From: Gammaproteobacteria bacterium
GTDB taxonomy: Bacteria > Pseudomonadota > Gammaproteobacteria > Steroidobacterales > PWYM01
Length of the DNA: 64,000 bases
Direction: 5' to 3'
Assembly: GCA_007693855.1 (NCBI GenBank)
Contig: RECU01000077.1
Coordinates: 1 to 64,000 of the forward strand
Below the pieces are notes generated by a model, which saw only the letters and a list, made by a program, of their open reading frames with translations, made no database searches and had not been told where the DNA came from. How positions within the stretch are numbered: position 1 is the first letter of the stretch; each line of letters opens with the position of its first letter. Both the position numbers and the translations under genes were made by a program. Below, piece by piece: positions 1-64,000 of the stretch.

Positions 1-641
1 GCGAGCCTGGGCCGGCGCTTCGCCGGCCGCCGCTGGATGAACTCACGCGCCGCGCGACGGAGCTGTTCACGGGGCACGACCCGGTCGACCAGGCCAATGA
101 CCCGTGCGCGGGCCGGGCGCAGCATCCGCCCGGTCAGCATCAGGTCCATGGCGGCGGGCGCGCCCAGCAGTCGGACACTGCGTGCGGTGCCGCCGAAGCC
201 TGGGTGGATCCCGAGCTGGACTTCCGGCAGGCCGAGCGTGCCGCGGTCTTCGTCGGCGCAGACCCGATAATCGCAGGCCAGCGCCAGCTCCAGGCCACCC
301 CCCAGTGCATGTCCATCGATCATGGCCACCGTGGGGCAGGGGAGATCGGCCAGTGCGTCGATCACCTGCTGGCCCTGGCGCACCAGCGTATGGGTCTCCT
401 CGGGATCCACCAGGGTCTTGAACTCGCCGATGTCGGCGCCGGCAATGAATCCGCCGGCCTTGCCGGAGGCGACGATCACCCCCCGCGGCGGCGCGATGGC
501 CAAGGCTGCCAGCAGTCCGGCCAGTTCCTCCAGCACCTCGCGGGAGAGCGTGTTGCTGCGGCTGTCGGCCTTGTCGAGCATCAGCCAGGCGATCCCCTGT
601 GGATCGTCCTCGCGGCGCCAATGGCGGTGTTCGGTGGTCAT
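1..641 (-). CDS. fadJ: Fatty acid oxidation complex alpha subunit, N-terminal crotonase part (truncated by window edge)
   Basis: This is the enoyl-CoA hydratase half of a FadB/FadJ-type beta-oxidation enzyme, which hydrates trans-2-enoyl-CoA in the cytoplasm. The visible 213 codons show the crotonase fold: the oxyanion-hole region GFIAGADIGEF, then HALGGGLELALACDYR with the first catalytic Glu, and LPEVQLGIHPGFGG with the second. The basic, proline-containing stretch at the cut edge (QRRPAKRRPR) resembles the linker to the 3-hydroxyacyl-CoA dehydrogenase domain, so I favour a two-domain FadJ over a single-domain hydratase; the rest lies outside the window. The ATG at 641 overlaps the stop of the upstream EEP gene (ATGA), suggesting translational coupling. 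Confidence 0.75.
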   Translation of the reverse strand, partial: MTTEHRHWRREDDPQGIAWLMLDKADSRSNTLSREVLEELAGLLAALAIAPPRGVIVASGKAGGFIAGADIGEFKTLVDPEETHTLVRQGQQVIDALADLPCPTVAMIDGHALGGGLELALACDYRVCADEDRGTLGLPEVQLGIHPGFGGTARSVRLLGAPAAMDLMLTGRMLRPARARVIGLVDRVVPREQLRRAAREFIQRRPAKRRPRL

Positions 642-1414
642 GCCTGTCTCCCGGTGGTGACGGTGCCGGTGCTGCGCGTGCCGGTAACCTCGAAATCGCA
701 GACCAGCGGCAGGTGGTCGGAATAGCGCACCTGCGGCACCTCGAAGCCGGTCACCTCGATGCCTTCACTGTAGAGCACGAAATCCAGCTCCCGCCGTGGC
801 GCATGGCTGGGGTAGGAGGGCAGCCCCTGGGTGTTCGCGCTGGTCAGCCCGGCCGCCTGCATGAACAGGTAGATTTCGTGTCCGCCCCAGAAGGTATTGA
901 AATCGCCAGCCACGATGACCGGTTTGCGCTGCTCACGGATCAGGTCGTAGAGGTGTCTCAGCTGGAAATGGCGATGGCGATACTTCAAGGAAAGATGGAC
1001 AAGAAAAACTGCAAAATCATCAAGTTCAAGCTCAATGATAAGGCGTTTTATACCTTTCTCGAAATAGTGAAAACGCTCGCCTGCGACCCGTGGGGAGGCC
1101 AGAAAGGCATTGCCCTGTTTGCGCACGATCGGCAGGCGATGATTGAGTGAACGCGCGCCGTACTTGCACTGGTAGGCGGAGTAGTGACCCAGTGCCTCGG
1201 CAATGGCTTCGGCCTGGTTGACGTTCCGGCTGCGGATCGAGCCGCAATCGACTTCGATCAGCCCGACGATATCCGGCGCCTGGGACTTGATGAACTCGGT
1301 AATGCGCGCGAGGTTGGCCTGGTTGCCGAGTACCATGCCCGCACCCGGTACGGGAAGGTGGAACTGGGCCCCGGTCCCGGTACCATAGCGGATGTTATAG
1401 AGCATCAGGCGCAT
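638..1414 (-). CDS. Endonuclease/exonuclease/phosphatase (EEP) family hydrolase
   Basis: A 258-residue Mg-dependent phosphodiesterase-fold protein. The catalytic set is in order: Asn in LYNIRYG near the N-terminus, Glu in IVGLIEVD, Asp/Asn in AGDFNTFWGG, Asp in RRELDFVLYS and His in YSDHLPLVCDF near the end. No signal peptide or membrane segment is seen. The family includes DNA nucleases, inositol phosphatases and sphingomyelinase-like enzymes, and the substrate cannot be told from sequence. It lies upstream of and overlaps the FadJ-type gene, and is divergent from the TIR-like gene across 122 bases. Its middle (about 985-1075) has a markedly AT-rich codon patch compared with its flanks. Confidence 0.85.
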   Translation of the reverse strand: MRLMLYNIRYGTGTGAQFHLPVPGAGMVLGNQANLARITEFIKSQAPDIVGLIEVDCGSIRSRNVNQAEAIAEALGHYSAYQCKYGARSLNHRLPIVRKQGNAFLASPRVAGERFHYFEKGIKRLIIELELDDFAVFLVHLSLKYRHRHFQLRHLYDLIREQRKPVIVAGDFNTFWGGHEIYLFMQAAGLTSANTQGLPSYPSHAPRRELDFVLYSEGIEVTGFEVPQVRYSDHLPLVCDFEVTGTRSTGTVTTGRQA

Positions 1415-1536
1415 ATGCGTAGTGTACTGTACCGGCCCGCTGTAGCGCCCGATCGACGGCGTGGCGGGCGTGGCGTTGCAAACTCGGGCGGCCGGCGATA
1501 CCGTCTCAGCGGGCTTGCGGGTGAACGGGGGAAGCC

Positions 1537-1983
1537 GTGTCGGAAAACAATCCCATCAGGCTGTTCGTGACGCATGCCTTCCAGGCCACTGCCGACTACC
1601 AGCGCGTGTTCGAATACCTGGAGCACGCTGCCCGTTTTTTCTATGTCAACCAGGCCGCACCCGATGGCGTGCCCGGCAGCGGCCCCAACGGGGTCAAGGA
1701 TGCCCTTCGCGAGCAGATGCGTGGCGCCGAGGCGGTGATCGCCCTGCCGTCGCTGGGGGACGAGGCCCCGGAGTTGCTGCGCTTCCAACTCGACTGCGCC
1801 GGCGCCTTCGATCTGCCGGTCATCGCCCTCGAGCCGTTCGGCGGGGTCGGGGCCATTCCGGCGACCCTGGCGGAGCGGGCGGTCGAGACGGTGCCCTGGA
1901 ACGACCGGGAAATTGTCGACGCGCTGCGGCGTCAAGCCCGCCACGAGGATACTCAGCGTTGGGAAGTTTTAGACTTCCCGTAA
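1537..1983 (+). CDS. Small TIR-like (MTH538/DUF1863-type) protein
   Basis: A 148-residue single-domain protein. It opens with the beta-strand RLFVTHAF at residues 8-15. The closing part (LPVIALEPFG, then VETVPWNDREIVDALR) closely resembles the MTH538 TIR-like fold, where a Pro-hydrophobic-Trp/Phe-Gly segment is followed by a WN..SIV.AIR helix. TIR proteins are NADases or scaffolds, and relatives include Thoeris ThsB. In the helix where NADase TIRs carry Glu (pattern W..KEI..A), this protein reads LRFQLDCAG, so Gln84 may replace it. The start is the GTG at 1537 after a GGGGGAA Shine-Dalgarno. It stands alone, 18 bases before the reductase gene, with no SIR2/SLOG or other defence partner nearby. 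Confidence 0.7.
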   Translation: MSENNPIRLFVTHAFQATADYQRVFEYLEHAARFFYVNQAAPDGVPGSGPNGVKDALREQMRGAEAVIALPSLGDEAPELLRFQLDCAGAFDLPVIALEPFGGVGAIPATLAERAVETVPWNDREIVDALRRQARHEDTQRWEVLDFP

Positions 1984-2001
1984 CTTTCCAGAAAGGATGT
2001 C

Positions 2002-3033
2002 ATGAAGATAGACACGGATGCCTTGATTGTTGGCGCGGGCCCCTGTGGCCTGTTCCAGGTGTTTGAGCTCGGCCTGCTTGGCCTCAAGTGCCACGTCATC
2101 GACTCGATGCCGAGAGTCGGCGGCCAGTGCTCGGAGCTGTACCCGGACAAGCCCATTTATGACATTCCCGCGATTCCGGTATGCAGTGGGCAGGAACTCG
2201 TCGACAACCTGATGGCCCAGATCGAGCCTTTCGGGGCCGAGTTCCACCTCGGCGAGGAGGTGCAGGTGCTCGAGCCCCAGGAGAACGGCCGCTTCCGGGT
2301 GGTGACCTCGGAGGGGACCGAGTTCGATGCCGGTACGGTATTCATCGCCGGCGGGGTCGGCTCGTTCCAGCCGCGGCGCATGCGCCTCAAGGGCATCGAG
2401 GCCTTCGAGGACCGGCAGCTGCACTATCGGGTGCGTGATCCGAAGGCCTTCTACGATCGCCATGTGGTGGTCCTGGGCGGGGGCGATTCGGCGCTGGACT
2501 GGACGCTTGAGCTGTGTGGCAAGGCGGCCTCGATGACGCTGGTCCACCGCCGCGCGGAGTTCCGTGCCGTGCCGGCCTCGGTGGAGAAGATGCAGGCGCT
2601 CTGCGAGACCGGGAAGATGCGTTTCATCGAGGGGGTTGCCGAGGGCTTCAGCGCGCATGGCGACGAGCTCACCGGCTTGACCCTGCGGCTCGTCGACGAC
2701 AGCGAGATGACCGTCCCGTTGCAGAGTCTGCTGGTGTTCTGGGGGCTTGCGCCAAAGCTCGGGCCGATTGCCGAGTGGGGGCTGGACATCAACCGCAAGA
2801 CGATCAACGTCGATACCGAGAAGTTCCAGACCAACATCCCCGGGATCTTCGCCATCGGCGACATCAACTACTACCCGGGCAAGAAAAAACTGATTCTCTC
2901 CGGGTTTCACGAGGCGGCACTGGCGGCCTTTGCCGCAAAAGAACATCTCACGCCCGGCAAGAAGGTGCATCTGCAGTACACCACCACCAGCCCGCTGATG
3001 CACGAGCGCCTTGGCGTCAAGGACAGTGCCTGA
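2002..3033 (+). CDS. Ferredoxin--NADP reductase, thioredoxin-reductase-like type
   Basis: A 343-residue flavoprotein that should move electrons between NADPH and ferredoxin or flavodoxin in the cytoplasm. The N-terminal FAD site is [18 protein letters not shown]. The NADP-binding site is [12 protein letters not shown] near residue 160, followed by [10 protein letters not shown], whose arginines suit the 2'-phosphate. The late FAD motif is [13 protein letters not shown]. The CxxC of true thioredoxin reductases is absent from the middle domain, which with the length points to the YumC/Chlorobium FNR group. A GAAAGGATGTC Shine-Dalgarno precedes the ATG. It follows the TIR-like gene closely; any functional link is unproven. 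Confidence 0.85.
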
Positions 3034-3036
3034 GCG

Positions 3037-3999
3037 ATGGTGTCACCCCCCGGCAGGCCGCTGGTCATCGCGCATCGTGGCGCCAGCGGCTATCTGCCGG
3101 AACACACGCAACAGGCCAAGGCGCTGGCCTACGGCCAGGGCGCCGATGTCCTCGAGCAGGACGTGGTCGCCACCCGTGACGGTCGCCTGGTGGTGTTGCA
3201 TGACCTTTTCCTGGAGCGGGTGAGTGATGTCGCACGACGCTACCCCGGCCGGGCCCGCGCGGATGGTCACTGGTACGCGCGTGACTTCACCCTGGCGGAA
3301 CTGCGCGGGCTGGCGGTCACCGAGCGCCTGAGCGCCGCGGGTGATGCCGCGGCCTTCCCAGGCCGCTTCCCGCCCTGGCAGGGGGAATTCAGGCTGCACG
3401 CGCTGGAGGACGAGCTGGCGCTGCTGCGCGGGCTGAATGCCACCACCGGCCGCGAGGTCGGCGCCTATCCGGAGATCAAATGTCCTGCCTGGCATCGCGA
3501 GGCCGGGATCGACCTCGGCGTCCTGTTGGCCGAGACGCTGGAGGCGGAGCTGGCAGCGCGCGGGCCGCTGCCGCTCTGGTTGCAGTGTTTCGATCCTGCC
3601 GAGCTCCGGCGGCTGCATGCCCAGGGGTTCCGGTTGCCGATGACGCAGCTCATCGGCCGGGTCCCCGCCGAGCAGGGCGATTGGGCGGGCCAGGACCCCC
3701 TGTCCACCGCCGGACTCGCGGTGCTGGCGCGTCACTGCAGTGCGATTGGCCCCTGGCTGGGGCATGTGTGGCGCGACGGGCGTGACACCGGCCTGGTTGC
3801 CCGGGCCCATGAGGTCGGGCTTGCGGTACACCCGTGGACGCTCCGCCGCGATCGTTTGCCGGAGGGCTGTCAGGATGCCGAGGCCCTGGTGGCGCAGCTG
3901 TGCCACGACATCGGCGTGGATGGGCTGTTCACGGACCATCCGGATCTGGTGGTCCGGGCACGTGCGCGTGTGGGAGAGAGGACGGGCGCGTTAGACTAA
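3037..3999 (+). CDS. Glycerophosphodiester phosphodiesterase (GlpQ/UgpQ family)
   Basis: This 320-residue enzyme hydrolyses glycerophosphodiesters to glycerol 3-phosphate and an alcohol. The active-site elements are visible: [15 protein letters not shown] at the start, [11 protein letters not shown] with the metal-binding Glu and Asp, VVLHD with the general acid/base His, and YPEIKCPAW with a later metal-binding Glu. The long insertion between the second and third elements resembles GlpQ rather than short UgpQ. No signal peptide is visible, so it is probably cytosolic despite the GlpQ-like size. It begins 4 bases after the reductase stop, so the two are probably co-transcribed. Confidence 0.88.
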
Positions 4000-4093
4000 A
4001 GTCCAATCGGGTGCGATCTCATGCGCTCGCACAATGGAGGAGATGCGGTGGCTCCGGAGGGCCGCCGTGCCAGGGGTGTCTTCGGGGGAGCAT

Positions 4094-6034
<1,941 letters not shown>

Positions 6035-6071
6035 GGCTGCTGGCGCCTTGCCGGGTCCACAGTTCGCCCTG

Positions 6072-6554
6072 ATGACAGATCTACGCGCCGGCCTTGCCGT
6101 TTCCGTACTGCTGGTGGCGGCCTGCAGCAGGGGCCCCGAGGTGCCGGCCGCAAGCGGATTCTTCATCGATCCCGAAGACCTGCGACTGGTCACGCTGGGG
6201 GAGCCGATCTATTTCGAGCACTGCGCCAGTTGCCACGGCGCTGCCCTGGAAGGGGAACCCGACTGGCGGCGGCGTCGGCCGGACGGCCGCCTGCCGGCCC
6301 CGCCGCACGATGCCTCCGGGCACACCTGGCATCACCCTGACTGGGAGCTGTTCGCGATGACCGCCCAAGGGGTCACGCCGCTGGCGCCACCGGACTACGA
6401 AACCGACATGCCCGCCTATCGCGGCATCCTCACGGACGAGGAGATCGTGGCCGTGCTGGCCTGGATCAAGGCCCAGTGGCCGCCCGAGATCGCGGCGATT
6501 CAGCAGGGGATCAATGCCCGCTCCGAGCCACCGCCGGGACTTGAGTGGCGCTGA
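6072..6554 (+). CDS. Mono-heme cytochrome c, probable lipoprotein
   Basis: A 160-residue exported c-type cytochrome. The start at 6072 gives the signal MTDLRAGLAVSVLLVAAC, ending in an LVAAC lipobox, so it is probably lipid-anchored on the periplasmic side. The heme site CASCH follows FEHCASCHGAAL at about residues 53-57. A Met in ETDMPAYRGILTDEEIVAVLAWIK is the likely axial ligand in the usual class I position. It would be matured by the Ccm system at 22-28.7 kb. It lies 37 bases downstream of acs on the same strand. Its redox partner is not identifiable. Confidence 0.85.
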   Translation: MTDLRAGLAVSVLLVAACSRGPEVPAASGFFIDPEDLRLVTLGEPIYFEHCASCHGAALEGEPDWRRRRPDGRLPAPPHDASGHTWHHPDWELFAMTAQGVTPLAPPDYETDMPAYRGILTDEEIVAVLAWIKAQWPPEIAAIQQGINARSEPPPGLEWR

Positions 6555-6584
6555 GGGGTGCGCCGCACGGGCTGAGCGCAAGGC

Positions 6585-7706
6585 TCAATAGCCGCGCTCC
6601 AGATCGACGACCGAGAGCATGGGCTCGCCCTCGAGATAGCGGCGCAGGTTGGCGCGCACCACCTCCCAGCGCACGGCAAATCCCAGCTCCGAGCGGGCGG
6701 CGACATGCGGCGTGATGAGGGTGTTCGGGGCCCGCCAGAGCGGATGGCCGGACGGTAGCGGCGAGGGCTCGGTCACGTCGATGCCGGCGCCGCCGATCAG
6801 CCCCTCTTCGAGTGCGGCGACGAGATCTGCCGTGACGACAGTCCCGCCCCGGCCGACGTTGATGAACAGGGCGTGCGCGGGCATCGCCTCGAACATTGCG
6901 CGATCGAACTGGCCCTCGGTCTCGGGCGTCAGCGGCAGCGCGTTGACCACGACATCGGCCTCGGCGAGCTCGGCGGCCAGGCCCTCGGGCAGCACGACGC
7001 GGGCGACGAACTCCGGTCCCTCCGGCCGACTCGCGCGCACCGCGTGGACTTCCATGCCGAAGGCATGCGCGCGGCGTGCGACCTCGATACCGATACCGCC
7101 GAGCCCGACCACGAGCAGCCGCCGACCCTCCAGCGACATCGGCCCACGCGGTGCCGGCGCCTCGCGGTCCCAGCGTTCCGCGTCCTGGGCGCGCTGATAG
7201 TCGGGGAGGGCGCGGGCCAGCGCCAGGGTGAGTGCCATGACGTGCTCGGCAATCACCGGGCCGGTGACGCGCTGCATGTTGGTCAGCAGCGGCTGGCGCG
7301 CCTGCATGGCAGGCAGATCGACACAGCTCTCGACGCCGGCAACCAGCACCTGCACCCACACCAGGTCGACGCCGCGCTCCAGCAACTCCTCGCTGCAGAA
7401 GCCGATCAGCGCATCGGCATCGGTCACCTGCTCGAGTGCCTCGGCGGCGTTCCGGGCGCCGACGATGTGGACGTCAGCTGGCAGGCCCTGCCGCAGCCAG
7501 TCCAGGCGCCCAGGCTCCATGTCGGCGACCACGATCTTGCGCAGCGCGCGCCAGTCTGCACGCTCGCGAACCGGCGCTTGCGCCTCGGCCAGCGCATGAC
7601 GCTCGATCAGGGCCACTTCGTCGGCGGGTGCCGCCGTTGCTGGCCCAGCCAGCAAGGCGAGCACGAGGGCCAGCGGCCATCCCGTATTGAACAGTGCAGT
7701 GTGCAT
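6585..7706 (-). CDS. D-isomer specific 2-hydroxyacid dehydrogenase with an N-terminal signal sequence
   Basis: A 373-residue member of the D-2-hydroxyacid dehydrogenase family, which normally reduces 2-oxoacids with NAD(P)H. The Rossmann motif VVGLGGIGIEVARR is intact, and the strand after it ends HAVRAS, where Arg in place of Asp suggests NADP preference. The catalytic triad is present: Arg in NVGRGG, Glu in GIDVTEPSPLP and His in TPHVAA. The first about 26 residues (FNTGWPLALVLALLAGPATAAPA) look like a cleavable signal peptide. I chose the ATG at 7706 because GGAGA lies 7 bases upstream; an ATG at 7718 is also in frame. Export of a nicotinamide enzyme is odd. It follows the exported unknown gene by 20 bases. 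Confidence 0.82.
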   Translation of the reverse strand: MHTALFNTGWPLALVLALLAGPATAAPADEVALIERHALAEAQAPVRERADWRALRKIVVADMEPGRLDWLRQGLPADVHIVGARNAAEALEQVTDADALIGFCSEELLERGVDLVWVQVLVAGVESCVDLPAMQARQPLLTNMQRVTGPVIAEHVMALTLALARALPDYQRAQDAERWDREAPAPRGPMSLEGRRLLVVGLGGIGIEVARRAHAFGMEVHAVRASRPEGPEFVARVVLPEGLAAELAEADVVVNALPLTPETEGQFDRAMFEAMPAHALFINVGRGGTVVTADLVAALEEGLIGGAGIDVTEPSPLPSGHPLWRAPNTLITPHVAARSELGFAVRWEVVRANLRRYLEGEPMLSVVDLERGY

Positions 7707-7726
7707 ATCGTTCTCCATCGCTGGGA

Positions 7727-8323
7727 CTAGTCGTGCCCCCAGGGCGCAGGCGGTGCCTCGATGGTCTCGGACAGGTCGAAGGTGAAGGCGATGATGTAGC
7801 CATCGAGACTGGTCGTGCCATAGGTGTAGCGTTGGCCGGGTTCATGGATGATCCGCCAGCCGCGGAATTCACCCGCCTCTTCAGTGCGCGGCATGGACTG
7901 GAACAGCTGCTCCGTCGCTGTGCCCTCGCCAACGCTGAAGCCACCATACATGGTGTTCGCGCTGTCGCTGCCATCCACCCGGCGGTGGTCGTGACGTAAT
8001 TCGAGGCCATCTTCGTGCAAGGTCAGGATCCAGGTTCGCGAGCGATTCCACGAGCCGTCGGTCTCGTCTTCGATGTGCAGTGGAATCTCGAGCCGGGTCT
8101 CGTCGCACCGGCGAAAATGCATCTGCATTTCTTCCGTTCCGGAGAAAAGCTCGACGAAGTCGGGTTTTTTCAGCAGCGCGCCGGTGTAGGCATTGCCGCA
8201 CTTGGCCGCCAGCTGCTGGAAGAACTCGACGAAAGCGGGTGGCGCCGTCTCGGCGCGGACGCTGGCCGGCACCAGGGCAACAGCCAGCAGCAGCAATAGC
8301 GGGGAGAAGGGTTTTCTGTGCAT
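7727..8323 (-). CDS. Exported protein of unknown function
   Basis: A 198-residue protein I do not recognise. The start at 8323 (GAGGA Shine-Dalgarno) gives a clear signal peptide, KPFSPLLLLLAVALVPASVRA, with predicted cleavage near residue 24. The mature part has two cysteines (residues 42 and 73) that could form a disulfide, and alternates hydrophobic strands with polar turns (RTWILTLHEDGLELRHDHR; TSLDGYIIAFTFDLSETI), suggesting a beta-rich soluble periplasmic domain. It sits 20 bases upstream of the exported dehydrogenase on the same strand, so the two are probably one transcription unit. Confidence 0.75.
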   Translation of the reverse strand: MHRKPFSPLLLLLAVALVPASVRAETAPPAFVEFFQQLAAKCGNAYTGALLKKPDFVELFSGTEEMQMHFRRCDETRLEIPLHIEDETDGSWNRSRTWILTLHEDGLELRHDHRRVDGSDSANTMYGGFSVGEGTATEQLFQSMPRTEEAGEFRGWRIIHEPGQRYTYGTTSLDGYIIAFTFDLSETIEAPPAPWGHD

Positions 8324-8556
8324 TGGGTGTCCTCGAATCAAGACAGGCTGGACCTGTTGTCGACAGGCCTCGCGCGCGGCCGGTGGCTTGCGCACGGACT
8401 CTTGGCAAAGTGTACACGACCGATGGAGATGACACTTTTCCCGCCCTGAACCGGCATGCCGTCAGGCTCGTGCCTCGCATCGGTTTGCGCAGGTCGGTTA
8501 AGGTGTAGGGCGTTTTTGCGCTGCTGCACGTCGAGAGTTCGGGAGATCGCCACACC

Positions 8557-10629
8557 ATGCCGCAAGACCGTCATGCCCCCCTGTCGAAGTCTCCGGTCCG
8601 TTCGACCATTCTGCTGCCGGTATTCATTCCCGCCGTGCTGATCACGCTGTTCCTGGTGGTTGGGGCGATGAGCAATCCGACGCTGGCCGGTCAGGCGTTC
8701 GCCAGCACTCTGGCCTACATCACCGAGACGTTCGGCTGGTTCTACATGCTGGCGGTGGCGTTTTTCCTGGTGTTTGTGGTGGCTATCGCGATTTCGCCCT
8801 GGGGCCAGGTGAAACTCGGGCCAGATCATGCCGCCCCGCAGTACAGCTTTCCTGCGTGGTTCGCCATGCTGTTCTCGGCCGGATACGGCATCGCCTTGCT
8901 GTTTTTCGGCGTGGCCGAACCGGTGCTGCACTACGCGAGCCCGCCTGCCGGGGCACCGGAAACGCTGGATGCCGCCAAGCAGGCGATGCAGATCGCGTTT
9001 TTCCACTGGGGGTTCCATATCTGGGCGATTTACGGCTTGACCGGGCTGGTGCTGGCCTATTTCGCCTTCCGCCACGGACTGCCCCTGTCGATGCGCTCGG
9101 CGCTCTATCCGCTCGTCGGTGAGCGCATCTATGGGCCGATCGGCCACACCGTGGATGTGGTGGCCATCCTCAGCACCCTGTTTGGCATTTCCACCACCCT
9201 GGGCCTGTCGGTGGCGCAGATCAACGCCGGCGTGAACTACCTGCTGCCGGCGGTGCCCGTGAGCACGTCGTTCCAGGTGGCTGCGATTGCGGTGATCACG
9301 GTCATGGCCACGGTGTCGGTGGTCGCGGGTCTGGACAAGGGGATCAAGCGGCTGTCCATTCTGAACATGCTGCTGGTGGTCTCGCTGATGGCCTTTGTGT
9401 TCGTGGTCGGGCCGAGCATCCTGATTCTGGAAGCCTTCGTACAGAACACGGGGGCTTACCTGAGCAATATCGTCGAGCGTACATTCAACCTGCAGGCCTA
9501 TGAGCGCAGCGACTGGATTGGCAACTGGACGCTGTTCATCTTCGGCTGGACCATTGCCTGGGCACCGTTTGTCGGGCTGTTCATCGCCAAGATCAGCCGC
9601 GGACGCACCATCCGCCAGTTCGTGTTTGGCGTGATGCTGGTGCCGACGCTGTTTACCTTTCTGTGGTTCTCGATCTTCGGCGATACCGCGCTGAACATGA
9701 TCATGGTCGAGGGCTACACCGCGCTCATTCAGGAAGTGCAGGCGGACAACGCGGTGGCCCTGTTCAGGCTCTTCGACCGGCTACCCTGGTCTGGCCTGGT
9801 CTCGTTCATTACGGTGATCCTGATCATCACCTTCTTCGTGACCTCGTCGGACTCGGGCTCGCTGGTGGTCGATTCGCTGGCCTCAGGGGGACATCCGAAC
9901 CCGCCGACCTGGCAGCGGGTGTTCTGGGCGACGGTGGAGGGCCTGGTAGCCTCGGCGCTGCTGATCGGTGGCGGGCTGTCCGCGCTGCAGACGATGAGCA
10001 TCACCAGCGCACTGCCCTTTGCGATCGTCCTGGTGATTGCCGCCATCGGTCTCTGGCGAGCGCTGATCATCGAAGGCCATCGCGAGGTCAGTCTGCAGGC
10101 CTATATGCAGAACAGCCAACGGGCGGCCTACAGGAAACCCGGGGGCTGGAAGAAGCGCCTGTCCGGGATGGTGGATTACCCTCCAGAGGAGAAGGTGCGC
10201 AGCTTCATCGTTCGGGTGGTGCAGCCGGCCATGGAGCATGTAGTGGCGGAACTGCGGGACAAGAACTGGCCGGCGACGCTGCACCGGGACGATGAGCACT
10301 GCCGTACCTGGCTCGAGGTGATCAAGGCCGACGACATCGACTTTACCTACGAGATCCGCCTGCGCGGATACGCCAAACCTGGGTTTGCCTATCCGGAGAT
10401 GGCCCGCGACCCGGACGGAGACGAGCTCTACTATCGCGCGGAAGTCTTCCTCAAGCACGGGGGCCAGGCGTACGACATTTACGGTTACGAGGAGCAGGAT
10501 GTCATCGACGATATCCTCAATCAGCTGGAGAACCATCTGCATTTTCTGCATATCTCTCCGGCCACCCTGCCGTGGAAGCTCGAGCAGCATGATGAGATGC
10601 TCAACGGCGAGGGTATCCAGCGCGGCTGA
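8557..10629 (+). CDS. betT: BCCT-family betaine/choline transporter, BetT-like
   Basis: A 690-residue secondary transporter for choline or glycine betaine across the inner membrane. It has the BCCT pattern of twelve hydrophobic segments, including MLFSAGYGIALLFFGVAEP and FFHWGFHIWAIYGLTG, then WTIAWAPFVGLFIAKISRGRT, the signature helix region with its tryptophans. After the last helix a cytoplasmic tail of about 170 residues follows, matching the osmosensory C-terminal domain of BetT and unlike the short tail of BetP-type relatives. No bet oxidation genes are adjacent, so the substrate (choline versus betaine) is inferred from length and tail only. Confidence 0.88.
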   Translation: MPQDRHAPLSKSPVRSTILLPVFIPAVLITLFLVVGAMSNPTLAGQAFASTLAYITETFGWFYMLAVAFFLVFVVAIAISPWGQVKLGPDHAAPQYSFPAWFAMLFSAGYGIALLFFGVAEPVLHYASPPAGAPETLDAAKQAMQIAFFHWGFHIWAIYGLTGLVLAYFAFRHGLPLSMRSALYPLVGERIYGPIGHTVDVVAILSTLFGISTTLGLSVAQINAGVNYLLPAVPVSTSFQVAAIAVITVMATVSVVAGLDKGIKRLSILNMLLVVSLMAFVFVVGPSILILEAFVQNTGAYLSNIVERTFNLQAYERSDWIGNWTLFIFGWTIAWAPFVGLFIAKISRGRTIRQFVFGVMLVPTLFTFLWFSIFGDTALNMIMVEGYTALIQEVQADNAVALFRLFDRLPWSGLVSFITVILIITFFVTSSDSGSLVVDSLASGGHPNPPTWQRVFWATVEGLVASALLIGGGLSALQTMSITSALPFAIVLVIAAIGLWRALIIEGHREVSLQAYMQNSQRAAYRKPGGWKKRLSGMVDYPPEEKVRSFIVRVVQPAMEHVVAELRDKNWPATLHRDDEHCRTWLEVIKADDIDFTYEIRLRGYAKPGFAYPEMARDPDGDELYYRAEVFLKHGGQAYDIYGYEEQDVIDDILNQLENHLHFLHISPATLPWKLEQHDEMLNGEGIQRG

Positions 10630-10789
10630 GGCCCTGGGCTCCGCAGGGCAGGGAGGCGTGCTGACGGTCCGAGACCTGGCCTATACTGCTGCGCAGGCCA
10701 TGGATCAGCGACGAAAACGGTGTGCTCATCACGAGTCACGAGGCCAGGAGTGATTCGCTGGGCGGGTAACGTCACAACAGGAGTCTGCC

Positions 10790-11239
10790 ATGCTCGTACG
10801 AGAAGTGATGACCACCGGAGTGCTGACGGCATTCCGGGACGACACGGTCCGTTCCGTGGTCGTGAAGATGTTGAGTCGGCACTGTGGTGCGATCCCTGTG
10901 GTCGAGCCCGATGGCACGCTGGTGGGACTGGCGGCCGTGCGTGACATCCTGCTCCCGTTGTATCCCAACTACGGGGACTACATTCATGACACTGTCCACG
11001 CGCGTGATTTCGTCGAGATGGAAGCGGGGTACGCGGCAGTCCTCGACAAGCGGGTGGAGGAGATCATGACCCGGAAGCCACTGTCAGTCTCTCCGGATGA
11101 GCCTGTCCTCGCGACGGCTTCGTACATGGGGTTGAGGCATTTCCGCAGGATTCCCGTGGTAGCGGACGGGAAGCTCGTCGGCATGGTGAGCATCGGCGAC
11201 ATCAACCGGGGCCTGTTCTTTGCTCAGGCGGAGCTCTAG
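10790..11239 (+). CDS. Tandem CBS-domain protein
   Basis: A 149-residue protein made only of two CBS domains, which bind adenosyl nucleotides as regulators. The first begins LVREVMTTGVLTAFRDDTVRS and closes GLAAVRDILLP; the second begins VEEIMTRKPLSVSPDEPVL and ends GMVSIGDINRGL. There is no fused enzyme or channel. It lies 160 bases downstream of the BetT-like gene. Some osmolyte transporters are gated by CBS domains, so it may modulate BetT, but this is inference from position. The M20-like gene follows within 5 bases. Confidence 0.85.
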   Translation: MLVREVMTTGVLTAFRDDTVRSVVVKMLSRHCGAIPVVEPDGTLVGLAAVRDILLPLYPNYGDYIHDTVHARDFVEMEAGYAAVLDKRVEEIMTRKPLSVSPDEPVLATASYMGLRHFRRIPVVADGKLVGMVSIGDINRGLFFAQAEL

Positions 11240-11243
11240 TTCT

Positions 11244-12578
11244 GTGTCCATCCGCGTGCGCCGGCCGGACGAGAGGGCTCGCGTGAGCCCCTTTGGCGGT
11301 CTGGCCGCGGGTCTTGGTGCCGCGCTCGCGCTCGCGCTGGCGCCGTCTGCATCGGCCGAGGCGTCTCCGGCACTCCTGCCCGAGCCCCTCCAGCCGTTGG
11401 CCGAGGCGCTGAGCGACCCGCGGATTCAGGTCGGGCTCGCGGGGCTTCGCGACACCAAGCCGGAGACGGTACGGCTCCTGAGCGATCTCGCGGCCATCGT
11501 CTCGCCCTCGGGCGAGGAGCGGGCGCGGGCCGAGCGGGTGGCGGAGGAGATGCGGCGAATGGGGCTCAGCGACGTGCGCGTGGACGCCAGCCCCAATGCC
11601 GTGGGGCGAATCCCCGGGCGCTCGGGGCGCGCGCTCGTATTCATCTCCACCCTCGACGACCTGGTGACCGTGGCGGAGCACCAGCGCGCGGCCGTCGGGC
11701 CTCCCAGGGTGGAGGGCGACCGACTGGTCGGACCGGGCACGAACACCTCCTCGATCACCGCGGCCATGCTCGCGGCTGCGAGAGCGCACCTGGCCACCGG
11801 AGTCACGCCGGAGCACGACCTGGTCTTTGCCGCCGTGGCCCAGGAAGAGACGGGGCTGCTGGGGATGCGAACGCTCTACGAGGCCTACCACGACCGGGCG
11901 GTGGCTTTCGTCGACATCCTGGGCGACGGGCGGAGCGTGAGCTACGGAGCGTTGGGGATTCATTGGTGGCGGGTCGAAGGCGAGGGGCCGCCTGGACATT
12001 CGCTCGGCGGCGGCTTGCCTAACGTGAACCACGGGCTTGCCCGTGCCGTCGACCGGATCTTCGAGCTGGCCGCGGAGGTGCAGGATCCGGCGACCGGCAC
12101 GGTGGTGAACGTCGCGATGCTCCGCAGCGGGGCGGTCTTCAACCACAAACCGGCGGAGGGCTGGTTCTCACTGGATCTCCGATCGCTGGAGGCCGGGATC
12201 ATCGCGGAGATGGAAGCCGCGGTAGCACGGATCCTCGAGTCGGCGGAAGCCGATACCGGGATCCGGCTGCGGATGGTGCCCTTTGAACTGACACCCGGTG
12301 GTCAGATCCCCGGGGCGCGCGGCTCCGGCCTCGTACGCAGTACGCAGGCGATCGCCCGGCATCTGGGGTTCGAGGCCGAACTCTCCAACGCCGGTGCCTC
12401 GAACATGAACGTTGCCCTGGCTGGGGGCACGCCCGCGATCGGGCTCGGCGGCCCGCGAGGTGGCGATCGGGGCCAGGCCACGGAGTGGGCGGATATTCCG
12501 GCGATGATGCGCGCCGCTGAACATGTGCTGCTGCTGGCGGTGATGATGGCGGGGGTAGGGGAGAGCAGGAGCGAGTAG
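11244..12578 (+). CDS. Exported M20-family peptidase homologue with degraded metal-binding residues
   Basis: A 444-residue protein with the M20/PepT-like two-domain layout. The GTG at 11244 sits 10 bases after GGAG; a GTG at 11283 is possible. The N-terminus has a hydrophobic segment ending in ASAEA, suggesting export. The catalytic Glu pair (AQEETGLLGM, residues 201-202) and the dimerisation-domain GHS remain. The first ligand motif, usually HxD, reads STLDDL (Thr136). The bridging Asp of GxGxxD is Thr in GPGTNT, and the C-terminal His motif reads RGQATEWAD. Loss of these ligands suggests a non-catalytic or altered enzyme. It directly follows the CBS gene. Confidence 0.72.
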   Translation: MSIRVRRPDERARVSPFGGLAAGLGAALALALAPSASAEASPALLPEPLQPLAEALSDPRIQVGLAGLRDTKPETVRLLSDLAAIVSPSGEERARAERVAEEMRRMGLSDVRVDASPNAVGRIPGRSGRALVFISTLDDLVTVAEHQRAAVGPPRVEGDRLVGPGTNTSSITAAMLAAARAHLATGVTPEHDLVFAAVAQEETGLLGMRTLYEAYHDRAVAFVDILGDGRSVSYGALGIHWWRVEGEGPPGHSLGGGLPNVNHGLARAVDRIFELAAEVQDPATGTVVNVAMLRSGAVFNHKPAEGWFSLDLRSLEAGIIAEMEAAVARILESAEADTGIRLRMVPFELTPGGQIPGARGSGLVRSTQAIARHLGFEAELSNAGASNMNVALAGGTPAIGLGGPRGGDRGQATEWADIPAMMRAAEHVLLLAVMMAGVGESRSE

Positions 12579-12763
12579 GCTTCGCGAACCACGACCAGGC
12601 GTAGCTGATCCACCGCGTTGCCGCGTCCCGACCGCCTGTCGGTACCCTGTCCCAGCCTTTCGGCCGGCTGCGCGGGCATGGGCTGCACTGGGGATGTCGC
12701 TTCTGAGATACTCTCGCGCGGGTGGGTCCGGCCCACCGACCAACAACACTCAGGGGAGCGCAG

Positions 12764-14077
12764 ATGACTGACCAGTACGGGCCGCGCATGGCCGAGATGA
12801 TCCGCGGCTGGCGGGTGCTGCTGTCGTCGTTCCTCGGTGTGGCCTGTGGCGCGTCTCCGCTGCCGATCTACACGATTGGGGTGTTCGCGGTGCCACTGGC
12901 GGCGACTTTCGGTTGGGGGCGTGGCGACGTCATGCTGGCCACGCTACCGCTCACGATCGGCACGATCCTGACCGTGCCGCTGATCGGTGCACTCACCGAC
13001 CGCATCGGCGTAAAGCCCGTCGCAATGGGGGCGCTCGTCGGCCTGAGCCTGTCGTTCTGCGCGCTCGCGTTCACGCCAGACTCGCTATGGGTGTTCTACG
13101 CCCTGTGGCTGCTCGTCGGCCTGGTGAGTGCAGGCTCGACACCGGTGACCTGGACACGCGCAATCGTCGCGTGGTTTTTCATGAGCCGCGGCATGGCGCT
13201 GGCACTGATCCTGATCGGTACCGGTGTTGCCGGCTTTTTCCTGCCCATCTATGCCTCATGGCTGATCGAGACGTTTGGCTGGCGCCAGGGGTTCATCGGC
13301 GTGGGTCTGTTGCCGGTGGTCATTGCGCTGCCTGTCGTGTGGCTGCTGTTCCAGGATTCACCACGTACCGCTGCCGCGTCCGCCGCCAACCGCGCTGCGC
13401 GTCAAATGGCGTCGCCGAGTGCGCAGCCCGCGACGATTACCGATGCCGCACCGCTGCCGCCGGAGCAGGATGGCCTGTCACTGCGTGAAGCGATGCGTGG
13501 ATACCGCTTCTGGCTGCTCGTGATCGTGATCCTGCTGGTGACCGTGCAGACCAGCGGTGCACTTACCAACCTGTTTCCGCTGCTGCAGGACCGCGGGTTT
13601 GCCGCGCGCGATGCGGCGACCATCGCCGGAACGATCGGCATCAGCGTGATCGTCGGGCGGCTGATGACCGGTTACCTGATCGATCGTTTCTGGGCGCCGG
13701 GCGTCGCGCTGCCGCTGCTTGCACTGCCGGCGGTCGCATGCCTCATTCTGGTCATGCCCGAAATCCCGATGCCGCTCGCCTACGCCGCGGCATTCATGAT
13801 CGGGCTCGCCGCCGGTGCCGAGACCGACGTATTTGCCTATGTGGCTGCCCGCTACTTCGGACTCAAGCATTACGGGCGCATTTATGGCGTGTTTTACGCA
13901 GTGTTCGCCTTTGCCGCCGGTTTTTCACCTTTCGTCTTCGGCCGCGTATTCGATGTGACCGGCAGCTACAACCTGGTGCTGTACGCGTCGGCGATCATGG
14001 TCGTGATCGGCGCGATTCTGCTGTTGTCGCTGGGGCGGTACCCGCCACGCTTCGCGGTGACCAGCAGCGGCCGCTGA
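12764..14077 (+). CDS. Major facilitator superfamily transporter
   Basis: A 437-residue inner-membrane carrier with about twelve hydrophobic helices in two halves separated by a polar Ala/Pro-rich loop near residues 205-240. The MFS loop 2-3 motif is present as GALTDRIGVKPV and its second-half counterpart as GYLIDRFWAP. The arrangement and N-terminus (GWRVLLSSFLGVACGASPL) resemble monocarboxylate/oxalate-formate type carriers, but the substrate is not evident. The ATG at 12764 follows CAGGGGAGCGC, a good ribosome-binding site. The preceding 185 bases are non-coding with no clear signal. Confidence 0.85.
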   Translation: MTDQYGPRMAEMIRGWRVLLSSFLGVACGASPLPIYTIGVFAVPLAATFGWGRGDVMLATLPLTIGTILTVPLIGALTDRIGVKPVAMGALVGLSLSFCALAFTPDSLWVFYALWLLVGLVSAGSTPVTWTRAIVAWFFMSRGMALALILIGTGVAGFFLPIYASWLIETFGWRQGFIGVGLLPVVIALPVVWLLFQDSPRTAAASAANRAARQMASPSAQPATITDAAPLPPEQDGLSLREAMRGYRFWLLVIVILLVTVQTSGALTNLFPLLQDRGFAARDAATIAGTIGISVIVGRLMTGYLIDRFWAPGVALPLLALPAVACLILVMPEIPMPLAYAAAFMIGLAAGAETDVFAYVAARYFGLKHYGRIYGVFYAVFAFAAGFSPFVFGRVFDVTGSYNLVLYASAIMVVIGAILLLSLGRYPPRFAVTSSGR

Positions 14078-14109
14078 CGCCTGATAACGGGCGGGGTGAG
14101 GGCGCTGGA

Positions 14110-14129
14110 CGCGCCCCCCGGGGGGCGCG
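14110..14129. terminator. Perfect 20-bp GC palindrome between convergent genes
   Basis: A 10-bp inverted repeat, CGCGCCCCCC followed directly by GGGGGGCGCG, lies between the stops of the rightward MFS gene (14077) and the leftward folE (14132). Position suggests a bidirectional stem terminator. There is no U-tract on either side and no spacer loop, so the RNA hairpin would lose its innermost pairs; this lowers confidence in intrinsic termination. Confidence 0.45.
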
Positions 14130-14131
14130 GC

Positions 14132-14809
14132 TCAGCGGAGGAATTCAGCGCGCGTGCGTGCGTCGGCCTTGAAGACCCCACCGAGCGACGTGGTGCGGGT
14201 ACGTGAATTGCTGTCCATGACACCGCGTGACTTGACGCAGTAGTGCACCGCATTGATGGTCACCGCCACATCCTCGGTGGCCAGCAAGGTCTGCAGTGCC
14301 ACCAGCACCTGCTGGGTCAGCCGCTCCTGCACCTGGGGCCGCTGCGAGAAGAAGCGCACGATGCGGTTGATCTTGGACAGGCCGATGACCTTGTCCTGCG
14401 GGATGTAGGCCACCCGGGCCGTACCGTCGATGGTGACGAAGTGGTGTTCACAGGTGCTGACCACGTCGATGTCGTCCACCTGCACCATCTCCTCCACCTG
14501 CATCTTGTTGGCAATCACCGAGATCTTCGGAAAGCGCGCGTAATCCAGTCCAGAGAAGATTTCGTCGACGTACATCCTGGCAATGCGATGCGGGGTTTCG
14601 CAGAGGCTGTCATCGTTGAGATCCAGGCCCAGGGTCTTGGCGATGTCGGTGAAGGACTGGGTGATGCGGCGACATTTCTCGTCGCGGCTCAATCCGTTAT
14701 GCACGAGCGGGGTCTCCAGCCCACGTTCAAGCAGGGCGTTACGGACCAGGGCGGCCTCGGGGGAAATGGCAGTGGTAAAGGGGAGGCTGTGGGCCAGGGC
14801 ATTGTCCAT
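14132..14809 (-). CDS. folE: GTP cyclohydrolase I
   Basis: This enzyme converts GTP to 7,8-dihydroneopterin triphosphate, the first step of folate and tetrahydrobiopterin synthesis. At 225 residues it fits the family. Zinc ligands are in [12 protein letters not shown] (Cys and His) and HYCVKSRGV (Cys). Also visible are [17 protein letters not shown] and the closing [20 protein letters not shown] precedes the ATG. It lies 105 bases downstream of purU on the same strand, linking two folate/one-carbon enzymes. The gap between them shows no clear signal. Confidence 0.97.
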
Positions 14810-14914
14810 GAGATCTCTCCAACGTGGTTTCGGATCACTTCGCCCGAGCCTGTGATGTGGATTCGCGCAGAACCCAATCCGGCCACTCGTGCTGGTAAAG
14901 CGCCAGTAGCAAGC

Positions 14915-15775
14915 TCATGGGAAGACGACGGTACGATTGCCGTTCAGCAGCACGCGTCGCTGGACATGTGCACGCACGGCGCGCGCGAGCACCATGCGCT
15001 CGATGTCGCGGCCGCGCTCCACCAGCGCATCCGCGTCCAGCGTGTGATCCACGCGCGTGACATCCTGCTCGATGATCGGGCCCTCGTCGAGTTGCGGCGT
15101 GACGTAGTGGGCGGTGGCACCGATCAGCTTGACGCCGTGAGCATAGGCCTGGTGGTACGGGCGCGCACCCTTGAAGCTCGGCAGAAAGGAATGGTGGATG
15201 TTGATGCAGCGCCCGGCGAGCTGGCGGCACAGGCCATCGGAGAGGATCTGCATATAACGGGCGAGGACGACGAGCTCGGCAGCGTATTCGCCGATCAGAC
15301 GCAACAATGCGGCTTCCTGATCCTCGCGGGTCTCGGCGCTCACCGGCAGGTGATGGAAGGGAATGTCATAGCCGGCCACCAGCCGGTAGCTGTCGCGATG
15401 ATTGGAGATCACCGCCACCGGGGTCATCGGCAGGCTGCCGTTACCGTAGCGATAGAGCAGCTCTCGCAGGCAGTGATCCTGGCGCGACACCATGATCAGC
15501 GTCCGCGGCCGATGCGCGTCGGCGACGATTTTCCAGTCCATCGCGAAGCTGTCGGCCACCGGCTGGAAGGCCTGCGCCGCAGCGTCGCCTGACGCGGTGT
15601 CGCCCGCGCTGAAGTGCACGCGCATGAAGAACTGCCCGGAATCCGGATCGCCGAACTGGGCGGAGTCCAGGATGTTGCAGCCGCGCTCGGCCAGAAAACC
15701 GGATACCGCGTGGACGATGCCGACGCGGTCCGGGCAGGACAGGGTCAGGATATGGCCATGGGTGAGGGCGGTCAT
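14915..15775 (-). CDS. purU: Formyltetrahydrofolate deformylase
   Basis: This enzyme hydrolyses 10-formyl-THF to formate and THF, balancing one-carbon pools. The 286-residue protein has the two expected parts: an N-terminal ACT regulatory domain (SCPDRVGIVHAVSGFLAERG) and a C-terminal formyltransferase-fold domain. The catalytic triad elements are Asn in ISNHRDSY, His in NIHHSFLPSFKGA and Asp in LDEGPIIEQDV. The full length and intact ACT domain separate it from glycinamide ribonucleotide formyltransferase. It is probably co-transcribed with folE. Confidence 0.95.
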   Translation of the reverse strand: MTALTHGHILTLSCPDRVGIVHAVSGFLAERGCNILDSAQFGDPDSGQFFMRVHFSAGDTASGDAAAQAFQPVADSFAMDWKIVADAHRPRTLIMVSRQDHCLRELLYRYGNGSLPMTPVAVISNHRDSYRLVAGYDIPFHHLPVSAETREDQEAALLRLIGEYAAELVVLARYMQILSDGLCRQLAGRCINIHHSFLPSFKGARPYHQAYAHGVKLIGATAHYVTPQLDEGPIIEQDVTRVDHTLDADALVERGRDIERMVLARAVRAHVQRRVLLNGNRTVVFP

Positions 15776-16032
15776 GCAGGCTGAACTCGGTCTCGGGCGC
15801 CTCGGCGCGGGAACGGCATGATACCTGTCGCGCCTGACAGGGAGTGCCTGATGACTTCACAGAGTTCAGTGGGTGAGTCGTCTGGTCTCGATCCGCGGAG
15901 ACGTCGGCCTCCGTAGAATCCGTGATGCAGCTCTCGGCAGTTTTTCACGATAATCAGCCATGCGGGTTTCAGCATTGCGCGGGGTACGGCGGATGAGTTC
16001 AGGGCACGGGATCCCGAAGACTGCCGAGCCGC

Positions 16033-16983
16033 ATGGCCGCTCCTGAGCCCGGCCCTGTCTACGTGGTCGGCCATAAGCGGCCAGACACCGATTCCATTTG
16101 TTCCGCGATTGGCTACGCATCACTCCGGCAGGCCCTGGGTGATGGGCACGTATTACCGGCACGTGCCGGGGCGCTGAATCCGGAGTCCCGCTGGGTACTC
16201 GAGCGCTTCGGCCTGACGGAGCCCGAACTGCTGGCACGGGCCACCGGCCTGCGGCTGATCCTGGTCGATCACAACGAAGTTGCCCAGGCGCTGGATGACA
16301 TCGAGCATGCCGAGATCCTGGAGGTCTGGGAGCATCACCGCATCGGTGACCTGCATACCGCACGGCCGATCCTGTTCCACTGCGAGCCCGTCGGTGCCAC
16401 CGCGACGCTGATCGCCGAGCAGTACCTCCTGCACGAGATCCCGATTCCCGCGTCGATCGCCGGCGGCCTGTTGTCGGCCATCCTGTCGGACACGCTGCTG
16501 CTTGCCTCGCCGACGACCTGCGACAAGGACCGGCGCATGGCCACGCGACTCGCGGCGCTGGCGGGTGTCGGGATCGACGAGCTGGGCGCCGGGTTGATGG
16601 CTGCGCGTGGCTGCGTGGCATCGCTGCCGACGGCCGAGCTGTTCGAGTCGGACTGCAAGCACTTCGACTTTGCCGGGAAGCAGGTCGGTATTGCACAGGT
16701 CGAGGTGCCTGATGCGAGCGCGTTGCTGGAGCGGCGCGAGGCGCTCGTGGCCGAGCTCGAGGCACAGTGCCAGGCGGCTGGGCTTGACCTGATGGTGCTG
16801 ATGGTCACCGACATCGGCCGACGCGGCAGTCATTTCTGGGCTGCGGGGCCTGTGCGCGAACAGCTTGCTCGTGTCCTTGGGAGTGCGGTGGACCCGGTGC
16901 AGGGTCTCTGGGCGGAGGGGTGGATGTCACGCAAGAAGCAATTGGTGCCGGCACTCGAGGCCGCGATCTCCGGAGACGGCTAG
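16033..16983 (+). CDS. ppaC: Manganese-dependent inorganic pyrophosphatase (family II, DHH superfamily)
   Basis: A 316-residue pyrophosphatase that drives biosynthesis by hydrolysing PPi. Family II motifs appear in order: VVGHKRPDTDSICSAIGYA, LVDHNEVAQALDDIEHAEI, EVWEHHRIGD, CEPVGATATLIAEQY, SDTLLLASPTTCDKD, and the C-terminal substrate motif SRKKQLVP. One oddity is that the superfamily signature DHH reads EHH; both histidines stay and only the Asp is replaced by Glu. No CBS domains are inserted, so it should not be nucleotide-regulated. The 257 bases upstream, shared with divergent purU, hold no gene that I can see. Confidence 0.93.
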   Translation: MAAPEPGPVYVVGHKRPDTDSICSAIGYASLRQALGDGHVLPARAGALNPESRWVLERFGLTEPELLARATGLRLILVDHNEVAQALDDIEHAEILEVWEHHRIGDLHTARPILFHCEPVGATATLIAEQYLLHEIPIPASIAGGLLSAILSDTLLLASPTTCDKDRRMATRLAALAGVGIDELGAGLMAARGCVASLPTAELFESDCKHFDFAGKQVGIAQVEVPDASALLERREALVAELEAQCQAAGLDLMVLMVTDIGRRGSHFWAAGPVREQLARVLGSAVDPVQGLWAEGWMSRKKQLVPALEAAISGDG

Positions 16984-17016
16984 CCGTGTCCAAGGAAGTC
17001 GCTCTCCAATGCTTCG

Positions 17017-17046
17017 CATAATATATATTATGTTAAATTATAATAC
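17017..17046 (+). promoter_or_regulatory. AT-rich palindrome and probable promoter upstream of the c-di-GMP gene
   Basis: In otherwise GC-rich sequence this 30-base island holds a perfect 16-bp palindrome, CATAATATATATTATG at 17017-17032, and a consensus -10 hexamer TATAAT at 17039-17044. No good -35 is seen at the right spacing, so transcription may be activator-dependent, with the palindrome as operator. The assignment rests on composition and symmetry only. Confidence 0.45.
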
Positions 17047-17072
17047 AGTTGGCGCTGTCCTCGGTGCGTCTG

Positions 17073-17090
17073 AGGGTGTGCTGACACCCT
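17073..17090 (+). promoter_or_regulatory. Stem-loop in the leader of the c-di-GMP gene
   Basis: A perfect 7-bp stem, AGGGTGT with ACACCCT, closes the 4-base loop GCTG directly before an in-frame ATG at 17092. In the RNA it would sequester the only GAGGG for that ATG, which fits either translational control or use of the downstream ATG at 17200. It is not a recognisable c-di-GMP riboswitch. Confidence 0.35.
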
Positions 17091-17199
17091 GATGAGACCT
17101 GGATCACTGCATGACCGCCCGGACTTCTGGAATCATCGGGCGCATGTTGATGTCGTACATCTTGTGTCTAAGGTGTACCCGGCAGCTCTGGACGACCGC

Positions 17200-19506
17200 A
17201 TGACCAACTCTCAGGAATTCGTGCCCACTGATCGAGCACGATTTGATGCGTCGCTCGACTGCTACGCGAGCCTGTTGCGCATGCTGCTGCCGCGCGTTTC
17301 CGCTATCTGCCTGTACGATCCAGCCGGCGAGACACTCTGGGCCAGCGCCGAGGGCCTCGATACCACGGAGATCGATACCTTGGTCAGCGAGCGTCTGCAG
17401 GCGGACGTCGGCGAGGACGCTTGCCTGGCGGAAGGCTGCCGGATGGATTTTCCGAGTGGCGATGCGGTGTATCTGGCAGGACTGTACGCCGCTGAGGAGG
17501 ATCGCCTCGGCGTGCTCGCCGTGTCCGTACCCGCAACCGCTGGCCAGCATCGGCCCTGGTCCCTGGTGCAGGGGCTGATCCAGCCTGTGCTGCAATGCCT
17601 GGTCCGTGACCTCGGTTTTCAGCGGACACTGGCGTTGCAGGGTGATTCGGCGGGCGCGTCCGGGAGCACGGTTGCCGAAAGGGCTGCGGACGATTCGCTC
17701 GATGCGGAGCGGGATCTGGAGCTGCTTGCGAGACTTGGCGAGGAAGACCCGACCTACGACGATCCCGCCGGAGCGCTGGGTCGTCTCGTGGAGCGTTGCC
17801 GTGAGCACTTTGATGTGGACGTGTGCGCGCTGCTGGTACCAGGGCGCAATCTGCGCATCCTCCGTCCGGCGCCTGACGCGGTCATGGCGGGGCCGGAATT
17901 ACTGGCGAAAACCCAGCGTAATCTCCTGGCCATGGCGCAACTTCACGGGCGACCGTTCATCGCCAACCGGCTGCCGCGCGGTCAGGATGGCAGCGGAACC
18001 CAACCGCAGTTGCCGTTTCGCATCATGTCATGTCCTATCCATGACCGTTCCGGTCAGGTTGAAGGCGTGCTTGCCCTGTTCGGTGCGCCGGATGGGCCTG
18101 AGTTCGCAGATCGGCAGAGTCGTGTGTTGTCGCTGGTCGCGCGCCGCGCGGGCGCATTGCTTCACGCCGGGCACGACGAGCTGACCGGTGGGCTTACCCT
18201 GACGCCGTTCCGGCGACTGGTGCGGGAGACGGCTCAGCGGGAAGGCCCTCACAGCGTGCTGTTCATCAACGTCGATCGCATGCATGTGGTCAATGACCGC
18301 TTTGGTCTCGAGGCGGGCGATGAGATGCTCGTGCGTGTCGCCGACCTCGCCCGCGATGTGCTTGGCGACGATGGCGCACTGTGCCGACTGCCAGGCGATC
18401 AGTTCGCCATTCTGCTGCCCAGCCATGATCTCGAGCAGGCCCGTGTTGCTGCGGAGCGGTTGCTGGGCAGCGTGGCGCAGCTCGGTTACCTGCGTGAAGG
18501 CCAGTCGATTCAGATGTCCTTGAGTATTGGTGCCGCCCTCGTGCCTCTGAGCCAGGAACCTGGCGAGGAAGTGCTGGCGGCGGCCGAAGTCGCGTGCCGT
18601 ATGGCCAAGGATCACGGTCGCGGACGGGTCGAGTGTTACCAGGAGGATGACCAGAGCATCATTCGCCGGCATACCGACATCACCATGCTCGGTCAGCTCC
18701 ACCAGGCGCTCAACGACAACGAGTTCGTGCTGCATGCCCAGCCGCTGCAATGCCTGCGCTCAGGTCGGCTGCAGGGGTTCGAGATTCTGGTTCGGCTGCG
18801 AGACGGCGACGGGACGATTCTGGCGCCGGACCGTTTTCTCTCGGCGGCCCAGCGTTACGGGCTGATGCCGGCGCTCGACCGCTGGGTCCTCGAGAACACG
18901 CTGACGGCGCTGGCACCGTGCGCCCAGGACCTCGACAGGCATGACCTGCAGGTGTTCATCAACCTTTCCGGACAGTCACTGGGTGACCAGGGGTTTGCGG
19001 ACTTTCTTCTCCAGCGCGTGGGCGACGGGCGCGTGCCCCCTGCCCGGCTGTGCTTTGAAATCACCGAAAGCGCGGCGATCGCCAGACTCTCCCACGCGCG
19101 TGACCTCATCGAGCGTGCGCGGGTGCTGGGTGCGCAGTTCGCGCTGGATGACTTCGGGACCGGCCTGAGTTCCTTCGCCTATCTGCATGCTCTGCCCGTC
19201 AGCATCGTCAAGATAGACGGCGGCTTCGTACGCGATATCAACGAGAATCGTGCGAGCAGCTCGATGGTGACGGCGATCGTGCAGGTCGCACGTGGGTTGC
19301 AGTTGCAGACCGTCGCGGAGTATGTGGAGAGTGATCTGCTGCGACGCCGCGTCGCGTCGCTGGGCGTGGATTTTGCCCAGGGCTTTCATATCGGCCGGCC
19401 GGTTCCTTTGGAACGCATGTTGCGGGCGCTGGCCGCCCGCAGACCTGCAGCAGCTCGCGCTGACGGAGCCGGCGCGGGCCAGCAGGCCGCCGTGGCCGGC
19501 GTCTGA
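17200..19506 (+). CDS. GAF-GGDEF-EAL protein, probable c-di-GMP phosphodiesterase
   Basis: A 768-residue cytoplasmic signalling protein. Residues 1-145 and 170-325 look like GAF-type sensory domains. A GGDEF domain follows (about 326-485) whose active site reads LPGDQF at 397-402, so cyclase activity is unlikely. The EAL domain (about 495-745) keeps its key residues: Glu in FEILVRL, Asn in FINLSGQSL, Glu in FEITES, the Asp pair in DDFGTG (650-655), Lys671 and the QGF near 727. It should hydrolyse c-di-GMP. The start is uncertain; 17200 is preferred, but an ATG at 17092 extends it by 36 residues without domain character. It converges on the aspartoacylase-rimK-rimB genes. Confidence 0.88.
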   Translation: MTNSQEFVPTDRARFDASLDCYASLLRMLLPRVSAICLYDPAGETLWASAEGLDTTEIDTLVSERLQADVGEDACLAEGCRMDFPSGDAVYLAGLYAAEEDRLGVLAVSVPATAGQHRPWSLVQGLIQPVLQCLVRDLGFQRTLALQGDSAGASGSTVAERAADDSLDAERDLELLARLGEEDPTYDDPAGALGRLVERCREHFDVDVCALLVPGRNLRILRPAPDAVMAGPELLAKTQRNLLAMAQLHGRPFIANRLPRGQDGSGTQPQLPFRIMSCPIHDRSGQVEGVLALFGAPDGPEFADRQSRVLSLVARRAGALLHAGHDELTGGLTLTPFRRLVRETAQREGPHSVLFINVDRMHVVNDRFGLEAGDEMLVRVADLARDVLGDDGALCRLPGDQFAILLPSHDLEQARVAAERLLGSVAQLGYLREGQSIQMSLSIGAALVPLSQEPGEEVLAAAEVACRMAKDHGRGRVECYQEDDQSIIRRHTDITMLGQLHQALNDNEFVLHAQPLQCLRSGRLQGFEILVRLRDGDGTILAPDRFLSAAQRYGLMPALDRWVLENTLTALAPCAQDLDRHDLQVFINLSGQSLGDQGFADFLLQRVGDGRVPPARLCFEITESAAIARLSHARDLIERARVLGAQFALDDFGTGLSSFAYLHALPVSIVKIDGGFVRDINENRASSSMVTAIVQVARGLQLQTVAEYVESDLLRRRVASLGVDFAQGFHIGRPVPLERMLRALAARRPAAARADGAGAGQQAAVAGV

Positions 19507-19554
19507 GCCCGCGCTCGGGTTGGCAGCTGATTGGCGCTGCGTGGCGTCCTCGGC

Positions 19555-20589
19555 TCAGACGATAGCCGGTTCTTCCTTCCACGCCGGGTCGCTGTCGAGA
19601 TCGTCCATCTCGATCGTATCGGTCGCGCTGACGCGGGCGATAAGAAACAAGGCATCGCCCTCGTGCGCCAGGGGCAGGTTGGATCGGCCCATGATCAAGC
19701 CGTCGCAGGCCGCGGTGACCACCTCTTCGGCCATGCCGAAGGGATCCGACACGTAGCCGAGCACATCTCCCTTGTTCACGGCCTCACCGAGCCCGCGGAG
19801 ACTGCGCAGGATGCCGCTGGTCGGTGCGCGGACCCAGGTGCTCGCGCGAGCGACCACCGGTTCGCGGGTTGGCGAAGGCGCCCTCCCCCGCAGCATGCCA
19901 AGGGCGCGCATGACCCCAAGCACGCCGCGCAGGCCGGCACGGATGCACCGTTCATCGAAGCGCAACGCCTCACCGCCCTCATACAGCAGCATGCGGACCC
20001 CTTCTCCTGCAGCGGCTTCGCGCAGTGAGCCGTCGCGCAGGTTCGCGTGGATCAGCAACGGTACGCCAAATGCGCGCGCCAGCTTGCCCGTTTCCGGGTC
20101 ATCCATGTCGGCCCGGATCTGCGGCAGGTTAGTCCGATGGATGGCACCGGTGTGGAGGTCGATGCCGTGAGTGGAGCCCCGTACGATCTCCTGCATGAAC
20201 AGTTCGGCAAGTCGCGCGGCCAGTGACCCCGTCGTCGAGCCGGGAAAGGAGCGGTTCAGGTCACGCCTGTCGGGCAGGTATCGGCTCTGGTGCATGACAC
20301 CCAGCACGTTGACCATGGGGACGGCCATCAGGGTGCCGCGGAGGTTCCGCAGACCGGGCTGAGCCAGGAGTCGGCGGACGACTTCGATGCCATTGAGTTC
20401 GTCGCCATGCACCGCCGCACAAACAAACAGTCGTGGGCCGGGTCGGGCACCATGAATCACATGGACCGGCATGGAGATCGGGTTGTGGTTGTACAGGGTG
20501 CCGAGCCCAAGCTCGACGGTACGCCGCTCACCGGCGGCGATTTTCTGGCCGCCAAGCCTGATGGGCTCGCGACGTTTAACCCGTGCCAC
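19555..20589 (-). CDS. Succinylglutamate desuccinylase/aspartoacylase family zinc hydrolase
   Basis: A 344-residue carboxypeptidase-fold amidohydrolase. Zinc ligands are in [16 protein letters not shown] (His and Glu) and [14 protein letters not shown] (His). [10 protein letters not shown] supplies the substrate-binding arginines typical of the family. The C-terminal third ([13 protein letters not shown] to DALFLIA) forms the beta-barrel, lipoyl-like domain of this subgroup. The substrate is unknown; no astABD genes are nearby, so it is not the arginine-pathway AstE by context. Its start overlaps the end of rimK by 14 bases, suggesting a role in glutamyl or amino-acid conjugate metabolism around RimK. 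Confidence 0.87.
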
Positions 20590-21481
20590 GTGTGCGTGTC
20601 TTGCCAGGCCTTGCGTTGCTTTCGATGAACGCGATGATCATGCCAGCCACGTCTTTGCCGGTCGCAGCTTCGATACCCTCCAGACCAGGGGATGAATTGA
20701 CCTCCATGACCACCGGACCATGATTCGATCGCAGCAGGTCTACACCGGCCACGTTCAGCCCCATGATCCGCGCCGAGCGGATCGCGGTGGAGCGTTCCTC
20801 CGGCGTGAGCCGAACCACCTGGGCGCTGCCGCCACGATGCAGATTGGAACGGAACTCGCCCTCCTTGGCCTGTCTGCGCATGGCGGCGACCACGCGATTG
20901 CCAATCACGAACGCCCGGATATCGGCGCCCCGAGCCTCGGTGATGAATTCCTGCACCAGGAAGTTGGCATGCAGGCCGCGAAACGCCTCGATGACGCTCT
21001 CCGCCGCCTGTGTGGTCTCGGCGAGCACCACGCCTACACCTTGGGTGCCCTCGATGAGTTTGATGACCACCGGCGCACCGCCGACCAGCGCCAGCAGGTC
21101 GTCGGTATCATCAGGCGAATGCGCGAAACCCGTGACGGGCATGCCGATACCTCGCCTGGAGAGCAGCTGCAGTGAACGCAGCTTGTCGCGCGAGCGACTG
21201 ATGGCGACCGATTCGTTGAGTGGAAATACCCCGGTCATCTCGAACTGTCGAAGCACCGCCGTGCCGTAGAACGTCGCGGAGGCACCGATGCGCGGAATGA
21301 CGGCTTCAAAGCCGCTGAGGGGTTTGCCCTTGTAGTGCACCGCCGGCTTGTGACTGGCGATGTTCATGTAGCAGCGCAGGTGATCGATGACCTGTACCTC
21401 GTGGCCACGCTCGCGTGCCGCGTCGACCAGGCGCCGGGTCGAGTAAAGCTTCTGGTTGCGCGACATGATCGCGATTTTCAC
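20576..21481 (-). CDS. rimK: Alpha-L-glutamate ligase RimK
   Basis: This ATP-grasp ligase adds glutamates to the C-terminus of ribosomal protein S6. The 301-residue protein shows the RimK N-domain ([18 protein letters not shown]), the ATP-grasp lid and binding strand ([20 protein letters not shown]), [30 protein letters not shown], and the Mg-binding [18 protein letters not shown]. Length and motifs match E. coli RimK. It lies 4 bases after rimB and overlaps the next gene, so the three are one unit continuing from the ccm operon. In Pseudomonas fluorescens, RimK activity is tuned by the protease RimB and a c-di-GMP phosphodiesterase, RimA. Confidence 0.95.
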
Positions 21482-21485
21482 GGCC

Positions 21486-21932
21486 TCACTTCCCCCCCAA
21501 ATACGAGCGAGCCGGATCCACGGTCATTCTTCCTGCGCACAGCGCAGTCCGGCCAAGCAACATTCGAAAACGCATATTATCGCGCGCCGTCAGCGTCATC
21601 TCGATCGGCCATTCCCGTTCGCCCCAACGCACGGGTGTTCGGATCACCCAGCGCAGCTCACGATGCCCGCCGGAGTCGGTGACCAGCCGCTGGTCCACCG
21701 CGGTGGTCTGCACCCAGTGCTCGATGTCGGTGTTGCCCTGGACCGGGTGGACACCAAACTCAAGCAGGGTGATCCCCCCGTGCTCCGTCGCGCGGACGGA
21801 GAACGCGTGCAATGCCGAGGTCCGCGCGCCGGTGTCTATTTTGGCCTTGATTCTGGGGAGTCCGAGTTCCGGCAGAGCGACCCACTCGCGCCAGCCGAGC
21901 TGGGCAGGCCGGGTCGCCACGCTGTGTGTCAT
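21486..21932 (-). CDS. rimB: RimB-like retropepsin-fold protease (Zn_protease/PF05618 family)
   Basis: A 148-residue single-domain protein with the retropepsin-like active-site motif [13 protein letters not shown] and the second conserved block [12 protein letters not shown]. Members are called ATP-dependent zinc proteases, but the DTGA motif suggests an aspartic-protease fold. In P. fluorescens the homologue is encoded with rimK and acts on the RimK system. Here the ATG at 21932 overlaps the ccmI stop (21929), and rimK follows 4 bases after its own stop. Codons at about 21553-21581, encoding the second motif, are unusually AT-rich. Confidence 0.82.
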
Positions 21933-22981
21933 GGGACAACGCGGTCAATGACCAGGGTCACTTCCCCACCTGCCAGCACGCTGCCCTCGGTGTAGAGATC
22001 ACCGCTCGCTGCGGCGACGTCGCCAGTCTGCGAGATACGCGCCACGACGGCAAGCGGACCCGAGGTGTTCGCAATGCTTTGATCTGGCAGCATGACATCG
22101 CGGTCACCCAGTTCGATGACGCCCGGCAATGCCGAGGCGGGTACCCGACGAACGGCCAGTGGTGGCCCGCCCGCACCTTCGCGGACGATGACGAACAGCA
22201 CGGCCCCCTGTCCGATCAGGGCATCAAATCCTTCACCTAGCGCGACCTGCACCGTCACCGAGGCGCTGGCCGCATCGCCCTGGCCCGCCGGCGCCGTCCC
22301 GGCTGCGGCGCCTGGCGCGCCCTCGGCGAGGCCTGTCGAGCTGCCGGCATGTCGCCGGATTTCGCCCAGACGCTGCTCGACCATGCGTACGATGGCTGCC
22401 GGGGGTTCCATCTCCAGCAGCCGTTGCCAGCGCGCCTCCGCTACGTCCCAGCGCCCCGCGGACCACGCCGCCTGGCCACCATAAAACAGCGCCCTTGCAT
22501 TGTCAGGCTGACGCCGCAGCACCGCGTCGAGCACGTTACCCGCACGCTGTGCGAATCCGTCCGGATCCGAGAACAGCACAGCTTCGGCAAAGGCCAGGGC
22601 CAACGGTACGTCGTCCGGCCCAGCCAGTTCACTGGCCCGACCATAGGCTCTCGCCGCGCCGGCAAAATCCTGCATGTTCGCGTAGAAATCTCCCAGGCTG
22701 CGCCAGCCATCGACGCTGTCTTCCAGCGCCATACCCTCCTCTGCATCGGCCGCAATGACGCGCAGACGCTGGACTGCCAGTTCTGCCCTGACCTGTGGAT
22801 CCCATTGCCAGGTCGACACGATGAGGTAGGTGCCTGCGCCACCAACGGGCACGATCAGCACCAGTATCAGCACACCCAACCATCTCTGCGGGGAGGTTTC
22901 CGCGCGACGCCACATCGGGATCAACAGCAGCAGCAGCGCGGCCGCGGTCATCGCCGCGGCCACGACAACAAACGGGGTCAT
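21929..22981 (-). CDS. ccmI: Cytochrome c biogenesis protein CcmI
   Basis: This apocytochrome c chaperone presents substrate to the CcmF/H ligation complex. The 350-residue protein starts at the ATG at 22981, overlapping the ccmH stop. Two N-terminal membrane segments (TPFVVVAAAMTAAALLLLLI and WLGVLILVLIVPVGGAGTY) flank a cytoplasmic loop. A periplasmic TPR region follows (DGWRSLGDFYANMQDFAGAA and repeats), then a beta-rich C-terminal domain with ALPGVIELGDRDVM. The TPR plus C-terminal domain is the CcmI/CycH layout. It is the last ccm gene before rimB. Confidence 0.93.
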   Translation of the reverse strand: MTPFVVVAAAMTAAALLLLLIPMWRRAETSPQRWLGVLILVLIVPVGGAGTYLIVSTWQWDPQVRAELAVQRLRVIAADAEEGMALEDSVDGWRSLGDFYANMQDFAGAARAYGRASELAGPDDVPLALAFAEAVLFSDPDGFAQRAGNVLDAVLRRQPDNARALFYGGQAAWSAGRWDVAEARWQRLLEMEPPAAIVRMVEQRLGEIRRHAGSSTGLAEGAPGAAAGTAPAGQGDAASASVTVQVALGEGFDALIGQGAVLFVIVREGAGGPPLAVRRVPASALPGVIELGDRDVMLPDQSIANTSGPLAVVARISQTGDVAAASGDLYTEGSVLAGGEVTLVIDRVVP

Positions 22982-23466
22982 CGGGGCGTATCCTCCGCGG
23001 GCTCCGGATCCTCGCTCCACGCCTCATCATCGTCGAGCGGTTTGTCGGCGCGGCTGCGCAACACCCGCCAGAACACCCAGCCGCCGCCGAGCAGCAGCAG
23101 GATCGGTGCGAACCACAACAGCCAGGTTCGCGGTGTGAAGGGGGGGCGATAGAGCACGAAATCGCCGTAGCGTGCGGTCAGGAAGTCGAGGATCTCCCGA
23201 TCGGTGGACCCGCCTTCGATTCGCTCGCGGATTTCACGCCGGAGGTCTCGTGCCAGCGGTGCGTTGGAGTCGGCAATGGGTTCGTTCTGACAGACGAGAC
23301 AGCGGATCTCGCGGATGAGACGCTCGTAACGGGCGCGTTGTGCGGGGTCCTCCAGTGGACTCAGGGCCTCCACGGTCAGCGGCGTATGCGGTGCGCTCCA
23401 GCCGGGGGCTGCGGACAGCAGCAGACCGAGGAGCATCAGCGCCATCAGGATACCCCGCATACTCAT
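22978..23466 (-). CDS. ccmH: Cytochrome c biogenesis protein CcmH (heme lyase subunit)
   Basis: A 162-residue periplasmic, membrane-anchored thiol reductant for apocytochrome CxxCH motifs. It has a signal peptide (GILMALMLLGLLLSAAPGWSA) and the redox motif IRCLVCQNEPIADSNAPLA. One C-terminal transmembrane helix (TWLLWFAPILLLLGGGWVFW) and a short acidic tail follow. This is the short CcmH form, with the TPR part encoded separately as ccmI. The ATG at 23466 overlaps the ccmG stop, and its stop overlaps ccmI. Confidence 0.95.
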   Translation of the reverse strand: MSMRGILMALMLLGLLLSAAPGWSAPHTPLTVEALSPLEDPAQRARYERLIREIRCLVCQNEPIADSNAPLARDLRREIRERIEGGSTDREILDFLTARYGDFVLYRPPFTPRTWLLWFAPILLLLGGGWVFWRVLRSRADKPLDDDEAWSEDPEPAEDTPR

Positions 23467-23999
23467 GAGTCCCCCTGCCGCAGCTGCGCAATACGCGGAC
23501 GGAATTCGCGCTCCCAGACAGCCTGGTCGATGGGTCCGATGTGCTTGTAGCGGATGATCCCCTGGCCATCGAGCAGGAAGGTCTCCGGCGAGCCGTAAAC
23601 CCCCCAGTCGATGGCCACGCGGCCATCGTCGTCGACCGCGACGGCGACGTAGGGGTCGCCCAGCCGCTCCAGCCAGCGCAGGGCGGCCGTGCGATCGTCC
23701 TTCCAGTTCAGGCCGAAGATCGGGATTTCCCCGCTGCGGGAGATATCCACCAGCATGCCATGCTCCTGCCTGCAGCCGACACACCATGTCGCCCAGACGT
23801 TGAGCAGCACGGGTTCTCCCGTCGCGAGATCACTCAGCGCGAGGGTGCGTTCCGGATCGAGCAGTTGCGGCAGTTCGAACTGCGGGGCCGGCTGGTTGAT
23901 CAGTGGCGAGGGCACCAGCGTCGGGTCGCGGAACAGGCCCACCAGGAAAAACCCCAGCAGCACGATGAACAGCGCCGGGGCGGCGAGATACCGCCACAT
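23463..23999 (-). CDS. ccmG: Thiol:disulfide interchange protein CcmG/DsbE
   Basis: A 178-residue membrane-anchored thioredoxin-fold protein that reduces apocytochrome c thiols in the periplasm. An N-terminal anchor (APALFIVLLGFFLVGLF) precedes the thioredoxin domain with LNVWATWCVGCRQEH, the CxxC site, and the later VYGSPETFLLDGQG containing the conserved cis-Pro region. The start overlaps the end of ccmF by one base. Confidence 0.95.
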   Translation of the reverse strand: MWRYLAAPALFIVLLGFFLVGLFRDPTLVPSPLINQPAPQFELPQLLDPERTLALSDLATGEPVLLNVWATWCVGCRQEHGMLVDISRSGEIPIFGLNWKDDRTAALRWLERLGDPYVAVAVDDDGRVAIDWGVYGSPETFLLDGQGIIRYKHIGPIDQAVWEREFRPRIAQLRQGDS

Positions 24000-25966
24000 C
24001 AGCCCTGACCCCCAGCCGCCGCAGGGGCCGACCCGGTGGTGGCCGGCTCAGTCTCACGCCTGCGCGCTAGTCGATAACGGCGGTCGCTGATCGCGATCAC
24101 GCCACCGAGCGCCATGAAAATCGTGCCCAGCCAGATATAGCGGACCAGCGGCTTGTACTGGATCCGCAATGACCAGGCGCCGTCTCCCAGGGGTTCGCCC
24201 ATCGACACCAGCAGTTCACGGCGCCAGCCGCCGCCGATGGCCGTCTGGGTGATCGGATCACGCTGCACGCGGTAGACGCGCTTCTGTGGATACAGGGTGG
24301 TGACGAACTCGCCGTCGCGGCTGACCTCGATCTCGGCTTCGATCGCATCGAAGTTCGGCCCCTGGACGCCGCGGGTACCGAGCAGCGTGAACTCGTAGCC
24401 TGCAAGGTCGACCGGCTGACCGGGAATGCCGGCACGGTCCACTTCCAAATCGTAGGACGAGACGAAGGTTACCCCGAGAATCAGCACGCCCAGGCCGAAG
24501 TGCGCCACGCACATGCCGATATGGCTGCGCGTCAGGCGCGCAGGTCCGACCCGCGGCAGCAGATCGATCACCGCGGTGATCATCACCCAGAACGCCAGGA
24601 TGCTGCCAAGCACCGTGAGGGCCCCAGCCGTGCCGTAGAAGAACAGCGGCATGGGGATGCCGATGACCAATGCCGCCAGCGCCGGGATACGCAGTTTCCG
24701 CCACACGGGCGTGGACGGCGTCTGGCGCCACATGGTGTGCAGGCCAATGCCGATCAGCAGCATGAGCGGGAACATCGGAATCATGAAGGCCAGGTCGAAA
24801 TACGGCGGGCCTACCGAGATCTTGCCGAGATTCAGGGCGTCCATAAACAGCGGGTACAACGTCCCCAGCAGGATCAGCAGGGTCGCGATGACCAGCAGAA
24901 TGTTGTTGGCCAGCAGGAAGGTTTCCCGCGACAGCGGCTTGAAGCCGGCATCGGAGGCCATCGAGGGGGCCCGCCACGCATACAGGGCCAGCGCGACGGT
25001 CACTACGATGCCCATGAAGGCCAGGATATACATTCCGCGAGACGGGTCCGCCGCGAACGCGTGCACCGACACGAGGATGCCCGAGCGAACCAGGAAGGTC
25101 CCCAGCAGGCTCAGACTGAAGGCAGAGATCGCCAACAGCAGCGTCCAGCTCTTGAACAGCCCACGCTTCTCGGTGACGGCCAGCGAGTGGATCAGCGCCG
25201 TGCCGACCAGCCAAGGCAGGAAGGAGGCGTTCTCCACCGGGTCCCAGAACCACCAGCCGCCCCAGCCGAGCTCGTAATAGGCCCACCAGCTGCCCAGCGA
25301 GATCCCCAGGGTCAGGAACAACCAGGCGGCCGTGGTCCAGGGACGCGTCCAGCGGGCCCAGGCGGCATCGATCCGGCCCTCGAGCAGGGCCGCAATGGCG
25401 AAGGCGAAGGCCACTGCAAACCCCACATAGCCGATGTACAGCAGCGGCGGATGGAACATCAACGCCGGGTCCTGGAGGATGGGATTGAGGTCCTGGCCGT
25501 CGACCGGCGCAGGAATCAGCCGGTCGAACGGGTTGGATGTGAACAGGGTGAACGACAGGAACCCGACCGCGACCACGCCCAGCACGCCGAGCACGCGGGC
25601 GACAAAACGTTCCGGCATCTGGCGGCTGAACACGGCCACCAGCACCGACCAGATCGCAAGCACCAGAATCCACAGCAGCAGCGAGCCCTCGTGGCCGCCC
25701 CAGACGGCGCCGAAGCGATAGAACATCGGCAGTTCGGAGTTCGAGTGCCCGGCGACGAAGGCGACGGAGAAATCGTGCGTCACGAAGGCGTAGGTCAGCG
25801 CGCCGAAGGCTACCGCAGCGAACACCAGCTGCCCGGTCACCGCCGGTTTCGCCAGCGACATCAGGACCCGGTTGCCGGTGTAGCTGCCCCAGAGCGGCGC
25901 GACGCTCTGCACCACGGCGAGAATCAGGGCGAGTACCAGCGCAACCTGGCCAAGCTCAGGGACCAC
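23999..25966 (-). CDS. ccmF: Heme lyase CcmF
   Basis: A 655-residue polytopic membrane protein that transfers heme from CcmE to apocytochrome c. It has many hydrophobic helices and the tryptophan-rich heme-handling motif GWGGWWFWDPVENASFLPWL, plus conserved periplasmic histidines in GHSNSELPMFYR and MFHPPLLYIGY. The length fits the family. The start is a GTG at 25966, 3 bases after the ccmE stop. Confidence 0.97.
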   Translation of the reverse strand: MVPELGQVALVLALILAVVQSVAPLWGSYTGNRVLMSLAKPAVTGQLVFAAVAFGALTYAFVTHDFSVAFVAGHSNSELPMFYRFGAVWGGHEGSLLLWILVLAIWSVLVAVFSRQMPERFVARVLGVLGVVAVGFLSFTLFTSNPFDRLIPAPVDGQDLNPILQDPALMFHPPLLYIGYVGFAVAFAFAIAALLEGRIDAAWARWTRPWTTAAWLFLTLGISLGSWWAYYELGWGGWWFWDPVENASFLPWLVGTALIHSLAVTEKRGLFKSWTLLLAISAFSLSLLGTFLVRSGILVSVHAFAADPSRGMYILAFMGIVVTVALALYAWRAPSMASDAGFKPLSRETFLLANNILLVIATLLILLGTLYPLFMDALNLGKISVGPPYFDLAFMIPMFPLMLLIGIGLHTMWRQTPSTPVWRKLRIPALAALVIGIPMPLFFYGTAGALTVLGSILAFWVMITAVIDLLPRVGPARLTRSHIGMCVAHFGLGVLILGVTFVSSYDLEVDRAGIPGQPVDLAGYEFTLLGTRGVQGPNFDAIEAEIEVSRDGEFVTTLYPQKRVYRVQRDPITQTAIGGGWRRELLVSMGEPLGDGAWSLRIQYKPLVRYIWLGTIFMALGGVIAISDRRYRLARRRETEPATTGSAPAAAGGQG

Positions 25967-25969
25967 GAC

Positions 25970-26509
25970 TCAGTACCCCCCGGAGTAGCTGCTGCCAGCG
26001 TGGCCGCTGTCATCAGCCACCGCGGCGCCGTTGTTGCTCTCGGTTTCGGCGGGGAAGCCCTGCTGCGCACGCTCGATCGCACGCATCTTTCCAGCATGCA
26101 ATGCCTGGGCGACTTCCGGTGGCATGTAGTTCTCGTCATGCTTGGCCATGAGGTTCTCCGCGACGAAAACACCGTTATCCCCGATCCGCCCGCGCGCGAC
26201 GACCCCCTGCCCTTCACGAAACAGGTCCGGGAGCACCCCGGTGTAGCTCACCGGTACCGTGTAGGCGTGGTCGGTGACCAGGAACTCGATGGTCATGCTG
26301 CCCGGGGCCCGTCGGACCGAGCCGTCTGCCACCAGTCCACCTACGCGAATCGTGCGCTCCGCCGGAACGCCGAGTTCGACAAATTCAGTCGGGCTGTAGA
26401 AGTACAGCATGTTTTCCTGGAAGGCCCGCAAGGCAAGTGTGGTCGCAAGACCGACCCCGGCGACCAGCGCGGTGACCATCACCAGACGGCGTTTCCTCGT
26501 GGGTGTCAT
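25970..26509 (-). CDS. ccmE: Cytochrome c heme chaperone CcmE
   Basis: A 179-residue periplasmic heme carrier with one N-terminal anchor (MVTALVAGVGLATTLALRA). The OB-fold domain runs from IRVGGLVADGSV to LPDLFREGQGVVARG. The covalent heme-binding His lies in MAKHDENYMPPEV, the HxxxY motif, with His and Tyr both intact. The C-terminal tail is Ser/Gly-rich. The start overlaps the ccmD stop (ATGA). Confidence 0.96.
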   Translation of the reverse strand: MTPTRKRRLVMVTALVAGVGLATTLALRAFQENMLYFYSPTEFVELGVPAERTIRVGGLVADGSVRRAPGSMTIEFLVTDHAYTVPVSYTGVLPDLFREGQGVVARGRIGDNGVFVAENLMAKHDENYMPPEVAQALHAGKMRAIERAQQGFPAETESNNGAAVADDSGHAGSSYSGGY

Positions 26510-26691
26510 GACAGCTCCTTCACGGCGGCACGCGCGGGCAGCGGTGCCTCGGTTTCCCGCGCAGCTTCGACCAGCGCGCGGCGGTGATGGCGACGGGCGG
26601 TGGCGATGAGCCCGAGCATGACCACCAGAGTGAGGATCCAGGATCCCCAGACATAGGCCCAGTAGCCATCCATCAACAGAAACTCACGCAC
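26506..26691 (-). CDS. ccmD: Heme exporter protein CcmD
   Basis: A 61-residue single-span protein that helps release holo-CcmE from the CcmABC complex. I chose the GTG at 26691 (VREFLLMDGYWAYVWGSW) because it matches the conserved EFLAMGGYxxYVWGSY opening; an ATG at 26673 would drop six residues. One helix (WILTLVVMLGLIATA) is followed by the basic RRHHRR cytoplasmic segment. It overlaps the end of ccmC by 8 bases. Confidence 0.85.
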   Translation of the reverse strand: MREFLLMDGYWAYVWGSWILTLVVMLGLIATARRHHRRALVEAARETEAPLPARAAVKELS

Positions 26692-27421
26692 GGCCGTCCA
26701 GTCCCCTGATCCAGCGTGCTCCACGTTCCCGCAGCAGCACTTCACCCCGCAGTCGCAGCGTGACCACGGCGGCGAAGAACAACATGTAACCGACAACCAT
26801 CGTCAGCAGCCAGCCCAACATGTCCATCGTCATCGACGGCGCCGAGAGCTTGGATATCGTGGCGGGCTGGTGCAGCGTGTTCCACCAGTCCACGGAGAAC
26901 TTGATGATCGGGATGTTGACGACGCCGACGATGGCGAGCAGCGCAGCCGCCCGGTCGCCCTTGGCCGCATCGTCGAAGGCGCCACGCAGTGCGATCACGC
27001 CCAGATACAGGAACAGCAGGACCAGCATGGACGTCATGCGCCCGTCCCAGTCCCACCACACGCCCCACATCGGCTTGCCCCACAGCGAGCCGGTGGCCAG
27101 GCAGAGAAAGGTGAACGCCGCGCCGACCGGGGCACAGGCTGCAGCAAAGGCGAAGGCGAGCTTCATCCGCCAGATCAGCCCGATGGCCGCAGCCACCGCC
27201 ATGGCAACATAGCCGAACATCGCCAGGTAGGCGCTCGGGACATGCACGTAGATGATCCGGAACCCATCACCCTGCTCGTAATCCGGCGGCGCGATGGCGA
27301 GCCCGCCGACGGTGCCTGCGAGCAGCAACAGCGCCGCCGGTATCGCAAACCAGGGAATGAGCCGACCCGCGGTGCGATAGAAATACGGCGGCGAGCCGAG
27401 CTTGTGAAACCAGAGCCACAT
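26684..27421 (-). CDS. ccmC: Heme ABC transporter permease CcmC
   Basis: A 245-residue six-helix membrane protein that loads heme onto CcmE. The WWD domain is present as KPMWGVWWDWDGRMTSML, and the flanking heme-ligand histidines lie in IIYVHVPSAYLAM and WWNTLHQPATI. The start is the ATG at 27421 (MWLWFHKLGSPPYFY), consistent with the family N-terminus. Thirty-one bases separate it from ccmB. Confidence 0.96.
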   Translation of the reverse strand: MWLWFHKLGSPPYFYRTAGRLIPWFAIPAALLLLAGTVGGLAIAPPDYEQGDGFRIIYVHVPSAYLAMFGYVAMAVAAAIGLIWRMKLAFAFAAACAPVGAAFTFLCLATGSLWGKPMWGVWWDWDGRMTSMLVLLFLYLGVIALRGAFDDAAKGDRAAALLAIVGVVNIPIIKFSVDWWNTLHQPATISKLSAPSMTMDMLGWLLTMVVGYMLFFAAVVTLRLRGEVLLRERGARWIRGLDGRA

Positions 27422-27452
27422 GATCCCTATGTCCGCTCCAAATGCCCGAAGT

Positions 27453-28130
27453 TCAATCGACACTGATCCGCAGCGCCGCAGCGATCGCGAGCGGTGCCAG
27501 CGTGATCGCCAGCGCAAGCAATGCTGCCAGCAGATACAGTGGCCCGGCCGCACTTTGCCCCTGGATTGCCAGGTCAGTAGCCCGCGCGCCGAAGACCAGT
27601 AACGGCACCGCAAGTGGCAGCACGAGTATACCCAAAACCCCCGCGCCCCGCCGCAAACTGGCGGTCAGCGCTGCGGCTACGGCGCCGATCAGGCTGAGTG
27701 TCGGCGTGGCCAGCAACAGGGCCAGTGCCAGCACCCACAAGGCATCCGTGGGCAGGTAGAACGCCTGCGCCACCAGCGGGGTCAGCAACACCAGCGGCAG
27801 GCCGCTCAGCAGCCAGTGGATCAGCGCCTTCACCAGGGCCAGCAGCGCCAGTGGCTGAGGACTCAAGACCAGCTGCTCCATGCTGCCGTCATCCATGTCG
27901 CCGCGGAACAGCGTCTCCAGCGCCAGCAGGGAAGCGAGCAGTGCCGCCACCCACAGCACACCAGGCCCGATGGCCGCCAGGGTATCGCGCTCCGGTGCGA
28001 GTCCGAGTGGGAACAATGTGAGCACGATCACGAAAAAGCACAGCGGCAGCGCCAGTTCGCCCCAGCGCCTGAGCGCCGCCCGCAGATCACGTCTCGCCAG
28101 CGCCCCGGCAGCAGTCCAGGCTCCGCTCAT
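27453..28130 (-). CDS. ccmB: Heme exporter membrane subunit CcmB
   Basis: A 225-residue polytopic membrane partner of the CcmA ATPase in the complex that drives heme release from CcmE. It has about six hydrophobic helices and the family block LFRGDMDDGSMEQLVLSPQP. The start overlaps the ccmA stop by 4 bases. Confidence 0.95.
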   Translation of the reverse strand: MSGAWTAAGALARRDLRAALRRWGELALPLCFFVIVLTLFPLGLAPERDTLAAIGPGVLWVAALLASLLALETLFRGDMDDGSMEQLVLSPQPLALLALVKALIHWLLSGLPLVLLTPLVAQAFYLPTDALWVLALALLLATPTLSLIGAVAAALTASLRRGAGVLGILVLPLAVPLLVFGARATDLAIQGQSAAGPLYLLAALLALAITLAPLAIAAALRISVD

Positions 28131-28747
28131 GCGCCCAACTCCACCTGGAGGCGGCGGCCGGGATGACGGGTTCCCAATGGCGCGTGCGAGGCGACCATCG
28201 CCATCCCACCCGCGGCGAGGTGTTCATCCAGCCAGCCAGCCACCAGCGCCTGCCCGTCGACATCGAGATTGGTGAATGGCTCGTCGAGCAGCCAAAGCAG
28301 ACATCCGGACAGGCGCATACGGGCCAGCGCCACGCGCCGTCTCTGGCCTGCCGAGAGCGCGCGGACCGGTCGATGTTCCGCCCCGGCGAGTCCGAGGGGG
28401 GCAAGACAGGCCGCCACGGTGCCCTGATCGAACCCTGCCCCCTGCAACTGCAGCAGGAAACGCAGGTTTTCGCTTACCGACAGATCGGACTTGAGCCCGG
28501 GCTGATGTCCTAGGTAAAGGCGCTCGCGGCCATACACGGGGTCGCCCTCGTCGATTGCCCGCCCCCGCCAGTGCAGCCGTCCTGCGTGGGCGCGGCTGAG
28601 CCCGGCCACGACACGCAGCAGGCTCGTCTTGCCGGCGCCATTCGGCCCCACGACGGTGGCCAGATCGCCCGCCGCCAGGGTCAGGCTCAGACCGTCGAAA
28701 AGCACACGCTCGCTGCGCGCCACCGCCACGTCTTTCAGTTCAAGCAT
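28127..28747 (-). CDS. ccmA: Cytochrome c biogenesis ATP-binding subunit CcmA
   Basis: A 206-residue ABC ATPase. Walker A is GPNGAGKTSLLRV, the signature is RALSAGQRRRVALARM, Walker B plus Glu is LLWLLDEPFTNLD, and the switch His is in MVASHAPLG. It is the first gene of the leftward operon ccmABCDEFGHI-rimB-rimK-aspartoacylase. The promoter should lie in the 107 bases shared with the divergent FHA gene, though I see no clear hexamers. Confidence 0.96.
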   Translation of the reverse strand: MLELKDVAVARSERVLFDGLSLTLAAGDLATVVGPNGAGKTSLLRVVAGLSRAHAGRLHWRGRAIDEGDPVYGRERLYLGHQPGLKSDLSVSENLRFLLQLQGAGFDQGTVAACLAPLGLAGAEHRPVRALSAGQRRRVALARMRLSGCLLWLLDEPFTNLDVDGQALVAGWLDEHLAAGGMAMVASHAPLGTRHPGRRLQVELGA

Positions 28748-28854
28748 CTGCGGTGCATCGGGTCCTGCAGGCCAGCACCCGCCAAGGGTCTTGACCTGGG
28801 CGGGCGTTGCGGCGAGTCTGCCTGACTGTCGTCACCTCGCCGGGGTCTCCGTCG

Positions 28855-29799
28855 ATGTCAGAAAGCGCCCACGCCGAAACCACTTTCGCCAGCCCCGAAC
28901 GCGCGCTGGCCCGGCACCCCGCCGCCGCCCAGCTGGCCGACGCGCTGGGTCGCGGCCACCAGGTGATCCTGCTCTGCACGACGCCGGCCGCGACCCGTGC
29001 CGCAACACTGCGGATGCTGGCCGCGCAGGCTCGCAGCCGCGGACGTACGGTGGTCGAGGTGTCGGCGGCGGGCGCCTGCGATGGCGTTTCGGTAGCGGGG
29101 CTTGGACAGCGCATGTTGCAGGCACTCGGGCTGGAAGACATCGCCGGCGATGACGTGGACATTCTGAATATTCTACGCGTGTTCCTCCTCAATGAGTGTG
29201 CGGGTGGTCGCGCGCCGCTCATCCTCCTGGATGCTGCGGAGAGCGCCAGTCCGCGCGAACTCACCGCGCTCATGCAGGTACTGAAACTCCGTCATCGCGG
29301 CACGCTGGCAGTGCAGCTGGTGCTGGCTGGCAGCAGCGCCCTGGCCAGGCGCTTGCAGACGCCGGAGCTCGAGCCGCTTGCGGCCCGTTGCGGTGAGGTG
29401 CTCGATGGCACCCTGCTCCAGCCCCCGCGCCTCGCACTGCGACGCGCGGGCAGGACACTCTCCGAGCATGTACTGGGAATCGGCGGGCGTTGGCTGCTGG
29501 GCCGCGACGAGACTGCTGACATCCGTCTCGATGATCACTGGGTCAGCCGGTATCATGCGCTGCTGCTGTACGACGCTGATGGGCTGCTGCTGACCGATCT
29601 TGCCAGCACCAATGGCACCCGGGTGAACGGCCACCGCATCCGGCGCAGCCGCCTCGCCGACGGCGCTGAATGCAGGATTGGCAGCTTTCGTCTGTTGCTC
29701 GCCTGGCCTGGCCAGGCGCCCCAACGGCCGCCGGCCGCGGCCGCAGAAACGGCGACCATGCCACAACTTGCCGCGACCACCACGGGCACGCGTGTATGA
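28855..29799 (+). CDS. FHA-domain protein with an N-terminal degenerate AAA/GspA-like domain
   Basis: A 314-residue protein with two parts. Residues about 15-190 resemble the ExeA/GspA AAA fold: a strand VILLCTTPAATRAAT where Walker A should be but without GxxxxGKT, a Walker B-like strand PLILLDAAE, and helices with LAVQLVLAGSSALARRL. ATP binding is therefore doubtful. Residues about 205-285 form an FHA phosphothreonine-binding domain with intact GR (216-217), SRYH (231-234) and STNGTRVNG (251-259). The start is the ATG at 28855. The stop overlaps the PaaK-like gene (ATGA), so the two are coupled. No kinase gene is in view. Confidence 0.78.
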   Translation: MSESAHAETTFASPERALARHPAAAQLADALGRGHQVILLCTTPAATRAATLRMLAAQARSRGRTVVEVSAAGACDGVSVAGLGQRMLQALGLEDIAGDDVDILNILRVFLLNECAGGRAPLILLDAAESASPRELTALMQVLKLRHRGTLAVQLVLAGSSALARRLQTPELEPLAARCGEVLDGTLLQPPRLALRRAGRTLSEHVLGIGGRWLLGRDETADIRLDDHWVSRYHALLLYDADGLLLTDLASTNGTRVNGHRIRRSRLADGAECRIGSFRLLLAWPGQAPQRPPAAAAETATMPQLAATTTGTRV

Positions 29800-31091
29800 A
29801 AGCGACCACGCTGATCCAGCGCCATTTTGCCGAACTCGAAACCCGTCCCGCCGAGGATCTGCTGGGTCTGCAGACGCAGGCCCTGGCGCGGGTCCTCGAC
29901 TACGCGGCCGCGACCGTACCGTTTTATCGTGAGCGGATCGAGGCGGCCCGCGCGTCACTCGGCGCGGATGCCGAGCCCCGTCAGGTGCTCGAGGCCATGC
30001 CCCTGCTCACCCGGGAGCAGTTGCGCGAACAGGGCGAGGCGCTGCTCACGCCGGCCGGCCGTGGCCCGGAGGTCCTGAGCTTCGTCACCTCCGGTTCGAC
30101 CGGGATGCCGGTGCGGGTGATCTGGGGTCGCGAGGCCAACGGTGTGCTCGGCGTGCTGATGTGGCGACATCATCGCTGGCACGGCAGCCGGCCCGATGCG
30201 CGCCATGCCACCATTCAGCTGATGCCCCGGCTCCCCAATGGCCAGGTGGCGACGCCCTCTGCCATGCAATGGTGCCCGGGCGCGGAGGTACGCCCCGGTG
30301 TGGCGCTTGATTCGGCAACACCGGTCGACCGGCAGCTCGACTGGCTGATCGAGCAGGATCCGCATTACCTGATGACCTATCCGAGTAACGCCGCCGCGCT
30401 GCTGCAGCGGGCGGCCGCGCGGGGTGTGGTGCTGCCTTCGCTGGAGCGTATCGATACCTATGGTGAGAGCCTGCCCGAGACCTTGCCTGCGCTGGCCCGC
30501 AGCGTGTGGGATGTGGCACTGGTCGACCGCTACGCATCGCGCGAGCTTGGGATCATTGCGCTCGCCTGCCCTCGAGGCGAAGGCTACCGGGTACAGGTGG
30601 AGAACGTGCTGGTGGAAGTGCTGGACGATGCGGGTCGGCCGGTCGCCCCTGGCGAGACGGGACAGGTGGCGGTGACCCAGCTGCAGAACCTCGCCATGCC
30701 GCTCATTCGCTATGCGGTGGGCGACTACGCTGAACTCGGCGAACGAGCCAAGGGTGATCCACTGCCCTATCCGATCCTGCGGCGGATTCGTGGTCGGCAA
30801 AGAAACATGTATGTATTGCCGGACGGTGATCGACTCTGGCCCCGGTTTGCCATCGGACTGGCGAACCTCGATCTGCTGAAACAATTCCAGGTGGTGCAGC
30901 GGCGGCTCGATCGGGTGGAGCTCAACGCGGTACCGGCGCGGCCGCTGAGCCCGGGTGACCGCGAACGCCTCGAGGCGGTGATTCGGGACAACCTGCCCGG
31001 GACGTACAGTTTCGGGATCAACGAACTGACGGAAATTCCGCGCAGCGCTGGCGGGAAGTTCGAGGATTTCCGCAGCGAGGTGGCCGCCTGA
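29796..31091 (+). CDS. Phenylacetate--CoA ligase-like (PaaK/CapK family) adenylate-forming enzyme
   Basis: A 431-residue member of the PaaK/CapK adenylating family. The nucleotide-binding loop is SFVTSGSTGMPVRV. Later family motifs include IDTYGESLPE, the aromatic/Glu region VDRYASRELGIIALAC, and PLIRYAVGDYAEL with the ATP ribose-binding Asp. The C-terminus has a family-like cap with KFEDFRSE. No paa catabolic genes are nearby, so phenylacetate is unlikely by context; CapK-type members act in cell-surface polymer synthesis. It is translationally coupled to the FHA gene. Its stop lies 4 bases from the convergent tRNA-Leu. Confidence 0.8.
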   Translation: MKATTLIQRHFAELETRPAEDLLGLQTQALARVLDYAAATVPFYRERIEAARASLGADAEPRQVLEAMPLLTREQLREQGEALLTPAGRGPEVLSFVTSGSTGMPVRVIWGREANGVLGVLMWRHHRWHGSRPDARHATIQLMPRLPNGQVATPSAMQWCPGAEVRPGVALDSATPVDRQLDWLIEQDPHYLMTYPSNAAALLQRAAARGVVLPSLERIDTYGESLPETLPALARSVWDVALVDRYASRELGIIALACPRGEGYRVQVENVLVEVLDDAGRPVAPGETGQVAVTQLQNLAMPLIRYAVGDYAELGERAKGDPLPYPILRRIRGRQRNMYVLPDGDRLWPRFAIGLANLDLLKQFQVVQRRLDRVELNAVPARPLSPGDRERLEAVIRDNLPGTYSFGINELTEIPRSAGGKFEDFRSEVAA

Positions 31092-31095
31092 GAAC

Positions 31096-31182
31096 TGGTG
31101 CCCGGGGCCGGAATCGAACCGGCACGGCCTTTCGGCCTGCGAATTTTAAGTCCGCTGCGTCTACCAGTTCCGCCACCCGGGC
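31096..31182 (-). tRNA. tRNA-Leu (TAA)
   Basis: On the minus strand it begins GCCCGGGTGGCGG and ends CCGGGCACCA, with CCA encoded. At 87 nt with a long variable arm (GCCGAAAGGC) it is a class II tRNA. The anticodon loop reads CTTAAAA, giving anticodon TAA. Confidence 0.95.
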
Positions 31183-31190
31183 GGGAAGGA

Positions 31191-31264
31191 TGGAGGCCAG
31201 GGTCGGAATCGAACCGGCGTACACGGCTTTGCAGGCCGCTGCATAACCACTCTGCCACCTGGCC
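31191..31264 (-). tRNA. tRNA-Cys (GCA)
   Basis: A 74-nt minus-strand tRNA. The acceptor stem GGCCAGG pairs with CCTGGCC, followed by the U73 discriminator typical of tRNA-Cys and an encoded CCA. The anticodon loop CTGCAAA gives GCA. Confidence 0.96.
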
Positions 31265-31341
31265 ATCAAAAACAAACGCGCCGGTTTCTGCCCTGAGTTT
31301 CCGTACGGCTCAGGCGGTCGGCGCGTAAGTCGTTGAAATTT

Positions 31342-31417
<76 letters not shown>

Positions 31418-31454
31418 AACGAGACCGTGGATTCTACGGCCAACCCTGAGCCTG

Positions 31455-32039
31455 TCAAGACCGATGTTCTTCCTCGTTGGGTACGCGGTGGCGCGCCGTG
31501 AGTTCCGGCCAGGCTGCCCGGAGATAATCGGCCATCGACCACAGCGTCACGACCGAGGCGACGAACAGCAGCACCAGGCCGATCTCATAGACCGGGATCC
31601 CCAACAGCGGGATGTGGAACAGCATCATGCCGATGCCGACCATCTGCACGATGGTCTTGGACTTGCCGATTGGCGATACCGCGACCCGTGCCCTGGCGCC
31701 CACCTGCGCCATCCATTCCCGCAGGGCCGAGACAGTGATTTCGCGGCCGATGATCACGGCCGCCATCATGGTGACCAGGATGCTGTTGCCGTCCTGCACG
31801 AGCAGCACCAGCGACACGGCCACCAGCAGCTTGTCAGCCACGGGATCGAGGAAGGCACCAAATGCCGTGGTCTGGTTCCACCGCCGGGCCAGCCACCCGT
31901 CGAAGGCGTCGGTGACCGCGGCGATCGTGAAAAACAGGGTCGAGAGTGGCCTGGCCCATTCCAGGGGCAGGAAAAACGCCAGTGCCACCAGCGGGATGGT
32001 GACGATACGCAACCAGGTGAGCAGCGTGGGCAGGTTCAC
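31455..32039 (-). CDS. pgsA: CDP-diacylglycerol--glycerol-3-phosphate 3-phosphatidyltransferase
   Basis: This membrane enzyme makes phosphatidylglycerophosphate, the committed step to phosphatidylglycerol and cardiolipin. The 194-residue protein has the CDP-alcohol phosphotransferase signature DAFDGWLARRWNQTTAFGAF with LDPVADK, all acidic residues present, and about five membrane helices. It lies between uvrC and the Gly-Cys-Leu tRNA cluster, the conserved gammaproteobacterial order. The 39 bases from uvrC suggest co-transcription. Confidence 0.96.
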   Translation of the reverse strand: MNLPTLLTWLRIVTIPLVALAFFLPLEWARPLSTLFFTIAAVTDAFDGWLARRWNQTTAFGAFLDPVADKLLVAVSLVLLVQDGNSILVTMMAAVIIGREITVSALREWMAQVGARARVAVSPIGKSKTIVQMVGIGMMLFHIPLLGIPVYEIGLVLLFVASVVTLWSMADYLRAAWPELTARHRVPNEEEHRS

Positions 32040-32078
32040 GGCCGGTGGGTTCTCATTGTCGCAGGGACCTGGCGACGG

Positions 32079-33920
32079 TCAGCGGCGCTCGCCATGGAAA
32101 TGATCGTAGACCCGCTGCGCCAGCTGGCGACTGATGCCGTGAACCCGCAGCAGGTCGTCGACGCCCGCCCGGGCCACGCCCTGCAGGCCACCGAAGGCTT
32201 TGAGCAGTTCGCGCCTGCGTTTCGGCCCAAGACCTGGAATGCTCTCCAGCTGGGACGTCGATGCGCTGCGACTGCGCCGCGCGCGCTGACCGGTAATGGC
32301 AAAACGGTGGGCCTCGTCTCTGAGCTGCTGCACGAGGTGCAGTGCCCGGGAGTTCGCGGGCAGTATAAGAGCCTCCTCGCGTCCTGCCAAGAACAGGCGT
32401 TCCCGGCCGGCCTTGCGGGCGTGGCCCTTGGCGACTGCCACCACACTCAGCCCGTCGAGCTGCATCTCGTCGAGCACTTCGGTCACGGCACTGAGCTGGC
32501 CGCGGCCGCCATCGATGAACAGCACGTCGGGCAGGACCCCCTCGCCCTGTTTGAGCCGCGTATACCGTCGGCGGACGGCCTGGGCCAGGGCCGCATAGTC
32601 GTCCCCGGGCATGACGCCATCGATGTTGAAGCGCCGGTAATCGTTGCGCTGCGCGCCTTCGGGGCCGAAGACCACGCAGGAGGCCACCGTCTGACTGCCG
32701 CCGAGGTGGCTCACATCGAAACACTCCATCCGCTCCGGCGTCTCGGCTAGCCCCAGCGCGGCTGCCAGGTCCTCGCGTTGGGCGCGCTGGCTCGTATCGC
32801 TGGCAATCCGCGCCTCGAGGGCCTGGTCGGCATTGGCCCGAGCCATCTCCAGCCAGCGCGCTCGCTCGCCGCGGACCCGCTCGCGGATCTCCACGCGGTG
32901 TCCAGCCCGCTCGCCCAGCGCCGCTTCCAGAAGTGCTGAATCTTCCAGCGGCATACCGGCGATGATGCTGCGAGGAACCTCCCGGTCGGCGTAATGCTGG
33001 CCAATGAACGCCTGGAGGATTTCGGCAGGGGCGGCCTCGTCGACACCGCGCGGGAAGTGACTGCGGCTGCCGAGCAGCCGCCCTCCCCGGATGAACAGTA
33101 CGGTGACACAGGCGATGCCGCCGGACTGGGCGATCCCGAGAACGTCGATATCGCGCTCATCGCTGGCGGCGACGAATTGCCGTTCCTCGACCCGTTTGAG
33201 TCTCGCAATCTGATCACGCAGCCGCGCAGCCGTCTCGAAATCCAGCCGCTCGGCGGCCGTCTCCATGCGCTCGGCGAGCTGTTCAGTGACCTGGTTGCTG
33301 CGCCCCTGCAGGAACGCCTGGGCATCGGCGACATCGCGGGCATAGTCCTCGCGGCTGATCAGACCGACGCAGGGCCCCGTACAGCGCCGGATCTGATATT
33401 GCAGGCAGGGTCGGGTGCGGTTGGCGAAAAAGCTGTCTTCGCACTGGCGGATCCGGAACAGCTTCTGCAGCTGGTTCAGGGTCTCGCGGACGGCCCCCGC
33501 GCTGGGGTATGGCCCGAAATACCTGCCCTCGCCCTTTCGGGGGCCACGATAGAAGGCCAGCCGCGGGTAGTCGTGCTCACTGGCCAGATAGATATAGGGG
33601 TAGCTCTTGTCATCACGCAGCAGCACATTGAAGCGCGGCCGGTGCTCCTTGATCAGTGCGTTCTCCAGCAGCAGCGCTTCCGTCTCGGTCCGCGTGACAG
33701 TGACCTCGCAGCGCGCGATGGCATTGCGCAGGGCCATGGTCTTGGTATCCGCGGCTCGGCCCTGGAAATAGCTCCCCACCCGCCGCCGCAGATCCCGCGC
33801 CTTGCCGACATAGATGATGCGCTCCTGCGCGTCGAGCATGCGGTAGACGCCGGGGCCGTGGCTCAGCGTATCGAGGAACACCCGGACGTCGAAGGGCTCC
33901 TGCGCAGCTTCCACGCTCAT
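32079..33920 (-). CDS. uvrC: UvrABC excision nuclease subunit C
   Basis: The incision nuclease of nucleotide excision repair, 613 residues. It has the N-terminal GIY-YIG nuclease for the 3' cut (GVYRMLDAQERIIYVGKA), a Cys-containing region (RPCLQYQIRRCTGPC), a UVR motif (LAERMETAAERLDFETAARL), and an RNase H-like nuclease for the 5' cut (FDVSHLGGSQTVAS). C-terminal helix-hairpin-helix motifs follow (IPGLGPKRRRELLKAF). The ATG overlaps the stop of the glycosylase gene by 4 bases, making a DNA-repair pair. Confidence 0.97.
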   Translation of the reverse strand: MSVEAAQEPFDVRVFLDTLSHGPGVYRMLDAQERIIYVGKARDLRRRVGSYFQGRAADTKTMALRNAIARCEVTVTRTETEALLLENALIKEHRPRFNVLLRDDKSYPYIYLASEHDYPRLAFYRGPRKGEGRYFGPYPSAGAVRETLNQLQKLFRIRQCEDSFFANRTRPCLQYQIRRCTGPCVGLISREDYARDVADAQAFLQGRSNQVTEQLAERMETAAERLDFETAARLRDQIARLKRVEERQFVAASDERDIDVLGIAQSGGIACVTVLFIRGGRLLGSRSHFPRGVDEAAPAEILQAFIGQHYADREVPRSIIAGMPLEDSALLEAALGERAGHRVEIRERVRGERARWLEMARANADQALEARIASDTSQRAQREDLAAALGLAETPERMECFDVSHLGGSQTVASCVVFGPEGAQRNDYRRFNIDGVMPGDDYAALAQAVRRRYTRLKQGEGVLPDVLFIDGGRGQLSAVTEVLDEMQLDGLSVVAVAKGHARKAGRERLFLAGREEALILPANSRALHLVQQLRDEAHRFAITGQRARRSRSASTSQLESIPGLGPKRRRELLKAFGGLQGVARAGVDDLLRVHGISRQLAQRVYDHFHGERR

Positions 33921-34579
33921 CGGCTGTCGAGGAGCCCGGCCAGGCCGGCCGCCCGCCGCACCACCGTCTCGAAGGCCTCGCCCGTCAGGCGTCCGGTCTG
34001 GGTGTTGTAGCGGCTGCAGTGGTAGGAATCGACCAGCCGCTGGCCCTCAGGGAGCAGGTGCTCCGCGCCATGGCCGAAATCGTAGTCCGCCTGGCGCAGC
34101 CCGAGCGCCCGCACGATCGCCCGGTGGGCGACGCCGCCCAGGGCGAGGATCACCGCTGCCTGCGGCAGTGTTGCCAGTTCCGCAGCGAGATAGCCCGTGC
34201 AATTCGCAACCTCTTTGCCGGTGGGGCGGTTTTCCGGGGGCAGGCACTTCACCGCGTTGGTGATCCGACAGCCGCGCAGCCGCAGGCCGTCCCGGGCATG
34301 CACGGACTCAGACCGGTCGGCCAGCCCAAGGCCATGCAGGGTCGCATACAGCAGTATGCCGGCGTGGTCGCCGGTGAACGGTCGCCCTGTCCTGTTGGCA
34401 CCGTGCATGCCGGGGGCCAGGCCGACGATGAGCAGCCGCGGGCTCTGCACGCCGAAGGCTGGCACCGGGGCAGCGTGGTAGTCGGGGTGGCTGGCCCGCA
34501 CTGCATCCAGGTGGTCTGCCAGTCGCGGACAACGCCGACACTGGGGGTCGAAGGCTGCACTCACGGCGGCGTCAGTCAT
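33917..34579 (-). CDS. Family 5 uracil-DNA glycosylase, Fe-S type (UdgB-like)
   Basis: A 220-residue glycosylase that removes uracil, and often hypoxanthine, from DNA. N-terminal cysteines in [15 protein letters not shown] and later ones in [14 protein letters not shown] and [12 protein letters not shown] fit a [4Fe-4S] cluster. Motif A reads [22 protein letters not shown], without the polar catalytic residue of family 4, as expected for family 5. Motif B is the [12 protein letters not shown] variant. The ATG at 34579 overlaps the end of icd by 8 bases, and its stop overlaps uvrC. Confidence 0.9.
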
Positions 34580-35909
34580 CCATGTGTCGGATGATCGCAT
34601 CGGCGAATCCGCGGGTGCCCAGCAGGGTCGCCCCGGGGATCAGGCGTTCCAGGTTTTCCTGTACGTCACCCCGGCCACGTGCTTTGCGGAGATCGGGCTG
34701 CCGGATGGCCTCGCGCATGACCGCCAGGTCGTAGGTCAGCTCCTTGTTGGCGATGGTGTTGGACATCCCCTTCAGCACCAGGTCGGCCGCCTCGTGCCAG
34801 CCAAGGTAGCGCAGCATCATTTCCGCCGAGAGGATCAGCGAGCCGGGATTGACCCGGTCCTTGCCGGCAAACCCTGGCGCGGTGCCGTGGGTGGCCTCGA
34901 ACACGGCCACGCCATCGCCAATATTGGCCCCCGGCGCAATGCCGATCCCGCCGACCTGCGCGGCGAGCGCATCGGAGATGTAGTCGCCATTGAGGTTCAG
35001 CGTGGCGACGACGTCGTAGTCCTGCGGATTGAGCAGGATCTGCTGCAGGAAATTGTCCGCGATCACATCGCGGATCAGGATCTCCCGACCGGTCCGCGGG
35101 TTGCGCATGCGCATCCAGGGACCCTCGCCGATGGGTTCGGCGCCGAATTCCTCTCCGGCGAGTTCGTAGCCCCAGCGGCAGAAGGCCCCCTCGGTGAACT
35201 TCATGATGTTGCCCTTGTGCACCAGCGTGACCGAGCCGCGGTCCTGCTCGATTGCGTATTGCAGGGCTTTGCGTACGAGCCGCTGGGAGCCGGGCTGCGA
35301 GACCGGTTTGATGCCGAGGCCGGTGAGCGCCGGGTGCTTGAAGGGTCGCACGCCGAGTTCGCGCTCGAGGAATTCGATCAACTTGCGGTTTTCCGCCGAG
35401 CCGGCCGGCCACTCGATGCCTGCATAGATGTCTTCGGTGTTCTCCCGGAAGACGATCATGTCGACCTGGTCCGAGGCCTTCATCGGCGTGGAGACCCCGA
35501 GGAAGTAGCGGATCGGTCGCACGCAGGCGTAGAGGTCCATGGCCTGGCGGATGGAGACGTTCAGTGAGCGGATGCCCCCACCGATGGGTGTCGCCAGCGG
35601 TCCCTTGATGGAGACCACGTAGCGCTGCAGGGCATCAAGCGTCTCCTCCGGCAGGTAATTGGCGCCCTGGTAGATCTCGGTGGCCTTCTGGCCGGCGTAG
35701 ACCTCCATCCACGCAATCCGCCGCCGGGTGCCGTAGGCCTTATCGATGGCTGCGGTGACCACGCGATGCATGGCCGGCGTAACGTCTATCCCGATCCCGT
35801 CGCCCTCGATGAGCGGAATGATCGGATGGTCCGGCACCGCCAGGCTGCCGTCGTCGTTGAGCGTGATCGGCTCGCCGTGTTCCGGCACACGGATGTTCTG
35901 ATATTGCAT
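34572..35909 (-). CDS. icd: Isocitrate dehydrogenase (NADP)
   Basis: This TCA-cycle enzyme oxidises isocitrate to 2-oxoglutarate. At 445 residues it is the homodimeric E. coli type. The substrate motif [21 protein letters not shown] includes the Ser that AceK phosphorylates in E. coli. Metal-binding aspartates lie in [17 protein letters not shown], followed by [19 protein letters not shown]. aceA, its competitor at the isocitrate branch, lies just upstream on the same strand; no aceK is seen in the window. Confidence 0.97.
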
Positions 35910-35962
35910 TATCTGGCCGCCTGTCTTGCGAGCTTCAACAGGCTGCGGATTCTACCGGAACA

Positions 35963-35994
35963 TGCGGCGGTCGGCCCCGGGGCAGACCGCCGCA
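35963..35994 (-). terminator. Stem-loop between aceA and icd
   Basis: A 10-bp perfect stem, TGCGGCGGTC with GACCGCCGCA, encloses a GC-rich loop that can pair further. It lies about 20 bases past the aceA stop and about 50 bases before the icd start. No U-tract follows on the minus strand, so it may be an attenuator or 3'-end stabiliser instead of a simple terminator. Confidence 0.5.
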
Positions 35995-36015
35995 TCTCGC
36001 GAGCAGGCCCTGAGT

Positions 36016-37293
<1,278 letters not shown>

Positions 37294-37436
37294 CGTTGTG
37301 TGTCCCCTCGGAGATGTTATGCGTCGAATGGCCCGGTGTGGGCCTTGGCGCTCCTTGTGCAGCGCGGTATGTTAGCCGCAGCGCCGGGATCGTGGCAAAG
37401 AAACCTGCACACAGCTGCCGCTCGTCCGCGGTTCTC

Positions 37437-37455
37437 CCGTAGACTCATTCTACGG
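37437..37455 (+). promoter_or_regulatory. Small stem-loop upstream of rluE
   Basis: A perfect 7-bp stem, CCGTAGA with TCTACGG, closes the 5-base loop CTCAT and ends 10 bases before the rluE ATG. The sequence between, TTAATATCAT, is AT-rich and has no Shine-Dalgarno. It may affect rluE translation initiation or end upstream transcription. Confidence 0.35.
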
Positions 37456-37465
37456 TTAATATCAT

Positions 37466-38110
37466 ATGCCTCTAATTTTATTAAATAAACCGTTCGGGAT
37501 GGTTTCCCGGTTCCTGGACGATAGTGGGCGTCCCGGGCTCGGTCGTCTGATCGAGCGTGCAGGGGTCTATCCGGCGGGCCGCCTCGATGCCGACAGCGAG
37601 GGCCTGCTCTTGCTCACCGATGACGGGGCGCTGCAGGCGCGGATCAGCCATCCTCGCCACAAGCTGCCGAAGACCTATCTGGTTCAGGTCGAGGGCACGG
37701 TGTCGGCGGCCGAGCTGGCGAAGCTTTGCGCGGGGGTGGCGCTGCGTGACGGTCCCGCGCGGGCCCTGGCCGCGCAGGCGGTGCCGCCCCCATCACTCTG
37801 GCCGCGCCAGCCGCCGGTGCGCGAGCGCCGCCAGATTCCGGACAGCTGGCTGGAACTGGTGATTGCCGAAGGCCGCAATCGCCAGGTCCGGCGGATGACT
37901 GCCGCCGTGGGACTGCCGACGCTTCGGCTGGTGCGGACCCGCGTCGGTCCATGGGCACTTGAAGGCTTGGCACCGGGCGAATGGCGCGAGCTGTCGCTGG
38001 CGCAGTCATGGGCGATGCTGGGCAGCGCAGCGGGGATCCGATCCCGACGGGCAGCCAAGCCGGGCCAACAGGCGTCCCGGACGGGACGCGCGTCAGGACC
38101 GCGGCGTTGA
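37466..38110 (+). CDS. rluE: 23S rRNA pseudouridine synthase, RluE-like
   Basis: A 214-residue member of the RsuA/RluB/E/F family without an S4 domain, as in RluE, which modifies U2457 of 23S rRNA. The catalytic Asp lies in YPAGRLDADSEGLLLLTDDG. Other motifs are LLNKPFGM near the start and VIAEGRNRQVRRMTAAVGLPTLRLVR. The C-terminus is extended by a basic, Arg-rich tail. Its first ten codons (CTA, ATT, TTA, TTA, AAT, AAA) are strikingly AT-rich. icd and rluE are also neighbours in E. coli. Confidence 0.9.
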   Translation: MPLILLNKPFGMVSRFLDDSGRPGLGRLIERAGVYPAGRLDADSEGLLLLTDDGALQARISHPRHKLPKTYLVQVEGTVSAAELAKLCAGVALRDGPARALAAQAVPPPSLWPRQPPVRERRQIPDSWLELVIAEGRNRQVRRMTAAVGLPTLRLVRTRVGPWALEGLAPGEWRELSLAQSWAMLGSAAGIRSRRAAKPGQQASRTGRASGPRR

Positions 38111-38114
38111 GGAC

Positions 38115-39485
38115 TCAGCTCGCGCGGAAGGACTGGCCGTTGCGATTGCCGGCGATGCGCATGGCGATCTCCATGGCCTGCTCATAGTTCAGCCTGGGAT
38201 CGACCTGCGACTTGTATGCACGGGCCAGGTCTGCATCCTGCAGACCGCGCGCCCCCCCGGTGCACTCGGTGACATTTTCACCGGTGAGTTCGAGATGAAC
38301 GCCTCCCAGGTGGCTGCCATTGTCCTCGTGGAGCCGGAACGAGGCTTCCAGTTCGCCCAGGATGTTGTCGAATCGACGGGTCTTGAACCCCCCTGCCGTG
38401 CTCTCGGTATTGCCGTGCATCGGATCGCAGACCCACAGCACGTTGGCGCCGATGGCGCGGACCGCGCGGATCACCCGGGGCAGATGTTCCTCGACATGCT
38501 TGGCGCCAAATCGATGAATCAGCGTCAGTCGACCAGGCTCGTTCTGCGGGTTCAGCGCATGTACCAGGGCCTGCAGCCACTCGTCGTCCATGCCGGTGCC
38601 GATCTTCACGGACACCGGGTTGGAGATGCCACGGAAATACTCCACATGCGCACCGTCGATCGCCGCGGTCCGCATGCCGATCCACGGCCAGTGGGTCGAG
38701 AGGTTGTACCAGCGCTTGCGGTGGGCCAGGAAGCGGGTCTGGGCCTGCTCATAGGGCAGATGCAGACCCTCGTGCGAGGCGAAGAAGTCCACCCGGCGGG
38801 AATGATGCAGCGGGCGTCCGGAAATGGACTCGAGGAAATCCAGCGAGTCGGAAATCGACCGCACGATTTCATGGTACTCGCGGGCCAGCGGTGAGTGCTG
38901 AACCCAGTCGAGGTCCCAGTTCTCGGGATGGTGCAGATCCGCAAAGCCACCATCGATCAGCGCCCGCACGAAGTTCAGCGTGAGCGCTGCACGCTCATAA
39001 CCGCGGAGCAGGAGCTCGGGATCGGGCACGCGATCCTCGGGGGTGAAGGCGCTGCGGTTGACCAGGTCGCCCCGGTAGCTCGGCAGCGTGATGCCATCCC
39101 GGGTTTCGGTGTCGGCGGAACGTGGCTTGGCGTACTGTCCTGCCATGCGGCCCACCCGCACAACCGGCTTTTTCTGACCGTGCCAGATCACCAGGGACAT
39201 CTGCAGCAGGATCTTCAGTTTCTGGACGACATTCTCGGAACTGCATTCGTCGAAGCTCTCCGCGCAGTCGCCGCCCTGCAGGACGAACACCTCACCACGC
39301 TGGGCGGCAGCGACCTGGTTTTTCAGGTGCTCGACCTCCCACGAGGTGACCAGCGGTGGGAGCTGACTGAGGCGACCCAGCGCGGCTTCGACGGCGGTCT
39401 GATCAGGATACAGTGGCTGCTGCGCGGCGACGCGCGACTGCCAGGTTGCGGGGTGCCACTCGGTGGCCGATACAGGTCTACTCAT
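38115..39485 (-). CDS. 3-deoxy-7-phosphoheptulonate synthase, class II (plant-like)
   Basis: This enzyme condenses phosphoenolpyruvate and erythrose 4-phosphate, the first step of the shikimate pathway. At 456 residues it is the type II (AroA-II) form, not the about 350-residue E. coli AroFGH type. Diagnostic blocks are VLQGGDCAESFDECS, VVRVGRMAGQYAKPRS, SHEGLHLPYEQAQTR, WVCDPMHGNTESTAGGFKTR and GGVHLELTGENVTEC. The start is the ATG at 39485. It converges on rluE with a 4-base gap. Confidence 0.94.
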   Translation of the reverse strand: MSRPVSATEWHPATWQSRVAAQQPLYPDQTAVEAALGRLSQLPPLVTSWEVEHLKNQVAAAQRGEVFVLQGGDCAESFDECSSENVVQKLKILLQMSLVIWHGQKKPVVRVGRMAGQYAKPRSADTETRDGITLPSYRGDLVNRSAFTPEDRVPDPELLLRGYERAALTLNFVRALIDGGFADLHHPENWDLDWVQHSPLAREYHEIVRSISDSLDFLESISGRPLHHSRRVDFFASHEGLHLPYEQAQTRFLAHRKRWYNLSTHWPWIGMRTAAIDGAHVEYFRGISNPVSVKIGTGMDDEWLQALVHALNPQNEPGRLTLIHRFGAKHVEEHLPRVIRAVRAIGANVLWVCDPMHGNTESTAGGFKTRRFDNILGELEASFRLHEDNGSHLGGVHLELTGENVTECTGGARGLQDADLARAYKSQVDPRLNYEQAMEIAMRIAGNRNGQSFRAS

Positions 39486-39672
39486 AGTGGCGCGAATATG
39501 CCACAGGCCCTTGTCGCAGCGCAAAAAACCGTTCCAGTGGAAACTGCCTGCGCTGGCGCCAGCCGCGCACAATGGGCAGACTTGGTTTCATCGGTAACGA
39601 ATGAACTGGCAAAGCGCCCTGCGGGGCATGCCCTGCAGGCAGATCCCGCGACGGGTGCTCGAGGAGAGCCGT

Positions 39673-40833
39673 ATGCACCGCGTGTTGATTCTGGGCACCG
39701 GCAAGGTGGGCGCACTGATGGCCACCCTGCTGGTGGAGACCGGCGATTACCGTGTGAGCGTCGCCGATCACGACGGCGAGACCGCCAGCGCCCTGGTGGC
39801 GGGGTGGTCCGATGCCGAGGCTTACGCGCTGGATGCGTCGAGCCGGGACGCACTGGTAGCGCATCTGACCGCGTATCCGGTGGATGCTGTGCTCTCGGCC
39901 TTGCCGTTCCATCTCAACCCCACGGTTGCCGCGGCCGCGCGTGCCGCCGGGTGCCACTACTTCGACCTGACCGAAGACCTGGCCGTGACCCGTGCAGTGC
40001 GTCAACTCGCCGACGGCCAGAGCCGGGCCTTCGTGCCGCAATGCGGGCTCGCGCCGGGATTCATCAGCATCGTCGCCCACGCCCTGATGTCGCACTTTGA
40101 AACGCCTGGCATCGTGAAGCTGCGCGTGGGCGCCCTGCCCCAGCATCCCAATAACGTTTTGAAGTACTCGCTGAACTGGTCCACCGAAGGCCTGATCAAC
40201 GAGTACGCCAACCCTGGACAGGCGTTGATCGACGGCCAGCTCCGTGAAGTGCAGCCGCTCGAGGGACTCGAGGAGATCGAAATAGACGGTACCCGCTACG
40301 AGGCGTTCAACACCTCGGGCGGCCTTGGTTCCCTGGCGGAAAGCTACGCCGGGCGGGTCGAGCGCATGGACTACAAGACCATGCGTTACCCCGGACATTG
40401 TGAACAGATGCGCCTGTTGCTCAATGGCTTGAAGCTGCGGCACGACCGCGACACGCTCCTACGTATCCTTGAGAACGCGGTGCCACGCACGCTGCAGGAC
40501 GTCGTGGTGATATACGCCAGCGTCGAGGGCATCCAGCAGGGACGACTGGTCGAAGAGAATTACGTGAACAAAGTCTACCCACAGGTGATCGGCGGACGGT
40601 TGTGGTCGGCGATCCAGCTGACGACTGCTGCCGGTGTGTGCAGCGTGCTCGATATCGTGCTTGCCCGGCCTGAGGCCTACGAGGGGCTGGTGGTCATGGA
40701 GCGATTCGCGCTGGATGACATTCTGGAGAACCGTTTCGGGCGCGTGTTCGCCCACGGGGGCAGCAACGAGACGTCGGCCAGACTCGTGGCCGCCGGACGA
40801 ACCCTGCGCGCGGATGGCATGGCGCCGGGATGA
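39673..40833 (+). CDS. Saccharopine dehydrogenase-like oxidoreductase
   Basis: A 386-residue NAD(P)-dependent dehydrogenase with the Rossmann motif RVLILGTGKVGALMATLL at the start and DAVLSALPFHLNP after. FVPQCGLAPGF and NWSTEGLINEYANP are typical of the saccharopine dehydrogenase family. GAGGAG precedes the ATG at 39673. Bacterial members include lysine catabolic, carboxynorspermidine and lysine 6-dehydrogenases; no neighbouring gene points to one of these. It is divergent from the DAHP synthase gene. Confidence 0.85.
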   Translation: MHRVLILGTGKVGALMATLLVETGDYRVSVADHDGETASALVAGWSDAEAYALDASSRDALVAHLTAYPVDAVLSALPFHLNPTVAAAARAAGCHYFDLTEDLAVTRAVRQLADGQSRAFVPQCGLAPGFISIVAHALMSHFETPGIVKLRVGALPQHPNNVLKYSLNWSTEGLINEYANPGQALIDGQLREVQPLEGLEEIEIDGTRYEAFNTSGGLGSLAESYAGRVERMDYKTMRYPGHCEQMRLLLNGLKLRHDRDTLLRILENAVPRTLQDVVVIYASVEGIQQGRLVEENYVNKVYPQVIGGRLWSAIQLTTAAGVCSVLDIVLARPEAYEGLVVMERFALDDILENRFGRVFAHGGSNETSARLVAAGRTLRADGMAPG

Positions 40834-40906
40834 TTTTGCCGTTCGAGGCAGGGCGGTCGTCGCAGGCTGTTATGATCATGGACGTGCAGGTCGAGGGGGC
40901 AAGGAC

Positions 40907-42412
40907 GTGAAACTCAGACAGGCTATGGCACTGCTGGTCGCCCTGGTAGGCACCATACTGCTGCTGCTCGGCACCGGTGCCAGCGCTGGCGGTGGTGCGA
41001 TCGTCATCGAGGTCAAAGGTGCCATCGGTCCCGCCTCACGCGATTTCATTCGCCAGGGGCTGGAGCGTGCCCGCACCGATGGCGCCGAAGTCCTGATCAT
41101 CCAGCTCGATACCCCCGGCGGGCTGGATTCGTCGATGCGTGACATCATCCAGGACATCCTCCAGAGCCCGGTGCCGGTGGCCACCTGGGTGGCGCCCGAG
41201 GGGGGGCGTGCCGCCAGCGCGGGGACGTACATCCTGTATGCCAGCCATGTGGCGGCGATGGCGCCAGCGACCACCCTGGGCGCGGCGACGCCCGTCGCCA
41301 TTGGGGGGGCGCCTGGCGGCGAGCCGGAGCGTCCGCGCGAGCGTCCAGCCGACGACGCGGAGGACGCATCCTCCAGCGATCCCGCAAACGGTGAGGCTGG
41401 TGCCGAAGACACGTCAGGCGACGCCGATGCCAACGAGGGCACCGAGCCCGCGGCAGGCGCAGCCGACGACACGGCCGAGCCGCGGGCCAGAGACCGCCTG
41501 CGCCAGCCCCGCGGCAACGGAACGGCGCAGGAACGCAAGGCCGTGGAAGATGCCGTCGCCTACATCCGCAGCCTCGCCGAAAAGCGCGGGCGCAACGCCG
41601 ACTGGGCCGAGAGCGCGGTGCGCGATGCCGCGAGCCTCTCGTCCTCCGAAGCGCTGGAGCAGAACGTCATCGATCTCATCGCCATTTCGGTGGGCGACCT
41701 CCTGACCCAGATGGATGGCCGGGTGGTCGAAGTGGCTGGCGAGGACCGCACGCTGGCGACCAGTGGCCTGGCCGTCACGCGAATCGAGCCGGACTGGCGC
41801 ACCCGCCTGCTGGCCGTGATCACCGACCCGACCGTGGCCTACCTGCTGATGCTGGTGGGCATTTATGGCCTGCTGCTGGAAGGCTACAACCCCGGCGCGC
41901 TGGTGCCCGGGGTGGTGGGCGGTATCAGCCTGCTCCTCGCCCTCTTCGCCTTCCAGATCCTCCCGGTGAATTACGCGGGCCTGGCCTTGATCCTGTTGGG
42001 CGTTGCATTGATCGTGGCGGAGACCTTCGTGCCGAGTTTTGGCATCCTTGGCATAGGTGGCGTGGCGGCATTCACCGCCGGGTCGGTGATCCTGATGGAT
42101 TCCGACATCCCCGGGTTCGGCATCTCGTTGCCGCTGATCATCTCCATTGCCGGGGCCAGCGGGCTGGTGATGCTCGGCATTGCCCTGCTGGCGGCACGCA
42201 ACCGCTATTCGCCCGTGGTCAGCGGCAGCGAGGAGATGGTCGGTGCGATGGGCGAGGCACTCGAGGATTTCGAGGGCCGTGGACCGGTCTGGGTCCATGC
42301 AGAGCGCTGGACCGTCGTGGTCGACGGTGCCGTGCGCAAAGGCCAGACCGTGCGCATCACGGCAGTCGAAGGGCTGCACCTGGTGGGCGAACCCGTGGAA
42401 ACGCGCCGCTGA
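40907..42412 (+). CDS. NfeD-family membrane serine protease (ClpP-fold) with an acidic insertion
   Basis: A 501-residue protein with a signal peptide, a ClpP-fold protease domain, about four membrane helices and a C-terminal OB-fold NfeD domain. The catalytic Ser lies in GGRAASAGTY (residue 104), and the catalytic Lys is probably in QERKAVEDAVAYI (near 211). Between them, residues about 135-205 form a low-complexity acidic Glu/Asp/Ala/Pro stretch. The GTG at 40907 follows GAGGGGG. In archaea the homologue cleaves stomatin, and the stomatin-like gene follows here by 51 bases, the conserved nfeD-slipin pair. Confidence 0.88.
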   Translation: MKLRQAMALLVALVGTILLLLGTGASAGGGAIVIEVKGAIGPASRDFIRQGLERARTDGAEVLIIQLDTPGGLDSSMRDIIQDILQSPVPVATWVAPEGGRAASAGTYILYASHVAAMAPATTLGAATPVAIGGAPGGEPERPRERPADDAEDASSSDPANGEAGAEDTSGDADANEGTEPAAGAADDTAEPRARDRLRQPRGNGTAQERKAVEDAVAYIRSLAEKRGRNADWAESAVRDAASLSSSEALEQNVIDLIAISVGDLLTQMDGRVVEVAGEDRTLATSGLAVTRIEPDWRTRLLAVITDPTVAYLLMLVGIYGLLLEGYNPGALVPGVVGGISLLLALFAFQILPVNYAGLALILLGVALIVAETFVPSFGILGIGGVAAFTAGSVILMDSDIPGFGISLPLIISIAGASGLVMLGIALLAARNRYSPVVSGSEEMVGAMGEALEDFEGRGPVWVHAERWTVVVDGAVRKGQTVRITAVEGLHLVGEPVETRR

Positions 42413-42463
42413 CGCTCGTCAGCGGCGATCTGAATCGACAGCCACCGGAACAAGGAGATTCCC

Positions 42464-43246
42464 ATGCTGGACCTACCTGCTTACATGATCATCATTGCGC
42501 TCATCGCGCTTCTGCTGTTCAACATGTTCCGCATTCTCAAGGAGTACGAACGAGGCGTTATTTTCTTCCTGGGCCGCTTCTACAAGGTCAAGGGGCCTGG
42601 TCTGATCATCCTGATTCCCGGCGTGCAGAAGATGGAGCGGGTCGATCTGCGCACCATCGTGCTCGACGTGCCCACGCAGGATGTCATCTCGCGCGATAAC
42701 GTCTCGGTGAAGGTCAGTGCGGTCATCTATTTCCGCGTCATGGATGCGCAGAAAGCCGTGATTCAGGTCGAGAATCGGGTCGAGGCGACCAGTCAGCTGG
42801 CGCAGACCACGCTGCGCTCGGTGCTCGGGCGCCACGAGCTCGACGACATGCTCGCCGAGCGCGATAAGCTGAACGCCGACATCCAGGAAATCCTGGACAA
42901 GTCCACCGAGGCCTGGGGCATCAAGGTGGCGAACGTCGAGATCAAACACGTTGACCTCGAGCAGAGCATGATCCGCGCCATTGCCGCGCAGGCCGAGGCC
43001 GAGCGCTCACGTCGGGCCAAGATCATCCACGCCGAAGGCGAGCAGCAGGCGTCCGAACGTCTTGCCGAAGCCGCCAAGATGCTGTCCTCGCAGCCCTCGG
43101 CGCTGACGCTGCGCTACCTGCAGACCCTGACTGAAGTCGCGCGCGATCAGAACTCGACAATCATCTTCCCGCTGCCCATGGATGTGATCCGACCGTTCAT
43201 GGAAATCGCGAAAAAGGTCGGCGAAGGCAAGGATCACACGGGTTGA
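42464..43246 (+). CDS. Slipin (stomatin-like SPFH-domain protein)
   Basis: A 260-residue membrane-associated scaffold. It has an N-terminal hydrophobic hairpin ([16 protein letters not shown]), then the SPFH domain with [20 protein letters not shown] and [20 protein letters not shown] coiled-coil rich in Ala/Glu ([19 protein letters not shown]) follows. It is the usual partner of NfeD and probably organises membrane microdomains or proteolysis. AAGGAG precedes the ATG. It converges on hrpA with a 13-base gap that has no obvious terminator. Confidence 0.94.
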
Positions 43247-43259
43247 GGCCCGTCGTGAG

Positions 43260-46200
43260 TCAGGACACGGCTGCGGCTGACCCGGTCAGTCGCAGCCAGT
43301 GTTCATCCAGGCGACGGGCGGAGACCCTGATGACCGTACCAAGCTGCTGAGCGTAGAGCGAGACAGCGAGCTCCTCGATCAGCCAGGCGTATTCCTCGAC
43401 GTGAACGGCGTGTTCGGCTGGCCTCGTCGCCCGCGTCCGCCACTGCGCCAGGCGCTCCCGGTGACGTTCGAGTTCAGCCGCGTAGTCCGCATCCCGCGGA
43501 TGGCCATGCAGCAGTTTGTCGGCGCGGATCGACGCTGCCCGCAGATACACGGGCAGTCGCTCGCGCCAGCGTCGCGGCGTCTCCCGCAACATCCGCGGAT
43601 GCACCAGCCGCGCGGCCTGCTGGCGGATCTGCGCTCCGGCAAGGGTCGGCAGTGTCGCTTGCGCCAGCTGTGCCTGCAGACGGCTGTGCAACTCGAGGAT
43701 TTCCAAGAGGGTGTCCGAGACGGCCTCCGAGGCGGGCATGAGCCTAGGGGCGGCGTCCGTTGCCCGGGCCTCGAACTGCGCCCGGTCCCGGGGCAGGCGG
43801 CCCGCTTCAGGCAGCATGACGTCAGCAAACGTCGCTGCCGTGACCTCCTCCAGCAGCTCCGCCAGCGTCCCGATGGCGCGCCAATGCAGCAGCACGCGCC
43901 GGTTTCGGCGCAACTGCTGCTCGATACTTCGCCGCTGGGCAGGAAACCTGAGCATCGCCAGGCGCAGGAAGCCCCCGCGACTGGCCTGCTCGGCGGCGCC
44001 CGCGGTTTCCAGGAGTCTGAGCGATATGCTGTTGCCGCGGTCCAGCAGGGCCGGGTATAGCGTCACCGACAGTGGGCCCTGTCGCACGCGCTGGCGTTCC
44101 GGCAGCTCACCGAAGTCCCACTGGCGCACACCGTCACGCTCGAATGCCGCCAGCGGTTGGCGACGCTCGGCCCGGGCCGGGGCGAAGCGCGCCTGCAGCG
44201 CGGCCAGGTCACGCCCCACGCCGAGGGTCTCGCCAGCGGCGTCGAGTACCCGCACGCGCATGCTGGCCTCCGCCTCCAGGCCCTCTGGCCAGCGATGCGG
44301 ATCAGGTCGGAACCCGTGGCGTGTTTCGAGTTCACCCGCCAGCCAGGCCTCCAGCGACGTGCCACTCGCGTCGAAGCCCGGCGCGACGCGCGCCAGCGCA
44401 GCCGCCGTGTCCGGCACGGGCACCACGGCACGGCGCCACGCTTTCGGCAGCCGACGCAGCAGCGCGGCGATACGCAGGGCCCGGTAGCCTGGCACCAGCC
44501 AGCTCAGCCGCGCCGGGTCGAGGGCCGGCAGCAGCAGGATCGGCACGGCCAGTGTGATGCCGTCGTCTTCCGCCCCGGGTTCGAAGCGATACTCCAGCGC
44601 AAGCTGATTGCCGTCAATCTCAAGGACGTCGGGGAACGCCCCCGGATCGATCCCGGCGGGATCGCGCAGGGCCAGCTCTGTGATCTCGAGGCGCAGTCGC
44701 TGCTCGGCATCGGGTTCACGCGCCAGCCAGCGAGCCAGGCTGCGGGCATCGCTGACGCTCGCAGGCAGGCGCTCGTCGTAGAGCGCGGCATGCGCGGCAT
44801 CACCGAGGACCAGGTCGCGCCGCCTGCTGCGGGTTTCGAGCGCCTCGAGCCGGTGCAGGTGGCGCCAGTTGGCCTCGATGACGCGGGGTGCGCGACGCAG
44901 TTGCCGGCCTGCCAGCGCGTCCTGGATGAACAGCGCGCGCGCGGCTTCCGGATCGTGCGGCGCCAGCGGGACGCGGCGGCCTGCAGCCAGTGTCAGACCC
45001 CAGAGGCTGGCCTGCTCGTGACACAGGACCCGACCGCTGCCGGCATCGAAGAATGCGCCCTCATGGCGACGGCGGACCAGCGGCCCGGCAGCCGCCTCGA
45101 TCCACGCTGGCGTGACCCGCGCCACCGTGGCCGCATACACGCGGGAAGTCTCGATCAGTTCTGCCGCCATGATCCATCCCGGAGGTCGGGTTCTGAGCGC
45201 CGACCCCGGGAACAGCTGCAGGCGGCTACCCCGCGCGCCCAGGTAGTGTCGGCCCTGGTCGCGCCGCGCCACCAGGCTGACCAGCCCGGCGAGCAGCGCA
45301 CGATGGATCGCCGCGTAGTCTGCAACTTCGCGGGCCACCCGCAATTGCAGCGCCCGACAATGCTCGGCGAGTTGCAGATGCAGTTCCTGCCATTCGCGGG
45401 CGCGTCGCCAGGAGATGAAATTCTCGCGGCACCAGCGCCGCGCGCCTTTCTGGCCCGCGGCCTTTTCCTGCGCGCGCAGCGTCTGCCAGAGGTTCAGGTA
45501 GAACAGGAAATCCGAACGCGGATCCGCCAGTGCGCCATGGCAGGCATCCGCCTGCTCGGTGTGCTCCGGCGGGCGCTCGCGGGGATCCTGTATGGCCAGG
45601 GCCGCGACAATGACGAGCACCTCGCGCAGTGACCCGAGACGCCCGGCCTCCAGCAGCATTCTTGCCAGCCTGGGATCGACCGGTAACCGCGCCATGCTGC
45701 GGCCGAGATCGCTGATCCGCGCATCACCGTCGAGGGCACCGAGCTCTTCGAGCACCTGGTAGCCGTCGCGGACCGTGGCCAGCGGCGGGGGCTCGAGGAA
45801 CGGGAAAGCCTCGGGCGCGCCCAGTCCCAGCGAGCTCATCTGCAGGATCACCGCCGCGAGGTTGGTGCGCAGGATCTCGCTGTCGGGCTGTGGTGGTCGG
45901 GCCGCGAAGTCCTCGGCGGAATACAGGCGCACACACAGGCCGGGGGCCAGACGACCGCAGCGCCCCTTGCGCTGGTCGGCAGACGCCTGCGAGATGGGTT
46001 CCACTGGCAGCCGCTGGATTTTCGAGCGTGGACTGTAACGGCTGATACGCGCGGTACCGCTGTCGATCACGTAACGGATGCGCGGCACCGTCAACGAGGT
46101 CTCCGCGACGTTGGTCGCCAGCACAATCCGCGGTGCCTGGGTGGGGTGGAAGACGAGATCCTGACGCCCGCCCGGCAGGCGCCCGTACAGCGGCAGGATC

Positions 46201-47156
46201 TGGAAGCCGCGCGGTCCGTCGCGCCGCAGGGCGCGCTCGGTGTCGCGAATCAACCGCTCGCCTGGCAGAAACACCAGCATGTCGCGGTGGCCGCCACCGC
46301 CGAGATCCTCCAGGGGGCGGGCCGCAAGACGACACGCGGTCGCCACCACGTGCTCCACGAGCTCGGTGTCCTCGGCGGGCGGGTCGTACTCGACCTCCAC
46401 CGGGTAGCTGCGCCCCGCCACCTCGAGGATGGGTGCATCGTCGAAGTGGCGGGAAAAACGCTGCGGATCGATGGTCGCGGAGGTGATGATCACCCGCAGC
46501 TCGGGGCGCTGGGGGAGCAGCGTCTTGAGGTAGCCGAGCAGGAAGTCGATGTTCAGGCTGCGCTCGTGCGCCTCGTCGATGATCAGCGTGTCATAGGCGA
46601 GCAGCTGCGGATCATGGCGGATCTCGGCGAGCAGGATGCCGTCGGTCATGAGCTTGACCAGGGTGGCATCAGCGGTCTCGTCGGTGAACCGGACCTTGTA
46701 GCCGACCTGGGCACCGAGTGACGTCGCCGTCTCCTCCGCCAGGCGTGCGGCCACCGCGCGGGCCGCAATCCGCCGCGGCTGAGTGTGGCCGATCATGCCG
46801 CGCACGCCGCGGCCAGCGGCCAGACAGATTTTTGGCAGCTGCGTGGTCTTGCCGGAGCCCGTGTCCCCGCAGACGATGATCACCTGGTGGGCGGCGAGCG
46901 CCGCGGCGATCCGCTCACGGGCGCCACTGACCGGCAGCTCTGGCGGATACTCAAGCACGGGGACGCTGGCCGCGCGCGCGGCCATGACGCGCGCTGCGGT
47001 GTCGATCGCTTCGGCCGCACGTGCCAGCAGCCGATCGGCCGGTTGGCCAGCCGCCTGCCGGCGGGCTGCCCGCGTCAACCAGGTCTCGACCTGCGCGACG
47101 TCGCGCAGCGGCAGCGTGTCGAGGCGGCCGCGCAGCGCGTCGATGCTCACATCCAT
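43260..47156 (-). CDS. hrpA: ATP-dependent RNA helicase HrpA
   Basis: A 1298-residue DEAH-box helicase that unwinds RNA and in E. coli rescues stalled ribosomes. Motif I is GDTGSGKTTQLPK, motif II LIIDEAHERSLN, motif III TSATID, motif V VLATNVAETSLTVP and motif VI QRKGRCGRLAPG. HA2/ratchet, OB-fold and the long HrpA-specific C-terminal region follow, matching E. coli HrpA in length. The start is the ATG at 47156, 7 bases after the histidine-kinase stop, so it probably belongs to the phoPQ-like transcript. Confidence 0.96.
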   Translation of the reverse strand: MDVSIDALRGRLDTLPLRDVAQVETWLTRAARRQAAGQPADRLLARAAEAIDTAARVMAARAASVPVLEYPPELPVSGARERIAAALAAHQVIIVCGDTGSGKTTQLPKICLAAGRGVRGMIGHTQPRRIAARAVAARLAEETATSLGAQVGYKVRFTDETADATLVKLMTDGILLAEIRHDPQLLAYDTLIIDEAHERSLNIDFLLGYLKTLLPQRPELRVIITSATIDPQRFSRHFDDAPILEVAGRSYPVEVEYDPPAEDTELVEHVVATACRLAARPLEDLGGGGHRDMLVFLPGERLIRDTERALRRDGPRGFQILPLYGRLPGGRQDLVFHPTQAPRIVLATNVAETSLTVPRIRYVIDSGTARISRYSPRSKIQRLPVEPISQASADQRKGRCGRLAPGLCVRLYSAEDFAARPPQPDSEILRTNLAAVILQMSSLGLGAPEAFPFLEPPPLATVRDGYQVLEELGALDGDARISDLGRSMARLPVDPRLARMLLEAGRLGSLREVLVIVAALAIQDPRERPPEHTEQADACHGALADPRSDFLFYLNLWQTLRAQEKAAGQKGARRWCRENFISWRRAREWQELHLQLAEHCRALQLRVAREVADYAAIHRALLAGLVSLVARRDQGRHYLGARGSRLQLFPGSALRTRPPGWIMAAELIETSRVYAATVARVTPAWIEAAAGPLVRRRHEGAFFDAGSGRVLCHEQASLWGLTLAAGRRVPLAPHDPEAARALFIQDALAGRQLRRAPRVIEANWRHLHRLEALETRSRRRDLVLGDAAHAALYDERLPASVSDARSLARWLAREPDAEQRLRLEITELALRDPAGIDPGAFPDVLEIDGNQLALEYRFEPGAEDDGITLAVPILLLPALDPARLSWLVPGYRALRIAALLRRLPKAWRRAVVPVPDTAAALARVAPGFDASGTSLEAWLAGELETRHGFRPDPHRWPEGLEAEASMRVRVLDAAGETLGVGRDLAALQARFAPARAERRQPLAAFERDGVRQWDFGELPERQRVRQGPLSVTLYPALLDRGNSISLRLLETAGAAEQASRGGFLRLAMLRFPAQRRSIEQQLRRNRRVLLHWRAIGTLAELLEEVTAATFADVMLPEAGRLPRDRAQFEARATDAAPRLMPASEAVSDTLLEILELHSRLQAQLAQATLPTLAGAQIRQQAARLVHPRMLRETPRRWRERLPVYLRAASIRADKLLHGHPRDADYAAELERHRERLAQWRTRATRPAEHAVHVEEYAWLIEELAVSLYAQQLGTVIRVSARRLDEHWLRLTGSAAAVS

Positions 47157-47163
47157 GATGGCC

Positions 47164-48555
47164 TCAGCGAGAGACGGGCAAAGACACCCTGATGAGGGCG
47201 CCGCCGAGCGCACTTCGCCCGATCTCCATGTGCCCCCCGTAGCCCTCAACGATATCACTGACGACGGCAAGCCCGATGCCCTGCCCCGGCAGGCTCTCGT
47301 CCAGACGCATGCCGCGGGTACGGGCAGCGTCGACCTGCGCGGGATCCAGACCCGCGCCATCGTCCTCGACGCGCAGGTCCAGGGCCTGTTCGCCTGGGCG
47401 CGACGAGATGAGCTCTGCGGTCACGGTGACCTTCTGGTGACCGTATTTCCAGGCATTGTCGAGCAGGTTGCCCAGCAGTTCCTGCAGGTCGCCCTCTTCC
47501 CCCTGGAACACGGCATCCGGCGCGATCTCGCGCTGGACCTCGACCTGTCGTTCCCGATACACCTTGGCCAGACTCTCGAGCAGGTCCTCGACGACCGGCG
47601 CGACCGGCAGCGTCCGCGTGCCCGCTGCGCGTCCGGTGAAGGCTTCTGCCCGCTTGAGTTGATGGCCGATGATCCGGTCCATGCGGGTAATCCCGTCCGA
47701 GAGTTCGCGGCGCAGTCCGGGCTCGACCCGCCCGGCCAGCGTTGCCTGCATCGCCGCCAGAGGGGTTTTCAGACTATGCGCGAGGTTCGCCAGGCTGTCG
47801 CGGTAGCGCTGTTGGCGGCCGCGCTCACGCCCCAGCAGGGCGTTGAGGTTCCGCGCCACGCCCGCCAGTTCCGCCGGCTGTCCGGAGGACAGTGCCTCGC
47901 GCCTGCCCTGCTCGATCTCGCCGATCTCCCGCTCGATCCGTCCCAAGGGTCGCAGCACATGGCGAAGCACCAGTGACAGCAGCACCAGCGTGGCCAGCGT
48001 GAGGCCCGTGAACCAGCTGATGAGGCCGACACGGAAGCCGCGCTGCTGGGCCCGGTAGGGCTCCAGACTCTGACTCACGACAAACGTGAACGCCCGACTG
48101 CTGCCGTCATCGAATTCCCAGTTGACCGTTACCTGCCGTTCGACACGGCCGGCGGCATTCTCGTGACGCTGCCGTTGCTGGCGGACGCCAGGCGGGCCGG
48201 CCGCCACCGCGTCGGTATCGACCAGATCGACGGCCGAGGGCGATCGCCACAGCGTCGCGCCGTCCGCAGCGCGGATTTCTCCGTACAGCCCCGAGGCCGG
48301 CAGGGCCATGCGCCGGTCCGGGGGCGTGGGGACCGTCAACTGCATGCCGGCCTCGTCGGGCTCGGCTGCAGCCATCAGGGCAATCAGCTGGGCCTCCAGC
48401 ACTTCTGCCCGGGCGCGGGCAAGACTGGCGCTCAGGCTCCACTCCAGCGCGGCCACGGTGGCCGCGAAAAAGGCCAGCAGGAGCACGCCGAGCGACAGCA
48501 GGACCCTCAGTCGCAGCGAACCGCGAGACCCTGCAACAGGCTCAGCCGGCGTCAT
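47164..48555 (-). CDS. phoQ: PhoQ-like sensor histidine kinase
   Basis: A 463-residue inner-membrane kinase. TM1 is at about residues 17-37 and TM2 at about 175-197, enclosing a periplasmic domain of about 135 residues. A HAMP linker (RPLGRIEREIGEIEQG) and the phosphoacceptor LANLAHSLKTPLAAMQ (His260) follow, very like PhoQ's HSLKTPLAVLQ. The ATPase domain has LLDNAWKYG and GQGIGLAVV. The periplasmic acidic cluster of E. coli PhoQ is not seen, only scattered Asp/Glu (NWEFDDGSS), so divalent-cation sensing is uncertain. The start overlaps the regulator gene by 14 bases. Confidence 0.85.
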   Translation of the reverse strand: MTPAEPVAGSRGSLRLRVLLSLGVLLLAFFAATVAALEWSLSASLARARAEVLEAQLIALMAAAEPDEAGMQLTVPTPPDRRMALPASGLYGEIRAADGATLWRSPSAVDLVDTDAVAAGPPGVRQQRQRHENAAGRVERQVTVNWEFDDGSSRAFTFVVSQSLEPYRAQQRGFRVGLISWFTGLTLATLVLLSLVLRHVLRPLGRIEREIGEIEQGRREALSSGQPAELAGVARNLNALLGRERGRQQRYRDSLANLAHSLKTPLAAMQATLAGRVEPGLRRELSDGITRMDRIIGHQLKRAEAFTGRAAGTRTLPVAPVVEDLLESLAKVYRERQVEVQREIAPDAVFQGEEGDLQELLGNLLDNAWKYGHQKVTVTAELISSRPGEQALDLRVEDDGAGLDPAQVDAARTRGMRLDESLPGQGIGLAVVSDIVEGYGGHMEIGRSALGGALIRVSLPVSR

Positions 48556-49234
48556 CGCTGAGCGGTGTGCGGGTCATGCGGTAACCGCGGCCCCGCAGGG
48601 TCTCGATCGGCTGGAGACTGCCCTCCGGGTCGAGCTTGCGGCGCAGTCTACCGATGAATACTTCGATGGTATTGCTGTCCCGGTCGAAGTCCTGGGCGTA
48701 CAGGCGCTCGGTCAGTTCAGTCTTGGAGACCACTTCGCCGGCATGCAGCATGAGGATCTCGAGCAGGCGATACTCGAACCCGGTCAACTCCACGCTGCGG
48801 CCGGCGACGCTGACACTCTGGCTGCCTGTGTCCAGCCTGACCGCGCCAGAACACAGTTGCGGGCGTGCCCAGCCGCTGGCCCGCCGGACCAGCGCCTCAA
48901 GCCGGGCGATCAGCTCTTCCGGATGGAAGGGCTTGACCACGTAATCGTCGGCGCCTGCTTTCAGGCCGGCCACCTTGTCCTGCCAGCGGTCACGCGCCGT
49001 CAGGATGAGGATAGGCACATCCCGGCCGGCCTCGCGCAGGGCCGTGACCAACGCCATGCCGGACATGCCCGGCAGGCCCAGATCGACCACCGCCACATCC
49101 ACCGGGTATTCACTGGCCTGGTACAGGCCTTCCCGGCCATCGGCAGCCTCCTCCACGCTCCAGCCGGCGTCACGCAGGGCTGCCGCGAGCGCCTGGCGAA
49201 GCGGTGTATCGTCTTCCACGATCAGTGCGCGCAT
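48542..49234 (-). CDS. phoP: PhoP-like OmpR-family response regulator
   Basis: A 230-residue regulator with a receiver domain (LIVEDDTPLR, phosphoacceptor Asp51 in AVVDLGLPGMSG, Lys in ADDYVVKPFHPEE) and a winged-helix DNA-binding domain (FEYRLLEILMLHAGEVVSK to GRGYRMT). The stretch LTARDRWQDKVAGLKAGADD closely tracks E. coli PhoP. It lies 10 bases after the PepSY gene and overlaps the kinase gene. QseB/PmrA-type regulators are the alternative. Confidence 0.87.
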   Translation of the reverse strand: MRALIVEDDTPLRQALAAALRDAGWSVEEAADGREGLYQASEYPVDVAVVDLGLPGMSGMALVTALREAGRDVPILILTARDRWQDKVAGLKAGADDYVVKPFHPEELIARLEALVRRASGWARPQLCSGAVRLDTGSQSVSVAGRSVELTGFEYRLLEILMLHAGEVVSKTELTERLYAQDFDRDSNTIEVFIGRLRRKLDPEGSLQPIETLRGRGYRMTRTPLSDDAG

Positions 49235-49244
49235 GTGGGCGTCC

Positions 49245-49625
49245 TCAGGACATCCGTCCGGTTTCCGCGTCGACGCTCCAGGTGCGGACGCGTCCGTCGG
49301 GGCTCAGTACCCGGATTCGGTGGACGACTCGACCGTTCTCGCGGCGGGTTTCGGCCCGCAGCACCCGCCCGCCCGTGCGCTCGCGCACCCGGCGCACGGC
49401 CTCCTCCAGGCCAATCGCCTCGTCGTACGCCGCAGCGGCAGCGTACGGTTCGATCAGACTTGTGCCGGCGCCGCCCGCCGCGCCCGCGCTGGCGGGCGAC
49501 AGCGCTGCCATCAGCACCAGCACCAGCACCAGCACCAACGCCAGCCGGCTCACGCCTCGGCGCACGCACGGCGCTGGCGCTGGCGACGGCACACTGAGCG
49601 GGACAGGACGGGTCATGCGAGTCAT
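49245..49625 (-). CDS. Small exported PepSY-domain protein
   Basis: A 126-residue protein. The ATG at 49625 is my choice; an ATG at 49616 is equally possible, and neither has a strong Shine-Dalgarno. A signal sequence is built on the run LALVLVLVLVLMAALSPASA. One PepSY domain follows: YDEAIGLEEAVRRVRERTGG, RVLRAETRRENGR and IRVLSPDGRVRTWSVDAETG. PepSY proteins encoded beside two-component systems often restrain periplasmic proteases or adjust the sensor. It directly precedes phoP. Confidence 0.8.
   Translation of the reverse strand: MTRMTRPVPLSVPSPAPAPCVRRGVSRLALVLVLVLVLMAALSPASAGAAGGAGTSLIEPYAAAAAYDEAIGLEEAVRRVRERTGGRVLRAETRRENGRVVHRIRVLSPDGRVRTWSVDAETGRMS
49513..49542. repeat. Hexanucleotide tandem repeat in the PepSY signal-peptide codons
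   Basis: Four perfect copies of AGCACC (49513-49536) plus a degenerate fifth (AACGCC) encode alternating Leu-Val in the hydrophobic core of the signal peptide. The unit is in-frame, so copy-number change would lengthen or shorten the core by two residues each step. Confidence 0.8.
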
Positions 49626-49717
49626 CCGGTGGACCACGGTACGGCGCAAGCCTGAAACCGCGTGACAGCAAAATCAAGCCGCGGCCGCGCGCCCCACCCG
49701 CCCCGCCGAGGGGCGGC

Positions 49718-50326
49718 TCAGCGCCCCGCAGGCCGCACGTCGACACGGACCCGAAGCTGGTCTCCGGGCGGTGTGGCCGTGCGCGTACGGAACTCGCGTC
49801 CGGCGTAGAGGTACGTCACATCGTAGCCCTCGAGACGCTCCTCTTCGCGGACATCCGTCGACACGCTGCAGCGTTCGACGCTGACCGGGCGGGTCTCGGT
49901 GACGGTCCGGGTCGGTGTGGCGGCGGCATGCGCGTGGCGGGTGTGCGCGTGCTCGGCCGCGACCGCGGCGCCGACCAGTGTACCGAACAGGGTCATCGCA
50001 TCTCTGCCGCGACCGCTCCCGAACTGGTTGCCGGCCAGGCCACCGATGACGCCACCGGCAATCGTGGGCCCTGCGGTGCGGACCCGCGGATCCCGGCCCG
50101 GCTGCACATGCTGCAGGGTCTCGTAATGGGTTTCTACCCAGCATTCCCGCCGGGGCTGTTCCACCCGGACCGTTCGGACGATGGGCATCACGTTGATGAC
50201 GGGTGCGTAGTCGAAGACGGCGCCACCGGGAGCAGCGTGATGCGGCTGCGCCTGCGCCACACCGGTGGCGAGGCCCAGTGTCGCCGCAGCCAGCGGCAGG
50301 GTCAGGATTCGCCGGACTGAGTTCAT
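49718..50326 (-). CDS. Exported glycine-zipper 2TM-domain protein
   Basis: A 202-residue envelope protein with a signal peptide (ILTLPLAAATLGLATGVAQA). A central glycine-zipper segment GPTIAGGVIGGLAGNQFGSG, of the 17-kDa surface antigen type, is followed by AMTLFGTLVGAAVAAEHAH. Conserved RTVRVEQPRRECWVE and a later Cys (VERCSVS) could be disulfide-linked. The start is the ATG at 50326. It lies about 90 bases upstream of the PepSY gene on the same strand and may lead the phoPQ transcript. Function is unknown; relatives sit in or near the outer membrane. Confidence 0.82.
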   Translation of the reverse strand: MNSVRRILTLPLAAATLGLATGVAQAQPHHAAPGGAVFDYAPVINVMPIVRTVRVEQPRRECWVETHYETLQHVQPGRDPRVRTAGPTIAGGVIGGLAGNQFGSGRGRDAMTLFGTLVGAAVAAEHAHTRHAHAAATPTRTVTETRPVSVERCSVSTDVREEERLEGYDVTYLYAGREFRTRTATPPGDQLRVRVDVRPAGR

Positions 50327-50440
50327 GGCAGATGCTCCTCTTGGAATGACCGCGGCCCTCGCCGCGCGTCTTGTCCATAGCATCTGTCGCGGGGACTGAA
50401 CCCGGACTGAACGTGGGCCTCGCCCCCTTGGCTCCGGCCT

Positions 50441-51802
50441 TCACACCATGGCAATGTCTTCGATATGGATCTGCCAGCGAGACACCCCGAGTTCACGCAG
50501 TGCGGTCTGCACCTGTCTGAGCATCGGGCGCGGCCCGCAGAGCACGAAACGGGCCCGAGTGAGCAGCGCCGGATCGAGTCGGTCGGCCAGCAGGCGGTGG
50601 TCGAGGCGGCCTTCCTCGATGTCCTCGCCGCCCGCGCGCTCTGCTGGCGCTGACTCCAGGACCGTGATCAGGCGCCCGCCGAGCTCGGTGGCCAGTTGCC
50701 GCAACTCGGCATGGAACGTGGCCCGATCCAGGCTGGCCGCCGCATGGAACAGCAGAAACGGCCGGCGGATCCCGCGATCGCGCATGCTGCGCAGGGCGCT
50801 GGCGAAGGGGGTGATGCCGATACCGCCCCCGATCATGACCACCGGGGTGTCCACGGCGCCGCTCAGCCAGCGGGCGCCGTAGGGGCCCTCCAGGTACGCA
50901 CGGGATCCGGGCGGAATATCCGGTACGCTGGCGGTAAAGTCGCCGAGCGCCTTGATCGTGAGCTCCAGACGCTCGGGCCGTGCGTCGCTGGAGGCGATCG
51001 TGAACGGATGCTGCTGCAGGCTGAAGCTCGACTCGCCGACGGTCAGCCAGACATGCTGGCCCGTCTCGAAAGCCAGTCCGGCATGCCCTTCTGGCATCAG
51101 CACCAGCGTACAGGTTCGCGCGTGCTCCGGGCGTACCTCGACGATCCGCCACGGCCGCCGCAGCTGTTGCCAGGGCCGCACCACTCGGCTCCACGCCAGC
51201 AGGGCCAGCGCCAGCACGGCCAGACCGATCCACAGGGCGCGTTGCCACAGGGGGCCGGCATGATGGCCCACCATGAAGATGTGGGCGGCCCCGACGACCA
51301 CGATCATGGCCGCAAGGCCACCATGCAGCAGTCGCCAGACCTCGTAGGACACGCCGATATGCCGGCGCGCGAGCGAGAGTCCGATGATCGTGATCAGGGC
51401 GAGGGTGACGCCGATCAACGCCACTGCGCGTGGCAGATTGACCCGAGGGTCAAGGAACGCCAGGTAACCGGGGTTGGCGACGATCAGCCCCAGCGCGTGC
51501 GCAAGCACCAGCATGCCCGCGATGACCCCCAGCAGGCGATGCAGGCGCATCATCGTGTGTTGTCCGATCGGCCTGGCCAGCGCGAGGAACCGTCCGGAGG
51601 TGGCGAACTGCAGACACATCAGCGCCATGGCCATGAAGCCTAGCCCCACGCCGAACTCGATCCCCCAGTGCCGCCAGGGGCCTGGTGCCAGCAGATAGGT
51701 CAGGGCCGGGGCGAATAGCACGCTCGCCGTGGCGCCGAGTCCCCAGGCCAGCAGATGGCCGGGACGCCTGATGAAGGCATCGGTGCGTTGACGCTGTGGC
51801 AT
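50441..51802 (-). CDS. Ferric-reductase-like flavocytochrome b oxidoreductase
   Basis: A 453-residue membrane protein resembling NOX/FRE enzymes. About six N-terminal helices carry bis-heme histidine candidates in RLHRLLGVIAGMLVLAHALG and RLLHGGLAAMIVVVGAAHIF. The cytoplasmic half is FNR-like: FAD site QQHPFTIASS, NAD(P) site VVMIGGGIGITPFASALR and the terminal LCGPRPMLRQV. It would pass electrons from NAD(P)H across the membrane to iron or oxygen. It stands between the glycine-zipper gene and mazG. Sequence alone does not separate ferric reductase from a superoxide-forming oxidase. Confidence 0.82.
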   Translation of the reverse strand: MPQRQRTDAFIRRPGHLLAWGLGATASVLFAPALTYLLAPGPWRHWGIEFGVGLGFMAMALMCLQFATSGRFLALARPIGQHTMMRLHRLLGVIAGMLVLAHALGLIVANPGYLAFLDPRVNLPRAVALIGVTLALITIIGLSLARRHIGVSYEVWRLLHGGLAAMIVVVGAAHIFMVGHHAGPLWQRALWIGLAVLALALLAWSRVVRPWQQLRRPWRIVEVRPEHARTCTLVLMPEGHAGLAFETGQHVWLTVGESSFSLQQHPFTIASSDARPERLELTIKALGDFTASVPDIPPGSRAYLEGPYGARWLSGAVDTPVVMIGGGIGITPFASALRSMRDRGIRRPFLLFHAAASLDRATFHAELRQLATELGGRLITVLESAPAERAGGEDIEEGRLDHRLLADRLDPALLTRARFVLCGPRPMLRQVQTALRELGVSRWQIHIEDIAMV

Positions 51803-51836
51803 AGGGGTGCTCCGCTGACCGGGGGCGAGGCGATTT

Positions 51837-52622
51837 TCAGAGGCCCAGTGTCTTGGCCTCCTGCCAGTGTCGCTCGAGCGTCTCCAGGGGCGTCTCCGAG
51901 AGCTTGCCGCCGTCGGCAATCACCGCCTGCTCGATGTGTTCGAAGCGGCGGGTGAACTTCCGGTTGCATCGTCGCAGGGCCGCCTCAGGGTCGACGCCGA
52001 CCTGTCGACACAGGTTGACCATGGCAAAGAGTGCGTCCCCGAGCTCTTCTTCCAGCCGCGAGCCGCGCTCGCCGGTGGCCAGCAGCTCGTCGACTTCCCC
52101 CAGCTCCTCGTCGACTTTCGCCCGCACCTGGGCGACTTCCGGCCACTCGAAACCGACCGTGGCCGCCCTGCGGGAGAGTTTCAGGGCCTGGCTGAGTGCC
52201 GGTAGCCCGCGGGGCACGTCCGTCAACACCCCGCCGGGATCGCCGCGCCGGGCACGCTCTTCCTGCTTGACGGTTTCCCAGCGTTGCCGGAGATGCGCCT
52301 CATCGTCGATTCTTTCATTAGAAAAGACATGAGGATGTCGTCGTATCATCTTGTTTGAAATGGACTCTACCACATCCGAGAACTCGAATGCGCCAGCGTC
52401 CCGAGCCATCTGCGCATGGAACACCACCTGCAGCAGCAGGTCGCCCAATTCGTCTCTGAGATCGTCCAGATCGCCTCGTTCTATTGCGTCGACGACCTCA
52501 TACGCCTCTTCAAGGGTGTAGGGCGCCACACTGGCAAAGGTCTGGCGCAGATCCCACGGGCAGCCGCCCTCCGGGTCCCGGAGCCGCTGCATAATTTCAA
52601 GTAGTTTCGAGATATCAGACAC
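51837..52622 (-). CDS. mazG: Nucleoside triphosphate pyrophosphohydrolase MazG
   Basis: A 261-residue house-cleaning enzyme that hydrolyses non-canonical and excess NTPs. It has two MazG domains; the first has CPWDLRQTF and YEVVDAIERGDLDDLRDELGD, and the second EELGEVDELLATGERGSRLEEELGD. The conserved KMIRRHPHVF is intact, but its codons (52302-52373: TCA, ATA, CGA, CAT, CCT, TTT, TCT, AAT, AGA) are unusually AT-rich. The start is a GTG at 52622, overlapping the last base of nudL. Confidence 0.96.
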   Translation of the reverse strand: MSDISKLLEIMQRLRDPEGGCPWDLRQTFASVAPYTLEEAYEVVDAIERGDLDDLRDELGDLLLQVVFHAQMARDAGAFEFSDVVESISNKMIRRHPHVFSNERIDDEAHLRQRWETVKQEERARRGDPGGVLTDVPRGLPALSQALKLSRRAATVGFEWPEVAQVRAKVDEELGEVDELLATGERGSRLEEELGDALFAMVNLCRQVGVDPEAALRRCNRKFTRRFEHIEQAVIADGGKLSETPLETLERHWQEAKTLGL

Positions 52623-53281
52623 TAACTCTTTGTCTCAATGAGCATCGTTGTAAGGCGGATCAGCATGGCAGCGGTGGCGCCCCAGATCCGGTGCCCCTCC
52701 CAGTGATACTCCACCACCTCGAAGCAACTCCCCTGGACTTCGCGTTGCCCGAGCCGGCGATTGGCCGGATCAAGAAAGAATGCCAGTGGCGCGGTGAACA
52801 CCGATGCGACCTCGCCAGGGGCCGGTCGCGGCCGGTACTCGGCTTCGTCGATCACCCCGACCACTGGCGTCACGGCGAAGCCGGTGATGGTGAGCTGTGC
52901 GTCCAGGTAACCGGCGAGCACGACCGACTGCGGGAGCAGGCCGATCTCCTCACGTGCCTCGCGCAGTGCAGCGGCGGCGGGACCGTGGTCCCCGGGATCG
53001 ATCCGCCCCCCGGGAAAACTGATCTGCCCGGCATGGCGCCGCAGATGCGGTGCCCGCTCGGTGAACACGACGTCCAGGCGCCCGGAGCGGCGCTCCAGCA
53101 GCGGCACGAGCACCGCGGCGGGCACGGCCGGCGCCGACAGTCGGGCCGCGAGCGCGGCGGAGAGTGGTGTGCTGAGGCCTGTCAGCCCGCCACGGGTGAC
53201 GTCCTCCGGCGGCCGGGTATCCCGCAGGCGGGCCAGCACGACCTGCCGATCCAGCCCCTCAGCTGCCGCGACATTGGCCAA
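52622..53281 (-). CDS. nudL: CoA pyrophosphatase, Nudix family (NudL/YeaB-like)
   Basis: A 219-residue Nudix hydrolase. The UPF0035-type block FTERAPHLRRHAGQISFPGG leads into the Nudix helix ALREAREEIGL; the pair is characteristic of CoA pyrophosphatases, which cleave CoA to phosphopantetheine and 3',5'-ADP. The start appears to be a TTG at 53281, 2 bases after the fumC stop with AAGGG upstream; no better start exists in frame. It sits between fumC and mazG in one leftward transcript. Confidence 0.87.
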   Translation of the reverse strand: MANVAAAEGLDRQVVLARLRDTRPPEDVTRGGLTGLSTPLSAALAARLSAPAVPAAVLVPLLERRSGRLDVVFTERAPHLRRHAGQISFPGGRIDPGDHGPAAAALREAREEIGLLPQSVVLAGYLDAQLTITGFAVTPVVGVIDEAEYRPRPAPGEVASVFTAPLAFFLDPANRRLGQREVQGSCFEVVEYHWEGHRIWGATAAMLIRLTTMLIETKS

Positions 53282-53283
53282 GA

Positions 53284-54672
53284 TCAGCCCTTGATCCCGC
53301 CTTCGGTGAGTCCCGTCGGGTCGAGCAGACCCGCAAGTTCCTCGCGCGGCAAGCCGGTCTCGGCCACGGCAACTTCCAGGATGGGACGACCCTCGGCGTA
53401 GGCCTTCTTCGCGATGGCGGCGCCCTTTTCGTAGCCGATCACGGGGTTGAGCGCGGTGACCAGGATCGGGTTGCGGGCCAGGGCATCTTCAAGATGCTCC
53501 TCGTTGACGGTGAAGCCGCTGATCGCCGCGTCGGCCAGGGCCCGCGAGGCGTTGGCCAGCAGACCGACGCTCTGCAGCAGATTGTAGCCGACCACCGGCA
53601 GCATGACGTTCAGCTGGAAGTTGCCGGACTGCCCGGCCACGGTCACGGTCGCGTCGTTACCGATGACCTGTGCCGCCACCATTGCCGCGGCTTCGGGAAT
53701 CACCGGGTTGACCTTGCCCGGCATGATGCTGGACCCCGGCTGCAGGGCCGGCAGTGCGAGCTCGGCGAGGCCGGCCAGGGGGCCGGAGTTCATCCACCTG
53801 AGGTCATTGGCGATTTTCATCACGCTGACGGCCACGGTCTTGAGCTGGCCGGACAGCTCGACGGCCGTGTCCTGGCTGCTCAGTGCCTCGAAGGCATCGT
53901 CTGCGGGACGGAAGGCAATCCCGGTACGCTCAGCCAGCAGGGCCGCCACCCGCGCGCCGAACTCCGGATGAGCGTTGATACCGGTACCGACGGCCGTGCC
54001 CCCCTGCGCGAGCGCCGAGAGCCGCGGCAGGACGCCAGCGACGCGCTGGTAGCCGTTGCGGATCTGCGCGGCCCAGCCGCCGAGTTCCTGGCCGAAGGTG
54101 ACCGGCATGGCGTCCATGAGGTGCGTCCGGCCGGTCTTGACCACGCCGCCGAGCTCGGCGGCGCGGCCCTCGATCACGCCCGCCAGGTGATCCAGCGCCG
54201 GCAGCAGCTCTTCGGTCAGACCCAGGGCGGCACTGACATGGATACAGGTGGGGATCACGTCGTTGGAGCTCTGGCCCATGTTGACGTGGTCGTTGGGGTG
54301 GACGGCTTCGGCGCCGGCGCGGCGTGCGAGGTTGGCGATGACCTCGTTGGCATTCATGTTCGAGGAGGTCCCGGAGCCGGTCTGGAACACATCGACGGGG
54401 AACTGCGCGTCGTGTTCGCCGGCAGCGACCTGTTCGGCGGCCTGCTGGATGGCGTGCGCGAGGTTGGCATCGAGCAGGCCGAGGTCACGGTTGGCGCCGG
54501 CGGCCGCCCATTTCACCAGGCCCAGTGCCCGAATGAAGCCACGCGGCATGGTCAGGCCGCTGATCGGGAAATTCTCCACTGCGCGCTGGGTCTGCGCGGC
54601 CCACAGTGCCTCTGCCGGCACCTGCAGTTCGCCCATGCTGTCGCGCTCGACGCGATATGCCTTGTCCGCCAC
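53284..54672 (-). CDS. fumC: Fumarate hydratase class II
   Basis: This iron-independent fumarase interconverts fumarate and malate. The 462-residue protein shows [19 protein letters not shown], the catalytic region [16 protein letters not shown], and the superfamily signature [13 protein letters not shown] with its catalytic Ser loop. The length and lack of Fe-S cysteines define class II. It is divergent from purB, a member of the same fold superfamily, across 118 bases. Confidence 0.97.
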
Positions 54673-54740
54673 TCGTCACTCCTTGGGAACCTGCTGGGAA
54701 GATCGCCGCCGCCGGATAGGTCGACGTGCGGGCAGTCATG

Positions 54741-56158
<1,418 letters not shown>

Positions 56159-56165
56159 GACCACG

Positions 56166-57347
56166 GTGTCGCTGCGCTGGCCCGCAGGCCTCGACGCGCG
56201 CGGTTTCCTCTCCCGATACTGGCAACGGCGCCCGTTGCTCCTGAGATCCGCGGTGGACCCGGCCACGCTGCCGCTCCCTGACGACGACCGGCTTGCCGGC
56301 CTGGCCCTCTCGCCCGAGGTGGAATCCCGGCTGGTCCGCCACCGCCGCGGGGCGCACTGGCGGCTCGAACACGGCCCGTTCACCGCCTCGCAACTGCGGC
56401 GATTGGCGCGGCGCGACTGGACGCTGTTGCTCCAGGACGTCGACAGCCACTGGCCGGCGACGCGCGCGATCTTCGACCTGGTGGCGTTCATCGCCCCCTG
56501 GCGGCGCGAAGACCTGATGGTGAGTCTTGCGGCACCGGGTGGCACGGTCGGTGCGCACGTGGATCAGTACGATGTCTTTCTGCTGCAGGTCAGGGGTCGG
56601 CGAGAGTGGCGCATCGGCCGCCCCGAGACGTCGGGTAGACTGCGCGAGGATGTGCCGCTGGCGCTGCTGGCCCACTTTGAGGAGGCCGAGCGCTGGATGC
56701 TGGCGCCTGGCGATATCCTCTACCTGCCGCCGGGTGTGCCCCACCACGGCATCGCGGCTGACGACCAGAACCTGTGCGTGACCGCCTCGCTCGGCTTCCG
56801 TGCGCCGGAGGCCGGCGAACTTTCGGTGGCCATGATCGAGGCGCAGCTCGCAGCACTGGCGACCGTGCCGAGGTACTCGGATGCCGGCGTGACGCTGCGC
56901 GAAGCTCAGGGCGGTGAAATCGGCGCCGCGGCGATCGCAAGGCTGGAACGCCTGCTCGAGGCGCTCCCGGACCGGCGCCTGGCCTGTGCGCGGGCCCTCG
57001 CCCGACTGGCCACTGAAGTCAAGCCATGGCTCGCCCCGCTGCCGCGTCGACGGGGCCTTGGCGCGTCCGCCCTCTGGCGTCGTCTGGCGCGCGGCGATCG
57101 TCTGCGCCTGGCGGCCGGGGCCCGCGCGGCCTGGGTGAGGACCGGGGGCGGCGCGGCTGAACTCTATGTGAATGGCTGCTGCTGGACGCTGCCGCCCGGG
57201 TGCCGAAGGCTGGCAGAACATCTGGCGGGACCTGCGGCAACAACCGGAATGACCGCGCTGCCGCAGCGGGCGTCCGCGCGCGGCGCGGCGCTGGCGGTGC
57301 TCTGCCAACTCTATCTGGAAGGCCTGTTGGAGATCGTCCGCCCATGA
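56166..57347 (+). CDS. roxA: Ribosomal protein L16 arginine hydroxylase, JmjC type (RoxA/YcfD)
   Basis: A 393-residue 2-oxoglutarate/Fe(II) oxygenase that hydroxylates an arginine of L16. The JmjC cupin has the metal triad HVD in GTVGAHVDQYDVFLLQ and a distal His in YLPPGVPHHGIA. The N-terminus (FLSRYWQRRPLLLRSA) and the C-terminal dimerisation/winged-helix region match YcfD. I start it at the GTG at 56166, 8 bases past purB; an earlier in-frame TTG at 56142 would overlap purB. Its stop overlaps the GNAT gene. Confidence 0.92.
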   Translation: MSLRWPAGLDARGFLSRYWQRRPLLLRSAVDPATLPLPDDDRLAGLALSPEVESRLVRHRRGAHWRLEHGPFTASQLRRLARRDWTLLLQDVDSHWPATRAIFDLVAFIAPWRREDLMVSLAAPGGTVGAHVDQYDVFLLQVRGRREWRIGRPETSGRLREDVPLALLAHFEEAERWMLAPGDILYLPPGVPHHGIAADDQNLCVTASLGFRAPEAGELSVAMIEAQLAALATVPRYSDAGVTLREAQGGEIGAAAIARLERLLEALPDRRLACARALARLATEVKPWLAPLPRRRGLGASALWRRLARGDRLRLAAGARAAWVRTGGGAAELYVNGCCWTLPPGCRRLAEHLAGPAATTGMTALPQRASARGAALAVLCQLYLEGLLEIVRP

Positions 57348-57784
57348 AGGGCGAACAGACCGGAATCACGCTCAGGCCTGCGACCTGGGAAGCCGACCGT
57401 GAGGCCCTGATGTTCGTCCGGCGGGCGGTGTTCATCGAGGAACAGGGGGTCAGTGAAGATGAAGAGTGGGATGAGCACGATCCGGTCTGTGAGCACCTGC
57501 TGGCCACCACGGTGAAACGTGACGCAGTTGGCACGGCCCGCCTCCACCCCTCCGGTAGAGTGGGTCGCGTTGCAGTGCTGAAGGCCTTTCGAGGTCTAGG
57601 TATCGGGCACGCACTGATGCTGGAGGTCATCCAGCGGGCAGAGCTGCGTGCCCTGCCGCAGCTGGCGCTGAATGCTCAGGTGCAGGCCCTTGAGTTCTAC
57701 CGTCGGCTCGGCTTCGTGCCGCGCGGCGAGGAATTTCTCGAGGCCGGTATCGCCCACATCGAAATGGTGAAACCCCTGAAGTGA
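57344..57784 (+). CDS. GNAT-family N-acetyltransferase
   Basis: A 146-residue single-domain acetyltransferase. The acetyl-CoA binding loop is FRGLGIGHALM, and QALEFYRRLGFVPRGEEFLEAGIAHIEM forms the C-terminal strand pair. The N-terminal VRRAVFIEEQGVSEDEEWDEHD is typical of the ElaA/YjcF branch. The substrate is unknown. The start overlaps roxA (ATGA) and the stop overlaps the next gene, so the three are tightly coupled. Any link to ribosome modification is only positional. Confidence 0.87.
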   Translation: MKGEQTGITLRPATWEADREALMFVRRAVFIEEQGVSEDEEWDEHDPVCEHLLATTVKRDAVGTARLHPSGRVGRVAVLKAFRGLGIGHALMLEVIQRAELRALPQLALNAQVQALEFYRRLGFVPRGEEFLEAGIAHIEMVKPLK

Positions 57785-58284
57785 GCCCCGACCACGTCAT
57801 CCGCCGGAGCCAGCGTCGCGTGCTGGCCAGCCAGCAGGACGTCCGCGCAGCGGTCGTCGAGGTGACAGGCGTCGCCGGCAGGATGCTGTCGATTTTCACC
57901 CATGATCTCGAGCCACAGATCTACGGGCACGAGGACTTCCTGGAAGCGGTCAAGCGTTTCGTGCTCTCGCGGAGCTTTACGCGGGTACGCGTGCTGATCG
58001 GGGACCCACAACGGGCGATCAAGATGAGCCACCGCTTCGTGGCCATGGGCCGTCGCCTGAACAGCTACATCGAGTTCCGGCATCTTGACCCCGAACTCGG
58101 CACCTGCCGCGAGGCCTACCTCATCGCCGACGATAGCGGCCTGGTATTCCGGGCGGAGGCGTCGCGCTGGGAAGGTCTTTCGGATACGTTCGAACCCGCC
58201 GTGGCGCGCAAGTACCTCTCCCGTTTCGATGAGCTGTGGGCCGCCTGCGAACCCTCCCGGGAGATCCGCGAACTGCGGGTGTGA
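57781..58284 (+). CDS. Conserved DUF7931-type (phospholipase-D-like fold) protein
   Basis: A 167-residue soluble protein of uncharacterised family. The core IFTHDLEPQIYGHEDFLEAVKR, VRVLIGDPQRAIKMSHRF and YLIADDSGLVFRAE has the layout of a half phospholipase-D domain: a strand, a GHxxF helix, then a strand with Asp. It lacks the HKD catalytic motif. It starts with a GTG overlapping the GNAT stop. In other proteobacteria this family sits beside or fused to GNAT domains, so the two probably work together. Confidence 0.72.
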   Translation: MSPDHVIRRSQRRVLASQQDVRAAVVEVTGVAGRMLSIFTHDLEPQIYGHEDFLEAVKRFVLSRSFTRVRVLIGDPQRAIKMSHRFVAMGRRLNSYIEFRHLDPELGTCREAYLIADDSGLVFRAEASRWEGLSDTFEPAVARKYLSRFDELWAACEPSREIRELRV

Positions 58285-58331
58285 ACCCTCCCCCAGCCCG
58301 CACGCGGGCACTCGGGGTATAATTCGGCGGC

Positions 58332-58814
58332 ATGAATAACGGTATCGATGTTACTGTCGCGGCCATCACCGAGCGCGCCGGGCGCTTTCTGATGGTCGAG
58401 GAACGGGTGTCCGGCAACGCCGTGATCAACCAGCCCGCCGGTCATCTGGAGCCGGGCGAATCGCTGGTCGAGGCGGTGATTCGCGAGACACTCGAGGAGA
58501 CGGCCTGGGCGCTGGAGCCCGAGGCGGTCACGGGGATCTATCTCTGGCAGACGCCGGATCAGTCGCGCAGCTTCCTGCGCGTGGCCTTTGCCGGACAGTG
58601 CCGTGGCCACGATCCCGAGCGTACACTTGACACTGGCATCATTGCGGCGCACTGGCTGACGCGAGAGGACGTCGCGGCCCAGGCGGCGCGCCTGCGAAGC
58701 CCGATGGTCATCCGCTGCATCGACGACTACCTGGCCGGCATCCGCTACCCGCTCGATTGTCTCACCTTGGTCGAGGCCGCGAGCCCGCTGCAGGCGCTCA
58801 GCGCTGCCGGATGA
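58332..58814 (+). CDS. nudJ: Nudix phosphatase NudJ
   Basis: A 160-residue Nudix hydrolase; in E. coli NudJ dephosphorylates thiamine pyrophosphates and NTPs. The Nudix box is GHLEPGESLVEAVIRETLEETA, preceded by INQPA. NPAGHLE-like context and the C-terminal SPMVIRCIDDYLAG match NudJ. Its stop overlaps the mnmA start by 4 bases, the same gene pair as in E. coli. Confidence 0.92.
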   Translation: MNNGIDVTVAAITERAGRFLMVEERVSGNAVINQPAGHLEPGESLVEAVIRETLEETAWALEPEAVTGIYLWQTPDQSRSFLRVAFAGQCRGHDPERTLDTGIIAAHWLTREDVAAQAARLRSPMVIRCIDDYLAGIRYPLDCLTLVEAASPLQALSAAG

Positions 58815-59986
58815 GCACCCGGGTATCCGTGACGGGTGCCAGGAAGCCCCGGGATCGCCTGGTGATCATCGCCCTGTCTGGCGGTGTGGACAGTGCGGTC
58901 GCAGCCTGGCGGCTGCTTGAAGAGGGCTGGCAGGTGCAGGGCCTGCACATGACCAACTGGGAAGACGACGAGGCCTACTGCACGGCGGCGGAGGATCTGC
59001 GCGCCGCCCGGCGGGTGGCAGACCAGTTGGGCATCCCCCTGCACCTGGTGAATTTTTCCAGTGCCTACCGGGCGCGGGTGTTTCAGGCGTTTCTGGACGA
59101 GTACGCGGCCGGTCGGACGCCCAATCCCGACGTGCTCTGCAACCGGGAGATCAAGTTCGGCGAGTGCCTGAGTCACGCGCGCCGGCTGGGCGCCGAGTTT
59201 CTCGCCACCGGCCACTACGCGCGCGTGCTGCGCGACGACCGCGGCGTCCGCCTGGCGCTGGCCACCGATCAGGACAAGGACCAGACCTACTTCCTGCACG
59301 CGGTGCCGCAAGCCGCCCTGGCGCATGCCCTGTTTCCGCTGGGTGACCTCTCCAAGGCGGAGGTTCGGGCGCTGGCGCGGGAGATCGGCCTTGCCAACTG
59401 GGATCGCCCGGACAGCACGGGCATCTGCTTTATCGGCGAGCGGCCGTTCCAGGAGTTCCTGGGGACGCATCTCGCCGCCCGTCCGGGACCCATCGAGGAC
59501 GAGCACGGGACTGTGCTTGGCGAACACCGGGGACTGATGTTCTACACCATCGGTCAGCGCGGTGGACTTGGCCTCGGCGGGCGGGCCGGCGCGTCTGAGG
59601 CCCCATGGTACGTTGCAGCGAAACGTCTCGTTGACAACACCCTGGTGGTCGTCCAGGGCGCCGGGCACCCCTGGCTGTTTCGCGCGGGGCTGGTGGCCGA
59701 CACGCTGCACTGGATCGGTGCGCCGCCGAAGACGTCCGGGCACGCGGTTGATCTGCCGCTGCAGGCCAGGATCCGCCACCGCCAGGGTCTCCAGTCGGTC
59801 AGCGTGACGCTCGAGGCCGGTGGGACCCGGGCCCGGGTGGCCTTCGCCGAGCCGCAGCGTGGCGTCGCGCCAGGTCAGTATGTCGTGTTCTACGACGGCG
59901 ATGACTGTCTGGGCGGCGGAGTCATCCGGGAGTCGCTGACGTGCGTCCCGACGGCCGATAGCCTGCAGGCAACGCTCACGTGTTGA
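58811..59986 (+). CDS. mnmA: tRNA-specific 2-thiouridylase MnmA
   Basis: A 391-residue enzyme that thiolates U34 of tRNA Lys, Glu and Gln. The PP-loop is IALSGGVDSAVAAWRL. The catalytic cysteines are in NPDVLCNREIKFGE and RPDSTGICFIGERPF. GHYARV and FYTIGQRGGLGLGG are also present. The start is the ATG at 58811, overlapping nudJ. Unlike E. coli, hflD and purB do not follow; the next gene is acnA. Confidence 0.97.
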   Translation: MSTRVSVTGARKPRDRLVIIALSGGVDSAVAAWRLLEEGWQVQGLHMTNWEDDEAYCTAAEDLRAARRVADQLGIPLHLVNFSSAYRARVFQAFLDEYAAGRTPNPDVLCNREIKFGECLSHARRLGAEFLATGHYARVLRDDRGVRLALATDQDKDQTYFLHAVPQAALAHALFPLGDLSKAEVRALAREIGLANWDRPDSTGICFIGERPFQEFLGTHLAARPGPIEDEHGTVLGEHRGLMFYTIGQRGGLGLGGRAGASEAPWYVAAKRLVDNTLVVVQGAGHPWLFRAGLVADTLHWIGAPPKTSGHAVDLPLQARIRHRQGLQSVSVTLEAGGTRARVAFAEPQRGVAPGQYVVFYDGDDCLGGGVIRESLTCVPTADSLQATLTC

Positions 59987-59992
59987 TATAAT
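59987..59992 (+). promoter_or_regulatory. Candidate -10 element for acnA
   Basis: A perfect TATAAT directly follows the mnmA stop codon in GTTGATATAATCGTGG. It would give a leader of about 70 bases before the acnA ATG at 60071. No strong -35 lies 17 bases upstream, so an activator may be needed. Confidence 0.5.
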
Positions 59993-60070
59993 CGTGGGCT
60001 ACCCCGGTTTGCGGTATTGGGCGCTCTTCAGGGCGCCAGTGCGATCATCCAGCCCGACGAGAGGATCCCC

Positions 60071-62812
60071 ATGAAGGACAGTTTCAACGCCCGTTCCACG
60101 CTCACGGTGAACGGTCAGGATTACACCATCTGCCGCCTGGATTCGATCACCGAGGGTCATGTCGGGCGCCTGCCCTACTCGCTCAAGGTGCTGCTTGAGA
60201 ATCTGTTGCGCCTCGAGGACGGCGTGAACGTGACCCGCGAGGACATCCTCGCCCTGGCCACCTGGGATCCCGCGGCGCAGCCGAGCAAGGAGATTTCATT
60301 CACGCCGGCGCGCGTCATCCTGCAGGACTTTACCGGGGTCCCGGCGGTGGTTGACCTCGCCGCCATGCGCGAGGCGGTGGTCAAGCTCGGGGGTCAGGCC
60401 GATCGGATCAACCCGCTGTCGCCGGCGGAACTGGTGATTGACCACTCGGTGCAGGTGGATCACTACGGCTCCAGCGATGCGCTGGCCCGCAACAACGCCA
60501 TCGAGTTCTCGCGCAACCAGGAGCGCTATGCCTTCCTGCGCTGGGGACAGAAGGCGTTCGACAATTTCCGCGTGGTCCCGCCGAACACCGGGATCGTGCA
60601 CCAGGTGAACCTCGAGTTCCTGGGGCGGGTGGTCTTCGATGCCGAAGTCGACGGGACGCGCATGGCCTACCCGGACACCCTGGTGGGGACCGACTCGCAT
60701 ACGACGATGATCAACGGCCTCGGCGTCCTCGGCTGGGGTGTCGGCGGCATCGAGGCCGAGGCCGCCATGCTGGGACAGCCGGTGACGATGCTGATTCCCG
60801 AGGTGATCGGCGTACGCTTCAGCGGGCGCATGCGCGAGGGCACGACGGCCACGGATCTGGTGCTCACCGTCACCGAGATGCTGCGCAAGCGCGGTGTGGT
60901 CGGCAAGTTCGTGGAATTCTTCGGCGACGGTCTGGCCGGCCTGCCCCTGGCCGACCGTGCCACCCTCGGCAACATGTCGCCGGAATTCGGCAGCACCTGC
61001 GCGATCTTCCCCATCGATGGCGAGACCACCCACTACCTCCGGCTCTCCGGGCGCAGTGAGCAGCAGGTCGCGCTGGTAGAGGCCTACGCCCGCGCCCAGG
61101 GCATGTGGCGCGAAGATGGCGAGGCGCCGGCGCTGTATTCCGACATCGTCGAACTGGATCTCGCCACGATCGAGCCCAGCCTGGCGGGTCCGCGTCGGCC
61201 CCAGGACCGCATTCCGCTCAAGTCCGCGAAGACGGCGTATCTCCAGCACCTCGGGCCCATGCGCGAGGCGCGCTCGGCCAAGCCTGTAGCCGAGGCGGTC
61301 TTCGAGGGCGAAGGGGGTGACACGGCCGTTGGCAATCAGAGCGCCGAGGGTCTCGCGCGGGTGGAGATGGACGGCCAGGCCTTCGACCTCAAGGACGGCG
61401 CCATCCTGGTCGCCGCGATCACCAGTTGCACCAACACCTCCAACCCCGCAGTCATGCTGGGCGCCGGCCTGCTCGCACGCAATGCTGCGGCGCGTGGCCT
61501 CAAGGTCAAGCCGTGGGTAAAGACTTCGCTGGCGCCGGGGTCCAAGGTGGTCACCGATTACCTGCGCGCCGCTGAGGTCCTCGATGACCTCGAGACCCTG
61601 GGGTTCGATGTCGTCGGCTATGGCTGCACCACCTGTATCGGCAACTCCGGCCCGCTGCGCGAGGAAATCGCGGCTGCCGTGCAGAGCGGCGATCTCGTCG
61701 GTTGCAGCGTGCTCTCCGGCAACCGGAATTTCGAGGGGCGTATTCACCCGCTGGTGCGGATGAATTTCCTCGCGTCGCCGCCGCTGGTCGTCGCCTACGC
61801 CCTGGCCGGCACCATGGATATCGATCTGCAGAATGACCCGCTGGGTACCGATGCCGACGGCAAGCCGGTCTACCTCAAGGACCTCTGGCCCGCGTCGTCG
61901 GAAATCAGTGACATCATCCTGCAGAAGATCGGTTCGGAGATGTTCAAGCGCAGTTATGCCGGCGTGTTCGACGGCGACGAGAACTGGAATAGCCTGGAAG
62001 TCCCCGAGGGCGAGCTCTACGCCTGGGACGAGCAGTCGACCTATGTGAAGAACCCGCCCTACTTCGAAGGCATGCAGGCAGAACCCGCCGGGATCGAGGA
62101 CATCGTGGACGCCAGGGTGCTGGCAGTGCTGGGCGACTCGGTGACCACCGACCACATCTCCCCGGCGGGCAGCATCGCCAGCGACAGTCCTGCCGCCCAC
62201 TATCTCGTAGACCAGGGCGTCGAGCCGAGGGATTTCAACTCCTACGGCTCGCGCCGGGGTAACCACGAGGTCATGATGCGCGGCACGTTCGCGAACATCC
62301 GGTTGCGCAATGCGCTGGTCGATCGCGAAGGCGGCTATACACGACACCTGCCCAGCGGTGACGAGCTTGCCATCTATGATGCGGCCATGCGTTACAAGGA
62401 CGAGGGTGTGGCGCTGGTGATCCTCGCAGGCAAGGAATATGGCTCGGGCTCCTCGCGCGACTGGGCTGCCAAGGGGACGGTACTGCTGGGCGTCAAGGCG
62501 GTGATCGCCGAGAGCTTCGAGCGGATCCATCGCTCGAACCTGATCGGCATGGGCGTGCTGCCACTGCAGTTCAAGGAAGGCGAGAGTGCCGCCTCGCTGG
62601 GATTGACCGGGCACGAGCAGATCAGCATCGAGGGCCTGGCGGCCGCGGACACGCGTACCGTCAAGGTCACGGCCACCCCGGCGCAAGGCGAGCCGATCGT
62701 CTTCGAGGCCGTGGTACGCATCGACACCCCCAAAGAACGCGAGTACTACGAGAACGGCGGCATCCTGCACTACGTGCTGCGCCAGCTCGCCGCGGTCGAC
62801 AAGGCCGCCTGA
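60071..62812 (+). CDS. acnA: Aconitate hydratase A
   Basis: This [4Fe-4S] enzyme isomerises citrate to isocitrate. The 913-residue protein is the AcnA/IRP1 type. Cluster cysteines lie in [17 protein letters not shown] and [14 protein letters not shown]. The substrate-binding region has [19 protein letters not shown], and the swivel domain has [13 protein letters not shown] and [16 protein letters not shown]. The start is the ATG at 60071. A probable promoter (59987) and stem-loop (62821) bracket it as a single-gene unit. Confidence 0.97.
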
Positions 62813-62820
62813 GCACGCGT

Positions 62821-62860
62821 GCTGTCTGGCGCGCCCGCCCTGTGCGGGGCGCCAGACAGC
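62821..62860. terminator. Strong stem-loop after acnA
   Basis: GCTGTCTGGCGC (62821-62832) pairs perfectly with GCGCCAGACAGC (62849-62860). The enclosed bases can add five more pairs (CCCGC with GCGGG), giving a stem of about 17 bp with one bulge. It lies between convergent acnA and the SGNH gene, so it could stop both; a U-tract is missing. Confidence 0.6.
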
Positions 62861-62960
62861 CCTTCGCGCATCATCGAGGTCAATCCTGCCGAGACCCCTT
62901 TGACCCCTTTGGCCTGCGCGCGGCTGCCTCAACCGGCGGCGGTGATCCTGCCAGGCCTGG

Positions 62961-63758
62961 TCACGGCGCTGCGGGGCTCGCGGTAGTCAAGCCGCTGGCC
63001 ATCAGCTGGTCGGCCAGTAGCGAAGCCCAGCGACGATAGCCTTCGGCGCCTGGATGGTAGCCATCCTCGGCGAGCAGCTCGGGCGATGGCGGAAACCGGA
63101 TCGGCAGATAGTGCACGTCGGGGCCGGCGCCGACGCACCACTCCAGCAGCGCCCGGTCGAGCTGGCGGGCACGCCAGCCGAGCAACCAGCGCAGTGGTCG
63201 CGGCAATGCTGTGAACCAGCCGACCGGCGGCACCGACGCGAAGGCGATATGCGCCGCGCCCTGCTGACGGAGACTGCCGCAGAGCGTGTCCAGCGCGGCC
63301 CGCCAGCTGGCGAGCGAGCTCAGTTTGACCGTGTCATTGACCCCCATCGGCACGAGCGCGAGGGCCGGCGGGGGTCCCGGCGGCGCGGCGGCCAACAGGG
63401 CTGCGGCCCGGGCGACGCGAGCGCCGTTCGCGCCAATCACCTGCCAGTGCACCGCCAGGCCACTGCGCTCGGCAATCGCGGCGGAAAGCCGCGCCGCAAG
63501 CGCCTCTTCGAGCTGGCTCACGCCGACGCCGACGGTCGTCGACTCTCCCACCACCAGCAGGCGGAAGTGTTCCGCTGGCGTCGCCACCGGTGCGCGGGCG
63601 GCAGGCTCGACCTGCCCTTCGCGCGGGCCCGCGGCCTCTGGCAGCCGCGGAGTGCGCCAGGCGGTCCACAACGCCTGCACCAGCACCACCGGCAACAGGG
63701 CGAGCAGCACTGTCCAGAAGGCAAGCGCAGCGAGGGGTCCGGTGGTCGGTGGGGTCAT
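62961..63758 (-). CDS. SGNH/GDSL-family hydrolase, membrane-anchored
   Basis: A 265-residue esterase-fold protein. One N-terminal membrane helix (LAALAFWTVLLALLPVVLVQ) precedes the catalytic domain. Block I is LLVVGESTTVGVG (GES in place of GDS), block III is VPMGVNDTVKL and block V is DGYHPGAEGYRRWA, so the Ser-Asp-His set is intact. The substrate is unknown. The ATG at 63758 overlaps the stop of the metallopeptidase gene. Confidence 0.85.
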   Translation of the reverse strand: MTPPTTGPLAALAFWTVLLALLPVVLVQALWTAWRTPRLPEAAGPREGQVEPAARAPVATPAEHFRLLVVGESTTVGVGVSQLEEALAARLSAAIAERSGLAVHWQVIGANGARVARAAALLAAAPPGPPPALALVPMGVNDTVKLSSLASWRAALDTLCGSLRQQGAAHIAFASVPPVGWFTALPRPLRWLLGWRARQLDRALLEWCVGAGPDVHYLPIRFPPSPELLAEDGYHPGAEGYRRWASLLADQLMASGLTTASPAAP

Positions 63759-64000
63759 GTCGGTGCAAACACCCAGCCGGGCACCTCGCGCCAGGCGGCG
63801 TTGAGCTGACGGTCAAGGGCGCGGCAGTCCGGCTCATGCCGGGCGACCCGCGCCCAGAACGCCGCCCCGTGGTGCATATGCTCGAGGTGACAGAGTTCAT
63901 GGAGGACCAGGTAGCGGAGCAGGCGCGCATCGAGGAACAGCATGCAGGCATTCAGGCTGACGGTGCGCCTGCTGGAGCAACTGCCCCAGCGGCTGCGCTG
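63755..64000 (-). CDS. YgjP-like M48-type metallopeptidase, C-terminal part (truncated by window edge)
   Basis: The last 81 residues of a zinc metallopeptidase of the YgjP/DUF45 (WLM-like) family. Reading in from the edge, RWGSCSSRRTVSLN precedes the HExxH zinc site in LVLHELCHLEHMHHGAAFW, with HHGAAFW giving the third ligand context. The coding frame is open to the window end; the N-terminus lies outside. Its stop overlaps the SGNH gene start. Confidence 0.85.
   Translation of the reverse strand, partial: QRSRWGSCSSRRTVSLNACMLFLDARLLRYLVLHELCHLEHMHHGAAFWARVARHEPDCRALDRQLNAAWREVPGWVFAPT

Follow-up and report, generated by a model that had tools for sequence, protein, structure and literature searches.

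Dehydrogenases that depend on nicotinamide are believed to require the cofactor pool of the cytosol, and glucose-fructose oxidoreductase (GFOR) recycles its bound NADP(H) in place by oxidising one substrate and reducing another in turn. Signal-bearing exported oxidoreductases are exemplified by Zm GFOR and Cc aldose-aldose oxidoreductase (AAOR), which are described as having Tat signals (excerpts of PMC4628093). Such signals permit loading before export. Among the D-2-hydroxyacid dehydrogenases, the active site of the D2HDH of Haloferax mediterranei consists of Arg226, Glu255, His274 and a glycine, and the side chains of Arg165 and Ser167 bind the 2'-phosphate of NADP (excerpts of PMC12328707). 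According to excerpts of PMC6303947, the triad glutamate stabilises the protonated histidine, most formate dehydrogenases carry Gln at its site, and half of the archaeal subfamily X4 has lost the glutamate together with the histidine. The words 'signal peptide', 'periplasm' and 'secreted' do not occur in that paper, and an open-access literature search, judged mostly from listings, returned no paper describing a 2HADH clade that is exported; a D-2-hydroxyacid dehydrogenase is listed among the released Asaia proteins without a predicted secretion system (excerpts of PMC12502724).

The locus described here lies in a 64,000-nucleotide stretch of gammaproteobacterial DNA (contig RECU01000077.1), hereafter the window. 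Its dehydrogenase resembles the D2HDH of H. mediterranei (PDB 5mh5, with NADP+) in the fold, the GxGxxG motif, the active-site Arg, His and Gly and the residues for the NADP 2'-phosphate, and differs from it in having an export leader, an N-terminal arm, an invariant cysteine pair and Ser in place of Glu255. With GFOR and AAOR (Gfo/Idh/MocA) it shares the combination of an oxidoreductase with an export signal, but these belong to another family (no Pfam match to a Gfo/Idh/MocA domain was found in the window dehydrogenase at E <= 0.01) and have Tat leaders (excerpts of PMC4628093), whereas those of the window clade are Sec-like. NAD-dependent formate dehydrogenases, a 2HADH subfamily, have the same fold and a replaced triad glutamate (excerpts of PMC6303947); theirs is mostly Gln, in contrast to Ser, Arg or Thr here, and identity to their chains is about 22-26%. 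Relatives from Planctomycetota, Acidobacteriota and Verrucomicrobiota (e.g., L101, L119, L108) fall in the same wider clade and have leaders, which are partly lipobox-like, but they lack the cysteine pair and keep the glutamate. On balance, the best explanation, slightly more probable than not, is that the window protein belongs to a clade of D-2-hydroxyacid dehydrogenases that is exported by Sec and carries one disulphide, with altered acid-base chemistry in the window's lineage.

Dehydrogenase gene and fold

6585..7706, minus strand: D-2-hydroxyacid dehydrogenase-fold protein, predicted to be exported, 373 aa from ATG 7706 (alternative ATG 7718)
7542..7628, minus strand: N-terminal arm, residues 27-55, with a helix (2-11 in the AlphaFold2 model) and W52; block pLDDT 87-98

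The original prediction of a 2-hydroxyacid dehydrogenase was borne out, as a D-2-hydroxyacid dehydrogenase on the minus strand, by matches to PF02826 (E 8.6e-51, 172.3 bits against a gathering threshold of 25.1) and PF00389 (E 2e-5, 24.7 against 24.6 bits); PF02826 was also found in 53/53 rows of an alignment of relatives with the cysteine pair (A2). None of the NCBIfam equivalogs (GhrA, GhrB, PGDH, D2HDH and others) reached its cut-off, the best being NF041369 with 195.6 against 400 bits. ATG 7706, upstream of the hydrophobic segment, is the best start, and it was preferred over the ATG 7718 of the ORF list because GGAG, a ribosome-binding site, stands 6 nt before it. The same signal speaks against a start downstream of the hydrophobic segment, a doubt that the original prediction had itself raised.

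An AlphaFold2 model built on the dehydrogenase sequence together with those of 52 relatives (mean pLDDT 95.1, pTM 0.90) predicts the two-domain fold of the D-2-hydroxyacid dehydrogenase family, with 5mh5 as the closest PDB chain (Z 32.7, rmsd 2.3, 301 aligned residues, 34% identity). The PDB alignments begin at model residue 25 or later, and the N-terminal arm, except for its last residues, lies mostly beyond the aligned range of the 50 PDB chains listed. By descent and fold the protein is a member of the family, and it is not a canonical triad enzyme.

Relatives and the cysteine pair

7395..7397, minus strand: Cys104, predicted disulphide partner of Cys128, invariant in the order relatives
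7323..7325, minus strand: Cys128, predicted disulphide partner of Cys104, invariant in the order relatives

Close relatives of the dehydrogenase were found in 19 of the 59 genomes searched, at 20 places with E <= 5.0e-79 (the next match was at 2.7e-43), and one place from each of the 19 genomes (L001-L019) entered the alignment of order relatives. A broader sample gave a match at E <= 1e-58 in 5/274 genomes of the class, and the clade is therefore scattered, not universal. A scan of named genomes, of which the best 80 of 547 relatives were kept, extended the collection to 99 loci, from which the duplicates L051, L058, L062 and L090 and the fragments L118 and L128 were removed to leave 93 rows; L051 was compared with L004 letter by letter, and the other three duplicates were recognised by identical N-termini.

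Both cysteines are invariant in 19/19 order relatives, a set not selected for cysteines; the A2 alignment (53 rows) was selected for the pair and gives no evidence of its invariance. Across the 93 rows, 67 have both cysteines, 4 have C104 alone, none has C128 alone and 22 have neither. In 59 of the 67 Cys-pair rows they are the sole mature cysteines. The pair arose once on the tree, in one clade (SH-aLRT 99, quick search), and because of this single origin its Fisher value is not phylogenetically independent. A disulphide is the natural reading of such an invariant pair, and judging from this conservation C104 and C128 are probably bonded.

Pairwise Nei-Gojobori estimates of dN/dS among the five genus members were 0.10-0.41 for the mature part and 0.38-1.04 for the leader (one leader pair of ten was not computable), values that are rough with synonymous distances near saturation. 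The gene is maintained under purifying selection and is not decaying.

Loss of the triad glutamate

6849..6851, minus strand: catalytic Arg286, invariant
6762..6764, minus strand: Ser315 (codon TCG) replacing the triad glutamate, aligned to Glu255 of 5mh5
6705..6707, minus strand: catalytic His334, invariant

In the phmmer alignment to 5mh5, Arg226, Glu255 and His274 of D2HDH correspond to Arg286, Ser315 and His334. The active-site Gly124, Arg286 and His334 are all present in the window dehydrogenase, as is the GxGxxG motif, but the original statement that all catalytic residues are intact fails at the triad glutamate. The other four genomes of the genus (L002, L003, L004 and L005) have Ser, Ser, Arg and Thr at position 315, and the remaining 14 order relatives have Glu. 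Outside the genus, Glu315 is found in 60/62 Cys-pair rows, counts to be read with the named-genome scan in mind, where one of the two peptide patterns ends in DP[ESR], the triad-glutamate site, and the sample is not neutral there; the exceptions, L110 and L114, are long branches with uncertain alignment around position 315. Every row lacking the cysteine pair (26/26) has Glu315. At L114 (5857-8453) two exported-dehydrogenase homologues stand in tandem, and the copy examined has a strongly altered catalytic segment.

The tree needs four changes at the glutamate site. Methylohalomonas lacus, which has Glu, is placed between L005 and the other genus members, and this placement implies two losses, a regain or a transfer. 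The five genus members without the triad glutamate (5/5) also have Pro276 and His278 (about 6873-6881, minus strand); among the other Cys-pair rows K276 is found in 58/62 and H278 in 1/62. E313 was considered as a compensating stand-in for the lost glutamate and rejected, given that D/E313 is also found in nearly all relatives that keep Glu315; it may possibly have some role.

Loss of the glutamate with His and Arg kept is unusual but no proof of inactivity, and it could equally mean that catalysis was lost. A pseudoenzyme in the window's lineage, which would only bind a dinucleotide or a keto acid and serve for sensing, scavenging or scaffolding, is a fairly unlikely alternative that would account for the presence of Ser, Arg or Thr in place of Glu in each of the five genus members, for the further changes at 276 and 278 and for the persistence of purifying selection. 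Arg286, His334 and Gly124 are nevertheless still invariant, which would be unexpected had catalysis been abandoned, and most formate dehydrogenases function with Gln at this site (excerpts of PMC6303947). The case for a catalytically active window protein with altered acid-base chemistry falls a little short of evenly balanced.

Cofactor pocket and leader

7089..7106, minus strand: GLGGIG dinucleotide-binding motif, residues 201-206, invariant in 19/19 order relatives
7029..7037, minus strand: Arg224-x-Ser226, equivalents of D2HDH Arg165/Ser167 in the 5mh5 alignment, invariant in 19/19
7632..7706, minus strand: predicted Sec signal peptide, about residues 1-25 (MHTALFNTGWPLALVLALLAGPATA), from a hydrophobicity rule, relatives and cytosolic controls

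The conserved pocket residues indicate that a putative NADP(H)-type site is kept while the triad glutamate is lost, and from them we infer that the exported dehydrogenase binds NADP(H).

The N-terminus has a short hydrophobic core followed by an A-x-A-like site. Leaders were compared in the window protein and 92 further non-redundant relatives, with 10 cytosolic paralogues as controls, by the best 12-residue hydrophobic mean across candidate starts (threshold 1.8). Under this home-made rule, which takes the best of several starts and favours finding a hydrophobic stretch, a leader was found in 67/67 Cys-pair rows (64 Sec-like, 3 matching a lipobox-like pattern) and in 21/26 rows without the pair (12 Sec-like, 9 lipobox-like), against 0/10 cytosolic paralogues, to which the same kind of rule was applied with a different anchor, so that the contrast is informative but not of SignalP grade. 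The twin-arginine pattern RR.[FLVIM] was found in 0/67 Cys-pair leaders, and Sec is for this reason preferred to Tat. Among the rows without the cysteine pair the pattern is present in three, of which L113 resembles a true Tat leader.

This L113 protein, from an Isosphaeraceae relative, begins with MNRRTFIAASAAAS... and differs in this from the Cys-pair clade, whose leaders are Sec-like. Nine leaders (L101, L103, L107, L111, L115, L116, L117, L121 and L122), mostly from Planctomycetota, read as lipobox-like, which suggests membrane-anchored lipoprotein dehydrogenases.

The export proposed in the original prediction is supported by the homologues, through the contrast in leaders and the invariant cysteines, and its signal peptide stands as a signal-like N-terminus with an A-x-A-like end, although 'strong' was slightly generous. 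The net charge of the n-region is 0 in the window leader and likewise in L002 and L003, and this want of net positive charge in the window protein and two genus relatives counts against export. Taking both sides of this comparison together, the dehydrogenase is very probably exported across the inner membrane.

An exported nicotinoprotein that holds NADP(H) tightly and recycles it in place, by alternately oxidising and reducing two substrates, would agree with an NADP-type pocket that is invariant in an exported-looking protein, and Zm GFOR and Cc AAOR offer precedents for signal-bearing oxidoreductases (excerpts of PMC4628093). It is nonetheless unlikely: those enzymes can be loaded before Tat export, a route that the original prediction had also suggested for a pre-bound cofactor and that finds no support in leaders lacking the twin-arginine pattern, and the loss of the glutamate fits poorly.

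The original prediction had further considered that the N-terminus might be a membrane anchor. If the hydrophobic segment stayed uncleaved, the enzyme would be held at the inner membrane, facing the periplasm. The shortness of the window leader and its weak n-region are compatible with such an anchor, which is improbable considering the A-x-A-like end, the short core and the fast evolution of the leader, and considering that certain more distant relatives have lipobox-like leaders instead.

Genomic neighborhood

7727..8323, minus strand: exported-looking protein of an unnamed family, 198 aa, 20 nt upstream of the dehydrogenase
6048-6554, plus strand: cytochrome c with a lipoprotein-like leader (PF00034)
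4034-6034: presumably an acetyl-CoA synthetase-like gene (acs), named from its sequence
8557-10629: presumably a BCCT-type transporter, named from its sequence

The operon partner had been said to carry a signal peptide as well, and an exported-looking neighbor does end 20 nt upstream of the dehydrogenase. An alignment of 10 homologues shows invariant C42/C73 and SRTW, LxHxH and YGG motifs. The protein has no Pfam or NCBIfam match, comparison of the family profile (A3) also gave no Pfam family, and no relative was found for this profile among solved structures (best E 0.95). A fold from single-sequence AlphaFold2 was discarded (pLDDT 46.5, nothing in Foldseek at E <= 0.001). The family is expanded in genome G003, at 7 places (L032, L044, L046, L047, L048, L049 and L050), and two of the G003 proteins carry two tandem copies of the domain.

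The pairing of the two genes is real in the window genome but not conserved. Partner homologues occur in 13/59 genomes and the exported dehydrogenase in 19/59, and only the five genus members have both. In G004 the acs, cytochrome and dehydrogenase genes follow the window's order, and the partner, transporter and CBS genes are absent before the next conserved gene; in G001 and G004 the partner homologues lie on contigs other than that of the dehydrogenase. In the stretch around the dehydrogenase in G001, G002 and G003, 0 of the window's other 13 tested genes were matched, with the G003 contig ending near the dehydrogenase gene and the G002 contig being 5.2 kb long. The two genes are a local arrangement, not a conserved pair. 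That they form a functional pair, as the shared strand, the 20 nt gap and the leaders and two mature cysteines in both could suggest, is quite improbable given the syntenic G004 without a partner, the separate contigs and the overlap limited to one genus.

No conserved neighbor indicating a substrate was found at 52 Cys-pair loci with flanks of up to 6 kb. The largest neighbor cluster comprises 10 of the 52 loci, a figure obtained with a greedy ORF caller that overlooks genes lying beneath long antisense ORFs (its cluster for the dehydrogenase itself reaches only 45/52 loci). The recurrent neighbors, an acyl-CoA dehydrogenase, a desaturase and a phosphatase, mostly reflect the shared synteny of Woeseiaceae-like genomes.

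At three loci an MFS protein weakly resembles ATP/ADP transporters (L063:4248-5582, L065:2065-3369 and L061:3717-4997), with genes that follow the dehydrogenase, immediately or after one intervening gene, in L063 and L065 and precede it in L061. These proteins match PF03219 (TLC ATP/ADP transporter) at E 1.3e-6 to 1.8e-5, two of them score better against PF07690 (MFS_1), TIGR00769 of NCBIfam stays far under its cut-off in two and L061 has no NCBIfam match; the sole PDB match of the L063 protein is an ADP,ATP carrier (E 0.0028). A dedicated NAD(P) or nucleotide transporter beside the gene was considered and rejected, PF03219 being found at E <= 1e-10 in 1/59 genomes (G006), outside the 19 with the dehydrogenase.

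Finally, a cytosolic enzyme translated from downstream of the hydrophobic segment, for which GTG at codons 31 and 59 and ATG at codon 63 offer in-frame starts, is very improbable in view of the GGAG ahead of ATG 7706, the leaders of all 67 relatives and the invariant cysteine pair, and a start at 59 or 63 would delete the arm with W52.

Discussion

The window protein combines an ordinary fold with an unusual place, if it is indeed exported, and an active-site change that the original prediction overlooked. If the window protein is indeed Sec-exported with a single disulphide, it would cross the inner membrane unfolded and then lose its leader, and the mature protein would fold outside the cytoplasm, where the C104-C128 disulphide would form. 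The NADP(H)-type dinucleotide pocket would be kept, and the protein would have to obtain its nicotinamide beyond the cytosol and retain it there. Most of the clade has the complete Arg/Glu/His triad and would work as a 2-keto/2-hydroxy acid oxidoreductase. The acid-base chemistry may be altered in the window's lineage, since the catalytic histidine has lost its supporting glutamate; reduction could be weakened, oxidation preferred or a step without proton transfer catalysed. Any assignment of substrate and reaction direction would be a guess.

One genus member, the G003 gene (L051), comes from the sample series T3Sed10, a name also found in a paper on the sediments of hypersaline soda lakes (excerpts of PMC6146748). 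Should the genus live at high pH, we suggest, the active site of an exported enzyme would face alkaline water and a glutamate that protonates the histidine would matter differently.

The interest of the clade lies in the cofactor. Sec-like leaders together with an invariant cysteine pair make the binding and use of NADP(H) in the periplasm directly testable, and they raise the question of how a protein exported unfolded obtains NADP(H). The repeated loss of the triad glutamate provides natural variants for testing the role of this residue. It is conceivable, if rather unlikely, that these proteins represent a so far undescribed but widespread class of NADP(H)-type oxidoreductases, exported by Sec and locked by a disulphide, which would take up nicotinamide nucleotides outside the cytosol and use them there, and which would have been rebuilt in the window's lineage to work without the triad glutamate; such a class, if real, would imply a periplasmic pool or supply of NADP(H).
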